Shown here in pieces: positions 1-64,000 of a stretch of 64,000 nucleotides of DNA. The DNA comes from Amylostereum areolatum (lineage: Eukaryota; Basidiomycota; Agaricomycetes; Russulales; Stereaceae): positions 124,001 through 188,000 of the forward strand of contig SAXG01000059.1 in NCBI GenBank assembly GCA_012932865.1, written 5' to 3'. A program made the position numbers and the translations under genes. A model generated the notes under the pieces. That model saw nothing but the letters and a program-made list of their open reading frames with translations, was not told the DNA's origin and searched no databases. Positions within the stretch are counted from its first letter, which is position 1, and each line of letters opens with the position of its first letter.

Positions 1-134
1 AAACGTCACTCCTGGGCCCCCCATTTCCTGACTGTTCTGTTCCTCTAATAGATCTCAAACGTTCCCATTAAAACTCCATGCGAAGGACGCTCGCTGTTAT
101 TTATCCCCCCCCCTCTCTTCGCTCTTAGCTCCTC

Positions 135-1015
135 ATGATGCACCATATCACAGACGTCATCTCCATCTCCTGCATTTGCGTTGGTGCAGGTCCAGGCGGC
201 ACGACATCTATGCTCGCGTATGTGTCCGCAACTCACTCTTCCCTTCACACATTTCTTACGCCTTCCACTCTTCCAGACACATCGCCATCGCCGACTATCG
301 TGGAAACGAGATCATCGACTGCTTTGTCAAACCAACCATGTCCATTACAGACTATCGTACTATCGAGCCCACCGACATTTCTTCAGGTTGTTTGTCGTTG
401 TTTTGCTCGGTGCGCGCTTCACCGGCTAATCGGCGGATTCTGTGTATCAGCTTTTGCTTTGCCCTTCAATGTGGTTCAGGCGCGCGTAGCCCACTTCATC
501 GATGACAAGGTCATCGTTGGGTAGGTCACATGTGCTCGTCCTTTCTTAACTTACAAGCTCCCCTAAACTCCTTTTAACCAGTCACTCCCTCTGGAAAGAC
601 CTCTCTGTTTTAGGTATTCCTCACCCTGCCGTCAACACTCGCGACGTTGCCCTATATCAACCCTTCCGCGATGCCCTCGGTTCTGAACGCCTTGTCGGTC
701 TCCAAACCCTAATCTGGAAATTTATGCGCCGGCGTTGCCAGCAGGGCATGATCCACCCGGTGCGTATACTACTGCGTTTCATTCCCGTACTTCTCGTGAA
801 TGACGTCATTGTTTTGCTCGTCCTGTCCCACCCTTGCCCTGCGTCACCGTTGAACGTTGAAAATCGACGCTTTGGCCTGACCTTTTCAGCTAGAGAATGC
901 TCGGGCTGCGCTCGACCTATACCGTTCAGAGGAGATACAGTGGGAAAGTGTCATCGGAAAAGCTCAGTGGCCGTCCGTCCTCCCTCCCAGTGATTTTTCG
1001 CGTTGCTTTCTTTGA
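135..1015 (+). CDS. REX4/ISG20-type 3'-5' exonuclease-like gene with altered catalytic residues
   Basis: The family trims RNA (rRNA processing, RNA turnover) using an RNase H-like fold with metal-binding acidic residues. Five exons fit: about 135-217, 277-386, 451-520, 582-759 and 890-1015, all with GT-AG introns of about 59-130 bp. The spliced product shows VGAGPGGTTSMLA, then DCFVKPTMSITDYRT, VIVGHSLWKDL, TRDVALYQPF and ENARAALDLYR in the order expected for the whole exonuclease domain. The Exo I motif, DCEMVG in the family, reads SCICVG here, so both acidic residues are gone. Exo III has ENARAAL where the family has EDARAAL. The Exo II Asp (KDL) is kept. The N-terminal extension typical of REX4 is absent or lies before the window. 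A catalytically dead paralogue or a decaying copy are both possible. The family call is firm from motif order; the start is uncertain. Confidence 0.62.
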
Positions 1016-3485
1016 CGTGTCTTTTCTTGCGCCGCCTGTGTGCTCACTGGCACTGGCATGCACCTCATCTGTCAAGCTTACTCAAAAATATTTGGCCGGA
1101 ACAAACAAAGAATTGCGAGGCACTGGCACGTGAGATCGTATGGCACACTACCCTACCATTCAGTTTTGATCAAGGAAACCCAACGATGTGGCCACTCTCC
1201 TCCGATCTATCATCGGGGAAACCCGAGCGCATCTATCCATCCCCACACATTTTACTGCATGGGAATGAATCGAGGATCTGAGCACAGGTCAAAATTTTGT
1301 TGCGACGCCGGCCGAAATACAACTGGTCCAGACTTTGCAGCCTGATCGGTGGGCTCTATGAGGCTCTATGGCACAAGGTCATCGATCTCCCGCCCCGAGC
1401 TTCCCATCGCCTCGGCCAATTCTGATGTATAAGCTCGAGTGAATGAGTATTGCCGCATCATGGCCTCATGGCTCCCAACGCATCGGCATCGTCCCTTTGG
1501 ACTTTGTACGGCCCGATGTATCTTTGATACCTCCACCTCCCGATGTATCTCGGTACCTCCGCCCCCCGATGTATCTCGGTACCTCCGCCCCCCGATGTAT
1601 CTCGGTACCTCCGCCCCCCGATGTATCTTAGTACCTCCGCCCCCGATCACCACGGGCATTGACTGGTATTCCGTCTCTCGAAGGGAATTCAAAACCTGTT
1701 GGAAAGCTATCATTTATCTTGCATTTTCTTTAGGTTCTTATATTTCAGAAACATCAGCTATGGAGGTCAAAGTGCCGCAAAAATATAACCCAAAAACATT
1801 TTCCCACACCGCGGCCCACAAACATTTTCTCACAAACATTTCGACACTCAACGCCAGAACGTCCAGAAACTAGAGCCGTAACGAAACTGGAACCGCAACC
1901 CACCAGCGGGCGCGCGCGGCCCCCGCGAGCGGTGGGACGGACTCGGAGGTAGGAGTAGCGGGGGAGTGGGTGCTGGAGGAGGTGCTGGAGCCGGAGGACC
2001 AGAGGGTGTGCGTAGGCACCAGCTCGGCCTGTTAATCCACACCACACATCGTGTCGAAGCCGTGTGAATGGGGGAGCTTGGATGTGGGCCGGGAACTGGA
2101 GCCTTGCTGGGTGGTGGTGGTGTATCGGGGAAACATTTGAGACGGGGAGATGGCTTTGATTCTTGACGAGAGCAGGCACGTTGGTCTTCGAGGTGAGCAT
2201 GAACGCGGAGATGAAAAGGCGGTGGCCTTGGGAGCCCTTGGGAGCAGGGAATTGGGCTCTGAGGGATAAAGAAGGTAGATAGCGAAGAAGGTGATGGAAT
2301 CATGTAACCGCATCTGTGCATGGCGTAGGTGATGAATGTATCGAGTCGCGTACTGGGAACGGCGGTGGGCCACCGCCGTTCCTGCGGAGAAAGCGCTCGG
2401 TCGGGCGGGGGTAGAATACGTTCAGTACGCTCGCGCGCACATCTGTTTCTGAAGATCGGTGAGTAGAAGAAGGGGACAAGTAAGACGGTGCACGGTGCGT
2501 ACTGTGTGATGTGCCAAGTGGACTTGACAGTCTGATCTTGTCTCTTGTCGTCGATGTTGTAGCCTTGTCGTCGATGTTGTAGCTTGTAGCGGGGATGTTG
2601 TAGCGGGAATAGTCACGTTGACTCAACGTCGTAGATGATGCCGGGAGGGGGGTTGAGGGCGAGACCGAGACGGAGGATGTGGGAGAGGTCGAGGGAGAGG
2701 ATTCGGATTCAGGGTGCAGGACGAGGGCGATAGAATAGATGTGATATTGAGGGGACAGGAGTGGCAGGAGTGGCAGAGATGTGGAGTATGAAAAGGTGGT
2801 GGCGGTGGCCGAGAAAGTGGATGCCGATGACGGAGCGACGAGGGAGGGAGGAGGAGAAGACAAACCAGACGAGGGAGAGGAGGAGGAGGAAGCAGCATGA
2901 CGCGCACTAAGTGCTGTCACGGCGTCACGAGATGTGACACGGTCACCTCCAGAGCCGTCGGGCGCTTGGTTCTAAAAGGCGGGGCTTCAACCGTTAAGCT
3001 CCCATAAGTTGGTGAATTCATAATGGAACATATACTCACAGTCCTAAGCTTACCGATTGTACCATTACTGAGCCGTTGCGCTACAGTAATGGGAGGGGGG
3101 CCACCCGCGAGATGCGTCTCGCGGAACGCGCACGTGACTTGCCCTAAAACACCTCCGAAACCCACCAGTGCTTGGACGGGACCTAGCTCCTGGGGCTCCA
3201 ACTGTTAAGCTCTAAAATTCGAGAACTAAGTATATATATATAGTCGTCATATTATACAGTACGCCAGATGTACCAGCATTGAGTTGTTTCAATTGGAGCC
3301 GGGAAGGAAGTCCAAGGGATAGAGAACGCGTCGACGCGACACGTGCACGTGATCGAAATCGACGCGTTGTTGAATCTCCAACTTCTTCGTTTCTTCCTTC
3401 TATCCATCTATCAGCACCGCCGTTTCTCGCTTTTCTCATCTATCTCTACACCCATATAATACACTCTCTTTTTGTCGCTCTCTGG
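1016..3485. other. Stretch without a recognisable gene
   Basis: Apart from the minisatellite listed separately, I see no coherent gene. Long open frames at 1,850-2,920 on the minus strand are rich in Ser, Pro and Thr and follow strand-skewed low-complexity DNA, so I do not call them genes. Around 2,960-3,230 there are two degenerate copies of a TTAAGCTC-containing segment, on either side of a GC-rich stretch. A TATAAT-like sequence at 3,455-3,460 precedes the next gene. Confidence 0.4.
1513..1646. repeat. Minisatellite, 26-bp unit, about five copies
   Basis: Units start at 1,513, 1,541, 1,567, 1,593 and 1,619. The core is CGATGTATCTCGGTACCTCC followed by GCCCCC. The first unit is 28 bp and the outer units carry substitutions, while the three inner ones are nearly identical. 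The array is open in several frames, which explains the repetitive open frames over it. Confidence 0.9.
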
Positions 3486-6100
3486 ATGCCGGAAATTCGC
3501 GAGTGCGTCATCAGCGGCCTTCAAACCCGGCATGTATTCTTGTCGAATGCTCAGGTGGACTGGCGCCTTCGAACCCTCTGGTATGACGCGACGGCAGCAG
3601 AAGTCAAGCATCTTCCAAAGGCACACCCCCTAAAGAACGGTTATGTCGCAATTTTGCCAGCAACTTCAACTGTTATGCGAGGTGTCTGCAGGCGACAAAC
3701 ACCTCTCTTTCCTCCACCACTGCACGCGTCATGTCGTAGCCCGCCAGGATACGCGCTCGAAGATCTTGTACTGAAGAATGTTCTATACACGAGTCGGAGC
3801 CTGGTCCTTGATCTGGATAAGATATTTCTCCAGGTGTGTAGCTGTATTTTCCCTTTTCTTTACCTGCTCATCATCATCGTTGTGCTATATATGTGCGGTA
3901 TAGGTCCAATACCTGACCCACGCATCTGTTCAGGTCTACTCTCATGAACAATGGGAGGTACTCAAGCGCATCTCGTATCACAGTGTCGGCGGCAGCAAGT
4001 CGGCATCGGATCTGAAGGTATGTTGCCTACCAGAGTGAACGCGATGTTGTGACTAAAGTTAGGAGTAGATGCGGACGTTCCGTGTCTTTCTCGGCCTGGA
4101 ATTCGGCGACTTCGTTCTCGCTATCGTCAGCCTGGACAACGTCTGTCAGGTGAGTGTTCTCCATCCTTTGTTGTCCCATTTCCAACCGGGAAACACAGGC
4201 TACGTGGGCGGACAACATCGGTTCTCTCCCACACCAAGATGTCTCCGTCATCGACGAGTTCGAAAAATTCCTAGAAGGAGTTGCAACATGGGCGCGCAGA
4301 TACCTTCCTGGTGGTCGTGCAAAAGGCAAGGCGACGGCCATCCACGTTCTTCGGAACTCCGCAAACGGCCACGTCTGGTTTGGGATTGGTGTATACACCG
4401 CATGTGAGATTTTTTTCATGGCAGGCACGTTCACATCCGGTTTCTCTTCGTTCTCCAAGGCTGATGTTATTCATAGGAGTATCACCATTCCTTTTAGAGG
4501 CAGAAGTATTCGGAAACCCGTCGCGGTGCGCTCGAATATGTCTCGCACTATTTGAGTACTATTTCCGTACTGTGCACGATATATGGTTTGTCTTTATATG
4601 GCGTGCATTCCCTTCTGTATGCTGACACAAGTTATCTGTTCAGGCTACGTCTCGTGAAGCGTTGCCTTCGCTGGGGACTACTTGCACCAACAGATGCGGA
4701 ACGGCTGGAGTATGCGTTCTTCCTCTATGTGTATGGGAAGGACTTCGTCAGCATCTCCGAACGCATGTCCAATCTTCTCAATGAGTACAAGGTGGGCTCC
4801 TTTCTGTCGCCTCGTCTGTCCCATTATTGATGTATGTATGCAATCAGGCTGGTACATCAACATTTGACGTATTTGAACCTACATACGTCCGGAACGCTCT
4901 CGAGCACCATCCACAGCTGGGTGCAATTGTTTTCGGCGCCGAGAAGTGGAGCGAGCTTATGCCGGGAGCTGATGCTGACTTGTGCAACATCGGCGGCGAC
5001 CCTCTCTCTTCTTTATATGCTAGCAAAGGTGTGCAGTACAACTCTTTCTTCTTTATGAGTACAATCTACTCACTCTCGTTGTTGGTTGATGTGTTGGTTG
5101 ATGTAGGCATGCTAAATAAGGAGACACGCCTCAATCTCGACGTGTACGACATTCTCTTTCTCAAGACAGTGGATATGAAACACCGGAAGGCGACGATCTA
5201 TCTCTGCCGACTCACCAAAGTAGTTTGGTCATTGGTTCCGCATCCTCGCTCGCTCAAGCAAGTTCCTTCTTCACTTTCTCTTGAAGCCGTGTTCACTCAT
5301 GTTCACTTCCTCCTTAACTTAGGTCCGTCAAAACTGTTAGCTCCGATACCCGAGCTAAATCGCTCTTCCGAGCTAAGGTTAGCACCCGAGGGGTCGCCAT
5401 CGGTCCTCTCGAGTATTGCGGTAATGCAATACCTATCAAGAAGGGCGCACAGCGTGGTCGAGGACATCGAGCACAATATCAGTACGTTATCCGTCGTTGT
5501 CCGTCCGTTGTCGATGGACGAGTTAGCTACATCTGACTCTGTCATTTCAGTGTCCTTATTTCACGCGGGGGTATCCCGCCGGACGTTCCGAAACATCTGG
5601 CCTATCGAAACCTGACACACCTATCTCGCAAGGTGCTCAACCACAAGGTCAAAAGCCAACAACTTCGAAGGGCTCCCCTTACACGTGCAGATCGGAAGAT
5701 CGTGTCAAATCAGAAGACCAATCTTGACGCTGTTTATGCAATTTCAGACGCACTTCTCCCTCCTCTTGATATAGGGTGGTCCACATCCAAATCACTCTCC
5801 CTCTTTTCGTCGTGTCCACCTTCACCTTCACTCCCACCATCTTCTCTCTGCTCACCTCGATCGTCTCTACTACTTTCATCGTCTCCTTTGCCATCTTACT
5901 CCGGTTTGTCCGAATCTCAAATGGACCTTGACGATGTCCCCCTTCCAAAGAAGAAGAAGACACGCAAACGTGCGTGTCATGCGATTATCGACCAGGACAG
6001 TGTTCTTGAAGGAACTACAAAGAGGATAAGGCGTGGTAGGGGAATTGGGATGGATTGTTCGATCCATGATGTAGACGAAATACTGAGGGATTTGCAGTAG
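3486..6100 (+). CDS. Multi-exon gene of unknown function
   Basis: I do not recognise a family. A chain of exons can be followed from ATG 3,486, about 30 bp after a TATAAT-like box, to a stop at 6,098-6,100. Exon pieces read MPEIRECVISGLQTRHVFLS, then MRTFRVFLGLEFGDFVLAIV, ARRYLPGGRAKGKATAIHV, ERLEYAFFLYVYGKDFVSI, GAIVFGAEKWSELMPGADA, then a piece with RGVAIGPLEYCGNAIP and HLAYRNLTHLSRKVL. They are joined by GT-AG introns of about 45-75 bp. The C-terminus is Ser/Pro-rich and ends in a basic stretch (KKKKTRKRA), a plausible nuclear localisation signal. Consistent splice sites and frame argue for a real gene. It could be transposon-derived, since the neighbourhood is, but no catalytic motif shows this. 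Confidence 0.55.
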
Positions 6101-7245
6101 AGAATGATAGATGGATTAGAGTACGGTACAAGTCACTGCGTTAAAAGCGTTGTGTCGGGCCCGTATCAAACGCTGCGACACGGGGAGTAAGAACAGATCG
6201 GCTGATGTATCGTAGGTAAGGAGCTAGTCTCCGTGGCTGACCTAACCAGAAGATAGTCGTTCTGGTTGTACGGTCTGCATCAAATTTAGAGGCCTTGGCT
6301 GGTGGCCCCCAGAAAGGAAATACCTTACATTCCATCTCAGTTCGCACTCGCGGACTGCGTGCAACCGCGTGTTTTGTCCATCGTTGAAAGTCGGCCGTAT
6401 ACAACACAGTAATAAGTATTGAGATATAGAGAAACCTGCACTTTTTGAACGGAACAGTGAAGTGTCCGAGCCCGGGGTGATCTAAGGCCAATCCCAATTC
6501 ACTTGAGCTCATTATCTCAAGTTCCAGGACTCAATCTCAAGCTTCAAGAGTCAACCTGCACCTCACAAATTCGGGACACGATGCAGAGCCATGTCACTGA
6601 AGTATTTCTATTTTTTCTGCCGTACCTGCGGACACTGAACGCGCTGAGCTTGCCTGGTTCGCGAGGCCTCGCCGGTCGCTCTGCCATCACCGGGCATGGA
6701 ACACTTTTTGTGCAGCTACCCTCCGTCTACCCTCAAAATTTTTGTGCTCACTGTCACTGTCACCCAGCCGTGGCCGCTAAAGACATCATTGCCGACGTTA
6801 GCGTTGATCTCACCTTGCATTGTCGACGTTAGAGAGATGTGCAACTCCCAAACATCGCTGACGGCAGCTTGATGATCAGCCTCAGATTTCCTTTTTTGGG
6901 CGCGGGAACTTTACGGGCCTGCTGCGGATTTCCTTTCTGGGGGCTACCAGCCAAGGCCTCTAATTTTGAACTAGCCTAGTAAGGAGCTCGTACTGTTGAT
7001 ATATCATGAGTGTGATAAACCAACTGAGCATCATCTTGCATCAGAGCTTGTATCGGCTTCCATAAGCTTGGATCACGGTTGGATCACGGACGGATACACG
7101 GCACGCGTCGAGACCTGTAACATTGCTCGCAACCTTCACAACATCCTCTGAATCTCTCTCGACGATGCAAGCACGATACGGCGTGCGCGCTTTTTAAGAC
7201 CCCTTCAGAGGCAAGAATTTACCCGTGTCTACTAAATGGCTGCTC
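6101..7245. other. Gene-poor stretch holding an inverted-repeat pair
   Basis: No convincing gene. The open frames at 6,141-6,512 and 6,503-6,832 are short and lack intron or motif support. The main structure is the pair of about 43-bp inverted arms at 6,281 and 6,968, listed separately. Confidence 0.4.
6281..6968. mobile_element. Inverted-repeat pair, possible non-autonomous DNA element
   Basis: The left arm (6,281-6,324) and the reverse complement of the right arm (6,926-6,968) share TTAGAGGCCTTGGCTGGT and then GCCCCCAGAAAGGAAAT, with only a few mismatches. The enclosed 0.6 kb has no transposase. I found no clear target-site duplication outside the arms. A similar AAGGAGCT-containing segment lies just outside both arms in direct orientation (about 6,217 and 6,980), possibly older repeat structure. 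The size fits a MITE or foldback element. Confidence 0.5.
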
Positions 7246-8074
7246 TAACGCCTCCCAGAACGCCGCACCAGCGGAGCCCCCAACATCATCACCTATAACC
7301 CCCATCCAGCTCCCGAAAAACCCGTACAATCCCCACACAAAGACCGGAAGGCTGTTCTTGCGGCGTCGCGAAGTCATTCCCACCAGCATCGACAAATGGC
7401 TACAAGCAAACTTGAGCCTATGGCCCCGCTGCGACCCGCGGCTGGCGACAACGTCGCTATTCCCCGAGGAGGTGCTATGCACCATTGAGATGGTGTATAT
7501 TGAGGTGTGTGCACCCCTTTTCGCATCCGGACCTGTGCTTATGCGTTTGAAACTAGGAGGTTAAGGACGACGATCCCGACAATCCCTTCCTTGATGACGA
7601 GGACCACCACTCGCTTCTCCTTACTGTGTCCATCCCGGAGGAGATCAGTGTTCCCGCCGCGTACCGCCAGAGCCCTGTAGCTGTCCTCAAAAGGCATAAC
7701 AGTCCAATCGACAGTCTCATGGCCCCCGACTGGTGTCGCACAATGACGATCGGCGAGCGTGTTGTTTTCCCTCAGCCTCGGTATCTCATATCCGAGATGT
7801 TCGGGAAATTAGCGACGTTGGAGGAGAACATTGATCGGGTACGTTATCGTTTTGGCGAGCTGAAGAAAAGGTGGCTGATGTCTACAGCGTTTAGGGATGC
7901 TCGAGCGCGATGCTACGGTGGGCGAAAGCTGTGTCCGTATGTACTGAGGCGGAGGCCTATGTCAAGGCAAGTGCATCACACATGCGGGCAGACAGTCGAG
8001 CCAGCGAGCGTCAAGTCATTGTGTCATTGCGAGGTGGACCGGTGACGCGATCCCGTACTCGTCGTCTACAATAG
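7246..8074 (+). CDS. Probable multi-exon gene of unknown function
   Basis: Three exons are supported: about 7,246-7,504, 7,560-7,838 and from 7,888. Exon 1 contains FLRRREVIPTSIDKWLQANL and FPEEVLCTIEMVYIE. Exon 2 opens VKDDDPDNPFLDDEDHH and continues LLLTVSIPEEISVPAAYRQ and FPQPRYLISEMFGKLATLEE. Exon 3 gives RLGMLERDATVGESC if spliced in phase, with a TGA at 7,945; another frame runs to a TAG at 8,072. I do not recognise the family. The first exon may begin after an upstream intron, as I found no convincing ATG in frame. Acidic and hydrophobic spacing looks like a folded protein rather than chance. Confidence 0.4.
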
Positions 8075-9517
8075 TCGGGATATGTACGGTGGAGATTCAA
8101 TATCATATGGTACGATGAGGATTTACCTTACATCGGGACGTTGAATGGTGTACGTATCACGCGCTAGCCAATCAGAAGTTTGGGACACGGTGTCCCAAAG
8201 TTCTGGATGCGCGCACCGGGATTGCCGCTTGCTACGTAGCTACCAACACACCCCACGTCGCTGTATCCCACCGATCTCTAGTCTAGTAGAATTCGTCAAG
8301 CGTTGATAGGGATTTGCGAAACCGACGATTGCGTCATCAAATTCACTCGAATTGGATAACTCCCGCACGTGCTCATGCTGAGTCATGCACAGTACTCCCG
8401 TCGCAGCGTCGCTGTCCATCGCGTCGCCACTGCACAGACGCGACGGCGGTCGCGCGACGCCGACGCATCGTCTGAACTCCACACAATAGCAGCCTACCCA
8501 TCTGCGTCCTGCTGATAAAATACATCTCGTTCTCAAGGTGACCGTCTCGACATTTTGTCACGTTTTTTGTTTGCTTTCTGTGAGGATTTCGTTCAAGTAC
8601 TTATATCAGCCTGCGCGTGCCAGAGAGACCGAGGAGATGTTCGTCGTAAGTATTTGAAAGCCAAATACAGCAGCGCTACCAAGGAAAACAATCAATGCGA
8701 GAGAGGCCATCGATTTACTCAAGATTTACTCGACACTAATGGCGGTCACTTGCGAAGCCTGCGGAGTTGGCGAGGTCTCATCGAGCTTCAGGAGCAAGGG
8801 CAGGGAGCTAGTACTGGAGCACTGTGAGTGCATTATTTGCCATCCAAATACATGTGGGGGACAGAAAGGGACAGAACGAGTAGCAAAAACGAAACGGTTG
8901 TAAGGGAACGGATGGACGAGTCGAAACCCGAGACGCGTCTCTGCCAGCTATCACGTGCAGAACATGCCCAAATCGGGACGGATTGGATGACGCGGCCGAG
9001 GTGTCGCAGATCCCTATCAACGCCCGACGAATTCTACCAGTCTTTAACTAGACACTACCTGCTCGCCTCGTCAGTGTCCGTTAAAGACTCGGCCTCCAGT
9101 CTAACCGATCTCAACATGTCCCGAAACTCTGTAACATGGCCCCCAGTGTGCAAGTAAGTTACGCCTTGTAACAAGTGCCTCGGTACAGAGCTGACATACG
9201 GTTCTGGTTCTCTTTCAAGGGCAAAGTCGACTTGTTCTTTTCCACGTCGACGGTCGCCCTTCACCCCTCTCAACACGGAACTACACGCTCTCCCAGCACC
9301 GCTGGTTCTCTGTGACCGCTATCCGCCACAGCCAACACGTACAACTCTCCACGTCTCTTCCCGTTCAGCTCAGAGCCTGCACGCACACCAGCCAACTTGC
9401 TATCAGCGCCAACGCCTTTCGCTGTCAACCCGCAGGACTCAGCAGTGCGCCCCTAACAGGTGTGTAATGTATATGCAGCCCTCGAGAAGATCGAAACTGA
9501 CTTGTCCGATAGCAGAG
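8075..9517. other. Stretch without a recognisable gene
   Basis: Nothing here matches a family I know. Short open frames at 8,555-8,827 and 8,828-9,157 have no supporting features. The stretch ends in the probable 5' untranslated region of the Plavaka-type gene that starts at 9,518. Confidence 0.4.
8179..8199. repeat. Perfect 21-bp palindrome
   Basis: TTTGGGACAC, a central G, then GTGTCCCAAA. The arms pair perfectly. It could be a protein-binding site or the remains of an element end; no context decides. Confidence 0.85.
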
Positions 9518-12500
9518 ATGCCTCCGTGCCACTGCATATTCAAAAACTGCCAAGGCAAGAATATCGCCGCCTCGAAACGCCGCTACCATCGCGACAAGGA
9601 TCGGGAGAGGCAGGCGCGCAATGAGACGGCCTCGAGCGCTCCACCACTACCTGCACAGACAACAGCAGGACCGCCTGCAGTGTCGGTCGGGCAGGATCCG
9701 CCTCCAATGACCACAGTCCAACAGGGTGTTCTTCCTTCAGCCCACGAAGACCCGGAAGCGGAAGTCGAGCCTAATCAGCCTGCAACACCCGGAGCATCTA
9801 GTCCTCCCCAAACCCCCCCTCCCCATTATATGCCCGACCCACCCTTAACCCCACGTCAACGACATCTTTCAGCTGGATCGAGGTCTTGCGAGCTTGACGA
9901 GCGCCTTGCAGCGGAGGAACGCGGCGGACGCTATATGGAAGCTGTCCTTTCCGCCGTCGGCGCAGAGGCAAATTTTGAGGACATTGGGGAGCTTTCGGAT
10001 GACGAGGCGGCTGATGAAGCGGTTGACGAGGCAGACCGAGTCCGTGACAACGTTCAAGACACCCCGACCCCGGTGCTGGCGCGTACAATGTCACCAACGG
10101 CCGACCCTCGATACCCCGGCGAGAACACGCCAGACGCCCCCATCACATCCACACCGCCCTCCGTTTATCTTCATCATCTACCTCCTTGTCTCATGGCTTC
10201 ACACCCACTTCCACCTACCCTTTCTCGCATGCAACGCAGTGCTTGTCATTCTAGGGCATGTATTGCGAGCAGCTGGCGCGGCGCTACCCCCTCAGATGAC
10301 GATGTATACAACATTGACTTCGGTCACGTCGCATCTTGGCGTTGAGCCCGTGTTTGTTATCCTTCCTGTATGTCCAGGCTGCCTCGAGCCTCATGCTTCA
10401 AAACTGGCCGACACTGCAAGCTACTCTCGGTGTTCATCACCCCTTTTCCGCAGGATTCGCTTGTTGGCGCGTGGGGCAGGTGTCCCAAAGGAGATTTCCC
10501 GGCCATTTCTACAGTTTCCCATGAAGAGCATTGAAGCTCAACTGCGAGATATCATAGCTGTTCCGGGGATGGAGGATCTCCTTGACGGGTGGAGATTGGT
10601 GCCACGTCGTGACGGCCTATATACCGACAATTTCGACGGACGGGTCTGTCGCGAGCTCAAAGGGTCAGATGGTCGTGTTTTCTTCGAAAATCCACCACCG
10701 CCTGGCAGTACGGACCTGCGTCTTGGGCTCACACTGGGAGTAGACTGGTATGTGTATACATCCGTTCAACGTAGCACGTTTCACTCATGTTCGCTCTAGG
10801 TTCTCGTACTTGCGAAGCCTTATATCTCCATCGCATTCGTCATGTCCCATGTCATTCAATCTGATCAATTTGCCTCCCCAGTAAACGGTCTGTGTTCTCC
10901 TTGCTAGTCACACATCAGACAACTCTGACCCTAGCTTATAATCAGATACCGTGTTTCCAATCTCATTCTGGCGGGCATCATGCCAGGTCCAAAAGAGCAA
11001 GACCCGGATCAAGTCCAGCGCTTCATGCGCATATTCGTGAACGAGTTGCTGCGACTTTGGGAAGATGGTTTCACAATTAAGACTCCTCGATTCCCAGGCG
11101 GGCGGCGCGTTCGGGTCGTCCTGGTTTGTGTGGTCTGTGATAAGCCAGCCGCACACAAGCTCGGAGGCTTTGGGTCACACAGTCATACCTTTTTCTGCAC
11201 GCGGTGCTGGATCAAGCAGTCAGAAGGCATCTGAAGCATTGTTTCGCCGCGATGGTAAGCTAGAGTGCATTACTCTGCATGCGTACTTTGACACATTATA
11301 TCATCTAGGTTTTCCATCCCGAAGTCATGCGGAACAGCTACGCTACGCAGCTACGCACAAGAGTACAGCCGATGCCCAAATCAAGCGGCGCGGGATGAGT
11401 TTGTGCGCAAACACGCTACACGTTGGTGTGAGCTGGCACGTCTCCCATATTTCGATCTCTGCCGCATGATTGTGATTGATCCTATGCACAATCTACTGCT
11501 TGGTACGCACATTTTTCTTGTTTATCGATGGTTAATTGATCAGGATGGATGGCGTAGGACTGGTCAAAACCCATTTCTACCATATCTGGATCCAGCTCAA
11601 GGTACTCAGGAAGACAAAGGAGCTCAGACGCCTGCACGACATCCTGTCGAAGGTGTGTGAACCTCAGTGCTTTGGCCGTTTCCCTCCCATCTGACACTCC
11701 TTCTAGCTTGAAATTCCGTCCTACCTTGGACGTTTGCCTACGCTCATGGGACAGCCAGCTGGAGGTTCCCTTACGGCAGATCAGTGGCCAATCGCTGCCA
11801 CAGTTGTCTGTCCAATTGCGGTACATACAGCTCTTGGTCGCTTGCAATGAGCCTCTCACAAATGATCTATGTAGATTCCCCAAATATGGGATGAGTATCG
11901 TACAGGCGACGCAGAAGCAGTACGCCTTCAACGTCTCGGTGATCTCAAGCTTGCGGCTGGGAAGAAAAAGGAAGCACAGGCAGCCGCGCGTGAGGCGCGC
12001 GAGGCAGCAAAAGCAGCTGCCGCTGGTACAGCAAGGAAATCGGGGCGCAAGCGCACGCGTACCTCCCGTGCTATGGTGAGAGCTGTACAATTGGAACGCT
12101 CTGACGATGTCCTAACCAACACCATGTGATCCGTCAGTTTGTTGACGACTTACCAGAAGATGAAGCACCGGTTCTCGATGCAGGCACGCGTGGATGCAGG
12201 CACGCGTGAGGAAACCAATGATATATTCATTGAGCCCCAAGACAACAACGATCGAGACGAGCCTTCTCACGCGAATCTGCATCCAGACGATCCTTCAAAC
12301 TTCTTCAAACTGACATCTGTCCTCAAGATGTTATTCGCACGCCAGATCGACGAAGACACCATCAACCAAGCAGAAGAGCTGCTTCGATCTTACTGCTGGG
12401 AACTTGTACATGTGCGTGCCTTCCTGTCTCTTCCTCTCTATACGTCCTAATCATGATATGCTTAGCTGTATGGGGCCGACGTGATCCGCCCCAATCATCA

Positions 12501-12795
12501 TTATTCCACCCACATTCCAGAATGTGTTCGGGACTTTGGACCACTCCATGGCTTTTGGTTCTCTTCGAACGAATCAACAAAATTCTGAAGAGCTACAACA
12601 GTGCGAACCATTCCGGTGGTGAGCTGGAAACCTTCTTTCGGGAATTCCACAGGACAATTCAGCAATCTCGCACGGTACGTGCAGTACTTCCCCCCCTCTC
12701 ATCTTCTCACGCTGACTTTTGTGCTGCTGTACGCCTTGGGCATGTACGTTGGTTGATGCGTGCGGAGCACCCAGTTTTTAATGTTGCCCCAAGCT
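9518..12795 (+). pseudogene. Plavaka-type (CMC/Tnp2-like) transposase gene, frameshifted
   Basis: Cut-and-paste transposases of this group are abundant in agaricomycetes. The start ATG at 9,518 gives MPPCHCIFKNCQGK, a Cys-rich N-terminus typical of the group, then a Pro-rich linker. Later exons carry IIYLLVSWLHTHFHLPF, WRLVPRRDGLYTDNFDGR, GIMPGPKEQDPDQVQRF, CDKPAAHKLGGFGSHSHTF with FCTRCW, IDPMHNLLLG, and FERINKILKSYNSANHSGG with FFREFHRTIQQSR near the end. Introns of about 50-70 bp fit between these. Two frame breaks remain: near 10,150-10,165, where the acidic linker frame and the following hydrophobic segment differ by one, and at about 12,562-12,566, where the expected WFSFER is broken by a missing base. 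The element is therefore probably dead unless these are sequencing errors. I found no terminal repeats. Confidence 0.8.
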
Positions 12796-13189
12796 CTCGG
12801 TAACACACTGAGCTGACCCTGCTTCGTAGACATAACCTCTGTGTAGGCTTCTGGTGGCCCGACATATATGATACCACACACAGCGGTCGCGACTTTCCTA
12901 AGTCCAACAACCTTCCTGCACCCGTGCGTGGGTCCACGCCATGAGCGCGTCCTGTGCCAGCATCATGCTTGGCTGGAAATACCAACGACTCGAACATCAC
13001 TGAAGACTCCCGAAACGTCGTCGTAACAAATCAGACGACCTGCCGCCGCGATGCATCCCAGTCTTGCATCGGCGCAATGCTCTTCGGCTGCTTCACATTC
13101 GTATCCGTCTTTTTGATTCGCCTCCAACCACCTCAGCGGCTTCTTTCTGCCCATGGCCCCACCATCCTTCCGTTTGCTGTCAACCTCAA
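12796..13189. other. Spacer between two transposon-derived genes
   Basis: It covers the expected 3' end of the Plavaka-type gene and the 5' side of the next one. No motif, repeat or RNA gene seen. Confidence 0.35.
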
Positions 13190-14780
13190 CATGGACAATG
13201 CAGGCTTGACCGAGGTAGTTCTTGCCTTCGGCGTTGGTATCCTGGTGTTGATCATACGTGCGATCTACCTGCGGCATGCGCACACATCACGTAAGTAATG
13301 ACTTTTTCCGATCGAAGGGCTCCACTTACCTTGTTGTATTCCACCATAGTTTCCGAACACGAAGCAGTAATAGCAAAGTCCGCGACGCCGGAAAATACAG
13401 TGGAGCGCAACTCAATCAATGTGTTCGTTCCCGGTCTCACGCACAAGGAGGTACTTCTTGGTACGTCCTTTTGTTCTCGTCCAGCATTCAAGCTTGACAA
13501 ACATCTTATGTTCTTAATAGTCATGAAATCCGATCAATCTGTTGGGGACGCGCTATCAAGGCTCCGGCGTCGACATCTCCTCCCGCGCCTCGCGCGCGTT
13601 CAATACTCGGTCTTTTCAAGGGGATCAGGCCGACGACCACTTTGTTAGCACGACATCCTGAAAAATGTTGGTATCGGCGATCTTTCAACTCTGCACATCT
13701 GTGCGCAGATTCTAGATGATGTGCGTGGCACAGGCTCAGGTGTGTACCCCTTCGCGCTGCTTTGACAGATGTCGGAGGCTAAAGGTGATCAGATCGGCTT
13801 TCGCGGGCGACAGCCTTCACAGAAAATACGGGGCCATTTTCATCCGAACACGCTCAATGTGAGGACCCATAGTCACGGTCGTGTTACCGACTCATTCTGA
13901 CGTTTTCTGATGTAGATTTCAGGCCTGACGGGTGTGTCAAGTTCATCTGTATCCCATGCTCGAAGTACAATCCACCCCTTCACCTACATCACCGCCACAT
14001 CGAGGAACATGAACAGTCGAAGGCTCACAGACAAGCACTCAAGCGCTTTCAACCCGAGCCTGTCGACAGTGACGAAAACGGTAGCTCACAAGGCCCATCC
14101 GGCTCGTCATCCTTACGAAGTTGCCGGACGAGCTCCGAAGCGCCAAACCTGGCGATCGTACACGGAGGGCTCGTCGGATTACTCGAGTGGGTGGCACAGA
14201 GCGGAAGCAACCGGGGTTCAAACATCCTCTTGCCGTCATGTCCGCCCTCGCCGCCGATGAATGGAGACGAAGATCTTCAGACGGACTGGGATGCTATCGG
14301 AATGGATGGCTTCCGTCTCCAATCGTCTTACGAGGAAGCCACGATGGCCACGATGGCCACGCGTTTGCTCGCATATCTACGGGAAGACGGAGCAATAGGC
14401 GAAGATTCCGACGACGAGCCTTGCGAGCGAAGATACCGAGTCACAAAACCAGGACCCTCCAAATGACGCATCAAGTGAAGTAATTGGCCGGCGACGCGAC
14501 ATGAGTGCAAACATGGAGATGGATGGGTGGTTCCCTTGGCCAGACAAAATGGTGCGATTGTGTCTCTGTACGATCCATCCTCAACCCGGAGCTGACATGA
14601 GGTACAGACATGCATCCTGGACATCCTTTGACACATTCCACATTGTGCCTTCTCTGATAGACGGAACAGTGCGATACGTTGGGCTATGGCCACTACAGGT
14701 GTCACTGAGCTTCCATCAGAGCATGGCATGAAAGATGTTGACCGCACACTCCAACAATTGTTGATTATACCACCTACGAT
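13190..14780 (+). pseudogene. 5' half of a decayed transposon-derived gene (Plavaka-like family)
   Basis: The first exon (ATG 13,190) encodes a membrane-like segment, VVLAFGVGILVLIIRAIYL. Next come INVFVPGLTHKEVLL and, after an intron and frame breaks, VGIGDLSTLHI, a pattern resembling a ubiquitin-like fold. At about 13,920-14,050 a Cys/His segment follows (FICIPCSKYNPPLHLHHRH), then an acidic linker, then WFPWPDKM with TCILDILDTF at about 14,530-14,640, and WAMATTGVTELPSEHG near 14,690. The last two segments are characteristic of a large basidiomycete transposon protein family whose middle and C-terminal parts appear at 30.1-32.1 kb. An extra base near 14,420 shifts the frame, so this is a pseudogene. 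The family name is from memory of similar proteins and is moderate. Confidence 0.5.
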
Positions 14781-14950
14781 TTCGTACCCGGTACGATGGT
14801 GCTTGGTTCACCTCGCCGGTCATTTTATTCTTACTGAACGACTCGTACTTTACGCGTCACGATTACCATTAGGGGTCGTGACCGTTCCCCCTTTCTGGTC
14901 CCTTCCGCACTACCTATATCTCGCTCGTCCCGCTCGTCTCCTTCTCCCTC

Positions 14951-15117
14951 AGTCGTTCTCTACTGCAGTCGACTGAGGTGAGCTTCTCGTTTATTCATCC
15001 TATTTCTTACTTGTTACTTACCGGTACTGTAGATCGCGTTCGCGTCCCTACAGGTACTTCTACTAATAGAGTCGTTCTCTACTGCAGTCGACTGAGATCG
15101 CGTTCGCGTCCCTACAG
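14951..15117. repeat. Two interleaved direct repeats
   Basis: A 27-bp sequence (core CTCTACTGCAGTCGACTGAG) occurs at 14,951-14,977 and 15,070-15,096. A 22-bp sequence (core GATCGCGTTCGCGTCCCTAC) occurs at 15,032-15,053 and 15,096-15,117. They lie about 100 bp outside the left end of the giant hAT element. The pattern suggests a local duplication or repair scar. Confidence 0.85.
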
Positions 15118-15210
15118 AGTACGAAAGACAACAACAATTGTGCGGTCTTCAAACTTTGAAGTACTACGGGCGCTCTGGGGAATATATATTACATGAATGA
15201 CTTTGCCGCC

Positions 15211-15218
15211 ATTGTAGC
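15211..15218. repeat. Target-site duplication, left copy (ATTGTAGC)
   Basis: This 8-bp sequence directly precedes the terminal TAGTGTTGCC at 15,219 and is repeated exactly at 30,063-30,070. Eight-base duplications are the hAT-superfamily rule. Confidence 0.9.
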
Positions 15219-15715
15219 TAGTGTTGCCGCAGCTCCGAGATTTATTAGCTCCGAGCCGAGGTTCCGGCTCTGATCTGTACCTAGCTCGATGGATCGCGGA
15301 CCTTAATTCATGCCTGTTCTACATCTAACGAACAGAGCATCATGTCAGCTTGTGTCTCGGCTCAGAGTCGGTCAACGGAGTCCCGAACTGCCTAGTTGTT
15401 GACATGTTACCAGTCAATGTGGAGATCTCGTCAGCCCACGCGTGTAGCGAATGCCACACCTGTCGGATGCAGGGACCGTCTTTTATGAGTACTGACTCCC
15501 AAGCACGATATACATACAAGCGAAAAATGACTACAGATAATACAAGAATCCGCGCCGCATCGCCCTCTCCGCAGGGAGAGGAGATCCCCACGTCCACCGC
15601 TCCCTAACAATACAACCCGCGCGCGAGCTCCGCCTTGAGCTTTTTCACCTCGCACGCACACCTGGTCTTGACCTCTCATCTGCACAGGTTATACAGCAAC
15701 TGAGTGCATGTTCGG

Positions 15716-17600
15716 CTAGATTGTGCGGTGAGCACGCGAACACGAACGAGGGGAGGAGTTGTGCGCAGGAGTTGTGCGTGCTTCCTCATGTACGTGGTCT
15801 GCTAACATTCCATGCGCCTTGAGCCGAACTGCGAACACGAAAAATGTGTTGATCAGTATCAAGAAACACCAGTTCGATACATAGGAAAGGGGGACGTACA
15901 ATTACGGTCCAGGCTGCCAAGTAGCACCACCTTTGCCATGCCCTTCGTATCACGCTCACATCCACACTCGCCATCGCCACCGAGGATCGCCGAATGGTCG
16001 ACCCAATGCTCGTCCTTCCAGACCGCTGCGCGGAGGATGAGGTCGTCCATATTGCACTCCCATGCGCCCTCGCCCTCGCCGCTGAAATCGACCACTTCGC
16101 TGCGGACATTGAGAGAACTGAGGTAATTGCCGCGTGACGTTTGCACCTTGAGCGAGGTTGAGTGCGAACGAACATGGGAGATCAAGAAGGCGACGGCCAA
16201 TTTTGCAGCCTCGCCGAGCGCAGTGGCGTTGGTCCCCAGTCCATCGAGCTCCATGATGACAGGGAGCGGGACGACAACAGTCCATCGTCCGCTCTCCCCA
16301 TCGCAAGCGATGACAAAAGGATGTTGGTATCCATAATGAGGACGCTGAACCCAGGGACGAGCTTGAGAGAAGGCCGGACGGATCCTTTGGGAGCAGCGTG
16401 CGGGCATTTGCGCCTCTGGGTTGGTGGCGCCGACGAGGTCGGGGGTGATGCGCTGCGTTGCACTGGCTGAAGCAGGTTGCGAAGATAGCGCCGGCGAGCC
16501 TACAGAAATGAGAGGGGTGAAGGCAATGAGCATCAAACTTCGCTCTCAAGCAAAAAGGCTGCCATACCTTGAGCTCTCGAACCTCCTCCGTATCCTCATC
16601 GCCGTCCTCGCTCTGGCTGGAAGACTCGCCAGGGTTATCTATGCCGTCGGCGTCCACTTCCATCGTGTCGACGACACTCCATCGGGTGCCCCTCAAGCAT
16701 TGCTTCTCCTCCTCCTCCTTTGCCAAGCGCTCCTCCTGGGCCCACAACACAACCTTCACGGCCAGCGGACCCTCGATGGACCACTCTCGATCGCCGCACC
16801 AGGTGAAGCCGTCCACGAGCCTGGAGAACCGCGCGCCCGCCCACGCGACACGCTGCCAACAAAGATCGGTATCTTCCACGCGATCGCTGTCGTCCTCATC
16901 CACCAACATGCCGTCGTTGCCATCCAAGCCACGCGGTGGTCCGTGCTCATCCAGCACCTCCATCTTGCAGCTCACCGTCATGCTGCCCGACAGCGGCAAC
17001 GCGTCGTCCGGTTCGTCCATTTTCCAGAACCCGCATTCGAAAAGCTAGCGGCCTGTCCAAGCCATACCATGCACGCACCAGTCCTCTGGGAGGGCAGTGC
17101 GCGTGGGGAGCTTTTTCCCGGCGCTTTGGGAATTCGGGAGGGCACGACTGGGTGCTTTGGAGAGGACCAGGGCATAGCGTGTTCAAGCAGCGCCACCACG
17201 TTGTGGGTCTTGAAAACGGTGGCGAGGAAAGTCGGGATGATGGTGATGTAGGAGGTGACACCAGTGTGGGAGGTGACACTATCAAGCGCGTGGGACAGCA
17301 TGGTGAAGGTGAGCTCGACAGTCATTGTAAATGCGGGAGGGGTCGCCTCGGACGCGGATGGCTCGGAAAGAGTGGGCGGAGGCGAGCCAAGGATGGCTTG
17401 AAGTCGTTGAGCTGGATATTTGTGAATAGCATGCCATGCATGAGGACGAACAGGTCCGATGCGCTCAAGTCCAGTTGCGCGCGACGTGCTTGAGCGGCCG
17501 GGGACCACGACTGGATGACGTGCTCGCGCGAGAATGCTGAAGAGTGCGTGGCAATCAAACTGTGCATCAAATACACCGTGTCGATCATGGCAGAGAAAAC
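15716..17600 (-). pseudogene. EST1/SMG6-like gene with PIN domain, broken
   Basis: Relatives act in telomere maintenance or nonsense-mediated decay; the C-terminal PIN domain is a ribonuclease fold. On the minus strand, HGMLFTNIQLNDFKPSLARL (about 17,400-17,460) is the hallmark of the EST1 central domain. It is followed by LTFTMLSHALDS, FLATVFKTHNVVALLEHAMP, MVWLG, CGFWKMDEPDD, then GFSVLIMDTNILLSSL and VVVPLPVIMELDGL of the PIN domain, NMDDLILRAAVW, and KVVLLGSLDRN. A short intron separates this from the last exon with LKAHGMLADHVHEEA and a stop at 15,716. Breaks: the expected WIMMAV-type segment after LARL is missing, a frame shift lies near 17,041-17,052, and a deletion with frame shift near 16,300 separates the PIN Asp motif from the rest. 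It lies inside the giant hAT element and is interpreted as captured and decayed. Confidence 0.72.
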
Positions 17601-18093
17601 GGACTAACCTCTTGCTAAAATGGTATATTGTTCGAAGGTCCTCGCCTTCAACGTCGCGACTGAGTTGATCAAGGTATCGACGAGGCCTATGGTCCCCACA
17701 AGCTCCACATCGCAAGCAGGTGACGCACAGAACGATCACGTGCATACAGGCTCACCAAATGAGACTCTTTTGGACAATTCTCTCGGACGGTCACGGTGTT
17801 TATCTTTTTGTAGCAATCTATAGTACGATAGGTAACTAGTTATGCAATAATAACCAGATTGGTCGAGCTTAAGTGATCTTCGGAATTCAAACAAGTTCGG
17901 CGCTTAATCTGGCTCGCGCAAGGCGCCGCGCCCACAAAACACTTCTTTGACATCTTTGAGACACTGCTCATCCTGATTCCTCGTACGTCCTCGTGTCTCT
18001 TCCCCATCGTCAATGCCTGACTTGCGTTGCAGGAAACACCCCTTCTCAGCCTGCACATACTAAAATTCACCCAGTTTGAGCTCGAAGAAAAGC
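17601..18093. other. Spacer inside the giant hAT element
   Basis: It probably includes remnants of upstream exons of the EST1/SMG6-like gene, but I cannot delimit them. No other motif seen. Confidence 0.3.
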
Positions 18094-18520
18094 ATGTTTC
18101 ACCATCCTCCTCCTCCTCCCGCGCTCTCTGCCACCGCCCGCGTCCGCACGCCGTCCACTGATGCCACGTCCGGAGTCCAGTTCCATGAAATTGCCGGTGT
18201 CGAGATGCGCGAGTGCGTCTCGACGAACAGTGGCGATCTCTGAACTCAGGTCCCCCAGGCCGATCGCGAGTGAATCAAGGCCGACCTTCCCAAACTCGTT
18301 CTCAACGAGTCAAGGTGCATTCGTCCAACCTTCGTTTGCGAACTGGGACTCACGCGTCACAGTCAAATCACTCGCCACACCACTACCCACGCTATTGCCG
18401 CCATCGCTGGGATCAAGGACTCGCAGCCAACTCTCCACATCATCAATGCCCTCTCGATGAAGCTCCCTCCCTTCCAGGTCTTCTCTCCTCTCCGCAAGAC
18501 CCTCCAGCAATATTTCTGAG
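18094..18520 (+). pseudogene. Unidentified coding remnant upstream of the KDEL-receptor fragment
   Basis: From ATG 18,094 the frame reads [20 protein letters not shown], then meets a TGA, continues with QVPQADRE, meets another TGA, and goes on with [14 protein letters not shown] later piece reads [20 protein letters not shown] and [19 protein letters not shown]. The regular amphipathic text suggests a real host protein whose stop codons arose later. I do not recognise the family. It runs into the KDEL-receptor fragment without a clear boundary, so capture of two adjacent pieces, or a fusion during capture, is possible. Confidence 0.4.
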
Positions 18521-18527
18521 TCCGTCG

Positions 18528-18878
18528 GTCGCCATCCTCTCCCAGCTCTTCATGCTCCAGTGCACAGGCAAGGCGGAAACCATCACTACCCACTACCTTG
18601 CCACCCCCGGCGCATACAGGGCTCATTACATACCCAACTGGATGTACCGGTGCGTGCGCGCGGTTTCTCTCTCGGATACGTGCCCTAGAACCGCCCCAAC
18701 AGGCATTTCTCGGAAGGCCTCATCGCCGTCGCCGCAGGCCTTGTTCAAACCGGGCTCTATGTCGACTTTTTCTACGTGTATTTCACAAAGTTCGTCCCCC
18801 ATCCCCGCTCCTCCCTCCCTTATCCACCTAATAACTCTCGCAGTGCTCCAAGGTCAAAAGTTTGAGCTCCCGGCATAA
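18528..18878 (+). pseudogene. KDEL receptor (ERD2-type) C-terminal fragment
   Basis: ERD2 receptors are seven-helix Golgi proteins that return KDEL/HDEL-tagged proteins to the ER. Only the last third is present: [40 protein letters not shown], an intron (18,650-18,702), then [20 protein letters not shown] with VYFTK, a second intron, and [11 protein letters not shown] before the stop at 18,876-18,878. These match the family's last helices and tail. No upstream receptor exons exist here. A one-base shift just before VAIL and loss of a clean donor after VYFTK mark it as a non-functional captured fragment. It lies inside the giant hAT element. Confidence 0.8.
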
Positions 18879-21112
18879 GCCCGTACAGACTGGCACCACA
18901 TTTTATTCATGTACTTAACGTTCCAGAAGTATCTACCCCGTTGCATTGTCCCCACCGCATTACGATCTTCCATGCTCGCTTCCACCCATTTGAGCTGCTG
19001 CGTTCCGGAGGGCTACGTCGGGGGACGTAGTTGTATGCTGGTCATCCACGCGTACCTACTCGTAAGTATGTCAACATGTTTCGTAATAGCCAAAGCATCG
19101 TAAGTTACGGTCCAGCTTACCACATGGCTGCAACGTCGCCGAAGACGTTTAGCTCGGAGACGAAGGTTGGCAAGCTGAAGGAGCAGCAGTTCTTGGTTGT
19201 GTGCGGAATCAACGGTGGTGTACATCAAGTTAGTAGGCGTATTGGCCTGGCTGTCTATGTCAGGTCTAGTTTTCGGGTTCTGATCGCGTTGAATCGGTAC
19301 TCACCATGGACACCTTAGACTGAGACATGTGGTGGGGGGAAAGCTTTGTCGTTTCTGTGATTCTTGGCTAAATAGTGACGTTAGTTGCAGGGTCTCGTGA
19401 CTCCGAAGTTGGCCAAATTGTCGGCTGCCTCTCAGGCCCCCTCACCATTCATATTCGATTGTGAAAACGGTACGCGCTCTCCGTTGCACTCTATATTTTA
19501 CTTGCACATCGCGTACTCTACGGTCCTTATGGGGTAACTCTCGAGATGCGGTGTGCAGTGAGCAGGTCGAGAAAGGCGGCACCACTCACTGCCACTCGCA
19601 CTTCGCAAAACCAACCACCACAGCCCGAGGTCACCCTCGACTTTTCATCCGCATGCGCTCTCTCACTCCTCTCCATTCAGTCCTCCAATAATAACTCTCA
19701 AAGTCCCCCTCTCTCACAGCCTAGCAAACTACACGCGCCTCGCGTCGCGCTGACCATCCCCCCGACCGACTTCACACCACGGACCCTTCTTCGGGAACAG
19801 TGCGTGTTTCTCAAGACTCTGGTCTAACCTCACGGAATAATAAACGATGGCTAGGATGCATTCGGACACGAGTCGTAACGCGGCACACCTAGGTTTAGCA
19901 ATGATATCATGTTTGTACCCTCAATCATGGCTCTTCGGATCCTCTCTTTTTCTCCGGCCTCGCCCTCCCCATCTCCCGAGTATGTTCCCGCACCAGGTGG
20001 GCGTCTGCTGTCCCCCACGCCTACTGCCAGGTTGGGTGTAGCTGTGCCCTCGCCCAGTCGCGAGCGCATGCGTAGTGCCTAAGGTAGCATCCGAGATCAG
20101 TTCGGATTGAGTGGACACCGGAGCCCTTCCCATTCTCCTTCGCCGCCACCTCTGCCCTCTCAGATATCCTCCTCTCCGCCGAACTCGGATACCGCATCGT
20201 CTGATCTATGCACGCAGCACCTCGCGGAGATGGCGCGCGTGTTCTATCTGGGGTATGGGACTCGACGGCGGGGACGGCACCGCCATTGTATCGCGTCTGT
20301 TCCGTCCGAACGTGGCATTAATTAGCAACAATTCTGTGTTTGTACCCTCAAATCTAGTACCGTCTCAAGATCCCTGTGGAATGTTCTACGGCGCGTCGAC
20401 TCCGACGATGTGGAACATCGGCCCCTCGATGTTCCTTCTGAACCAATGGTACACAAACTCGGGTGCTTGCGGAGCTGCTCAGCGTGGAGCTAGTGCTTCT
20501 CGGGAGCATTCAACTCTGTAGAAGCTCAGGGGATGCGCCCCGTGAATTGAAACGCGCATCGTGCAGCGCGGAGATTAAGGTAATCTGCTGTATCGTGCTT
20601 GATGCTCACACACGACAAGCACTCGTGGGTGCAGCCCTTTGCCCACACCTTTTTATCATCCAATGCGGTATCATCGTTTGCACTGTTGCAGGCCGACTTT
20701 TTCCGCAGAAGCCTGGTTTCTTGTTGACTCACGCGCTTTGTCCCGCAGCGCCCTCCTTCGTTATTGAGTTAGGTGCACGAGTCAAGCTGCGTGCTGCCGG
20801 TTTCCTCCTCAAATGTGTACACCCAAGATCTTCTCGTCCCCGAAGGATCCCGCAACCACGTCCGCCATGTTCACATGTTGCGTTAGCCGTCTACCGAGTC
20901 GGTGGCGAGCATCCACATGAACCATCCACGCACAAGGACGAGGTGGGTGATTTCGCTAAGGCAAATCTCATTCGCGGACGTTCATAGCAGCTCAAGTTGG
21001 CTCTATGGGTTCACCTCTCCGTCTCCGGCGATGCGTTAAGTTGTTTCCATCTCTGGCCGTGACAAAGTTCTTTGGTCCCACTAATGCGCGTTCTTTTCCA
21101 GAGCCTCGAGAG
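18879..21112. other. Cargo stretch of the giant hAT element, no gene identified
   Basis: Open frames at 19,461-19,827, 20,107-20,521 and 20,463-20,987 could include decayed exons, but I recognise no family and see no consistent splice pattern. GT-AG-like signals are frequent, which fits further captured and degraded genic DNA. Confidence 0.35.
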
Positions 21113-21120
21113 TATATAAT
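21113..21120 (+). promoter_or_regulatory. TATA box of the hAT transposase gene
   Basis: TATATAAT lies 53 bp upstream of the ATG at 21,173. Position and sequence fit a core promoter; it is the only such motif directly before the gene. Confidence 0.5.
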
Positions 21121-21172
21121 CGACCAACTGTCGCTTGCAAACGTCAGTCGCTCTCAGCGATTCTAGCACCCC

Positions 21173-24100
21173 ATGGCTCCTAACAAACCTCGCGCTCGAC
21201 CCGTTCGCTCTCCTGCAGCCTCTCAGCCGACCGCGCAGGCTACTTCTCAGCAGGCTACTCCTCAGCAGACGACCCTCTCGGATGATACTGCCGAGACCTT
21301 CGACTTGTCTGTCGCAGATGTGGACACCGACGACGGCGGTATGGGGCCCCGGGATATAGTTATTTTTTCTATCTTCTCACGGGGTTTTTCTTCCTCAGAT
21401 TCTCAAGGTGCGTCGCAGCCGGCCGCTCCGCAAGCGACACGCACAAAGTCCGGCACGAAGTCCAAATGGCCACCACGCCAAGCTGAAGACAGTACTCAAC
21501 GTCGCTCCCGCGGAAAGGTCCTCCTCGGAAGAAACGTCGCGAAGCCCGCATCCGATGTATCTATCGCGCCCCCCACCCCCATCAACCCGACCCAGCAAGC
21601 GTCTGGCCCGGTCGGCAAACGATGGGACATCACCTACTTCTTCGACCAAGATACTCTGGCCGCTGACGGGAAGAAGCGGAAGTGGTGCCGCCTTTGCATG
21701 TGCATTTTTTTTTTACCTTCAATCCGCAGAACGAGCTGACCGCTTACCGTAGGAACGTGCTCTACGAGAAGGGCCCAGACCATGTCTTCCACTCCGAAGT
21801 CACTTATAGCGCCGGGTCGGGCTACACGGCCGTCAACAAGCATCTTTATAACGAACACCTCGAGGAGTACGACGACGCGTGCGAGAAGTATGGGTGGCGA
21901 AACCAGTTCATCGACTCTCCGCCCCCTGAGCTCGAAGAAGTTCAAGAGGAAGAAGTCAGGCCCGAGTTCTCTGATGCGGCGTTCCATAATGCTTTGGTGC
22001 AGTTCATCGTTGCCGACGACCAGGTTCGTCATTCTCCTTCTCGCTTTTGTCTCGATTTGCTAATGAACCCTCGCTATGAACTTCGCAGAGTCTCAACGTT
22101 ATCGAGTGCCCCGAGTTTCGCCACCTTCTCCTCCTTCTCCGCGAGGATCTACGAGACGTGAATATTCCGCGTCACACAAAGCTCCGGGAGTTGATCTTGT
22201 TGAGCTGGAAGGATTTCTTTGACAAGCTGAAGCGGGAGCTTTTTGTAAAACTATCTTGTATTTCGTCGCGCCATTTTTCCGACTGATTATGACAACGCGT
22301 AGCATGCTGAAGGGAAAATTTCCCTAACCGCGGACCTTTGGTCTCGTCTCAACCTCTCCTCATATATCGCAATCACTGCGCACTGGATCTCCTGTCGCAC
22401 TGTCCAGGGTGTTGATCATCTCTCCTTCAATTCGGCCGTCATCGCTTTTCATCGGCTTGCCGGAAAGCACACTGGAGCTAACATCGCCCGAGTCGTCTAC
22501 TACCTAATCAAGCGGGCGGGAATCGAAAGAAAGGTAAGGTCACACAATGGCCCCGTCTGTTCATGTGACATCTGCTCATTGATCCACAGCTTGGACATTG
22601 GACGCTCGATAACGCTTTCAGTAACACAACATTCTTAGCTTGCCTCCGAGATCTACTTGCGGCCGACGGCATCATCTTCGACCCCGTCGACCAGCGTATA
22701 TGCTGCTTCCCCCACGTTATTAACATCTGCGCGCAGCATGTTATCAAGGCAGCCGGTGCCTCTGTCGCACAGACCAAGAAGGTCGTGATCCTGGAGGACG
22801 ATGAACCCACAAACGGGGAGGACGATGGCAGCGACTGGGGCGAGGATATATCCCTTCCCATCGTCACTGATGACGACACCGACAGCTCCTTCGACAATCT
22901 GGAAGAAGAGTTCGAAGCTATCATTTCTTCGATGAGCGATGCCACAAGGCGCAACCTCGTCGACGCGGTCTGCGCGATCATTCGCTACACTCGTGGGTCA
23001 GACCAGAGGAAGCAGGATCTCGAGCGGATCATCGTTACCGGCAACGCCACCGAGCTCTTCCGCAACGCACAGGGGGTCCCTACCGAAGTGAAACTCTTGG
23101 AGCTAATCATGTATTCTGCCACACGCTGGGACTCCTTCCAACTTATGCTGCTGAGGATCCGAGAGCTCCGTCCTGTACGTTTACACCTCCTGGACGCACC
23201 TAACCTCTGCTAACCGTCTCGCTGGCATACAGGCCGTGGATCTTTTCCTCTCCAATCCCCCGCACAACTCCAACAACCTCCGGCTCACCAATGACGAGTG
23301 GACACGCGTCGATGAACTGATCCTTTTGCTTGCGGTACGTCATGCTGAGTTCGAACATCCATGGAAGTGTTAATATTGATGCCATCGTCGTGTAGGCCCC
23401 CCATTTCGTCCAGAATTCCATGTCGGGCGAAAAGGTTCCTCTCTTGGCTGGGGCTATCCCGGTTTTCGAGACTTTCCTCACTGCATGGGAAAAAACCAAG
23501 AAGATGCTTCCTCACCTAAGCGGGATCCTCGACGTCGGCCTGAAGTTTGCCTACAAGTACTATAGCAAGATGGATGATACCCGCGCCTACGTTCTGAGCA
23601 TGCGTAAGTCATTTAACACATTCTTTGTCCCCGAGCATTGATCATACCGTCACTGTGGCAGTCGTTCACCCAGCAATACGCCTCGGATGGATCAACGAGC
23701 ATTGGGGCTCTGATTACATCGCTATGGCGCAAGACACAGTTCGCGATACGGTACGTGTCTTTTTTCTTCTAACTGATATCTCACCATTGAGGGGTTTCCC
23801 GTCAGATGGTGGAGTACCGCGAGGCAAAGGCAAGCCGAGCAGGCACCACACGCGCCCCGAGTCGTTCGTCGACTAGGCCAGTCACCCCTCGTAGCGACAA
23901 GCCTGCATTCTTTCAGCTCAACGAAGCATTCAAATCCTTGAACCTGAACCTCGATATGAACATCCGAAGCGGGTCGGAGGCAGTTGACGAAGACGACGCC
24001 GAAGACGACGACGAAGGAAGCGTTGAGCAAGAACTTCAGGCTTACCTCACATCTCGGTCTGTGAGCGAGACCATCGATGTTCTCGGATTTTGGCTGGTAC

Positions 24101-24559
24101 ACCACTCCTCTCTTTTTCGTCTTGTTGTTAGTCTATCTGACGAGTTATCCACGCATACAGAAACATGAAAAGAAATATCCGACCCTCTTCGCTATCGCCA
24201 TGGATTATCTGCCAATTCAGCCTTCGTCCGTTCCGAGCGAGCGCGCATTCTCCTCCGCTTCCGAGACCGACACGAAGAAACGCAACCGCCTGAGCCCCCT
24301 CCTCATGGAGGCCCTTCAAATGATGAAGTTCTCCATCAAGAAGGAGCGCGACGATCCCAGCACTCGCTTTCTAGAGGGATGGCAGACTGACGAGCAGGAG
24401 CTACTGGCCCCGCCGAAGAGGCCGAGGGATTCTGCTCTTCTCGCGAGGTTGACACTGGCACCGTCGGAGGCATCAAAGGGGATCATTGTGGAAAGAATCT
24501 TGGGCATTGAGGGTGATGGCGCTGACGCTGGTGAGGACTCGGGCTCATCCTTCGCTTGA
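21173..24559 (+). CDS. hAT-superfamily transposase, apparently intact
   Basis: It would cut and paste the surrounding element. The ATG at 21,173 sits in a good context. A Ser/Gln/Thr-rich N-terminus is followed by a BED-type zinc finger: WCRLC (about 21,682), an intron, and HLYNEHLEEY (about 21,838). The catalytic core shows SLTADLWSRLN (first Asp, about 22,340), GHWTLDNAFSNTTFLAC (second Asp, about 22,600), TRWDSFQ, and WTRVDELILLL (probable Glu, about 23,300). The C-terminal hATC dimerisation domain reads KYPTLFAIAMDYLPIQ then PSSVPSERAFSSAS (about 24,175-24,270). About nine introns of 45-60 bp join the exons, and every join I traced stays in frame. No premature stop was found. It lies wholly between the ends at 15,219 and 30,062, so it is the likely transposase of the giant element. 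Confidence 0.9.
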
Positions 24560-25285
24560 TCGTTGTCGACTATTTCTTCGTTACGACCTTTTACGACACA
24601 TTTTCTTACCGGCCGCCTGTTGTACGATACTGTAGCTTGAATATTTGTAGTGTGTATTGTATGAATACTATCGTTGTCCATTGGCTTTGAAATTCCCGAG
24701 AAATTCCTTCGAGTTTGTGCAAACATCGAACATCTCGCGACGCGCATTTTGCCTTGAAGCTTGAAGCTTCAACGTTCAACGTTCAACGTTCGACTTTCAA
24801 CTTTCACCTCGTTCTCTATCCACACCTTGCCCTGTTCCCTCGATCCTTCATCTGCAGAGCTCGGAAGGGCCTCGCTTCCAACAGTGCCCGACACCTTGTA
24901 CCAATGATGATGGAGAAACCTCAAAGATCCAGGAATGGACGGGGAAAAAGTAAGTACGTGTGATAAGCCTCCCAGTCCTCACCTTTCAACAACAGCATCG
25001 GTATCTTAGTACCTGCTACAAGCGCATGCGACAGCCACACATGCCCCACGCACATTGCCTCACCATCACCCTCGCAATAGCATCTGCCCGACATCCATCA
25101 ATGGTCGATCCCAGTACTCATTGCCCACCTCTGCGTCATTGACACATAACCCTCCCTCGCCTCCGCCCCCACCACACCAGTGACCTCAGCGAAAGCGAAA
25201 GCGAGGCTGATCATTCCAGCATCGGTCTCACTCCCATGTCGCCCCGCTCTGACGGCGGTAGCACGCTCTTCATCAACTGGAACCC
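24560..25285. other. Spacer between transposase and Ca2+-ATPase remnant
   Basis: The transposase 3' region, then a short TTCAACG-rich array (listed separately), then leader sequence of the ATPase remnant. No other gene seen. Confidence 0.4.
24767..24812. repeat. TTCAACG-type short repeat
   Basis: Adjacent copies of TTCAACG or close variants, preceded by a TTGAAGC doublet. A very similar array, same orientation, lies at 28,403-28,433 on the other side of the Ca2+-ATPase remnant. Confidence 0.7.
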
Positions 25286-27991
25286 ATGTCGACTCCGGCT
25301 CAGACGACGAATCCCGTTCCCCGTCGCGAACCAGCCTCCTTATTCCACCGCCTCAAGCGCCATTCGCGTTCTCCCAGCTGCGAATCCGCGAACAACTCAA
25401 ACGTCGACACTGACGCGAAGAAAGACAAGCCGGAGCACGAGCTTGCGCGTCCCGACCATTTCGACCTCTCTCAAGAGGCCGACTTCGATCCCGCCCCTTT
25501 CGCTTTCAAGCCCTTTCAACTCGCCAACCTCATCGACCCTAAGGACCTCGAGGTGCTCGAGGACATGGGCGGCGTCTTCAGCCTCTTGCGTGGCCTCGGA
25601 ACACATGAAACCCGCGAGTTGGGCAGTGGTCCAGGTCCCGACTCTACCGTGGGAGAAAGTGGACCGTCGCCACAGCCAGACAAGGACAACGACAACATGC
25701 CTAAGCCCGACATCAAGGTTGTCGGTCCTGGCGGCGAAGATGAGGGGCTTCCCAGCCTGCACGCGCCCAGCCTGCTCAGCATGGCTGGTCCGAGCACCGC
25801 TCCACACGGTAACGGCGACCCTCACTCCGCTTCTATCGACAAGTGCAGGGAGGTATTCGGCGCGAACATCCTTCTCACACATGCCAGCAAGAGCCTCTGG
25901 CTCCTTATGTGGCTGGCGCTCAAGGACAAAGTTTTGGTACGTCGCTCCAGTTACGGTCACGTGATTCCAGCGACTTACTCGCTCCCGTCCTAGGTTTTGC
26001 TTTCAACAGCTGCCGTTATCTCGCCCACTCTCGGTTTCTTCCAATATCTCCGTCCCGCGCGCACACCAGGCAAACCCCCTGTCGATTGGGCGGAGGGGGT
26101 AGACATCATCGTGGCCAGTCATGGTCGTGGTCATGGTCGGCTCGCTTAACGACTGACAAAAGGAGCGGCAGTTCAAGGTTCTCAACGCGAAGAAGGAAGA
26201 GCGTTCTATAAAAGTAATTCAGGGCACCGACAAGCGCCTTATCAAGGTGAACGATGTCGTTGTGGGCAATATTGCGCTGCTTGAGCCTGGCGAGATCGTG
26301 CCCTGTGACGGTGTCTTCCTTTCCGGTCATAACGTGCAGTGCGACGAGTCGGGCGCGACGGGTGAGTCGGACGCAATCAAGAAGGCCTCCTACACGGAGT
26401 GCATCGCCCTGCGTGAAGCAAAACTCGCGGAGTGGAACCCGGCAAAGGCGACGGACGATGACGGCGACATGAAACAGAAACCGTCTGGCATGGACCTCCT
26501 CGGCCATACCGACTGCTTCATCGTCAGCGGCAGCAAGGTCATTGAGGGTGTTGGTAGCTATGTTATCATTTCCGTCGGCACAAAGAGTTTCAACGGACGT
26601 ATCATGATGGGTACTTTTCCCGACGGTTTTCCCTCCGCGAGACTCAATGTATGCGAGCTTTTTTTGGACGTGCAGCATTGCGAGGCGATGTGGAGAACAC
26701 ACCCCCCTCGCCAAAACGATCGCGAAAGTCGGAAGCATCGCGGGTCTCATCCTGTTCACGGCACTCATGATCAGATTTTTCGTTCAAATAGGTCAAGGCG
26801 TTCCGGAGAGGTGCGCGCGTATATCACATTTCACTTCCTCCATTGACTGACATATCTGTTTTGAAGGACCGCGAATCAGAAAGGCATAGCTTTCGTCAAC
26901 ATTCTCATCATCGCCGTCACCCTCATTGTTGTCGCCGTCCCTGAAGGTGTGTGGTATTTCGCCGCATGTATGCACCGTCTTTGATGCCACTACCATTAGG
27001 ACTGCCACTGGCCATCACGCTCGCGCTGGCTTTCGCCACTAAGTGCATGACGAAAGAGAACCTGCTTGTGCGCGTTCTCGGCTCTTGCAAAACCATGGCC
27101 AACTCCTCCGTTGTCTGCACGGACAAGACCGGCACGCTCACTCAGAACGAGATGACCGTCGTCACCGGCTCGGTCGGCGTACATGGCAAGTTCGTACGGG
27201 GAGAACAACCAGGATCATCACAACGCGGACTCGATGAACAGGAATCGAGAGCAGGCATCGGATTCGGGCGAGCGCAAGCACAAGATGGATTTCGCCCTTG
27301 ATCTCGCAGACCTCGACAGTGTCATCTCGCCCGCCCTACGCACCCTTTTCAACGAGGCTATTGCGGTTAACTCGACCGCGTTCGAGGACACAGACGAGAA
27401 GGGGCAGGAGGTGTTCATTGGTAGCAAGACGGAGACGGCCCTCCTGAAGATGGCGAAGGAACTCAAATGGCCGAACTACAAGACGACCAGGGACTCGGTG
27501 CAGGTCCTGCAGATGATTCCGTTCTCCAGCGAGCGCAAAGCCATGGGTGTCGTTGTCGGGTTGCCTAACGGATGCGCGCGGATGTATGTCAAGGGTGCCA
27601 GCGAGATTTGACGGAGAAGTGCACCACGCATGTGAGGGTGGACAAGGAGGGCGCGCAGGATGTGAACGGAAAGGAAGTCGAGACACATGAGATCGACAAG
27701 TTGGACGCGGACAACATCTCAAGGACTATTTGGTTCTACACTTCGCAGATGCTTCAGACAATCGCGCTTTGCTATAGAGATCTCGAGTCGTAGCCGCCCC
27801 GGGTGCGCAATGCAACGACGAGAACGAGGCGCGTTCCGCTTTCTTTCCGTCTTCTGCGTGTTTCGTTCTGACTCTGTTTTGCAGGTCACATACGAGGATC
27901 TGGCGTGCGAGCTCACGCTCATCGCTATCACAGGTATCCTCCAGTATAGATCTCCTTGGGTACACAGATTGCTTCGTCGTCAGCGGCGCGG
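25286..27991 (+). pseudogene. PMC1-type Ca2+-transporting P-type ATPase, truncated and mutated
   Basis: The family pumps Ca2+ into the vacuole. Present in order: PFAFKPFQLANLIDPKDLEV and LEDMGGVFSLLRGLGTHETR (N-terminus), LLMWLALKDKVLVLLSTAAV (first helix), GNIALLEPGEIVPCDGVFL and CDESGATGESDAIKKASY (actuator domain), a helix with GSIAGLILFTALMIRFFV, GIAFVNILIIAVTLIVVAVP then EGLPLAITLALAFATK (Ca2+ site helix), and VVCTDKTGTLTQNEMTVV with the phosphorylated Asp. After these comes the nucleotide domain with VFIGSKTETALLKMAKEL and MYVKGASEI. Lesions: TGA at 26,154 replaces the Trp in SLNDWQKERQ; bases are missing after ENTP near 26,705; a T is missing at 27,608-27,611. The gene stops after LTLIAITG, so the rest of the P domain and the last six helices are absent. 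The final 40 bp resemble an earlier part of the same gene. Confidence 0.85.
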
Positions 27992-28581
27992 GCTGGTAGG
28001 TGACCGAGGCAAGGCTTTCACGGTTTCACAGTCAGATACAGCGTCTGGACAGTGGCGGCCCTCTCATGTGCGCCGTTTTTGCAACCTTTGTCGTCTGGAG
28101 AACTCGTGCAGGCTGAAGGGTGGGAACTCAAGGTTGACTTGGACATTATCGGCGGGTGGACGTGGCATCAGCGACATTGATTATTTACCCGTCCAGGAGA
28201 CTGCGTATGTGAGTAGGTTAGGGAAGGAAGGGAAGGGGGCCTAATCAAAGCAGCATAGTACTAGTAAAACGCTCCTGTCGCTTTGGATTCTTCTGTGCTC
28301 GTACTCATAATCAATCATTTTAACCTGGGAGTAAAAATCGGCGGTAATCAGCTGGGTGTGCGTGATCGTGAGAATACATTGGAATCGTGTTGAACATGTG
28401 TATGTTCAACGTTCAACATTCAACATTCAACTATTGTCTCTACGATGAGCTCCCTCAGGCTGGTTCGGTGTATTCTCTTCTTCCTACTCATCTGTAACAT
28501 ATCATTATGTGAGCTGTCATTTCTCTTTGCGTTTGACTTGCTAATCCCACACAGTTACATGTACTTTAGTGGTAACCAACG
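27992..28581. other. Spacer before the casein kinase 1 gene
   Basis: No gene recognised. It includes the second TTCAACG-type array (28,403-28,433) and the probable promoter of the kinase gene, without a clear TATA box. Confidence 0.4.
28403..28433. repeat. TTCAACG-type short repeat, second copy
   Basis: GTTCAACGTTCAACATTCAA and a further copy. Same motif and orientation as the array at 24,767-24,812. Confidence 0.65.
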
Positions 28582-29641
28582 ATGACCGTCGTCGGTTTGA
28601 AGAGAATCGGTGGGAGGTTCCGATTGCAGAAGGTTCTTGGCTCGGGATCCTTTGGTACGTCCATTCCCTCATACATCGCCTTACTCTTTCTGAAAGGTCC
28701 TCTAGGGGAGGTTCATCAGGGCTTCGACTTTATTGCGAAGAAAGACGTCGCAGTCAAGCTCGAGCAAGTGGACTACAAAGACTCAAGTCTCGAGCACGAA
28801 ATCACTGTCTATAGGAGCATTCGTAATGCTCCCGGGGTGCCGCGTGTATACTGGTTTGGAGAAGAGGGGAAATACGATGCGCTCGTTCTCGAGCTCCTAG
28901 GTCCCTCTCTCGACGAGCTCTTTACGCAGTGCAAGAGGAAGTTCAGTCTCCAGACAGTGCTCGCACTGGCAGACCAAATGGTATACAACCACTGGCGACA
29001 TATCCACACACCTGAGCTCATTCACCTACCAGGTTTCGCACTTGGCCACCTTGCACAGCCATGGCTTCGTCCATCGCGACGTGAAACCGTCCAATTTTCT
29101 CATTGGTCCCGAAGCCCGCTCCAAACGCGTGTTCATCATTGACTTCGGGCTTGCTGCTCGATACCGCAACGCAGTCACCGGCCTCCACATTCCGCACCGT
29201 GCCCATCTACCACTAGTCGGCACGTCGCGTTGGGCTTCGGTCAACACGCACATGGGCATCGAACAGTCCCGCCGCGATGACCTCGAGTCCCTTGCCTATG
29301 TTCTCATCTACTTTCTTCGGGGATGTCTGCCATGGCAAAATGTCAAAGGCGACGCTCGCATCCTGAAGGAGAAGAAATCCATCTCTCCGGCTGCACTATG
29401 CCAAGGTCTTCCTGTGGAGTTCACCACATTTCTGACATACACTCGAGAACTTCGCTTTAACGAGGCCCCTGATTATGGGTTTATTCTCTCGCTCTTCCGA
29501 ACACTCCGTGATCAGCGTGAGTTCGGTCTTCCTCACTGTTTCGATTGGGAGCAGTCCGAGCGGAGCCCTGTTGCTTCTGATACCAGCATCATTGACATGG
29601 TTGTTCCGCTGGTCAAGTCTCGGTCTCAGTCTTCAGTGTAG
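28582..29641 (+). CDS. Casein kinase 1 (CK1) protein kinase, intact
   Basis: A Ser/Thr protein kinase of the CK1 family, which acts in signalling, trafficking and cell-cycle control. Three exons: 28,582-28,654, 28,706-28,980 and 29,033-29,641, with GT-AG introns of 51 and 52 bp. The ATP loop GSGSFGEVHQG is created by the first splice. VAVKLEQVD carries the catalytic Lys, SLEHEITVYR the paired Glu, FVHRDVKPSNFLIG the catalytic loop, IIDFGLAARYRN the metal-binding Asp, and GTSRWASVNTHMGIEQSRRD is diagnostic for CK1. The protein, about 318 residues, is essentially a bare kinase domain with a very short tail (SRSQSSV), shorter than most fungal CK1. No stop or frame break was found. It sits near the right end of the giant hAT element and is the only apparently functional host-type gene in it. 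Confidence 0.92.
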
Positions 29642-30062
29642 TAGGCAGGTCGCTTTAACATGCATATACTGACTTGGGATGCTAAAGTTGAATGCTTTCC
29701 ATAGATTGTCTCGGTCTCTGCGAATCTCCAAGATACGATGTGGGCAGCTCTTATCTCGGTGAGTGTAAATATTACATATTGACCGGCATTCTGGTTAATA
29801 AACATTTTAATCAAGGGTTTATCATATTTATTTACCATCTCATCGCCTCATTTACTAGCACTTCGGAGTCTGTACAGTTACCGCATTTATGTATGAAATA
29901 TATACCCGTAGCCGGCTCGGTGATCTCAGAGCCGGTCTCTGAAGCCAGAGCTGTCCTGAGTTTGACATGTTCCTTGAGATAGCTGTCAAGATCAGATCAA
30001 TCGGCATCAGAATTGATGGTCCTTCGAGCCGGTCCACAGCTCCGGGAGCCGCGGCAACACTA
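29642..30062. other. Right subterminal region of the giant hAT element
   Basis: No gene. From about 29,910 it is rich in GAGCCGG, CCGGCTC and AGCTC motifs that recur near the left end. These could be transposase-binding sites. It ends GGCAACACTA at 30,062. Confidence 0.55.
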
Positions 30063-30070
30063 ATTGTAGC
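30063..30070. repeat. Target-site duplication, right copy (ATTGTAGC)
   Basis: Exact copy of 15,211-15,218, immediately after the right terminal inverted repeat. Confidence 0.9.
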
Positions 30071-30125
30071 TCAGGTGCGCATGTTCTTGCGAGTGTGAAA
30101 CGACATACTCACTCAGCTGACTTTG

Positions 30126-32095
30126 TAGGAACTGGCGAATCCTCGTGTGCACCCACACCTCCGTTTTGTACCCGAAGATGCCGGGGGACGTCTTAAGGAG
30201 GCGTGGCAAGCTCGGCGATGGTTGCACGAGCTCGACACTGACCTCACAACCCAGAACTATTGGCATGGATCCTACAATTTCTTCCTGTTCGAGCCGAGCA
30301 TGCTGCGACTCGGAGATGGCCAAATCTGTACGTCGACACGCTGGTTTACGAGGTTCACATACAATGGCGAAAGCATGGTCAATGTCGCAGCTGGACAATG
30401 GCTGGGTAGTGAATGAATATGATGAGCAGACCATCTCAAGTGTTGACCTGGCTATGCCGTTCGACCATCTAGTAGCTGAGGCGCAGAGTGACCAGGATCT
30501 GCCCGACCCACGGCACATTTTTGGTAGGTGAATCTCCCCTCTCCAAACCATCTGTGATGCTGATGGAGTGGTTCCGCCGCAGGATCTCGACGGGTGGCGG
30601 CTGGTCCTATCATCCCATGGAACCGAACGGACCCTAGCGCCGGGAATAAAAAGGCCGGAACGCACCATGTTGTCGCATTCCCCGTCTGACTCTACTGTGA
30701 CGACACGTCGGGGAATCTTTTGGAAAGATGGAACAAACATAACTCCTTCCTGTTTACCACGGCTGGCCTGCCTCGGCGACATGCTCATCAAGAATTAAGG
30801 CGTGCCAGAAAGATGGTATATGGGCGTGGGACTGTATACTCCAGGAGCCAGTGCTTGTAATCCCCTCTGTACTGGCGATGCTCGGGGACAATCCCATGCA
30901 AAGCGAGATGACATGCCACGTTGAGCTCATGGGAAAGCTGTTCTGTCGGGTGTAGAGTGGTCGGCGATGGAAAAGCCCCTGAGGGTACAGTACCCGGAGA
31001 GGACTGCCCCATCCCGGACATGACTGATAATGCTGATATGGAAGCCATGTCAGTGGCACGGTGGCGCGAGCAGGGCAGGCTCTGGATCAGAACAGGATGA
31101 GTTGGAACAATGAACGTCTACTCAAAAAGCACCGGAGACCATGGACGAAATGTGGCGACGGATTACACAGTTTATGGAGGTTTGCGTCCACCGAGAATAC
31201 CAGCTGTCGGGGTACTGATTTGAGTCTGGGGACAGATTGGTCGAGTTTGCACCCGGGGGCAGACCGTCAGTCATGGAGTTGCGCTCTCAGTTTGCCGCAG
31301 GAAAAGTGGTGGGCGGCATGTCAGCTGTCAAGAAGATGCGCACGGCCAGCGGCATCAAGGATACGTTTCAGAACGTGTTTCTGGAGAGACTCTTTAGCAT
31401 CACCAAGCGTAAAGGGGCTTCCAAGCCTCGGAAACAGGAGGAAGTCGACCGGTTTGTTGCCGAGGAACTCCCTGGAAGCTACATACATTACATTCCTATA
31501 TGGTGAATTCGAGGTATATTCTGGGTAGATTTTCATGTGTGCGGGAAGGTGACGGCTCAATAGACCTTGATTCTCATTCAGATACTCCAGTCGAGAGATT
31601 CTGCACGTTATCCTGCTCGGCTTCGTCAAGTACCTCTGGTGTGACGCCATCACACGTATATGCCCTAATGATGCCCTAATGATCGTCCTACATTAATAGC
31701 TTGTCTCTCCTCTTTCGACGTCGCTGGCCTCGGAGTCTCACCTGGCGCGGTTAGTAGCATTGGTGTGGGAGCCGCAAATTGCAGATGTGGAAGAATATTA
31801 CGTACGTCTTGTTACCATCATTTATTTCACTTTCGGCGGCTCACACCCTACTCAGGACGACCTCAAAAGGACCATTGACCACTTCCTCGAAACAACATGC
31901 TGGTGTACCCCGCGCTGGTTTAACAAGCCGAAATTCCTTATCCTCCTTCATCTTCCTGACAATGTCGTCCGCTTCGGACCGGCAATGCTCTTTGCTACCG
32001 AGGGCTTTGAGTCCTTCAATGCTATCATTCGGGCTCACAGCGTCCATAGCAATCATCAAGCACGCTCACGCGATATTGCTGATGAGGCCTGGTGA
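30126..32095 (+). pseudogene. 3' half of the decayed transposon-derived gene (Plavaka-like family)
   Basis: After an acceptor site at about 30,128 the text reads ELANPRVHPHLRFVPEDAGG, EAWQARRWLHELDTDL, FFLFEPSMLR, WVVNEYDEQTISSVDLAMPF. Then, with frame changes, come WAWDCILQEPVLVIPSVLAM and LGDNPMQSEMTCHVELMGK (about 30,815-30,950), DTPVEILH and LGFVKYLW (about 31,580-31,640), LVWEPQIADVEEYY, and FNKPKFLILLHLPDNVVRFG with PAMLFATEGFESFNAIIRAH (to 32,095). This is the order of the middle and C-terminal parts of the basidiomycete transposon family whose N-terminal part is at 13.2-14.8 kb. Frame breaks occur around 30,950-31,520. The two halves are separated by the giant hAT element. Confidence 0.6.
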
Positions 32096-32276
32096 GAAAC
32101 CCGCATTTTGATGAAGAGCCGGAGCAAGTGCCCGCAGGGTAACCATGCACAATCTCTTTCGACCGCTACAAATCTTTTTTTTGAGACTGGATCTGGTCAG
32201 CGCGTTTCAGCTCGATTCTCGCTGTACATCAGGTACATATGTATAGCTCTGTAGATTCATATAGATTGCATTCATT

Positions 32277-32982
32277 GGGGAGCTTCACAGTGCCGTTTTA
32301 GAGGCCGTTTTAGAGCTCGTTTTCGAATCCGTTTTTGCGCACGTCTTAGAGGCCTCATTCCCATGAGCATGGTTTCCCTTGTGCAATTTCGAAAATGCCT
32401 CCCTAAACCTATGCTAGGGTTGATTTGTCAGCTCCGGGGAGCAACCGGGGGGCTCCGAAAACGAGTTTGACTCTGAACGGCTTGTTTTCAAACTCGTTTT
32501 GAAGCCACGTGATGCCTCGCGCTGAGACGCTGTGCCGTCGGAGCTCCTGGAGGAGTGGCGGCCGTTATAAACAAGGTCTGTTGCATACCGTGTATTATTA
32601 TGTTTAAGACCAGTGATGCATCTATTAACTAAGAATATGATGAATTGTGCAAAAATGAAACTGTTTGTAGCCTTTTTCATGTTGCAAGTGGGTGTGGTAC
32701 TGTGCCGCTTCACACGGCAGCCTTACCTTTCGAGCACCGATGAAGAGTGCCGAGATGTCACCGAAAGCAGCCCCAAAACGACGCTGAAGCGGGTCCGTTT
32801 CCGGAGTTTGCCGTGGCTAGTATCTACTCATAGACCAATAGAAATTCTCCCTCAAGTGACCCTTAAATCTTACTTTTCGATTTCACCTTCAACCGTGGGA
32901 ATGAGACCTCTGAGACGTGCGCGAAAACGGATTCGAAAACGAGCTCTAAAACGGCCTCTAGAACGGCACTGGGAGCTCCCTA
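32277..32982. mobile_element. MITE-like element with inverted repeats of about 83 bp
   Basis: The left arm (32,277-32,360) and the reversed right arm (32,899-32,982) match almost throughout; both contain GAGGCCGTTTTAGAGCTCGT, then TTTCGAATCCGTTTT and GCGCACGTCT. The 538-bp interior has no transposase and contains AAACTCGTTTT-type motifs like those of the arms. Outside, GATTGCAT occurs on both sides in inverted orientation, so the full arms may be longer. No clear target-site duplication was found. Confidence 0.75.
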
Positions 32983-33620
32983 TTTGCTTAGGGAGCTGCT
33001 TTCCATGCAATCCAGGATGATTGTGCACAATGCGATAGGAGAAAAATCTGATATATTCATAGAGATTCATAGGATACATAACATATCTAATACAGTACTC
33101 TACTGTGCCCTTACTCTCCAAGACATCTGAGGATCTCCCATTCCCCGGCCCAAACCACACTGTGCGGTGGCAGAAAATGTAGTCGTCGGCAATGGAGACC
33201 TGAAAACTGGTTAGGATGATCAATACTGTCAATAACATGCTCGATGCTCACCACGTCACCTCAGAGCCTGCCCCTTCTACTGTCTAGAAAGTAGGAGTAA
33301 ATTTGTCAGTGGACTCGGATCTGTGCTCGTCATCCAGATATCGAACGGGACTTACTGGGCCCAGTACCTGCCCCACCATTCCCCTCTCTGAGTCAGCACG
33401 CCCCGACACACTCCGCACACTGAACGCCTGTCTGCCCACATCCGAACACGACACATCCTGGGCGAGGCTAGATCCACAAAGTGAGTCTTCACACAGTCAG
33501 GCTGGTTGGGTCCGCTGCTCTGCCAGTTGTGTGGGCGCGAGGGCTAGCTGACTGCTACAGAGCTTGTGAGAGGACCATACAGGGATATGCAGTGAAGGTC
33601 ACGTACATTAAATAGACAAT
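32983..33620. other. Spacer between two DNA elements
   Basis: No gene or repeat recognised. Open frames at 32,870-33,238 (minus) and 33,303-33,551 (plus) are unsupported. Confidence 0.4.
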
Positions 33621-33773
33621 TATTGCTATTTTCAATACCCATGAGAATCTGTGTGTTAAAAAAAAAGAGTTCCAGTCCGTGTCTCTGAGTTCAACGCGGG
33701 CCGCGTCGTTCGCGTCGTTGACGCGTCCGCTGTTGCCGCCGTCTCCGTCGGCCATCCCTATCCCACCACCTGT

Positions 33774-33834
33774 CCCGCCGTCTCTCCCGCCGTCTCTCCC
33801 GCCGTCTCTCCCGCCGTCTCTCCCGCCGTCTCTC
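33774..33834. repeat. 12-bp tandem repeat in the left arm of the Tc1/mariner element
   Basis: Five copies of CCCGCCGTCTCT. The right arm (36,860-37,110) holds degenerate purine-rich counterparts, so the repeat is part of the element's subterminal structure. Confidence 0.85.
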
Positions 33835-34125
33835 CTGTCACCTGTTCCCCATCCCACTGTCCGTCTCAAGTCCATCTCGCTGTCCCACGGCTCACTGAGT
33901 CCGCCGCCTGTTCTCCCATCTTTCCGCCCCATCCCTCCTTCCCATCGTCCAACCATCATCTGTCCCACCGCTGTCCGTACTACCCGCCCTTCCTGTTTTT
34001 GGTATTGCTATTTTCTCTCTGTATGTCCCTCCATCTATCTAATCACGCTATCCAACTGATTGTTAACCTCCAGGCCGTCGTACTACTCCCCGTCCCACTC
34101 CTCTGCTTCAACCACCACTCTGGCC

Positions 34126-35190
34126 ATGGTCTACCGCAACATATCAGTTGACCTCCGCACAGCTGCTATCCGTATGCGACACCACCACTACCCTGTCAAT
34201 GAAATCAACCGTATCACATCCATTTCCCGCCCAACACTCTATCGAATCTGGGCTCGATACCGTCTCCATAGAACAGCGGCCAAATGCAAGGCTAACGTTG
34301 GAGGCCGTCCACAAAAAGTGGAATATCGTGATGCCCTCTGCCTTCTCCGCCTTGCTCGCTCCAAACCTACAACATGTCTGGATGAATACTCACGCTACAT
34401 CGAGCTCCACCGGCATCTCTCTGTCTCCATTGCTACCATCCACCGTGTTTTTGCACGAGCGGGCCTCAGTGTCAAGCGCGTGCAAAAACTTGCCAGCGAG
34501 CGGAGCCCACTCAAGAGGGCTGACTACATACGGCGCATCGGACAATATTCACCTGCTTGTTTGTACTTTCTAGATGAGGTGTCGAAGGATGACAGAACAT
34601 ATGCACGGCTGTGGGGAAGAGCCAGGACTGGGGTCAGAGTAGAGCTTTATGCCCCGTTTGTGCGAAAACGGCGGTTGTCTTTGGTGGCAGGGATATCATT
34701 GGACCATGGAATCACGGCGGCTCATGTTGTCGAAGGGTCATACACAAAGGAGCTCTTCCTCGACTTCCTCGAGAAGGATGTGGTGCGCTCTTGCTTTCTG
34801 ATTCTTGGGTCTCTTTTCACTCATTATCCTCAGCTACCCACAACCACGCCATATCCAGGACCACGAAGTGTTATTGTTGTTGACAATGCACGTATACACC
34901 ATTCACAAGAGGTCAGAGATCTAGTAGCTCAGCATTGTACGCTAGTCCAGGTTTATATGCACTTGGTTCCAGCTAACTACGTTACAGGTTGCCGGTTAGA
35001 ATATTTGCCCCCTTACTCTCCCGACTACAACCCCATCGAGCAAAGCTTCAGCGTGATGAAGGCTCATCTTCGACGTACTGGAATGTACTACCACCCAGCA
35101 GATAAAATATACTACGAGATGTATTCCCTTTGTTCGCTGATCACACCAGAGATGACATGGGGATTCTGGTCACATTGTGGCCTTGTATAG
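34126..35190 (+). CDS. Tc1/mariner (IS630-type) DDE transposase
   Basis: It catalyses cut-and-paste transposition at TA sites. The ATG at 34,126 gives MVYRNISVDLRTAAIR. A helix-turn-helix follows (YPVNEINRITSISRPTLYRI), then GGRPQKVEY, a second DNA-binding segment, CLYFLDEVSKDD with the first Asp (about 34,570), VIVVDNARIHHSQEV with the second (about 34,880), and LEYLPPYSPDYNPIEQSFSV with the catalytic third acidic residue (about 35,000-35,060). Two stretches look like in-frame introns of 51 bp each (34,783-34,833 and 34,937-34,987). Removing them tightens the motif spacing and gives about 320 residues, normal for the family. No stop or frame break. It sits inside matching inverted repeats, so the element may be active. 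Confidence 0.9.
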   Translation: MVYRNISVDLRTAAIRMRHHHYPVNEINRITSISRPTLYRIWARYRLHRTAAKCKANVGGRPQKVEYRDALCLLRLARSKPTTCLDEYSRYIELHRHLSVSIATIHRVFARAGLSVKRVQKLASERSPLKRADYIRRIGQYSPACLYFLDEVSKDDRTYARLWGRARTGVRVELYAPFVRKRRLSLVAGISLDHGITAAHVVEGSYTKELFLDFLEKDVVRSCFLILGSLFTHYPQLPTTTPYPGPRSVIVVDNARIHHSQEVRDLVAQHCTLVQVYMHLVPANYVTGCRLEYLPPYSPDYNPIEQSFSVMKAHLRRTGMYYHPADKIYYEMYSLCSLITPEMTWGFWSHCGLV

Positions 35191-35314
35191 CACTATACGT
35201 ACACCTTATATACACAGCAGCAATACAGGGGATTACAAAGCATACATGAAAGTGATAAAACTACAGTACAATTATGAGAATGAGAGTCGTCAAAGTAAGT
35301 CCACAAGATGAAAA

Positions 35315-36747
35315 CTACTCCACTTCGAAGTTATCCTTCGCGACATCCGCAAGCCACCGCTCCTCCGCATCGCGAAGCTCCGCAATCTGCATCCGGCTGA
35401 GACCCTCCTCCTTGAGGTCGGCATTCTCCAGCTTTCGCAGCACATGCGGGCCAGCAAGGCTGAGCTCACGAAGTTTGGATTCCAGAGCAGGTGTAAGACT
35501 GTACAAGAGACAAAAGGCAACCAAAGACATCACAGGCGGCAAGCAGGTGGGAATCACGGAATCAGTAGCCTTTGGAGTGATGTTGTCACCTCGCATAGCA
35601 GAAAATGCTTCTGCAAGGCCCTGGAAGTTGGTGTTGATGACAACGGGTGCTTGAGCGGGAGGAGCAGTAGCTGTGATCGACTTGCAAACACGGCTACGAG
35701 CGAGAAGCGCTATATCCGTTGTGTCTGCTGGTTTGTCAAGGAAGTCAAATGGCGGACCAGGTGGAGGGTTGTGTTCGTCGACTCCACACTTTTCGTCAAC
35801 CTGCAGTTTGCTGAGTAAGCAGGCCAGCGTGCGAGGGAGAGAGAACTCGATTATCTTTGCTGCTGCCCAAGTACGCATATGTAAAGGAGTGAGCTTGCCG
35901 TGATCAGCATCAGGTCCGTAGATGAAGCAGAAGCTCGAGCTGCATTTCTTGTCGCTGCACCGATGGGCAGCTTCGAGGATGGTTATGAACTCGTCTTGTT
36001 GCAGCTCTTCATCACTGGCGTCTACCTGCAGCTGTAATGTGAGCGTATGAGACGTACCAATACAAAGAAACACGCATATACCTGCTTTCTCGCCCGTTTC
36101 GCCGGCTTCGGGTTGGCTGTGTCAGGGGGTGTTGGGAGACTATTCACACGTGAGGGACGGGAAGCTCCTTCTGGCTGCGAGACGTCAGCGGGCTTGAACC
36201 CTGCATAAGCTCTCTTAGTTGATGAAGGAACCAATGAACGTACCATAGGAATAAGTATTTCTGTGATTGTGAGAGTGACTGCAGGGGACGGCTTTGTCAA
36301 CACTTCGTCCATCATCAAGCCATAATCCTTGTGTTTCTTGAGAAGGATTTGCTTTGAGTCTGTGCGAGGGATCATATACACAACCTTGAGGCTATTTGGG
36401 TCTCCAGACGTCCAGGTCTCCTCATGCCATAGCTGAGAGCACTCAAGCAGATCCTCGCGCTCGAGTTCTCCCATCACCATTGTAAGTGTGTTGCGCAGAT
36501 CCCAATCTTCATGAAGGGAAATGCTGATGTTGTGCACAGGAGGTTTTGCATTCTTGCGTGTCTTCGCAGCGGGGTTAGGAAGAGGATAGAACTCAATTTT
36601 GCACTGGATACCCTTTCCGTCATTGTATTGGCTCGCCCCCCCTGGATAACAATCAGAATATATGCGCATACATACGGTGGATCACGTACAATCGCCAAAT
36701 ATTGGATCATTGATTGGTTCCTCCTCGTCGGAGTACGATCCCGACAT
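35315..36747 (-). CDS. Companion gene of the Tc1/mariner element, unknown function
   Basis: Start ATG at 36,747 (minus strand): MSGSYSDEEEPINDPIFGDW, where the last codon is completed by a 48-bp intron (36,689-36,642). Exon 2 reads KGIQCKIEFYPLP, NISISLHEDWDLRNTLTMVM, LECSQLWHEETWTSGDPNSL, KVVYMIPRTDSKQILLKKH. A basic linker follows (KPAKRARK). The next part has FITILEAAHRCSDKKCSSSF, then CFIYGPDADHGKLTPLHMRT and WAAAKIIEF, a Cys/His module. The end (ELSLAGPHVLRKLENADLKE, then EGLSRMQIAELRDAEERW) resembles a SAM-like helical bundle. No known enzyme motif. It converges on the transposase gene and both lie within one pair of terminal repeats. It could be an accessory transposition protein or a captured host gene. 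Splicing near 36,240 and 36,080 is uncertain. Confidence 0.7.
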
Positions 36748-37226
36748 CGTTACGTGTTTGAACTTCGGGACAGGAAGTGTGGCTGGGTGAGTAACTTGCA
36801 GGACAAAGAGGTGAAAGAATGGGCGGAAGAACGGGTGGCGGAATGCGCAGTTATATAGGCGGCGGGACGGGCAACGACACGGTAGGATATAAGGCGGGGT
36901 GGAAGGCGGAATGGGTGGCAGGACGGACAGTGGGATGGATGGTGGGATGGACGGAGGGGTTTACAGTGGAAAGGACACCGGGACCAATGGCGGGACGATA
37001 AGCGGGATGGACACCGGGATAGATGGCAGGATGGACACCGGGAGTCCGGGATGGGTGGCGGGATAGGGACGTCCGACGAGGTGGAAGGAGGGAGAGACGG
37101 CGGCGACAGTGGTGACACTGATGCGTCGACGACACGGCCGGACGACACGGCCCGCGTTGAACTCAACACGGACTGGAACTCTTTTTTTTTTAACACACGG
37201 ATTCTCATGGGTATTGAAAATAGCAA

Positions 37227-37483
37227 TAAATAGATGGAAAGTAGAAAGTAGAAGGAAGAGCAAGGATAGGGAAATGCAGAAGTCATGAACCGCCTGCATG
37301 GCAGCGCTATATTGTTGATATACTTATGTTTGTTCACAACTGCTGCTGAATGAGTCCGACTTAGAAGGACTTAGAGAACGGGCAACGGGTGACTCCGACT
37401 CCTTGTTGAAGATAGTAATGCAGACAATCTCTAGCTTCAAACTACATTATGTAAATATGTGACGGAAAGGAACAGAAGGTTCC
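37227..37483. other. Short spacer
   Basis: Between the Tc1/mariner element and a family C LTR. Nothing recognised. Confidence 0.4.
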
Positions 37484-38252
37484 TGTCAGCAACGACTAGT
37501 GCGACAGCACCAAGTTACGACACAGCTGACTAGAAGATGAGGACGACGGAGGGGAGCCGATCAGACACGGCGACAGACAAGGGAAAGCAAGCAAAGTCGG
37601 TAGAATTGACTAGCTCGAGATAAGGAATATGTACAGCGAGAGCGAGCCTTATATATACAAGAGGAGAGAGACTTAGGTAAGCAACCGATACACGGCGATC
37701 AGTAAGCAGACCTAGTATAAGTAAGCTGTCATATGTAAAAGAGCACAGCATGAGTCAGTATTGTACAGCATGAGTCAAGAGAAAGGAGTCAGACCCAGGC
37801 CAAGATGAGTCACATGGGCCTGGGCGGGATATAGATGAACCGGGTCCGGGCCGAAGTGGAGCCGGACCGGTGATATGTTGATAAGTCCTAAAGCGTGTAA
37901 CCGATGTAATGTCACGGTTCGCCCTTTTGCTCCGCTTTTTCACTGCTTTCTCGCGCTATCTGATCCCACACCTATGGATCAATCCCCTTTGATGGCATCA
38001 CTGATGTGCCCCTTGGTCTGTGCACATCCCCTCCCTAGTATATATAGCTGGCCTGCATGTATCTAGTTCCTTAGTCTTTCCTCCTAGTCTTTACCGGCTT
38101 AGAGTGCAGTGTACTGTTCTCCCTTTGTTCCCTGATCTCCCCTTCCCTTGAGCCACTGCCTGTGTCGCAACTTAGAAGGCTATTGGATGCATTCTTTAGT
38201 CGGTCGTTCTTGACATGTAAAGTAAAAAGAAAATTATAGACCGTTTATGACA
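37484..38252 (-). repeat. Family C LTR (minus orientation) with a nested insertion
   Basis: It starts TGTCAGCAACGAC and ends TTTATGACA, the reverse complement of the family C LTR at 38,995. Without the nested 306-bp LTR and one 5-bp duplication it is 458 bp, the length of the other family C LTR. The flanks (GTTCC and CTACG) do not match, so it is not a clean solo insertion. Confidence 0.85.
37910..38215 (+). repeat. Nested 306-bp solo LTR of another family
   Basis: It begins TGTCACGG and ends TTGACA, with TGTAA directly on both sides (37,905-37,909 and 38,216-38,220). Removing it restores the family C sequence CGATGTAAAGTAAAAAG. A TATA-like GTATATATAG lies at about 38,037. The internal region of its element is not in the window. 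Confidence 0.9.
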
Positions 38253-38994
38253 CTACGCCCAGGATGCAGTATATGCTGAGGTGCTACTCCGCCGCATCGC
38301 GACCGACTTCATGGACACCTGCAACATGCTACTCTCGTCAAAGGCAGACCAGGCTGTGTATGCGAACCGCCACCGCTCGCGCGAGGTCCCATACGAGATT
38401 GGTGCCAAGGTCCTCCTGTCAACCTTCCACCGCCGCTGCAACCTCAAGGCGAAGGACCCGTCACACGTAGCCAAGTTCATGCCGCGATTTGATGGGCCAT
38501 ACACGGTGAAGCTGGCAAACCCAGCTCGTTCCTCTTACACCCTCGACATGCTAGCACATCCTAACCTGTTTGCCACCTTTCACTCCAGCCTCCTGAAGCC
38601 CTTCCGTGAGGCCGACCCGGCCATTGCTCCAGACCATGTTCTCGCTCGCCCCACTCCGGTCGTCCTTGCCAATGGCTCGGAAGAGTACCTCGTTGACTGC
38701 ATCGTCGACGAGCGCATGTCTTGTCAACGCCGGCAGTACCTCATGACGTGGTGCGGCTATGGCCTCAAAGACACGCAGTGGATCAACGCTCGGGAGCTGG
38801 ATGACAACAAGGTGCTCAATGTGTGGGAGGCTCGTGCGCAACGCTCCTCTCTGCGCCGCAAGCTCCGGTCCGCCAAAGCTGCCAACACTCTGCCCACACA
38901 TGCCGCCAACGCTGCACCTGTGTACCGCGCCAACGCGCCGTACACACGCTCTCGCAGCCACTGTCGAGCCCCCTCCGGCCTGCTGCTGGTTTAG
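38253..38994 (+). pseudogene. Ty3/gypsy pol fragment: integrase C-terminus and chromodomain
   Basis: It opens at the LTR boundary as YAQDAVYAEVLLRRIATDFM, then REVPYEIGAKVLLSTFHRR, FMPRFDGPYTVKLANP, LFATFHSSLLKPFREADP (the GPY/F-type integrase tail), and a chromodomain (EYLVDCIVDERMSCQRRQYL, then WCGYGLKDTQWINARELDD). Reverse transcriptase, RNase H and the integrase core are missing. It ends LLLV and a TAG that is also part of the TTTAG duplication of the next LTR. It is a remnant of a chromovirus-type element of a family distinct from A, B and C. Confidence 0.85.
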
Positions 38995-39452
38995 TGTCAT
39001 GAACAGTCTATAATTTTCTTTTTACTTTACATCGGTTACACGCTTTAGGACTTATTGGCTTATCACCGGTCCGGCTCCACTTCGGCCTGGACCCGGTTCA
39101 TCTATATCCCACCCGGGCCCATGTGACTCATCTCGGCCCAGGTCTGACTCCTTTCTCTTGACTCATGCTATACGATACCGACTCATGCTGTGCTCCTTTA
39201 CGTACGACTGCTTACTTATACTAGGTCTGCTTACTGATCGCTGTGCATCAGTTGCTTACCTAAGTCTCTCTCCTCTCGTGTATATAAGGCTTGCTCTCAC
39301 TGTACATACTCCTTATCTCGAGCTAGTCAATTCTACCGACTTTGCTTGCTTTCCCTTGTCTGTCGCCGTGTCTGATCGGCTCCCCTCCGTCGTCCTCATC
39401 TTCTAGTCAGCTGTGTCGTAACTTGGTGCTGTTGCACTGGTCGTTGCTGACA
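38995..39452 (+). repeat. Family C solo LTR, 458 bp, with perfect duplication
   Basis: It begins TGTCATGAAC and ends TTGCTGACA. TTTAG flanks both sides (38,990-38,994 and 39,453-39,457). TATATAA at 39,281-39,287 is its likely promoter. The perfect duplication shows insertion of a whole element followed by LTR-LTR recombination. Confidence 0.93.
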
Positions 39453-40429
39453 TTTAGGGTCTCGTGTTGTTTTGGATGCTCGGACGTGCGCTCTTCTCTT
39501 GCTTTTCTGTTGTCCCCTCTGTTTGTTTCTGTGTTCTCGTTCCCTCTTGTACCACCCCCCCCCCCCCATCTCTACTTTCGGGTGAGGGAGAGTGTAAGTG
39601 TGCACGTCGCACACTTACAGCCACTCGATGCTCGGCTGCCTCCGAGCCATCTGATGCACGAGGTCTTCCATACCTCACACCTCATTGTTTGGCACTGTTC
39701 CACAGTGCCCATTCTCCTTATCTACCGCTGCTTCCCTGTACCTCGCTAGTTCCCCTTTCCCCCCCCCCTCCCCGGAATCTATGTCTCTGATCCCGTTCTT
39801 TTCCCGTCCGACTTTCCCTTGTCTTCAGTGTTGCCCGCCCCGCATGCGGTCTTCCACAGGATGGCCGACAAGGATGACAGCACCGAAGATGCAGATGTCG
39901 GCTGGGTGCGATACCACAAGCGTGTGCCATGATCTAAAAGACGTGGAGTTACACGTGAGGGGTCCACCTAAGAGGCAGACAGTGGGCAACATGAGGTCAC
40001 GTGGGGGACTGATTTGTCCTTGGGGTACTGTGACGGGGAACACACCACATCAACATGTTTCGAGGGAAGGAAAGAGCGGTGGAAGGAGGAGGAAGGGGAG
40101 AAGTGTTAGGGTTGGAAGAGGGCAGGGCCGTCAGTGCACGGCACATACTTGTGGGAGGGCCAGGCAAGGACGAGGCGTGTGTTGGAGAAGGTGGAGGCAA
40201 AAGGGAGGACCATGGGGAGGGTGAGGGTGGGGGCGGGAGAGAATATTGTGGACGGCATTGTGGGTGTCGTCATCATCGTTGTGGCACACAGCGAGAGCCG
40301 CAAGTGGCGCTTGTTTGTCGTTGTTTGTTGAGGGCGCGGCGGAAGGAGGCCGGTGGTCATGACGATGAGTGGAAGAGCGGCTGGCGAGGACACCCGTGTT
40401 TGGCCGGAGTCAGATATATCCAACGGAAG

Positions 40430-40483
40430 AGTTATATCTAATCAGGTAGTTATATCTGATCGGTGAGTTATATCTGATCGACG
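40430..40483. repeat. 18-bp tandem repeat, three copies
   Basis: Units AGTTATATCTAATCAGGT, AGTTATATCTGATCGGTG and AGTTATATCTGATCGACG. Confidence 0.88.
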
Positions 40484-40651
40484 AGTTACAGGGTGTTGCA
40501 TAACGGTTTGGAATGCGTGCGTAGGAATACTTGTTTGTACGAACCAAACATTGCCATTTTCGGACAGCTTATATACGTCGGTCACGGTGACGTTCGATGT
40601 GACATGGCGTGTCGGGGCGACGCGTGTCGCTTTATCTTCCGCATACTTACC

Positions 40652-40718
40652 CGTCTCTCAGTCTCTCAGTCTTCCGTCTCTCCGTCTCTCCGTCTCTCCA
40701 TCTCTCCATCTCTCCGGC
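40652..40718. repeat. GTCTCTCC-type microsatellite
   Basis: About eight degenerate 8-bp units of GTCTCTCC, CATCTCTC or GTCTCTCA. Pyrimidine only on the plus strand. Confidence 0.85.
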
Positions 40719-41065
40719 TTTCCTCTCCTCCCGTCTCTTTGATCATCACACAGTTTTGCATCCTTCACATCCTCAAGATCTAGACTGCAAAAATATATTA
40801 ACTTCATGGGTGCTGAATGCGTTGCATGGAGACACGGGAGGCTGGCCTCACCGGGTATGCTGCTGGGCCCAATCTATGGTGACTGAGCCTATTTTTTTTT
40901 CACGTTGCCTTCGAGACTCATTGCTGTGTATAGATTCTAGGCCACCGTAGTGGGGATCGTCGTGGTTGCCAGAGGTTCAAAAAAAGAGCGAGCTCAGGTA
41001 TAAAGGGTGCAGGCAAGTGAACATGTCCATCATCCCCCATCTCCCACTCATATCGTACACTCCGA

Positions 41066-42745
41066 TGTCCTCTCAGCCTCCTACCGGACCCTCGCAGAAC
41101 ACTGTTCCTTGTCGCTATCAACCGCCACTTGGTCCTCGTCCTGTATCAATTGGCTGGCTCGCACAACCAGCGTACATTGGTCTGTCTCATCGTTATTCTC
41201 ACACCGTTCCCAACTAACATCAGAGTATAGATGGCGGGGTCAATCCCCCCCAGTTCTACGTCACACGTGAGGAAATCGAGGAGTCGCGCCAGGCTGGCTT
41301 CGCTCGTCTCTCGTCTCAAGATCAGCACCATGTTCTCGACATGCTGACTGAGCGATGGCAGGCTGCTAATCCTGGGCAAGTCGTGCCGCCTCTCAGGTCT
41401 CTTCCGCCTCTCCCTCTCCACCCGGCCCCTGTACCTTCAGACCGCCCCCGTGCCGCTCCGTCGTCCGCAACCGGCTCTATCTCGGGCTCTGCTGTTGGCC
41501 CCACTCAGCCGGCCCCTACTCCTTCAATAACAGCTGGCCCTGCCGTGACTGTGACTGCGTCGTTGTCTGCAAATCGTAAGCAGCTTTTTTTGCTCCTGGG
41601 TCCATAATTAATGCTTTAAATTAGAGTTCACCCTACACACCACTGTGTATTTCACACTGTCGGTCCCATGTTTGGCCAAAGGCAAGAATACCGCCAGCTC
41701 AAGGCGGACCCATGACACCAAGATGTCCACCACGACAGTGACACCTACCACACCTAGGGAGTCACTGATGGCTGAGGGTCTTCGTGCGCACGGTCTCAAA
41801 GGACAGTTTCGATTGGGATTTCCGTTCAAGATCCGCTGGACAGGAATGAAGTATGTTTGTTTTCTGTTCATGGTTTCATATTCATTAACCTTCCTGTGCA
41901 GTAAAGGAGATGCTGCCTCCATAGAGTCTGATGAGGACTGGTCAGCGGTCCGCGACCCTCTCCTCCGCAAACGTCCGCGCGACATATATATTGAGTTTGA
42001 TCTGGATTCAATGGAAGTGTTCCGTATGCGTAAGCGGGTATGTCTGTGCCTCCGCTCTGTGGTTCAATAGTGCTGATTCCATGGTCTGAAGCCAATTGAT
42101 GCTGTATTGCAAGACGAGAATGACGGAAACTCAGCTCTCAGTACCGAAGTATGTCCATCCCTTGTCCGTGTTGTATTATCTAACTTATCTTACAGATTCC
42201 CAAGGTAGACTCTTGTTCCGAGGAGGTCTAGCGTCATGCGAAGATCATTCTCGATCTCAAAGCTTGCCACAAGTGCGATGAACATCGCGGCGAGCATGGG
42301 GAAGCAGGATGCTGCTACAAGGCCCCAGACGGATCACACCTTGGTCTGAACCGCAGGCGTCTGAAGCGATGGGCCTCCGCAATCGTAAGTTTGTTCATAC
42401 ATGATTTTGATGCCATGGCTGAGGTGTAATATGCAGGACTAAATACGGAGGAGTTTGACGGAGTTCGAGATGGTCGCTTGCAAGACGCAAAGCCACGCGG
42501 CAGGATAGGGCCCCGTCCGGCTGCTACTTCTGCACCAACGGCTCCTTCTCAGGTGGACACCTCTACAGCGCTCATTCCAATGGTGGCAGGTCTTGTCATC
42601 CAGCAAGAGGCTATGCTGTCAGCAGTCCTCGGCATGGCAGCTCCTATGAACAGTCCGGCTGCTTCGATTTCGGCTCTGACACCTCCAAGCTCCTCTACAT
42701 CCACCCTGTTAGGGATCGGTCCAGTGACTGGCAGATCACCCAAGT
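41066..42745 (+). pseudogene. Relative of the Tc1/mariner companion gene, broken
   Basis: ATG 41,066 opens MSSQPPTGPSQNTVPCRYQ. After an intron ending at about 41,221 comes VNPPQFYVTREEIEESRQAG and FARLSSQDQHHVLDMLTERW, then a Pro-rich linker, MSTTTVTPTTPRESLMAEGL, DIYIEFDLDSMEVFRMRKR and a Cys/His module: AKIILDLKACHKCDEHRGEH, then GEAGCCYKAPDGSHLGLN with RRRLKRWASAI. This module has the same spacing as the one in the companion gene at 35.3-36.7 kb (paired Cys, PD-x-H, L, WA). A TAG at 42,229-42,231 interrupts it just before RHAKIIL; a C-to-T change in a Gln codon would explain it. After a further intron the frame runs until it meets the family A LTR near 42,745. Function unknown. Confidence 0.55.
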
Positions 42746-43078
42746 CACCCAAAGAGAGAGAGAAAGGAGGATGGATTGACAGGAGAGGGTCTAAGTCCAG
42801 GCGTAGGGCCGAAGCAGTACGTGGGGAACGAAAAGGACGATCTAGGGAAAAGGGGCGCAGAGGAGAGCCTTATATATGTACAGGATCGATGATGCGAGAA
42901 TGGTGCGAGCGGGAGAGAACAATAAGGAAAAGGAAGGGGGAGGACGTGGTCCGGAGCGATGATGTCATAGATGGAGAGATAAGAGGAGTCAGGCTGACAG
43001 CGTCATGTGATGGGAAATGTAATCATGTGACTGAACGTGATGCAACGAAAAGGAAAAGGATTGAGGCGATCCGTGACA
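42746..43078 (-). repeat. Family A 3' LTR, partial
   Basis: On the minus strand it starts TGTCACGGATCGCC at 43,078 directly after a purine tract (AAAGAGGGGG). It is related to the family B LTR but clearly diverged. TATATAA lies near 42,870. The far end is not defined; similarity fades near 42,746, where the upstream gene begins. Confidence 0.6.
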
Positions 43079-45080
43079 TTACCCCCTCTTTAAGGTGCAC
43101 TTTTGCCGGGAGCGCAAGTTCATCGTCCATTGTGGATGCAAGAAATTCGGCCTGGGTCAGACCCAATGATTTTAGTGATCGCGGGGCATTGGGACGAAGG
43201 CGGTGGAACTCAGCGATAGCATCCTTGGCATGCGTCAATGCAGAGGCCGGTCTCCATTCGTTCTCAGAGTCGGGATATCCAAGCCATTTGATGAGGTATT
43301 CAATTCCGCGTTTGTTGCGTGTGGGTCGTGAGTCGAGGATGGCTTCAATCTTGTACTCCTCGTCTTCATCAATCAGTTCTGGAGGCGGTTGAGTGAAGTT
43401 GGGGCCATGGGCATCCGTCTCTTTGTACGCTGAGAGAAGCGAGGCATGGAAGACAGGGTGGATACGCCGTTTAGGGGGGAGTTGAAGGTGGTAAGTCACT
43501 GGTCCGAGGACGTCAGTGATGGTGAATGGGCCGTGTCGTTTTGCTGCGAGCTTAGCTTTTGGACGTGTGGTCTTCAGGTTCTTACCATCCAGCCAGACTT
43601 TGTCACCAACTTCAAAATGCACTCCTTCTTGTGTCGAGTCGCCATTGTAGCGCTTCATCAGGTTGCGTGCCGTTTCAAGACTGGCCTGCAATTCCTTGCG
43701 TATTTCTTCAAGGTGCTGGAAGCGTTCTTCGACGGCAAGGTTCTTGGAGATGGGGTTGACAGAGGGGATCATTGTCGGTAAGAAACCGTAAAGCAGCTCG
43801 AATGGGGCGCAACCTGTAGCTGAATGGACACGAATGTTGTGTGAAAATTCGACAAAGGGGAGGTACTTCACCCAGTCATCCTGCTGATAGTTGCAGAATG
43901 CCCGAAGGTACTGCTCAAACTCTTGGTTCGCCTGTTCGCTTTCACCATCCGTTTGAGGGTGGTACGCTGTGCTCATTGAAGCCTTGATTCCGAGTTTGGT
44001 GCAAGTCTCCTGCATAACCTTGCTTGCATACTGTGGGCCGCGGTCGGAGATCATCTGTTTCCACAACCTGTAGTGTCGCCACACGCGGTCCAGCAGGATG
44101 TCGACGGTGCCATTGCTGTCGATTTTTTTGGTGCACGGTGCAATGCAGATGGCCTTGGAGAGGCGGTCTACAATCATGCAGATAGCATCATATCCATCCG
44201 AGGGAGGCAGATCAGTGACAAAGTCGGTTGTGATCACCTTGAATGGGCGTTCTGGGACGGCGTTAGGGATCATGTCAACATGGGGGTGCTGGGGACGGTT
44301 CTTGGTCGCTTGGCAAATAGCGCATCCTTCAACATAGTCGCGTACAAAGACCGACATCCCTGGCCACCAGTATTCTCGGCTGAGGAGTTCATACGTCTTG
44401 TGGCGACCTGGATGTCCTGCCATTGGTGAGTCATGGAATGACTTGACAATGTCACGACGTAGCTCGATGTCTGCAGGTACATAGACCTTCCCTCTGAACA
44501 GAGTCATCCCATCTTCCAGGTTCCATTCTTGAAGGTCCTTAACAAGCGATCGTGGCCCGTTGCGAAGGATAGCGTCCATGGCTTGTACAACTTCAGCGTC
44601 TTTGGTGCGCGCATCTCGGATGCGTCGGCGTAGGTCAGCGTCGCCTATGGTGGTTACAGTGCGTGACCGAGTAGCGCGGATACAGAAGTACTTGGGATCT
44701 AGGAGGACACGTTCCTTGTTGTCGTTCTCGACCCCCTCTTTAAGGTCAGGGCGTCTGGACAATGGATCTGGTCGATGGTGAAGGCCCGGCTTGTGCGTTA
44801 GTGTGAAATCGAAGCGCGTGAGGAATAACGCCCAGCGGGCCTGCCGACGACTCAGCTTTTGTGCTTCCTTGAAGTACTCCAGGTTCTTGTGGTCTGTCCA
44901 AATCTCGACTGGATGAGTTGCACCTTCCAGGTAGTGCCGCCAAGCTTCAAGTGCCCAAATAATTGCCAGCAGTTCCTTGTCGTAGATGTCGTAGTTGCGT
45001 TCCAGCTTAGTAAGCAACTTGGACAGGTAGGCAACAGGATGGAGGTGACCATCTTGGCCGCGTTGCGAGAGGATGCCTCT
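43023..45080 (-). pseudogene. Family A pol, 3' half: RNase H, integrase, chromodomain
   Basis: On the minus strand it begins at the insertion junction as RGILSQRGQDGHLHPVAYLS. RNase H follows (YDKELLAIIWALEAWR, EIWTDHKNLEYF), then the zinc-binding part of integrase (HDSPMAGHPGRHKTYELL, CAICQATK). The catalytic core has VITTDFVTDLPPSDGY (Asp), MISDRGPQYAS (Asp), and AYHPQTDGESEQANQEFEQY (Glu). The tail and a chromodomain (YKIEAILDSRPTRNKRGIEY, then LIKWLGYPDSENEWRP) complete it. The frame is open and ends about 55 bp inside the 3' LTR. The other half of this copy (gag to reverse transcriptase) is at 52.2-55.3 kb in the opposite orientation. RG at the junction is continuous with DASDFAT there. 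Confidence 0.88.
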
Positions 45081-45500
45081 TGTCACGGATCGCTCCATTT
45101 CTCTCTTCGTTTGCAGACCTCGTACACGCGACATGTCACGGCACATGACTTTCCCTTGCATCACATGCTTCAATGACGTCATTGCCCGGACTTCCGAGCG
45201 GGGTTCCGCATCCTTATCTATGACATCACTGCTCCGGACCTTCGTCCTCCGCCCCATGACTCCTTTCCTATTGTTCCCCCCGCTCGCACCACTATTGCAT
45301 CGCATTGCACCATCGTTCCCACTTGTATATAAGGACAGTGTTTCTCTTCCCTTTTCCCTAGACTGTCCATCTCGCCATACGGTACTGTAGCGCACGTTGC
45401 ACTACCCTAGACCCCGGCACTCTCGAATCTATTTTCTTCTCGCTCCTCCCATCGTCGCGACTTAGGCGGTTCATCGGTCTCATAAACTGTGTTTCTGACA
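45081..45500 (+). repeat. Family B 5' LTR
   Basis: It starts TGTCACGGATCGCTCC and ends TTTCTGACA. TATATAA at 45,326-45,332 is the likely promoter. CCTCT on its left is the complement of the AGAGG next to the inverted LTR at 55,293. Confidence 0.92.
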
Positions 45501-45509
45501 CCTGGACAG

Positions 45510-46708
45510 TCTACCCCTACGCCTACCTCGCACCCCTCTCTCCATCTACCTCTGCCGTCTCTACGACGTTAAAAACTCCCACCACGGACCTCCCGAACGC
45601 ACCGGTCTTCCTCCCGTTCAACGGAAAGCCGATCACCCCCCGCAACGACGCACCACTCCCCTACCCTTGGTCCGACGCCGTCACCGTCAACTGCCTCGTC
45701 CCCGTACAGAACCTCTGCAAGAAAGATCCCTGGACCGCGCACGGCCTCAACTTCCGCATCTTCGAGTGGAGGTGGCACAAGGATCACGGTACTGTCGTCC
45801 TCGCCCTATACGTCCGGATCACTACGTGCATCAACATAGATCTCGAACGCCTTGAATTCACCCTCCACGCCCCCACCTACCACACATACCTCATCCAAGA
45901 CGCCCCCAACCCGATCCTCCAAACCAGTTTCACCTCCGTCTCCCAGTTTAACCGTCGGACCCCCGAATCCACCCCGCCACCAGTCCTCCGTCCCACCATC
46001 AAGGGTAAGACCCTTCGTCGCCGCCACCACGAACATAAGATCCGCCAGGCAGTAAAAGCCGGCTACCTCACCAAGAAACTCCTCGGCCGTCGCCCCATCG
46101 CGGCGGACTTCTTCTAGACCATCATCACGTCCTCCACAGCCCCTCGTCCCCCCACTCCGAACCTTCCCCCAGGTGTTTTTCGAGACTACTGTCCCGAAGA
46201 ATACTATATCCTCACTTCGCAGCAGACTAAGGAATCCGTACGTTGGCTGCACGACGAACCAAACCGGCAACGTCGAGACTGGTACTTCGACGACCGCGAC
46301 GAACAACCCTACGTCGAAGAATCGGATTTTGCCACCGCTGCGGACGTTCTACAGCGCTTCCTGAACCCCCCTCCGACCAACTCGCCCCCACCCCGTCAAC
46401 GTACTGTAATCGAAGTCCCAGAAGGGATCAACCACAACGACACAACTGGGAAGTGGTACGCCTATAGACGGAATAAGAACGGAGCCCCAGGACAATCAGT
46501 AGTTGAGTGGCAGCCCACTTCGTTCAGTCCCGTCCAAGATCACTGGTCGTGGCATCATAACCAGCAATTCCTCACCCCCGCCGACTTCCTTGTCGCAAAA
46601 CAAGTTGAGGACGAAGTTGAAGAAGCAGAAGAACACCGACGAGAAACCCTACGCCGCCTTGATCAAGAACTCGCCCAATCCCTCACCGTCCCCCTCCCCT
46701 TCGACAAG
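45510..46708 (+). pseudogene. Long leader frame, in frame with gag of family B
   Basis: The frame of gag extends upstream for about 400 codons with one TAG at 46,115-46,117. Text before the stop includes NAPVFLPFNGKPITPRNDAP, WTAHGLNFRIFEWRWHKDH and a basic stretch (KGKTLRRRHHEHKIRQAVKA). After it come DYCPEEYYILTSQQTKESVR, DTTGKWYAYRRNKNGAPGQS and EEHRRETLRRLDQELAQSL, running without a stop into the gag ATG. The composition is protein-like, not chance. I recognise no domain. It may be an N-terminal gag extension or a separate protein whose stop is original. Confidence 0.55.
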
Positions 46709-47734
46709 ATGTCCGACGCCGAATCCAAACCTGCCGTCTCCAAGCGGGAGATTGGCCCCAAGCCAAAGCCATTCAAAGGCGATAGACACGACACCCTTCG
46801 GTTCTCCCTCAAGCTCCGCATGTTCCTGCGCGTTAACAAGGATGTTTATGCCACAGATGACGCCAAGATGATGCTCCTCCTCAGCCTGATGGAGGACGAC
46901 ACGGCGAAAGCCTGGGCCACGCATCGCCGCATGGAACTCTTCGCCGACAAAGACGAGAAGGAAGACGCCGACACCCTCGACCCCACGCCCCCAACACTCC
47001 ACTATAGCTCCTACAAAGAGCTCTTCGAGAGGTTTGGCAAAGACTTCGTGCCCGTCGATCCGAAGATAGAGGCTCAGCGTAAGATCAACGAGCTCGCAAT
47101 GACCACCCGGGACGTCACTGACTTTATCACCGAGTTTGAGATGCTGGCAACCATGTCAGCGTACGACGACGAGGCGCTAATCCACTTTTTCAAGAAGGGA
47201 CTTCAGCGTGACCTCGGCAAGCAGGTGGCCCGGTCGTACCCGTTCCCCACCAAGCTCGCGGAGTGGAAGGAGCGCGCCCGCCGCATCAACCACCAGTGGC
47301 TCGAAGAGAACCCGGAGAGGAAGAGCAGTCAGTCCAAGGGGGCTGTTGCGCTCACCTCGAACGGTTCGACCAACGACTCCTCGTCGCGCCGAGTCGGCAC
47401 CTTCACCAACACCTCGACCCACCCTGCAAAGCTGACGGACGACGAGCGCGCAAAGATGATGCGCGAAGGCAAGTGCTTCATGTGTCGACAAGCCGGTCAC
47501 GTCTCTCGCGACTGCCCCAACCGCGACTCGAGCGCGCGACGGGTGGGCGCAGTAGAGACTGGGTCCAAGGCCCCTCCCCTGCCGACGAACACGGCTCCGT
47601 CCACTGCGAAAGCAGCTCCCGACCCATCCAAAACCATCGCGGCAATCACTCGCCAGCTGAAGGATCTGGACACGGAAGGCAAGGAGCAGGCAGTAGCGCT
47701 GTTGAAGGACATCCTGGAATCGCAGGATTTTTGA
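46709..47734 (+). CDS. gag of family B
   Basis: Capsid-nucleocapsid precursor, 341 residues. From MSDAESKPAVSKREIGPKPK the capsid part includes LRMFLRVNKDVYATDDAKMM and DFVPVDPKIEAQRKINELAM. A CCHC zinc knuckle (CFMCRQAGHVSRDC) at about 47,476 binds RNA. It ends LESQDF with TGA at 47,732. pol continues in the -1 frame from this point, and the sequence GGATTTTTGA spans the stop. No internal stop. Confidence 0.9.
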   Translation: MSDAESKPAVSKREIGPKPKPFKGDRHDTLRFSLKLRMFLRVNKDVYATDDAKMMLLLSLMEDDTAKAWATHRRMELFADKDEKEDADTLDPTPPTLHYSSYKELFERFGKDFVPVDPKIEAQRKINELAMTTRDVTDFITEFEMLATMSAYDDEALIHFFKKGLQRDLGKQVARSYPFPTKLAEWKERARRINHQWLEENPERKSSQSKGAVALTSNGSTNDSSSRRVGTFTNTSTHPAKLTDDERAKMMREGKCFMCRQAGHVSRDCPNRDSSARRVGAVETGSKAPPLPTNTAPSTAKAAPDPSKTIAAITRQLKDLDTEGKEQAVALLKDILESQDF

Positions 47735-50700
47735 AACGCCCCCCAGTCGCGTCGTCTGGTGGAGGCAAAGGACTTTTGGTATCATCGTCGAATCGTTTCG
47801 CTGTATTATCATCCATGCATACCTGTGAGCAATCGTATCCCCCGTGTTTGTATCTGTCTACTGTCACCAAGAACAGGCAAACACCATCGATCACGCTCAA
47901 AGTCAAGCTGATCGGACGAGTTACCAAAAGAGAAATCGACGCAGACGCGCTGCTTGATAGCGGCACAGAAGGAATTATCCTGAACCGAAGCTTTGTTGAA
48001 CGCAAGAAGCTCACCACAAGAAAACTAGAAAACCCGTTCCCCGTGCGTAATGTGGACGGCACCGAGAACATCATGGGCTGGGTACGCGACACAACGACCC
48101 AGCGGATCCGGATATACTCGCAAGATTCAAGGGCGTACCATGAGGAAGAAGCTGAGTTCTTCATCACCGACATCGGCGATCATGACATGATCCTTGGAAC
48201 AGACTGGCTCGATGAGCACAATCCCACCATAGACTGGCAACGAGACCGTGTTGACATGCTCCGCTGCCCTCCCTCGTGCACTCTGTCCAAACCTCCTGTG
48301 ACGAACCTCGCAACCAAGCCACGGAGACCATCATCGGTCCAATCACAGTGTAAGCTTGAAGCAGGTAAAACCCCGAGGACACCTCTCGTCGTGGACGATC
48401 CCTTCCCAGAGCCGACATATGTATCCTGGACCCCAGTCCCCACTTATGTTATTCCTGCACGCAGAGTCAAAGGTGTTCGTGTCCGCACGGTCCATCGCTC
48501 CCCTCTACCCGCACGACTCTTCACTGAAGACGACGACGAGCGGCCCATGGTATTCCGAGACTGGGAGATCAATGGACTACGCCGCGCCGGAATCCTCCCT
48601 GAAACCGATGGTCCTAATCCAGATGCAATACCCATCCGCGCGGGCTTTACAAAAGCGCAGGAGCTTGCAGAGCATTCAAAAGAGAACGCACGCCCACAAA
48701 CCTTTGAAGACTTAGTCCCCCCGCCGTACCGCGACTTTGCGCCTGTATTCGACAAGAAAACCTCCGAGCGACTTCCTGACCGACGGCCATGGGACCATGC
48801 TATCGACATGAAAGACGGCTTTGAACCCAAACCGTGCAAGATCTACCCCCTCTCACCTTCCGAGCAGATCGAACTCGACACCTTCCTCGACGACCACCTG
48901 AAGAAGGGCTATATCCGCCCTTCGAAGTCACCTCAGGCGAGTCCGTTCTTCTTTGTGAAGAAAAAGGATGGAAAGCTGCGTCCCGTACAGGACTATCGAG
49001 AATTAAACAAGGGCACTGTCAAGAATGAATACCCCTTGCCACTGATCTCTGAAATTGTCGACCGCCTCAAAGGTGCAAAGATCTTCTCCAAGATGGATGT
49101 CCGCTGGGGCTACAACAATGTCCGCATCAAGGAAGGCGACGAGTGGAAGGCTGCGTTCAAGACGAATCGCGGTCTCTTCGAACCTACGGTGATGTTTTTT
49201 GGGCTTATGAACTCCCCTGCAACATTTCAGGCAATGATGAATGAACTGTTCAAGGATCTCATCGACTCGGGCAAGGTCATCATCTACATGGACGACATCT
49301 TGGTGTTCACTCGCACCATGGACGAACACCGTGCCATAGTGCGGCAGGTTCTGCAGCGTTTGCAAGACAACGACCTCTTCCTCAAACCGGAGAAATGTGT
49401 CTTTGAGCAAGACTCTGTCGAATACCTCGGACTCATCATCTCGCACGACAAGATCGCTATGGACCCCGTCAAGGTAGCAGGTATTCAGGACTGGCCGATA
49501 CCACGAACGGTCAAAGATGTGCAATCCTTCCTCGGCTTTGGCAACTTCTACCGACGTTTCATCAAGGACTTCTCCAAGGTTGCACGACCCCTATTTGACC
49601 TGACAAAGAAGGACTGCACATGGGGCTGGTCGGCGGACTGCCAAACTGCGTTTGACGCACTGAAAGCTGCGTTTACTTCCTCCCCTGTCTTGGTCATGCC
49701 TGACCCAAAGAAGCCTTACCTCGTTGAAGTCGATGCCTCGGACTTTGCTACTGGAGGTATACTCTCGCAGAAAGGCGACGACGGTCACTGGCATCCAGTG
49801 GCGTATCTGTCCAAGGCCCTATCGGAACCGGAACGGAACTACGACATCTACGACAAGGAGCTGCTTGCGATCATCCGTGCGCTTGAAGCCTGGCGCCACT
49901 ACCTCGAAGGCGCCCCCAACACCGTCGAAATCTGGACAGATCACAAGAACCTGGAACACTTCAAGACGGCACAGAAGCTGAGCCGCCGACAGGCACGTTG
50001 GGCTCTATTCCTCACTCGATTTGACTTCTCGCTCGTTCATAAACCAGGAATTTCCCACCGCCCGGATCCAATGTCTTGACGACCCGATCACAAGGATGGT
50101 GTTGAAAACGACAACAAGGAGCGCGTCTTGCTTGACCCCAAGTACTTCCAAGTACGTGCAACAAGGCCAGGAGCAGTAACCTCCCTCGGTGATGTCGAAC
50201 TCCGACGACGTATCCGCGACTGCAAAACCAAGGACATCGAGGTCGTTCAAGCCCTGGACGCCATCTTACGAAACGGACCACGTACACTTGTCAAGAACCT
50301 TCAAGAGTGGAACTACGAAGAAGGCCTGGTCCTGTTTAGAGGAAAGGTATATGTCCCTGCGGATGACGAGTTGCGACGCGACATTGTCAAAATGTACCAT
50401 GAATCGCCCCTGGCTGGACACCCCGGTCGCTTCAAGACTTACGAGCTTGTGAGTCGTGAATATTGGTGGCCTGGCATGTCTGTCTTTGTCCGCGACTTTG
50501 TAGCAGGATGCGCAACCTGCCAGTCGACGAAGACACAGAGCAGCCGACCCCACGTCGACATGATCCCAAACGAAGTACCCGATCGACCATTTGGCGTCAT
50601 CTCCACCGACTTCATCGTCGAACTCCCCGACTGCGAAGGCTATAACGCCGTCAATGTCGTGGTCGATCGCCTCACCAAGATGGTGGTTACCACCCCATGT

Positions 50701-51897
50701 ACAACGAAGATCACCAGCGATGGCACGGCCGACATTCTCTTCGATAAGGTATACCGACACTACGGCTTAGCAGACAAGATCATCTCGGATCGTGGACCCC
50801 AATTTTCTGGACAGGTGATGCGTACACTCAACGAGAAGCTCGGGATCAAGTCCGCCCTCAGCACAGCGTATCACCCACAGACAGACGGCCAAACCAAACG
50901 CGAGAACCAGAACCTCGAGCAGTTCCTGCAAGTATTCTGCAACTACCGTCAAGACGACTGGGTGAAGTGGTTGCCCTTCTTCGAGTTTTCTCACAACTCT
51001 CGCACCCATGCAGCTACTGGAAAGTCTCCCTTTGAAGTCCTCTACGGCTTCCTCCCCAAGATGTACCCATCCGTAAACCCGTCCTCAAAGGTCCCTGCAG
51101 TTGAAGAACGCCTCCGTCAACTTGAAGAAGTCCGACAAGAGATCAAAGCCAGCCTTGCCCTCGCATCGGACTTAATGAAGCACTACAATGGTGACACGAT
51201 CAGCAAATCGACACTGTTCGCCATTGGAGACAAGGTCTGGCTCGAAGGCAAAAACCTGAAGACGACGAGGCCGAAAGCTAAGCTTGCTGCCAAATGATTT
51301 GGACCCTTCGAGATCGTTGACGTTATTAGCCCAGTGAACTACCGCCTGAAGCTGCCAAAGACGTGGAGAATCCACCCAGTCTTCCATGCTTCGCTACTCA
51401 CCGCGTACAAGGAGACAACGGCACATGGTCCAAACTATGAACAACCGCCGCCTGACCTCGTTGATGACGAAGAAGAATATGACATTGAAGACATCATCGA
51501 CTCGAAGCCGACCCGCAACAAGAAAGGCATACAATACCTTGTCAAGTGGGCAGGCTATCCTGACTCCGAGAATACCTGTCTCCCTCGCTCCTCGCTCTCG
51601 AAAGTCACCGACATGATCGATGCCTTCCACAAACGCCATCCAAACGCGCCCCGCCCTGTGCGTTCCCTCGGCATCTCCTTTGATGATTTCCTCGCATCTA
51701 CCCTTGCAGATGACATCGCGCTCCAGGCGAAAGCGCGTCTTAAAGGGGGGGTAATGTCACGGATCGCTCCATTTCTCTCTTCGTTTGCAGACCTCGTACA
51801 CGCGACGTGTCACGGCACATGGCTTTCCCTTGCATCACATGCTTCAACGACGTCATTGCCCGGACTTCCGAGTGGGGTTCCGCATCCTTATCTATGA
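47727..51897 (+). pseudogene. pol of family B with stop codons
   Basis: In the -1 frame relative to gag. Protease ALLDSGTEGIILN (about 47,949). Reverse transcriptase from SEQIELDTFLDDHLKKGYIR, with VIYMDDILVF (about 49,278) as the catalytic YxDD, and FLGFGNFYRRFIKDFS. RNase H from VEVDASDFATGGILSQKGDD. Integrase: GVISTDFIVELP and IISDRGPQFSG give the two Asp; the third acidic position, expected in QTERENQN, is Lys (codon AAA at 50,896-50,898). Chromodomain about 51,470-51,640. TGA stops at 50,077 (within PMSRRPDHK) and 51,295 (within AAKRFGPF) fit CGA-to-TGA changes. The frame runs into the 3' LTR and stops at 51,895. With two stops and the lost Glu the copy cannot make a working integrase. 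Confidence 0.88.
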
Positions 51898-52177
51898 CAT
51901 CACTGCTCCGGACCTTCGTCCTCCGCCCCATGACTCCTTTCTTATTGTTCCCCCCGCTCGCACCACTATCGCATCGCATTGCACCATCGTACCCACTTGT
52001 ATATAAGGACAGTGTTTCTCTTCCCTCTTCCCTAGACTGTCCATCTCATCATATGGTACTGTAGCGCACGTTGCACTACCCTAGACCCTGGCACTCTCGA
52101 ATCTATCGTTTCTTCTCCCTCCTCCCATCGTCGCGACTTAGGCGGTTCCATCGGTCTCATAAACTGCGTTTCTGACA
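51755..52177 (+). repeat. Family B 3' LTR
   Basis: It starts TGTCACGGATCGCTCC after a purine tract and ends TTTCTGACA. TATATAA at 52,000-52,006. It lies 47 bp upstream of the family A gag ATG and so stands where a 5' LTR of family A would be. Confidence 0.92.
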
Positions 52178-52224
52178 CAGCTCCTGTTAACCCTCTTCCC
52201 CCATTTCAACCGCCCGCAACCACC

Positions 52225-53266
52225 ATGTCTCAACCAGCCTCAACCACCCCCACCCCCTCCACCGGCGAGATAGGCGTTAAGCCTAAGCCATTCACCGGCA
52301 ATCGCAAAGAGTCGCGTCGCTTCAAAAATGCCGTCCGCATGTTCCTTAGGGCAAACAGCAAGAAATATGCAAGCGATGATGACCAGATACAGCTGATGCT
52401 TTCCCTGATGGAAGGCTCAGTCGCCGGTGTATGGGCAGAGCTGCGCCAGGAGGAGATCCTCGATGCTGAGGATAACAAGCCAGCGGGTACGACCACTCGT
52501 ACGAAGTGGCTCACCCTCAAGGAGGTCCTCGCCCAGTTCGACAAGGACTTCAAGCAGTTTGACGAGACCATCACCTCTCAGAATGCCCTTGCAGACCTCA
52601 GGCAGGGCGACCGCCCTGTGCAGCAGTACATCACCGAATTCGAGTCCCTCCTCCCACGCTCAGGATTCCAAGGCGAGTCCGTTCTCTACTTCTTCAAAGA
52701 AGGATTGAACAGTGGCCTTCGCAAGGAATGCAAGAGGACTTGGCCACTCCCTACCACTATTGACGACTGGAAGGTTCGTGCATGCGCGCTCAATGAAGCC
52801 TTTCTCCGCAACCGCCGGCTCGCATCGCCTGCAGACCGGAAGCAGAAGACCTCGTCGTCAACCACTAGCGCATGACCCTCATCCTCCACCAGCAGTGGAC
52901 CGCGCGTTGGAGCAGTCAGCACCCAAGGAGGGCGTCCAGGACGTCTCACTGATGCTGAGCGTGATTGCCTGCGCAAGGAAGGTGGTTGTTTCCTCTGTCG
53001 CCAACCAGGTCACATGCTGCGCGACTGCCCGAATAAGGAATAAGGACTCGAGCAGTGGAAGACGTGTAGGAGCGTTGGAAACTGACTCAAACTCAGGAGT
53101 ACCCTCCGCGCATGCTCCCTCGTCCCCTCAAGCGGCAACAGCCTCAAATGCGGATCCAGTCAAGGAGATGTCGGTCCTGATCAACAAGATGAAGAAGTTG
53201 GGCAAGGAGGAGCGTGAGGAGGCCGCGGCGATGTTGAAGGATCTCACTGGCGGTTTGGATTTTTAG
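52225..53266 (+). pseudogene. gag of family A, broken
   Basis: From MSQPASTTPTPSTGEIGVKP it resembles the family B gag (KPFTGNRKESRRFK, MFLRANSKKYASDDDQIQLM, QYITEFESLLPRSGFQG). A TGA at 52,873-52,875 cuts it after SSSTTSA. The same frame continues to an intact zinc knuckle, CFLCRQPGHMLRDC. A 7-bp tandem duplication (AATAAGG twice, about 53,033-53,046) then adds a TAA and shifts the frame; downstream text SSSGRRVGALE resumes in another frame to GGLDF and TAG at 53,264. pol follows in the -1 frame, as in family B. Confidence 0.85.
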
Positions 53267-55292
53267 AACGCCCCCCAGTCGCATCGTCTGTGGGTGGCAA
53301 AGGTTTTTCTATGGCATCGTCAAATCGTTTCTCTGTACTATCATCCATGCAATCCAGTGAGCATGTCCTTCCAACCTGCTTGAAATTGTCAACGGTCACG
53401 AAGAATAGGCACACGCCCTCAATATTGCTGGATGTCAAACTGATTGGACGAGTCACTGGAAGAAAAATTGACGCTGAAGCGCTGCTGGATAGCGGTGCTG
53501 AAGGCATTATCATTAACCAAAGATTTGCAGAGAAGAAAGGGCTCTCGTTAGATACCCTCGACCGCCCGTTCCCTGTCCGCAATGTAGATGGGACGGAGAA
53601 CATAATGGGATGGGTATGTCATTCGACTACCCAGCGTGTTCGCATCTACGCGCAATCCACAGAATCGTATCATGAAGAAACAGCCGAATTCTTTGTCACG
53701 GACATCGGTGATCACGACATGATCCTAGGAACTGACTGGTTGAAGGAGCATAACCCAGAAATCAACTGGGATGGAGAAGAAGTCGACATGACACGCTGCC
53801 CACCCACTTGCGTCCTACACAAACCTCTGGTCAAGAAGCTTCGCATCAAACCTGAACATCGGTCTGGGCCACAACCACCCATCAACGTCGTTGAAGCTGA
53901 CGAGGTTGAAGTCGAAGAACCTCGTGTCCACACGGTGACCAGCCACCCAAGCAACACAAAGTACGTGATCCCTGCCCGCCGTGTACAGCATGCTCGTGTT
54001 CGTTCCCCCCGCTGTACACCTTCAGGCGCAAAGTGGTTCACAGAAGATGACGACGAGCAGTCGGATGTTGTCCTGGCTTCATTGACCCAAGACGGCCTAC
54101 GTGCTGCGGGAATCGTAAAGGAAGTCACCCTTGAACAACTAGCACGAGAAGAACAGTCCAACGACCTCGCCATACGTGCCACCTTCACCAAGGCGCAACA
54201 GCTTGCGGAACAGGCGGCTGATGTCAAGACGAAAACGTTTGAAGATGTGGTCCCTGAGCAATATCGCTCATTCAAGTCGGTGTTTGACAAAGCTACGTCT
54301 GAACATCTACCTGAGCGACGTCCCTGGGACCATGCTATTGACCTGAAACCAGACTTCCAACCAAAGGCTTGCAAGGTGTATCCTTTGACCCCATCCGAGC
54401 AGCAAGAGCTGGACAGCTTCCTCGATGAACACGTCAAGAAGGGGTACATTCGCCCGTCGAGATCATCCATGGCGAGTCCCTTCTTCTTTGTCAAGAAAAA
54501 GGATGGGAAGCTTCGTCCTGTACAGGACTATCGAGCGTTGAATAAAGGCACTGTCAAGAACGAATACCCGCTCCCACTCATCTCCGAGCTTGTCGACAAA
54601 CTCAAGGGTGCCAAGGTCTTCTCTAAGATGGACGTCCGCTGGGGATACAACAATGTCCGTATCAAGGAAGGAGACGAGTGGAAGGCCGCTTTCAAAACAA
54701 ACCGCGGGCTGTACGAACCTCTGGTGATGTTCTTTGGCCTTATGAATTCCCCTGCAACATTCCAGGCAATGATGAATGAACTTTTCAAGGATCTCATCGA
54801 CGGTGGCAAGGTCGTCATTTACATGGACGACATCCTTGTCTTCACAGAGACACTCGAAGAACACCGTGAACTGATGACGCAGGTGCTGCAACGCCTGAAG
54901 GACAATGACCTCTTCCTCAAGCCAGAGAAATGTGTCTTCGAACAGGATTCTGTTGAGTACCTTGGCTTGATTATCTCGCACGACCAGATTGCTATGGACC
55001 CTGTCAAGGTAGCAGGCATTACGGAGTGGCTCACCCCTCGTAACGTCAAGGATGTCCAGTCATTCCTCGGGTTTGGAAACTTCTACCGTCGCTTCATCAA
55101 GGACTTCTCCAAGGTTGCACGCCCCCTGTTTGAACTGACCAAAAAGGACCATCCATGGAACTTGACTGCAGAGTGTCAAGGCGCCTTTGCTGCCCTCAAA
55201 GCTGCGTTCACCTCATCCCCTGTCCTGATTCTTCCTGACCCGTCGAAACTGTACTTGGTAGAAGTTGATGCCTCAGACTTCGCAACCAGAGG
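53267..55292 (+). pseudogene. Family A pol, 5' half: protease and reverse transcriptase
   Basis: Protease ALLDSGAEGIIIN (about 53,478), then FVTDIGDHDMILGTDWLKEH. Reverse transcriptase from SEQQELDSFLDEHVKKGYIR, with KDGKLRPVQDYRALNKGTVK, KMDVRWGYNNVRIKEGDEWK, VIYMDDILVF (about 54,815) and FLGFGNFYRRFIKDFS. It is uninterrupted up to YLVEVDASDFATRG at 55,292, where an inverted LTR begins. AGAGG at 55,288-55,292 is the target duplication whose partner (CCTCT) borders the 3' half at 45,076-45,080. RNase H and integrase of this copy are at 43.0-45.1 kb. Confidence 0.9.
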
Positions 55293-55712
55293 TGTTAGAA
55301 ACACAGTTTATGAGACCGATGAACCGCCTAAGTCGCGACGCTGGGAGGAGCGAGAAGAAAATAGATTCGAGAGTGCCGGGGTCTGGGGTAGTGCAACGTG
55401 CGCTACAGTACCGTATGATGAGATGGACAGTCTAGGGAAAAGGGAAGAGAAACACTGTCCTTATATACAAGTGGGAACGATGGTGCGATGTGATGCGATA
55501 GTGGTGCGAGCGGGGGGAACAATAAGAAAGGAGTCATGGGGCGGAGGACGAAGGTCCGGAGCAGTGATGTCATAGATAAGGATGCGGAACCCCACTCGGA
55601 AGTCCGGGCAATGACGTCGTTGAAGCATGTGATGCAAGGGAAAGTCATGTGCCGTGACGTGTCGCGTGTACGAGGTCTGCAAACGAAGAGAGAAATGGAG
55701 CGATCCGTGACA
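55293..55712 (-). repeat. Family B LTR, minus orientation
   Basis: It starts TGTTAGAAACACAG and ends CCGTGACA, reverse complement of the LTR at 45,081 with few differences. TTATATA at 55,461-55,467 is the inverted TATA box. To its right, TTACCCCCCCTTT is the inverted purine tract of a second family B copy. Confidence 0.92.
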
Positions 55713-56583
55713 TTACCCCCCCTTTAAGACGCGCTTTCGCCTGGAGCGCGATGTCATCTGCAAGGGTAGATGCGAGGAAATCATCAAAGGAGATGCCGAG
55801 GGAACGCACAGGGCGGGGCGCGTTTGGATGGCGTTTGTGGAAGGCATCGATCATGTCGGTGACTTTCGAGAGCGAGGAGCGAGGGAGACAGGTATTCTCG
55901 GAGTCAGGATAGCCTGCCCACTTGACAAGGTATTGTATGCCTTTCTTGTTGCGGGTCGGCTTCGAGTCGATGATGTCTTCAATGTCATATTCTTCTTCGT
56001 CATCAACGAGGTCAGGCGGCGGTTGTTCATAGTTTGGACCATGTGCCGTTGTCTCCTTGTACGCGGTGAGTAGCGAAGCATGGAAGACTGGGTGGATTCT
56101 CCACGTCTTTGGCAGCTTCAGGCGGTAGTTCACTGGGCTAATAACGTCAACGATCTCGAAGGGTCCAAATCATTTGGCAGCAAGCTTAGCTTTCGGCCTC
56201 GTCGTCTTCAGGTTTTTGCCTTCGAGCCAGACCTTGTCTCCGACGGCGAACAGTGTCGATTTGCTGATCGTGTCACCATTGTAGTGCTTCATTAAGTTGG
56301 ATGCGAGGGCAAGGCTGGCCTTGATCTCCTGTCGGACTTCTTCAAGTTGACGGAGGTGTTCTTCAACTGCAGGGACCTTTGAGGACGGGTTTACGGATGG
56401 GTACATCTTGGGGAGGAAGCCGTAGAGGACTTCAAAGGGAGACTTTCCAGTAGCTGCATGGGTGCGAGAGTTGTGAGAAAACTCGAAGAAGGGCAACCAC
56501 TTCACCCAGTCATCCTGACGGTAGTTGCAGAATACTTGCAGGAACTGCTCAAGATTCTGGTTCTCGCGTTCGGTTTGGCCGTC
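55713..56583 (-). pseudogene. Second family B copy: integrase C-terminus and chromodomain
   Basis: On the minus strand it is nearly identical to 50.9-51.75 kb, including the same in-frame TGA after KAKLAAK. It differs at single sites; the catalytic Glu codon is intact here (GQTERENQN). It covers the end of the integrase core, the tail (IHPVFHASLLTAYKETTAHG) and a chromodomain (YDIEDIIDSKPTRNKKGIQY). It is cut at 56,583 by the family C LTR inside QTDGQTE, so the rest of this copy is missing. Confidence 0.88.
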
Positions 56584-56708
56584 TGTCATGAACGGTCTAT
56601 AATTTTCTTTTTTACTTTACATTGGTCACAAACTTTAGGACTTATTGGCTTATCACCAGTCCGGCTCCACTTTGGCCCGGACCCGGTTCATCTATATCCC
56701 ACCCGGGC
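56584..56708 (+). repeat. First 125 bp of a family C LTR
   Basis: It starts TGTCATGAACGG, follows the family C LTR to CACCCGGGC, then changes abruptly into RNase H coding sequence at 56,709. The remaining 333 bp of the LTR and all of gag, protease and reverse transcriptase are missing. Confidence 0.9.
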
Positions 56709-58672
56709 GCAACAACAGGACAATGGCAAATGGCACCCGGTCGCCTTCCTCTCAAAGTCCCTCAGCGAAGCTGAGAGGAACTATGAGATTTATGACAAGG
56801 AATTACTGGCTATCATGACGGCGCTAGAGGGATGGAGACAATACCTCATGGGGGCACGACAGGAGTTTGAAATCTGGTCGGATCATCGCAATCTCACGTA
56901 CTTCCGCAAGGCGCAGAAGCTAAATCAGAGACAAGCACGGTGGTTAACGGAGCTGCAAGAGTATCATTGTACGCTACTCCACAAGCCCGGCAAAACAATG
57001 GGTAAACCCGATGCTATTTCCCGACTAGCGGGCCTTGAGAAGGGGGAGAAAGACAATGAAAACATCGTCCTCCTAAAACCAGAACTCTTTCGCGCCCTCA
57101 ACCATGCAGGAATCGTAACCAACGGACCTGACAATGCCTTCATTGAGTGGATTCAGGAGGCTACCTTACTCCGAGACCATGCAGTAGAACACGCCTTAGC
57201 ACTCAAAGTAAAGGGATGGCTGGAACATGCAGATGGAACAGTCACCTGGCAACACAGACTCTATGTCCCAAGAGACAAAGGACTCCGTGCAGACATCATC
57301 CAGGCTCATCATGACGGCCCGCTTGTCGGTCATCCAGGACGATACAAGACCCACGAGCTCATCACGTGCAACTACTGGTGGCCTGCCATTAGAGATGACG
57401 TCCGGAAATATGTCGAAGGATGTGAGACCTGCCAACGTACCAAGATTAGACATGATCGCATTGCCGCTCCACTCCACCCACATGACCCGCCACAAGCGCC
57501 TTGGGAGCACGTATCCATTGACTTCGTCATGCCACTCCCGGTCTCGGATGGAAAAGACACCATCTGCAATGTGAACTGCATGGGTACCAAGCAGGTTGTA
57601 TTCTGGGCCACGACCAAAGACCTAACGGAGGACGAGCTTGCCTTCGAGTACCTAGGAGAAGTAGTCCCCCATCATGGAATTCCTAGAAAGATCGTCAGTG
57701 ACCGTGGCAGCGTCTTTGTCTCCAAGTTCACCACGGCATTGTTCCAACTGCTAGGCATTGAAGGGAATCCATCTACGGCGTACCACCCTCAGACGGACGG
57801 ACAGACCGAACGCTCCAACATGACCATGGAAAACTACCTTCGCATCTTCGTCAATCAACGACAGGACAATTGGACACGTTACCTCCCACTTGCCATGACT
57901 GCGCTCAACAACATGGTCCATAGTTCGATTGGGATGTCTCCCAACTTTGCCAACTATGGTCGGGAACTCTACCTGGGAACAAACCCTCGACGCGAGACAG
58001 ACAACCCATCGGCGAACGAGTTTGCACAATGCATGCGAGACATCTATGAGGAAGCCCGCTCTGCGCTAAAGGCAGCACAGGATGATCAAAAGCGCTTTTA
58101 CGATCGCAAGAAGGACGAACCAATAGATTACAAAATTGGCGACTTCGTCTGGCTGGAAGCCAAGACCAGAGATGGCCAAACCGTAATCAAAACAGCACGT
58201 CCTATGCAAAAGCTAGATGACAAGTGCTTCGGTCCTTTCGAAATCCTGGAAAAAGTCGGAGCATCAGCTTACAAGCTTCGCCTCCCTGCATCCTGGTCAC
58301 GAAAACATCCGGTCTTCAATGAGTCCCTCCTATCTCTACACAACGGTCCCGCCTTTGACAACTAGAAAGCACCTGCACCTCCACCCCCAGAGTTAGTCCA
58401 AGGAGAGGAAGTCTATGAGGTCGAAAAGATTATAGACTCCAAGAAGGTTGGTCGCAGCTTCAAGTACCTGGTCAAATGGAAAGGCTACCCAGACAATGAC
58501 AATACTTGGGAGCCTCTCACCAATCTCCAGAATGCCAAGAAACACATTGACGACTTCCACCGTGAACATCCGGGTGCCCCGAAACCTGCATGCCTTAATC
58601 GTTGGGAACTCCTGGCGGAAGAGGAAGCTGGATCTGATTGCGACGAGGACGTCGAATCTAAGGAAGGGGTGA
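56709..58672 (+). pseudogene. Family C pol, 3' half: RNase H, integrase, chromodomain
   Basis: It opens QQQDNGKWHPVAFLSKSLSE, RNase H continuing with YDKELLAIMTALEGWRQYLM and EIWSDHRNLTYF. Integrase has the zinc-binding part (HHDGPLVGHPGRYKTHELIT, CETCQRTK) and catalytic residues in VSIDFVMPLPVSDG, IVSDRGSVFVSK and TDGQTERSNMTMENYLRIF. The tail leads to AFDN and a TAG at 58,363-58,365, beyond which the frame continues (KAPAPPPPELVQGEEVYEVE) with a chromodomain (YLVKWKGYPDNDNTWEP). A CAG-to-TAG change explains the stop. It ends ESKEGVMS at the 3' LTR. Lacking reverse transcriptase, it is non-autonomous. Confidence 0.88.
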
Positions 58673-59131
58673 TGTCATGAACGTTCTATAATTTTCTTTT
58701 TTACTTTACATTGGTTACACGCTTTAGGACTTATTGGCTTATCACCGGTCCGGCTCCACTTCGGCCCGGACCCGGTTCATCTATATCCCACCCGGGCCCA
58801 CGTGACTCATCTCGGCCCAGGTCTGACTCCCTTCCCCTGACTCATGCTGTACAATACTGACTCATGCTGTGCTCTTTTACATATGACAGCTTACTTATAC
58901 TAGGTCTGCTTACTGATCGCCGTGTATTGGTTGCTTACCTAAGTCTCTCTCCTCTTGTGTATATAAGGCTCGCTCTCGCTGTACATATTCCTTATCTCGA
59001 GCTAGTCAATTCTACCGACTTTGCTTGCTTTCCCTCGTCTGTCGCCGTGTCTGATCGGCTTCCCTCTGTCGTCCTCATCTTCTAGTCAGCTGTGTCGTAA
59101 CTTGGTGCTGTCGCGCTAGTCATTGCTGACA
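58673..59131 (+). repeat. Family C 3' LTR
   Basis: TGTCATGAAC to TTGCTGACA, 459 bp, preceded by a purine tract (AAGGAAGGGG). TATATAA at 58,960-58,966. The flanking CTTTG does not match the sequence before the left LTR fragment (CCGTC). Confidence 0.93.
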
Positions 59132-60296
59132 CTTTGAAAGAAGGTGGCTTGTTCCAAACCTACTGTTTTTGCTCAAGGTGTTGCTGCTAACTCATCGACT
59201 TAGCTACCCTTGGGCCTCCTGCCGCGCTGAGCGTGACAGCACGTTCCGTCACGTGAAGGGTGCGGTTTTGAATGCGGTGTACCTTACATAAATACCAGCT
59301 GATGTAAGCTGATGTCCAGCTGCCCGTGCTGCAATCACTGCGTTCAGGCCGTTTCTGCGCAGAGTCTGCGTAGCTGAGCTGGTCCAAGCTACTCGGAATC
59401 TCCGAGAAGGTGGTTTTCCTGGATGCGGGGCGCTCTGAGAAGGGACCCATTCCGCAATGTATCAGCTAGTTAGTTTGACTTTGAATAGATCGGTTTACCG
59501 ACGTATTCGGCTTGCGAGCAGCGTGAGGTCTGCGTCCTTAACAAGCGGAACTTTTCGCTCAAGTCGCGGTGCCTTCTCTTGCGTCTTCCCACCATGTCGT
59601 CTCCCTTGCGGCACCGTCTGTCCTCCGACTATTTTCTCCCAGGCTCTTCGCCCATGCTTTCCTTACAGACAATGATCCGACACGATGGACGGCAAGAAGA
59701 TGCTCAAGGCAGGCACTGTGCACGGGAAGGGCCCTAGCAGTGTGTGTTGGATTGAAGTCGGCGGATGGCACCTGGTGCGTCAGTTCTCTTCTGCCGAGTT
59801 GTTCTATCACTGATGCATGCCCGGCGTCACCACAGCTCATCTAGACCCAGCCCAACGCCACGATGTGCAATGTCCTCGTCGCATTTGCGGAGGCTTCAAG
59901 CTTCAACGGCCCCCGCACGATTTTCTCCCCTCTCCTTATCTTTCTTCATCAACTTGAAGCTTCCCTTTCCGTGTCCTTGATCAGTCAGCGGCGGATATGG
60001 ACCCTGGCAAGGCGCGTTTCGTATCTACCTCACTATATGCGCATTTTATGTGGCTCATTTGCACCAGTTCTGTTCTAGCGGTGGTCAAAGTCGGTAGGTT
60101 CGTGTCTTCGCGGTGTGGAGAGTCGGCCCCGACGAGCTTACATGCGTTCTCGCGCTTTCCCTCGTTCACAGAGCGCACTGATCCTCTCTGTCAATAGTTT
60201 CACAAGTCCTCGCCGTTGTCCTGCTCTGGGAAACACAGTAGCGGTGGGTACCGATCCCCGCGAGGTGTGTTTTCTCCCACTATATGCACTTTTTCC
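59132..60296. other. Stretch without a recognisable gene
   Basis: Short open frames only. ACTATATGC-type sequences occur twice (about 60,031 and 60,280) in similar surroundings, which hints at a local duplication. Confidence 0.35.
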
Positions 60297-60304
60297 GTGG
60301 TTGT

Positions 60305-61095
60305 TAGTGTTGCCAAAGTTCGGTTCAGAACCGCGGTCCGAACCTGAACCGACAGAACCGAACCGACAGTTCGGTCCGGTTCTGGTTCTGGTTCTGGCTT
60401 TCACCCATCGGTTCAGGTTCAGGTTCGGGCCGGGGAAGAACCGACAGAACCGGCCCGAACCGCGTTCGGCTGTGCAAGGCCACGTGGCCCTCTCACCTCT
60501 CACCCTCACCTCTCATCCTTCCCCGCCTCTCATCCCACTCCTGCCGAAGTACTCCACACCCTACAACACCACCTCTCCACCCTGGTTCCTTACCCTCCTC
60601 CACAAGGCCAACCTCTGTATTCCTCTACACACACCCCTCCAACACTCTCTATGTGGCCTCGCTCAAGCCTTGCTCTCGACAGGTCCTTCATGCATGAGCC
60701 CATCACTGTTGTGACGACGTCAAGTGACAGATGGCCATTGTCATTGATGGCACATTTGAGCCAAGCAGTCACCATCCCCAGCACCCCCGCACTCCTTGCT
60801 CTTGACCCGCACTCTTCCTTATCACCCTACTGTCTCATCTTGCTACTGTCTCGCTACCCGTTGTCATGTTTCCCCAGGCTGTATGTACTACATCTACTGG
60901 TACTACTAGTAACCACAGAATGCTAAGTGTTCTAAAGCAAAAATTGGGGTTTGAACCGAGTCCGAACCGAGTTCGAACCTGAACCGAGGTTCGGTTCAGG
61001 TTCAGGTTCAGGTTCACCCCCAGAGGTGTCAGTTCAGGTTCAGGTTCGGGCAAGATGGGTCCCGAACCGAACTGAACTGAACTTCGGCAACACTA
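60305..61095. mobile_element. Non-autonomous hAT element, 791 bp, with perfect duplication
   Basis: It begins TAGTGTTGCCAAAGTTC and ends with the complement of TAGTGTTGCCGAAGTTC. GTGGTTGT flanks it exactly (60,297-60,304 and 61,096-61,103). About 170 bp at each end are filled with GGTTCAG/GAACCG hexamers in both orientations, likely transposase-binding arrays. The middle has no transposase. The terminal 10-mer is the same as that of the giant element at 15,219-30,062, so the same transposase could move both. Confidence 0.93.
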
Positions 61096-61375
61096 GTGGT
61101 TGTACTAACAAGGCTCGCCTAACAGATCGTGTCCGTGTCTTTCTGGGCATGGTGATTGGCAGACCAGAACAGCTGTAGGATGTAGGGATGGTAGTACATG
61201 TACTGTACGGCATAGGCTAGATAAATGACAATGAAAATGGGTTTCTATTCAATGGTAGACCCTGCGCGAAGGGCCGCCCAAATCTGGCTGATGAAGCATT
61301 CATATTCGATAGCAAGTGGCGGTCTGGCCAGACCTACACCAAGCTGCTCTAGGCTATCCCGAGCTGGAGCCACTT

Positions 61376-63040
61376 CAGTTTCCCGGATGCATCTGGCCCG
61401 ACTAATAGTCGGGGGTCAGATGCATCTGTCCCGACTATCTGAAGGGGGCAAGGGCTTCCGGACTAGTGACCGAACAGGGACGGACGGCTCTGTCTGGATG
61501 GATCCATCTGTCTCACTCTCGAGTGTGGACAGACAAGTCTGTCTGGGCCGTTTCAGCGAGCACGGCCGCAAAACAAATGAGCGCCGACGGGGTCGAACCC
61601 GACTTCCCATTTTATAGCTCAGCCACTCAGCCATTTGCCCTTGAATACACATGCACTCATGCTCTCTTTAGATCCCTCCTCCATCCCGCTCCCCTGCACG
61701 TCCTCCCACGCCCGCGCGTGCGTCGCACGTCGTGATGCGGAAGGTCACGTTGAACGCGATCACGGACAGGGACGCGCGAATTGAGCGACGAGCTCCCGCA
61801 GTGGGACCGGTTCCCTCGTCTGCGCCGCACGTCTCTCCCGACGCGCCACTTGACGGCTCACAGGGCGTGCTCCCGTTCGCCGGGAACGCATGGCGCACGC
61901 CGCGGACAGGGAGGCGCGAACGAGTGGTGACGCCCCGGGTGACAACGGGCAGATGCCCCCGCTGCACCCGACGCGTCGCGCGCCAGACCGGACAGATCGT
62001 TCTATCCGAGCAATCTGTCCCATCCCAGGGATTACTACGCGGCAGGTCAGTCGGCGCGTGCGTCGCACGCGACTGCTGGACATGCCGCGTTTAACCCCCT
62101 CCCCCCCCACTCCATCTTCTGCTCTTCTGCGCGGCACTCGGCCGCCTGCACGCGCACCCCCCCGTTGCTCGTGCGAGCGCGCATGCACCCCCTCCCCGCG
62201 CGCACGGTCGTCGTGCCCATGCCCGTGCATGTCGTCCAGCACCCATACTGGGCGTGGGCGCCGCGGCAACAGGTCGAGGGGATGGGTGGGTGAGGGGACC
62301 GAGGGAGCGGGGAGAGAATGAGCGGGCAGCGTCCGTCAGGACGCCGGGATAGCCGGGTGCGAGTGAGTGTCGGCGGGACGGCGAGGTGTGAGCAAGACGC
62401 GATGGGATGGGGTGCGAGCGAGTGGGCGGCGGGACGGCGGGGTGTGAGGGAGGCGAGAGAGGGGGGAGCGTGCGGGGGAGTGGGCGAGGCGCCAGGACGG
62501 CGGGGTTTGAGCGAGTGTGAGGGAGGCAGCGGCGGGGCGGCGGCAGGGCGGACGGACGGCGGGGTGCGAGCGAAACGAGAAAGCGGCGGCGGGGCGGGTG
62601 CGAGTGCGGAGTGTTGGCGACATGGGGGAGGCGGCGGCGGGAGGGGCGGCGAGGCGGCGGGATGGCGTGCGTGGGCGGGGTGCGAGTGGGGGCACAGGCC
62701 GTCGATGTAGATTACTGTAGTACAAATGATCAGAGACGCGTCACCACGCACCTTTTGCCGTCCATCCACCGCCGCACAAGCTATGGTACGTGTTGAGGTC
62801 GTTGAGTGTGCGCGAGGCCGTCGAGCGCTGGCGCGTGCTTACGGTGGTGGAGAAAGGGAGGGCGCGACAGTATCCATCTGGCCGGGGGGAGACAGACGGA
62901 TCTGTCGCCCCCGGCCAGATGGATCTGTCAGGGTCGGTCCGGACAGACGGGACCGTGCCACGGCCGCCCTGTGGGGTTAGTTAGGACAGATGCATCTGAC
63001 CCCCGACTATTAGTCGGGACAGATGCATCTGGCGAACTGA
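61376..63040. mobile_element. Palindrome-rich foldback-type element, 1.7 kb
   Basis: The left arm (61,376-61,432) and the reversed right arm (62,983-63,040) share GATGCATCTG, CCCGACTAATAGTCGGG and GTCAGATGCATCTGTCC. Each arm itself contains perfect palindromes: CAGATGCATCTG and CCCGACTAATAGTCGGG. Further inward, more inverted motifs (GGATCCATCTGTC, GGACAGAC, GTCTGTC) continue for about 150 bp. The middle is GC-rich with strong strand skew and has no gene I accept. AGCTGCTCT lies just outside both arms in direct orientation (61,342 and 63,051), a possible 9-bp duplication. Confidence 0.65.
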
Positions 63041-63273
63041 ACCGCTACCGAGCTGCTCTGAGCTAGACTGGTAGAACTCGGCGGGCCCTTGCAGGTGTTT
63101 CCGCTATCAAAAAGTGACGTAATCGGCCTGCCTTATGAAGTCGTTACTGTCATGTGACCTCCCCGTCAAACGCGTCCAGCGCGACGCGTCGAGTCCTCCA
63201 TTACCATTGCTCTGGCTTTCTATAGGGCTTCGCCCTCCGCACTGATAGCATATACCCTATATACACTTCTCTT

Positions 63274-64000
63274 ATGGAATCCACGGACCTTCTTGATGAA
63301 CCCATACCCCCTCTTTCCCTCTCCTTTCTTGAAGAAATGGACCAAATCTCGGACACTGCTCAAGACACGGCACTTCGGGCTTACGGACTGGTGTACTCGG
63401 CGACGGGAGGGAGGATATGTCTGCGCAATGATCAAATAAAGGCATCTGTATACTACGAAGAAGGCCATGACACGATGCTCATCGCTGGGACGGGCTCAGG
63501 GAAGACCATGCAGCTCATCACCACAGCCCTGCTCAACCCGGCGGATATTGTGCTCGTGATGTCACCTCTAAAGTGTTTGCAGGAGACTATGGTGTGTTCT
63601 ATTACCTCTGTTCGTCTGCTCTGTTGGATTAAGATCAACCAGGCAGAAGAAATCACGGCAATAACAGGCATTCCGGCGGTTGCAATAAATCATGATATCC
63701 GGCACAAAGCAGACTTATGGAGCGTACGTGTGCTTCAATTGAGGTGTCTACACGGAGTACTAATTCCGTTAGGAGCAGTCAATCGAGCACGGCCACTACA
63801 GGATTCTATTGACAGCTCCAGAGCAATGCGGACCCGTCGACGGACATACCACTAGACTCTGCCGCCTCCTCAAAGATAGCACAGCATTCCAAGCATCTAT
63901 CGGCCGGATCGTTGTTGATGAAGCGCATCTGACTTATCTCTGGGGTCAGCCACAAAGCAACAAGCCAGCTTTCCGTGAAGCTTGGGGCCGAATCGCCAAG
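63274..64000 (+). CDS. RecQ-type DNA helicase, 5' part (cut by window end)
   Basis: ATP-driven DNA unwinding in repair and recombination. ATG 63,274 follows a TATA-like CTATATAC by about 16 bp. The N-terminus leads to LRNDQIKASVYYEEGHDTML, then motif I (IAGTGSGKTMQL, about 63,481) which binds ATP, and IVLVMSPLKCLQETM (motif Ia). An intron (63,592-63,640) joins this to INQAEEITAITGIPAVAINH. After a second intron come HYRILLTAPEQCGP and IGRIVVDEAHLTYLWGQP with the DEAH box (about 63,910). Order and motifs fit RecQ. The Q-type spacer is short and the rest of the gene is outside. Such helicases are often multicopy in basidiomycetes, sometimes near telomeres; no telomeric repeat is seen here. Confidence 0.86.

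Follow-up and report, generated by a model that had tools for sequence, protein, structure and literature searches.

The window, a DNA stretch of 64,000 nucleotides (C138:124001-188000), contains a hAT element that occurs in three further full copies in the same genome and encodes, besides its transposase, a CK1-type protein kinase (Table 1). We think it likely that this is an intact, apparently autonomous hAT of ~14.85 kb that has multiplied together with captured DNA, and that it belongs to a lineage with a core of transposase and CK1 and an exchangeable slot, the kinase gene having been gained once and kept by selection. The core would consist of the transposase gene followed by CK1, in the same orientation and near one end; the slot between them would hold a piece of a Ca2+-ATPase gene in the window element and a long host gene in a second family, represented on C108 and C98. 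Acquisition of CK1 would predate the split of these two families, and the remaining cargo would have come later, as DNA with introns.

Table 1. Positions of the element, its parts and its full copies (window coordinates unless a contig is given)
Feature	Position	Strand	Remarks
Left target-site duplication ATTGTAGC	15211..15218	.	
hAT element	15219..30062	.	14,844 bp; three further full copies in genome
Left terminal inverted repeat	15219..15236	+	pairs with right end at 17/18 positions
PIN-domain gene fragment (EST1/SMG6-like, tentative), inner deletion	15811..17688	-	PIN_4; C103 match
Repeated-family fragments	17730..18512	.	up to 91.7% and 87.8% to C112:221242-221876 and other loci
Fragment ~80% like C126 and C85	18518..18903	.	
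Fragment of open frame on C2	19929..20282	+	86.6% over 374 bp
hAT transposase gene	21173..24559	+	11 exons, 932 aa; Dimer_Tnp_hAT
Broken Ca2+-ATPase (P-type) fragment	25262..27608	+	PF00122 63.6 bits, PF13246 66 bits
CK1 kinase gene	28582..29641	+	3 exons, 318 aa; intact in 4/4 copies
Right terminal inverted repeat, CK1 side	30045..30062	-	17/18 versus left end
Right target-site duplication ATTGTAGC	30063..30070	.	
Full copies	C1:611152-625998; C1:634050-648895; C124:302319-317173		14,846-14,855 bp

Assignment to the hAT superfamily

The element's ends are of the TAGTGTTGCCGC type and form a short inverted pair of 18 bp with 17 matching positions; hAT terminal inverted repeats measure 5-27 bp (PMC12506042). 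A first-pass annotation of this DNA had placed inverted ends abutted by identical octamers at 15,219 and 30,062, which is where we found them. It put the chance of such an octamer match at about 1 in 65,000; we computed a probability of 1.6e-5 for a single 8-bp match, given the base composition. Target-site duplications of 8 bp are seen directly in the window and on C124, and in the pair of copies on C1 after reversal of an inversion (see below).

The complete hAT transposase that had been proposed is also present. Its exon model, built from splice signals and reading frame, predicts a protein of 932 residues, and the reading frame is open in all four copies. The hAT C-terminal dimerisation region (Dimer_Tnp_hAT) scores 44.4 bits against a cut-off of 21.4. 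Nine relatives were matched; the dimerisation domain is found in five of them and not in the others. The nearest named ones come from mushroom-forming fungi, at 37% for Amanita muscaria and 36% for Grifola frondosa, which makes an agaricomycete the probable host. Eight relatives were used for the alignment of the transposase. Among 77 genome matches in the transposase search, those on C108 and C98 rank directly after the four copies. As in hATs with captured (transduplicated) genes, likely donors are found outside the element: C103 for the PIN-domain piece of the window element, and C66 for the host gene carried on C108.

Copies, target-site duplications and uninterrupted sites

We searched the genome (57.1 Mb in 182 contigs) for further copies by means of the element's ends, and hence the number obtained, at least four, is a lower bound. 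The four copies are 14.84-14.86 kb long, with 99.3-99.4% identity between the window copy and the other three. A 12-base end has 45 exact occurrences in the genome, versus 7 for the reversed control, and many ends of this type are unpaired. We compared 15 elements with paired ends, the window element included. The 8-bp flanks are identical in 10 of these, among them the window, C124 and C108 elements, and not identical in five (C1a, C1b, C112, C161 and C98s). Since their flanks mismatch, C112, C161 and C98s were left out of the intact insertions.

The octamers of the C1 pair become perfect once the interval between the two copies is turned back, and thus all four copies carry 8-bp duplications, two of them after an 8-kb inversion is undone. 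When joined in the turned-back arrangement, the C1 flanks match a retrotransposon on C95 in a single stretch over all 392 bases (94.4% and 92.7% identity), whereas the control, in which the flanks were joined as they are, gives a match that splits at the join into separate places. Because the turned-back flanks match one retrotransposon, we propose that the C1 copies entered such an element ~8 kb apart and later recombined with each other, inverting the piece between them.

The first-pass annotation had suggested a search for an empty site with one octamer. Within this genome, to which the test was confined, all four copies have an uninterrupted relative of their own insertion site. For the window site, the relative on C109 is 69% alike and runs through the octamer without a gap. 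For C124, a query made up of the two flanks with a single octamer between them matches over 592 bases at 97-98% identity, and all 40 of the places scored (the best 40 of 398 candidates) span the join. On C98 there is likewise an uninterrupted relative of the C108 site, in which CTTTCCTC occurs once. Copies, 8-bp duplications and empty sites together show, as far as sequence can, that the window locus moves as a unit, as had been claimed, and the traces left behind are those of cut-and-paste transposition at 8-bp sites, putatively by the encoded transposase.

We considered whether each end might come from a smaller element of its own, so that the 14.8 kb enclosed by them would reflect chance or a local arrangement. 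The many unpaired ends in the genome, and the C112, C161 and C98s pairs with their unmatched flanks, are what such a situation would produce. However, the same pair of ends encloses the same contents in four copies, whose sites are unrelated to one another, bear duplications and have empty counterparts, and we reject this explanation as having virtually no probability. Separate small elements and flanks that do not join are the outcomes that the first-pass annotation had named as counting against a single element; in this genome neither applies to the window locus.

A second alternative is that the size of the element is due to nested retrotransposons rather than captured genes. This does hold for the relative on C95, which has perfect CCCAGCGG flanks and a length of 29,037 bp, ~18.3 kb of it an interrupted retrotransposon with bounding repeats of 537 bp that are 99.3% alike; matches to the retrotransposons of C95 are also seen in C112 and C120. 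The window element, however, has no match to them and no long direct repeats, and contains gene-family domains instead. We therefore reject nesting as the cause of its size, for which it is a highly improbable explanation.

Captured cargo

The left part of the window element is a mosaic of the PIN-domain piece, pieces of a repeated family and the C2-like piece. The PIN-domain piece (PIN_4, 34.6 bits versus a cut-off of 21.9) matches C103 at the DNA level in stretches of 1598 bp (90.1% identity) and 321 bp (91.9%). The corresponding frame on C103 matches EST1_DNA_bind at 20.7 bits, slightly below the cut-off of 22, and the name EST1/SMG6, based on the PIN match and this marginal EST1 match, is tentative. 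For the repeated-family fragments, no family was matched in the family search, and assignment to any type of transposon would be a guess on our part. These matches show that the element carries stretches with likely donors elsewhere in the genome.

The Ca2+-ATPase piece forms a continuous frame in none of the four copies. Of 73 candidates for a resident donor, the best 8 were scored and none exceeded the family cut-off; in the genome search, identity outside the four copies was at most 50%. The first-pass annotation had put the number of host-derived genes or fragments, introns retained, at four or more. CK1, the PIN piece and the ATPase piece clearly fit that description, and CK1 has kept two introns; the remaining stretches match repeated or unidentified loci.

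Judged by eye at a few places, the junctions of captured pieces are sharp, with little or no microhomology. Capture would probably have occurred through faulty repair of the excision gap, with template switching, a process known for DNA transposons in general. Direct repeats lie beside the ATPase piece (24774-24802 and 28404-28432) and beside the C2 piece (19895-19924 and 20322-20351). We dropped the idea that such repeats are footprints of capture, because none clearly brackets the host-gene piece of C108.

A second family with different cargo

Elements with different cargo, for which the first-pass annotation had also suggested a search, lie on C108 and C98. The C108 element (C108:202957-216053) is 13,097 bp long, with perfect 8-bp flanks. 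A second copy of the inner part of this element lies on C98; it lacks the left end and, where stretches were compared, is 98.0-98.8% identical. In a protein-level comparison of the window and C108 elements (frames of at least 30 codons, E up to 1e-4), only the transposase and CK1 are common to both, in the same order and orientation. Same-frame pieces of the transposase are 29-58% identical, and CK1 is 60% identical overall. The distance from CK1 to the element end is about 420 bp in the window element and 500 bp in the C108 element. C108/C98 is a diverged second family that has only ends, transposase and CK1 in common with the window element.

In the C108 element, the slot between transposase and CK1 contains a host-gene frame of 958 codons, with 92% protein identity to C66 and 94.2% DNA identity over 3,139 bp. 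This gene may be Sec31; no family was matched in the family search. Since the C66 frame is longer (1,096 codons), C66 is the probable source. The gene on C108 is direct evidence that the hAT lineage captures host DNA.

The CK1 kinase

The kinase of the window element is of the CK1 delta/epsilon/HRR25 type, with CK1 delta and CK1-like chains scoring highest (320 bits), and has the catalytic motifs HRD, DFG and VAVK. Its two introns lie at the same places as those of a resident CK1 gene on C116, which makes descent from an ordinary CK1 gene plain. Among the 56 CK1 matches in the genome, eight loci have the element type. These are the four copies and, in addition, C108, C98, C133 and C34; C116 follows at 50% identity. 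A window-type end lies ~7.5 kb from the CK1 of C34, and neither C133 nor C34 is among the 77 matches of the transposase search. Direct comparison revealed no CK1 in the more distant relatives C120, C112, C161, C102s and C1s, and none of the 56 CK1 matches falls inside the other small elements.

The element kinases form one clade, with C116 outside, in trees of 39, 20 and 19 rows (support values of 98/84, 96/93 and 100/100, respectively), although these trees have long branches, with a program warning, and bootstrapping of the two smaller ones had not settled. A deletion of six residues in the TKKQKY-type loop, characteristic of CK1 delta/HRR25-type kinases, is common to the kinases of the window, C133, C34 and C108 and to the protein P0006 of Artomyces pyxidatus, which groups with them in the tree. 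By comparison, the loop has its full length in 117 of 125 rows of the CK1 alignment, and KQKY is present in 90 of the 125; three plant rows are equally short yet keep KKQKY. Estimates of dN/dS for the window kinase are 0.15-0.22 against C133 and 0.13-0.19 against C34, while dS between window and C108 is saturated. Part of this constraint may predate capture. In C133 and C34 both HRD and DFG are changed, and in C108 DFG is changed; hence, CK1 has not been kept active in every copy.

We infer the number of CK1 captures from these comparisons. The two families might have captured CK1 independently, from a host CK1 gene that has been lost or was not sampled, in which case the kinase would be carried along passively, as the ATPase and PIN pieces are. 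Captures clearly occur in this lineage, the resident C116 shares both intron places, motif residues have been lost in three CK1 types, and Kojima allows for parallel capture at similar places in the case of TET/JBP (PMC12730594). However, order, orientation and distance from the end are alike in both families, and the kinases make up a single clade with a common deletion that leaves the resident C116 outside. These observations argue against independent capture, which we regard as unlikely. A single gain with subsequent retention is our preferred reading: given its sharing by two families, the one clade, the common deletion and the dN/dS values, CK1 seems to have been kept as an element gene for a long time, with the other cargo turning over. 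The first-pass annotation had treated all cargo as captured; capture is indeed real, and for the intact CK1 long residence in this hAT lineage is a better reading than yet another random acquisition.

CK1 might conceivably benefit the element, and its target could be the transposase or the repair of the break left by excision; in fission yeast, CK1 has a role in double-strand-break repair (PMC11583621). A broader proposal, which we consider possible yet doubtful, is that a lineage of hATs in mushroom-type fungi has CK1 in its core machinery together with an exchangeable slot, that the kinase raises transposition via excision repair or the transposase, and that A. pyxidatus P0006 marks another such element, the lineage being old and widespread.

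Relation to known elements

Gene capture by fungal hATs is already known (histone H3, TET/JBP). In Pyrenophora tritici-repentis, likely autonomous hATs of ~5.6 kb with a full-length transposase carry histone H3-like genes (PMC3538342), and a hAT of Pseudocercospora fijiensis with a histone H3-like gene measures 9.5-9.9 kb and has 8-bp duplications (PMC6710886). Like the window element, these are fungal hATs with captured genes between their ends. They have one small gene in many copies, whereas here there are several gene pieces, with CK1 common to a diverged family and the other cargo specific to each family. In rust fungi, TET/JBP genes are found in hAT7 elements, and those IS3EU elements that bear TET also contain an alpha-kinase gene (PMC12730594). 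As here, a captured enzyme gene is kept next to the transposase gene, and in some families the gene order is conserved; however, hAT7 has 7-bp duplications and a different enzyme, and the IS3EU kinase is an alpha-kinase in an element of another superfamily (PMC12730594).

ToxhAT resembles the window element in having several genes between inverted ends, in a unit of ~14.3 kb (PMC6737239, PMC12506042), but its inverted ends are 74 bp long and its duplication is TA, and its authors now assign it to Tc1/Mariner (PMC12506042). The first-pass annotation had drawn a parallel to Pack-type and Starship cargo transport. Pack-TYPE transposons of plants do hold captured coding DNA between their ends, and they are described as non-autonomous (PMC8903248), without a transposase of their own, in contrast to the intact transposase found in all four copies here. 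The other half of the parallel stands as an analogy only. Starships, like the window element, are fungal carriers of gene cargo; they move by means of a tyrosine recombinase and are usually far larger, whereas the enzyme here is that of a hAT. Pfam scans of 20 frames in the window found no tyrosine-recombinase captain.

What is new is the pairing of transposase and CK1, which two diverged families share although they hold different cargo in the slot. No CK1-carrying hAT is named in the open-access journal papers listed by the literature searches. To us, the kinase is of more interest than the size of the element. Should CK1 prove to be a helper that the element has retained, this would be a case of a host signaling kinase recruited by a DNA transposon, comparable to TET/JBP in other transposons of fungi; one could then test why one cargo gene persists when the rest decay. 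Carrier, copies, likely donors and empty sites are all in one assembly; therefore, the capture of host genes can be dated and the junctions can be read.

Divergence among the copies

Each of the three other copies is separated from the window copy by 86-87 substitutions, and between the two on C1 there is a single substitution and a single gap column. Between the window copy and C1b, 80 of the 87 substitutions are transitions and 53 of the 87 are at CpG, a bias that fits methylated, decaying DNA.

Copies and relatives of the window element

The flanks of the two C1 copies of the 14,844-bp hAT element indicate that the 8-kb interval between them has been flipped by those inverted copies, and we regard the pair as a clean natural example of transposon-mediated inversion. 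On C95, nested retrotransposons (~18.3 kb) account for the swelling of the paired-end element. The short element elsewhere in the window is probably a non-autonomous hAT; flank comparison showed an 8-bp GTGGTTGT on both sides of it, and a genome search found many recurrences of its right-end sequence.

Features of the window and of other contigs (C1, C34, C95, C124, C133) of the same assembly
Feature	Position	Size	Remarks
Two window-element copies	C1:611152-648895		mutually inverted, inside one retrotransposon
Paired-end element	C95:326018-355054	29,037 bp	flanks perfect CCCAGCGG
Short element with related ends	window 60305-61095	791 bp	ends TAGTGTTGCC...
Ca2+-ATPase fragment	window 25262-27608
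Cluster of C124-private changes	C124 copy, window-equivalent 26828-27676		within ATPase fragment
Element-type CK1 beside PIN-gene copy	C133:67261-70788
Element-type CK1 beside PIN-gene copy	C34:77734-81238

Captured genes

When the copies were compared, eight single-base insertions and many substitutions were found to be private to C124, clustered in the broken Ca2+-ATPase fragment. Conversion from another source may have produced this cluster, as may an assembly error. Among the best-scoring candidates in the genome, no near donor of the fragment was found; its source may lie in a different genome, or the donor may have been lost or be missing from the assembly.

The C133 and C34 loci, which are 98% alike, carry the element-type CK1 adjoining a PIN-gene copy, arranged differently from the window element, and the catalytic motifs of their CK1 are changed. 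The Artomyces pyxidatus CK1 protein P0006 clusters with the kinases of the elements, and its loop has the same deletion as theirs.
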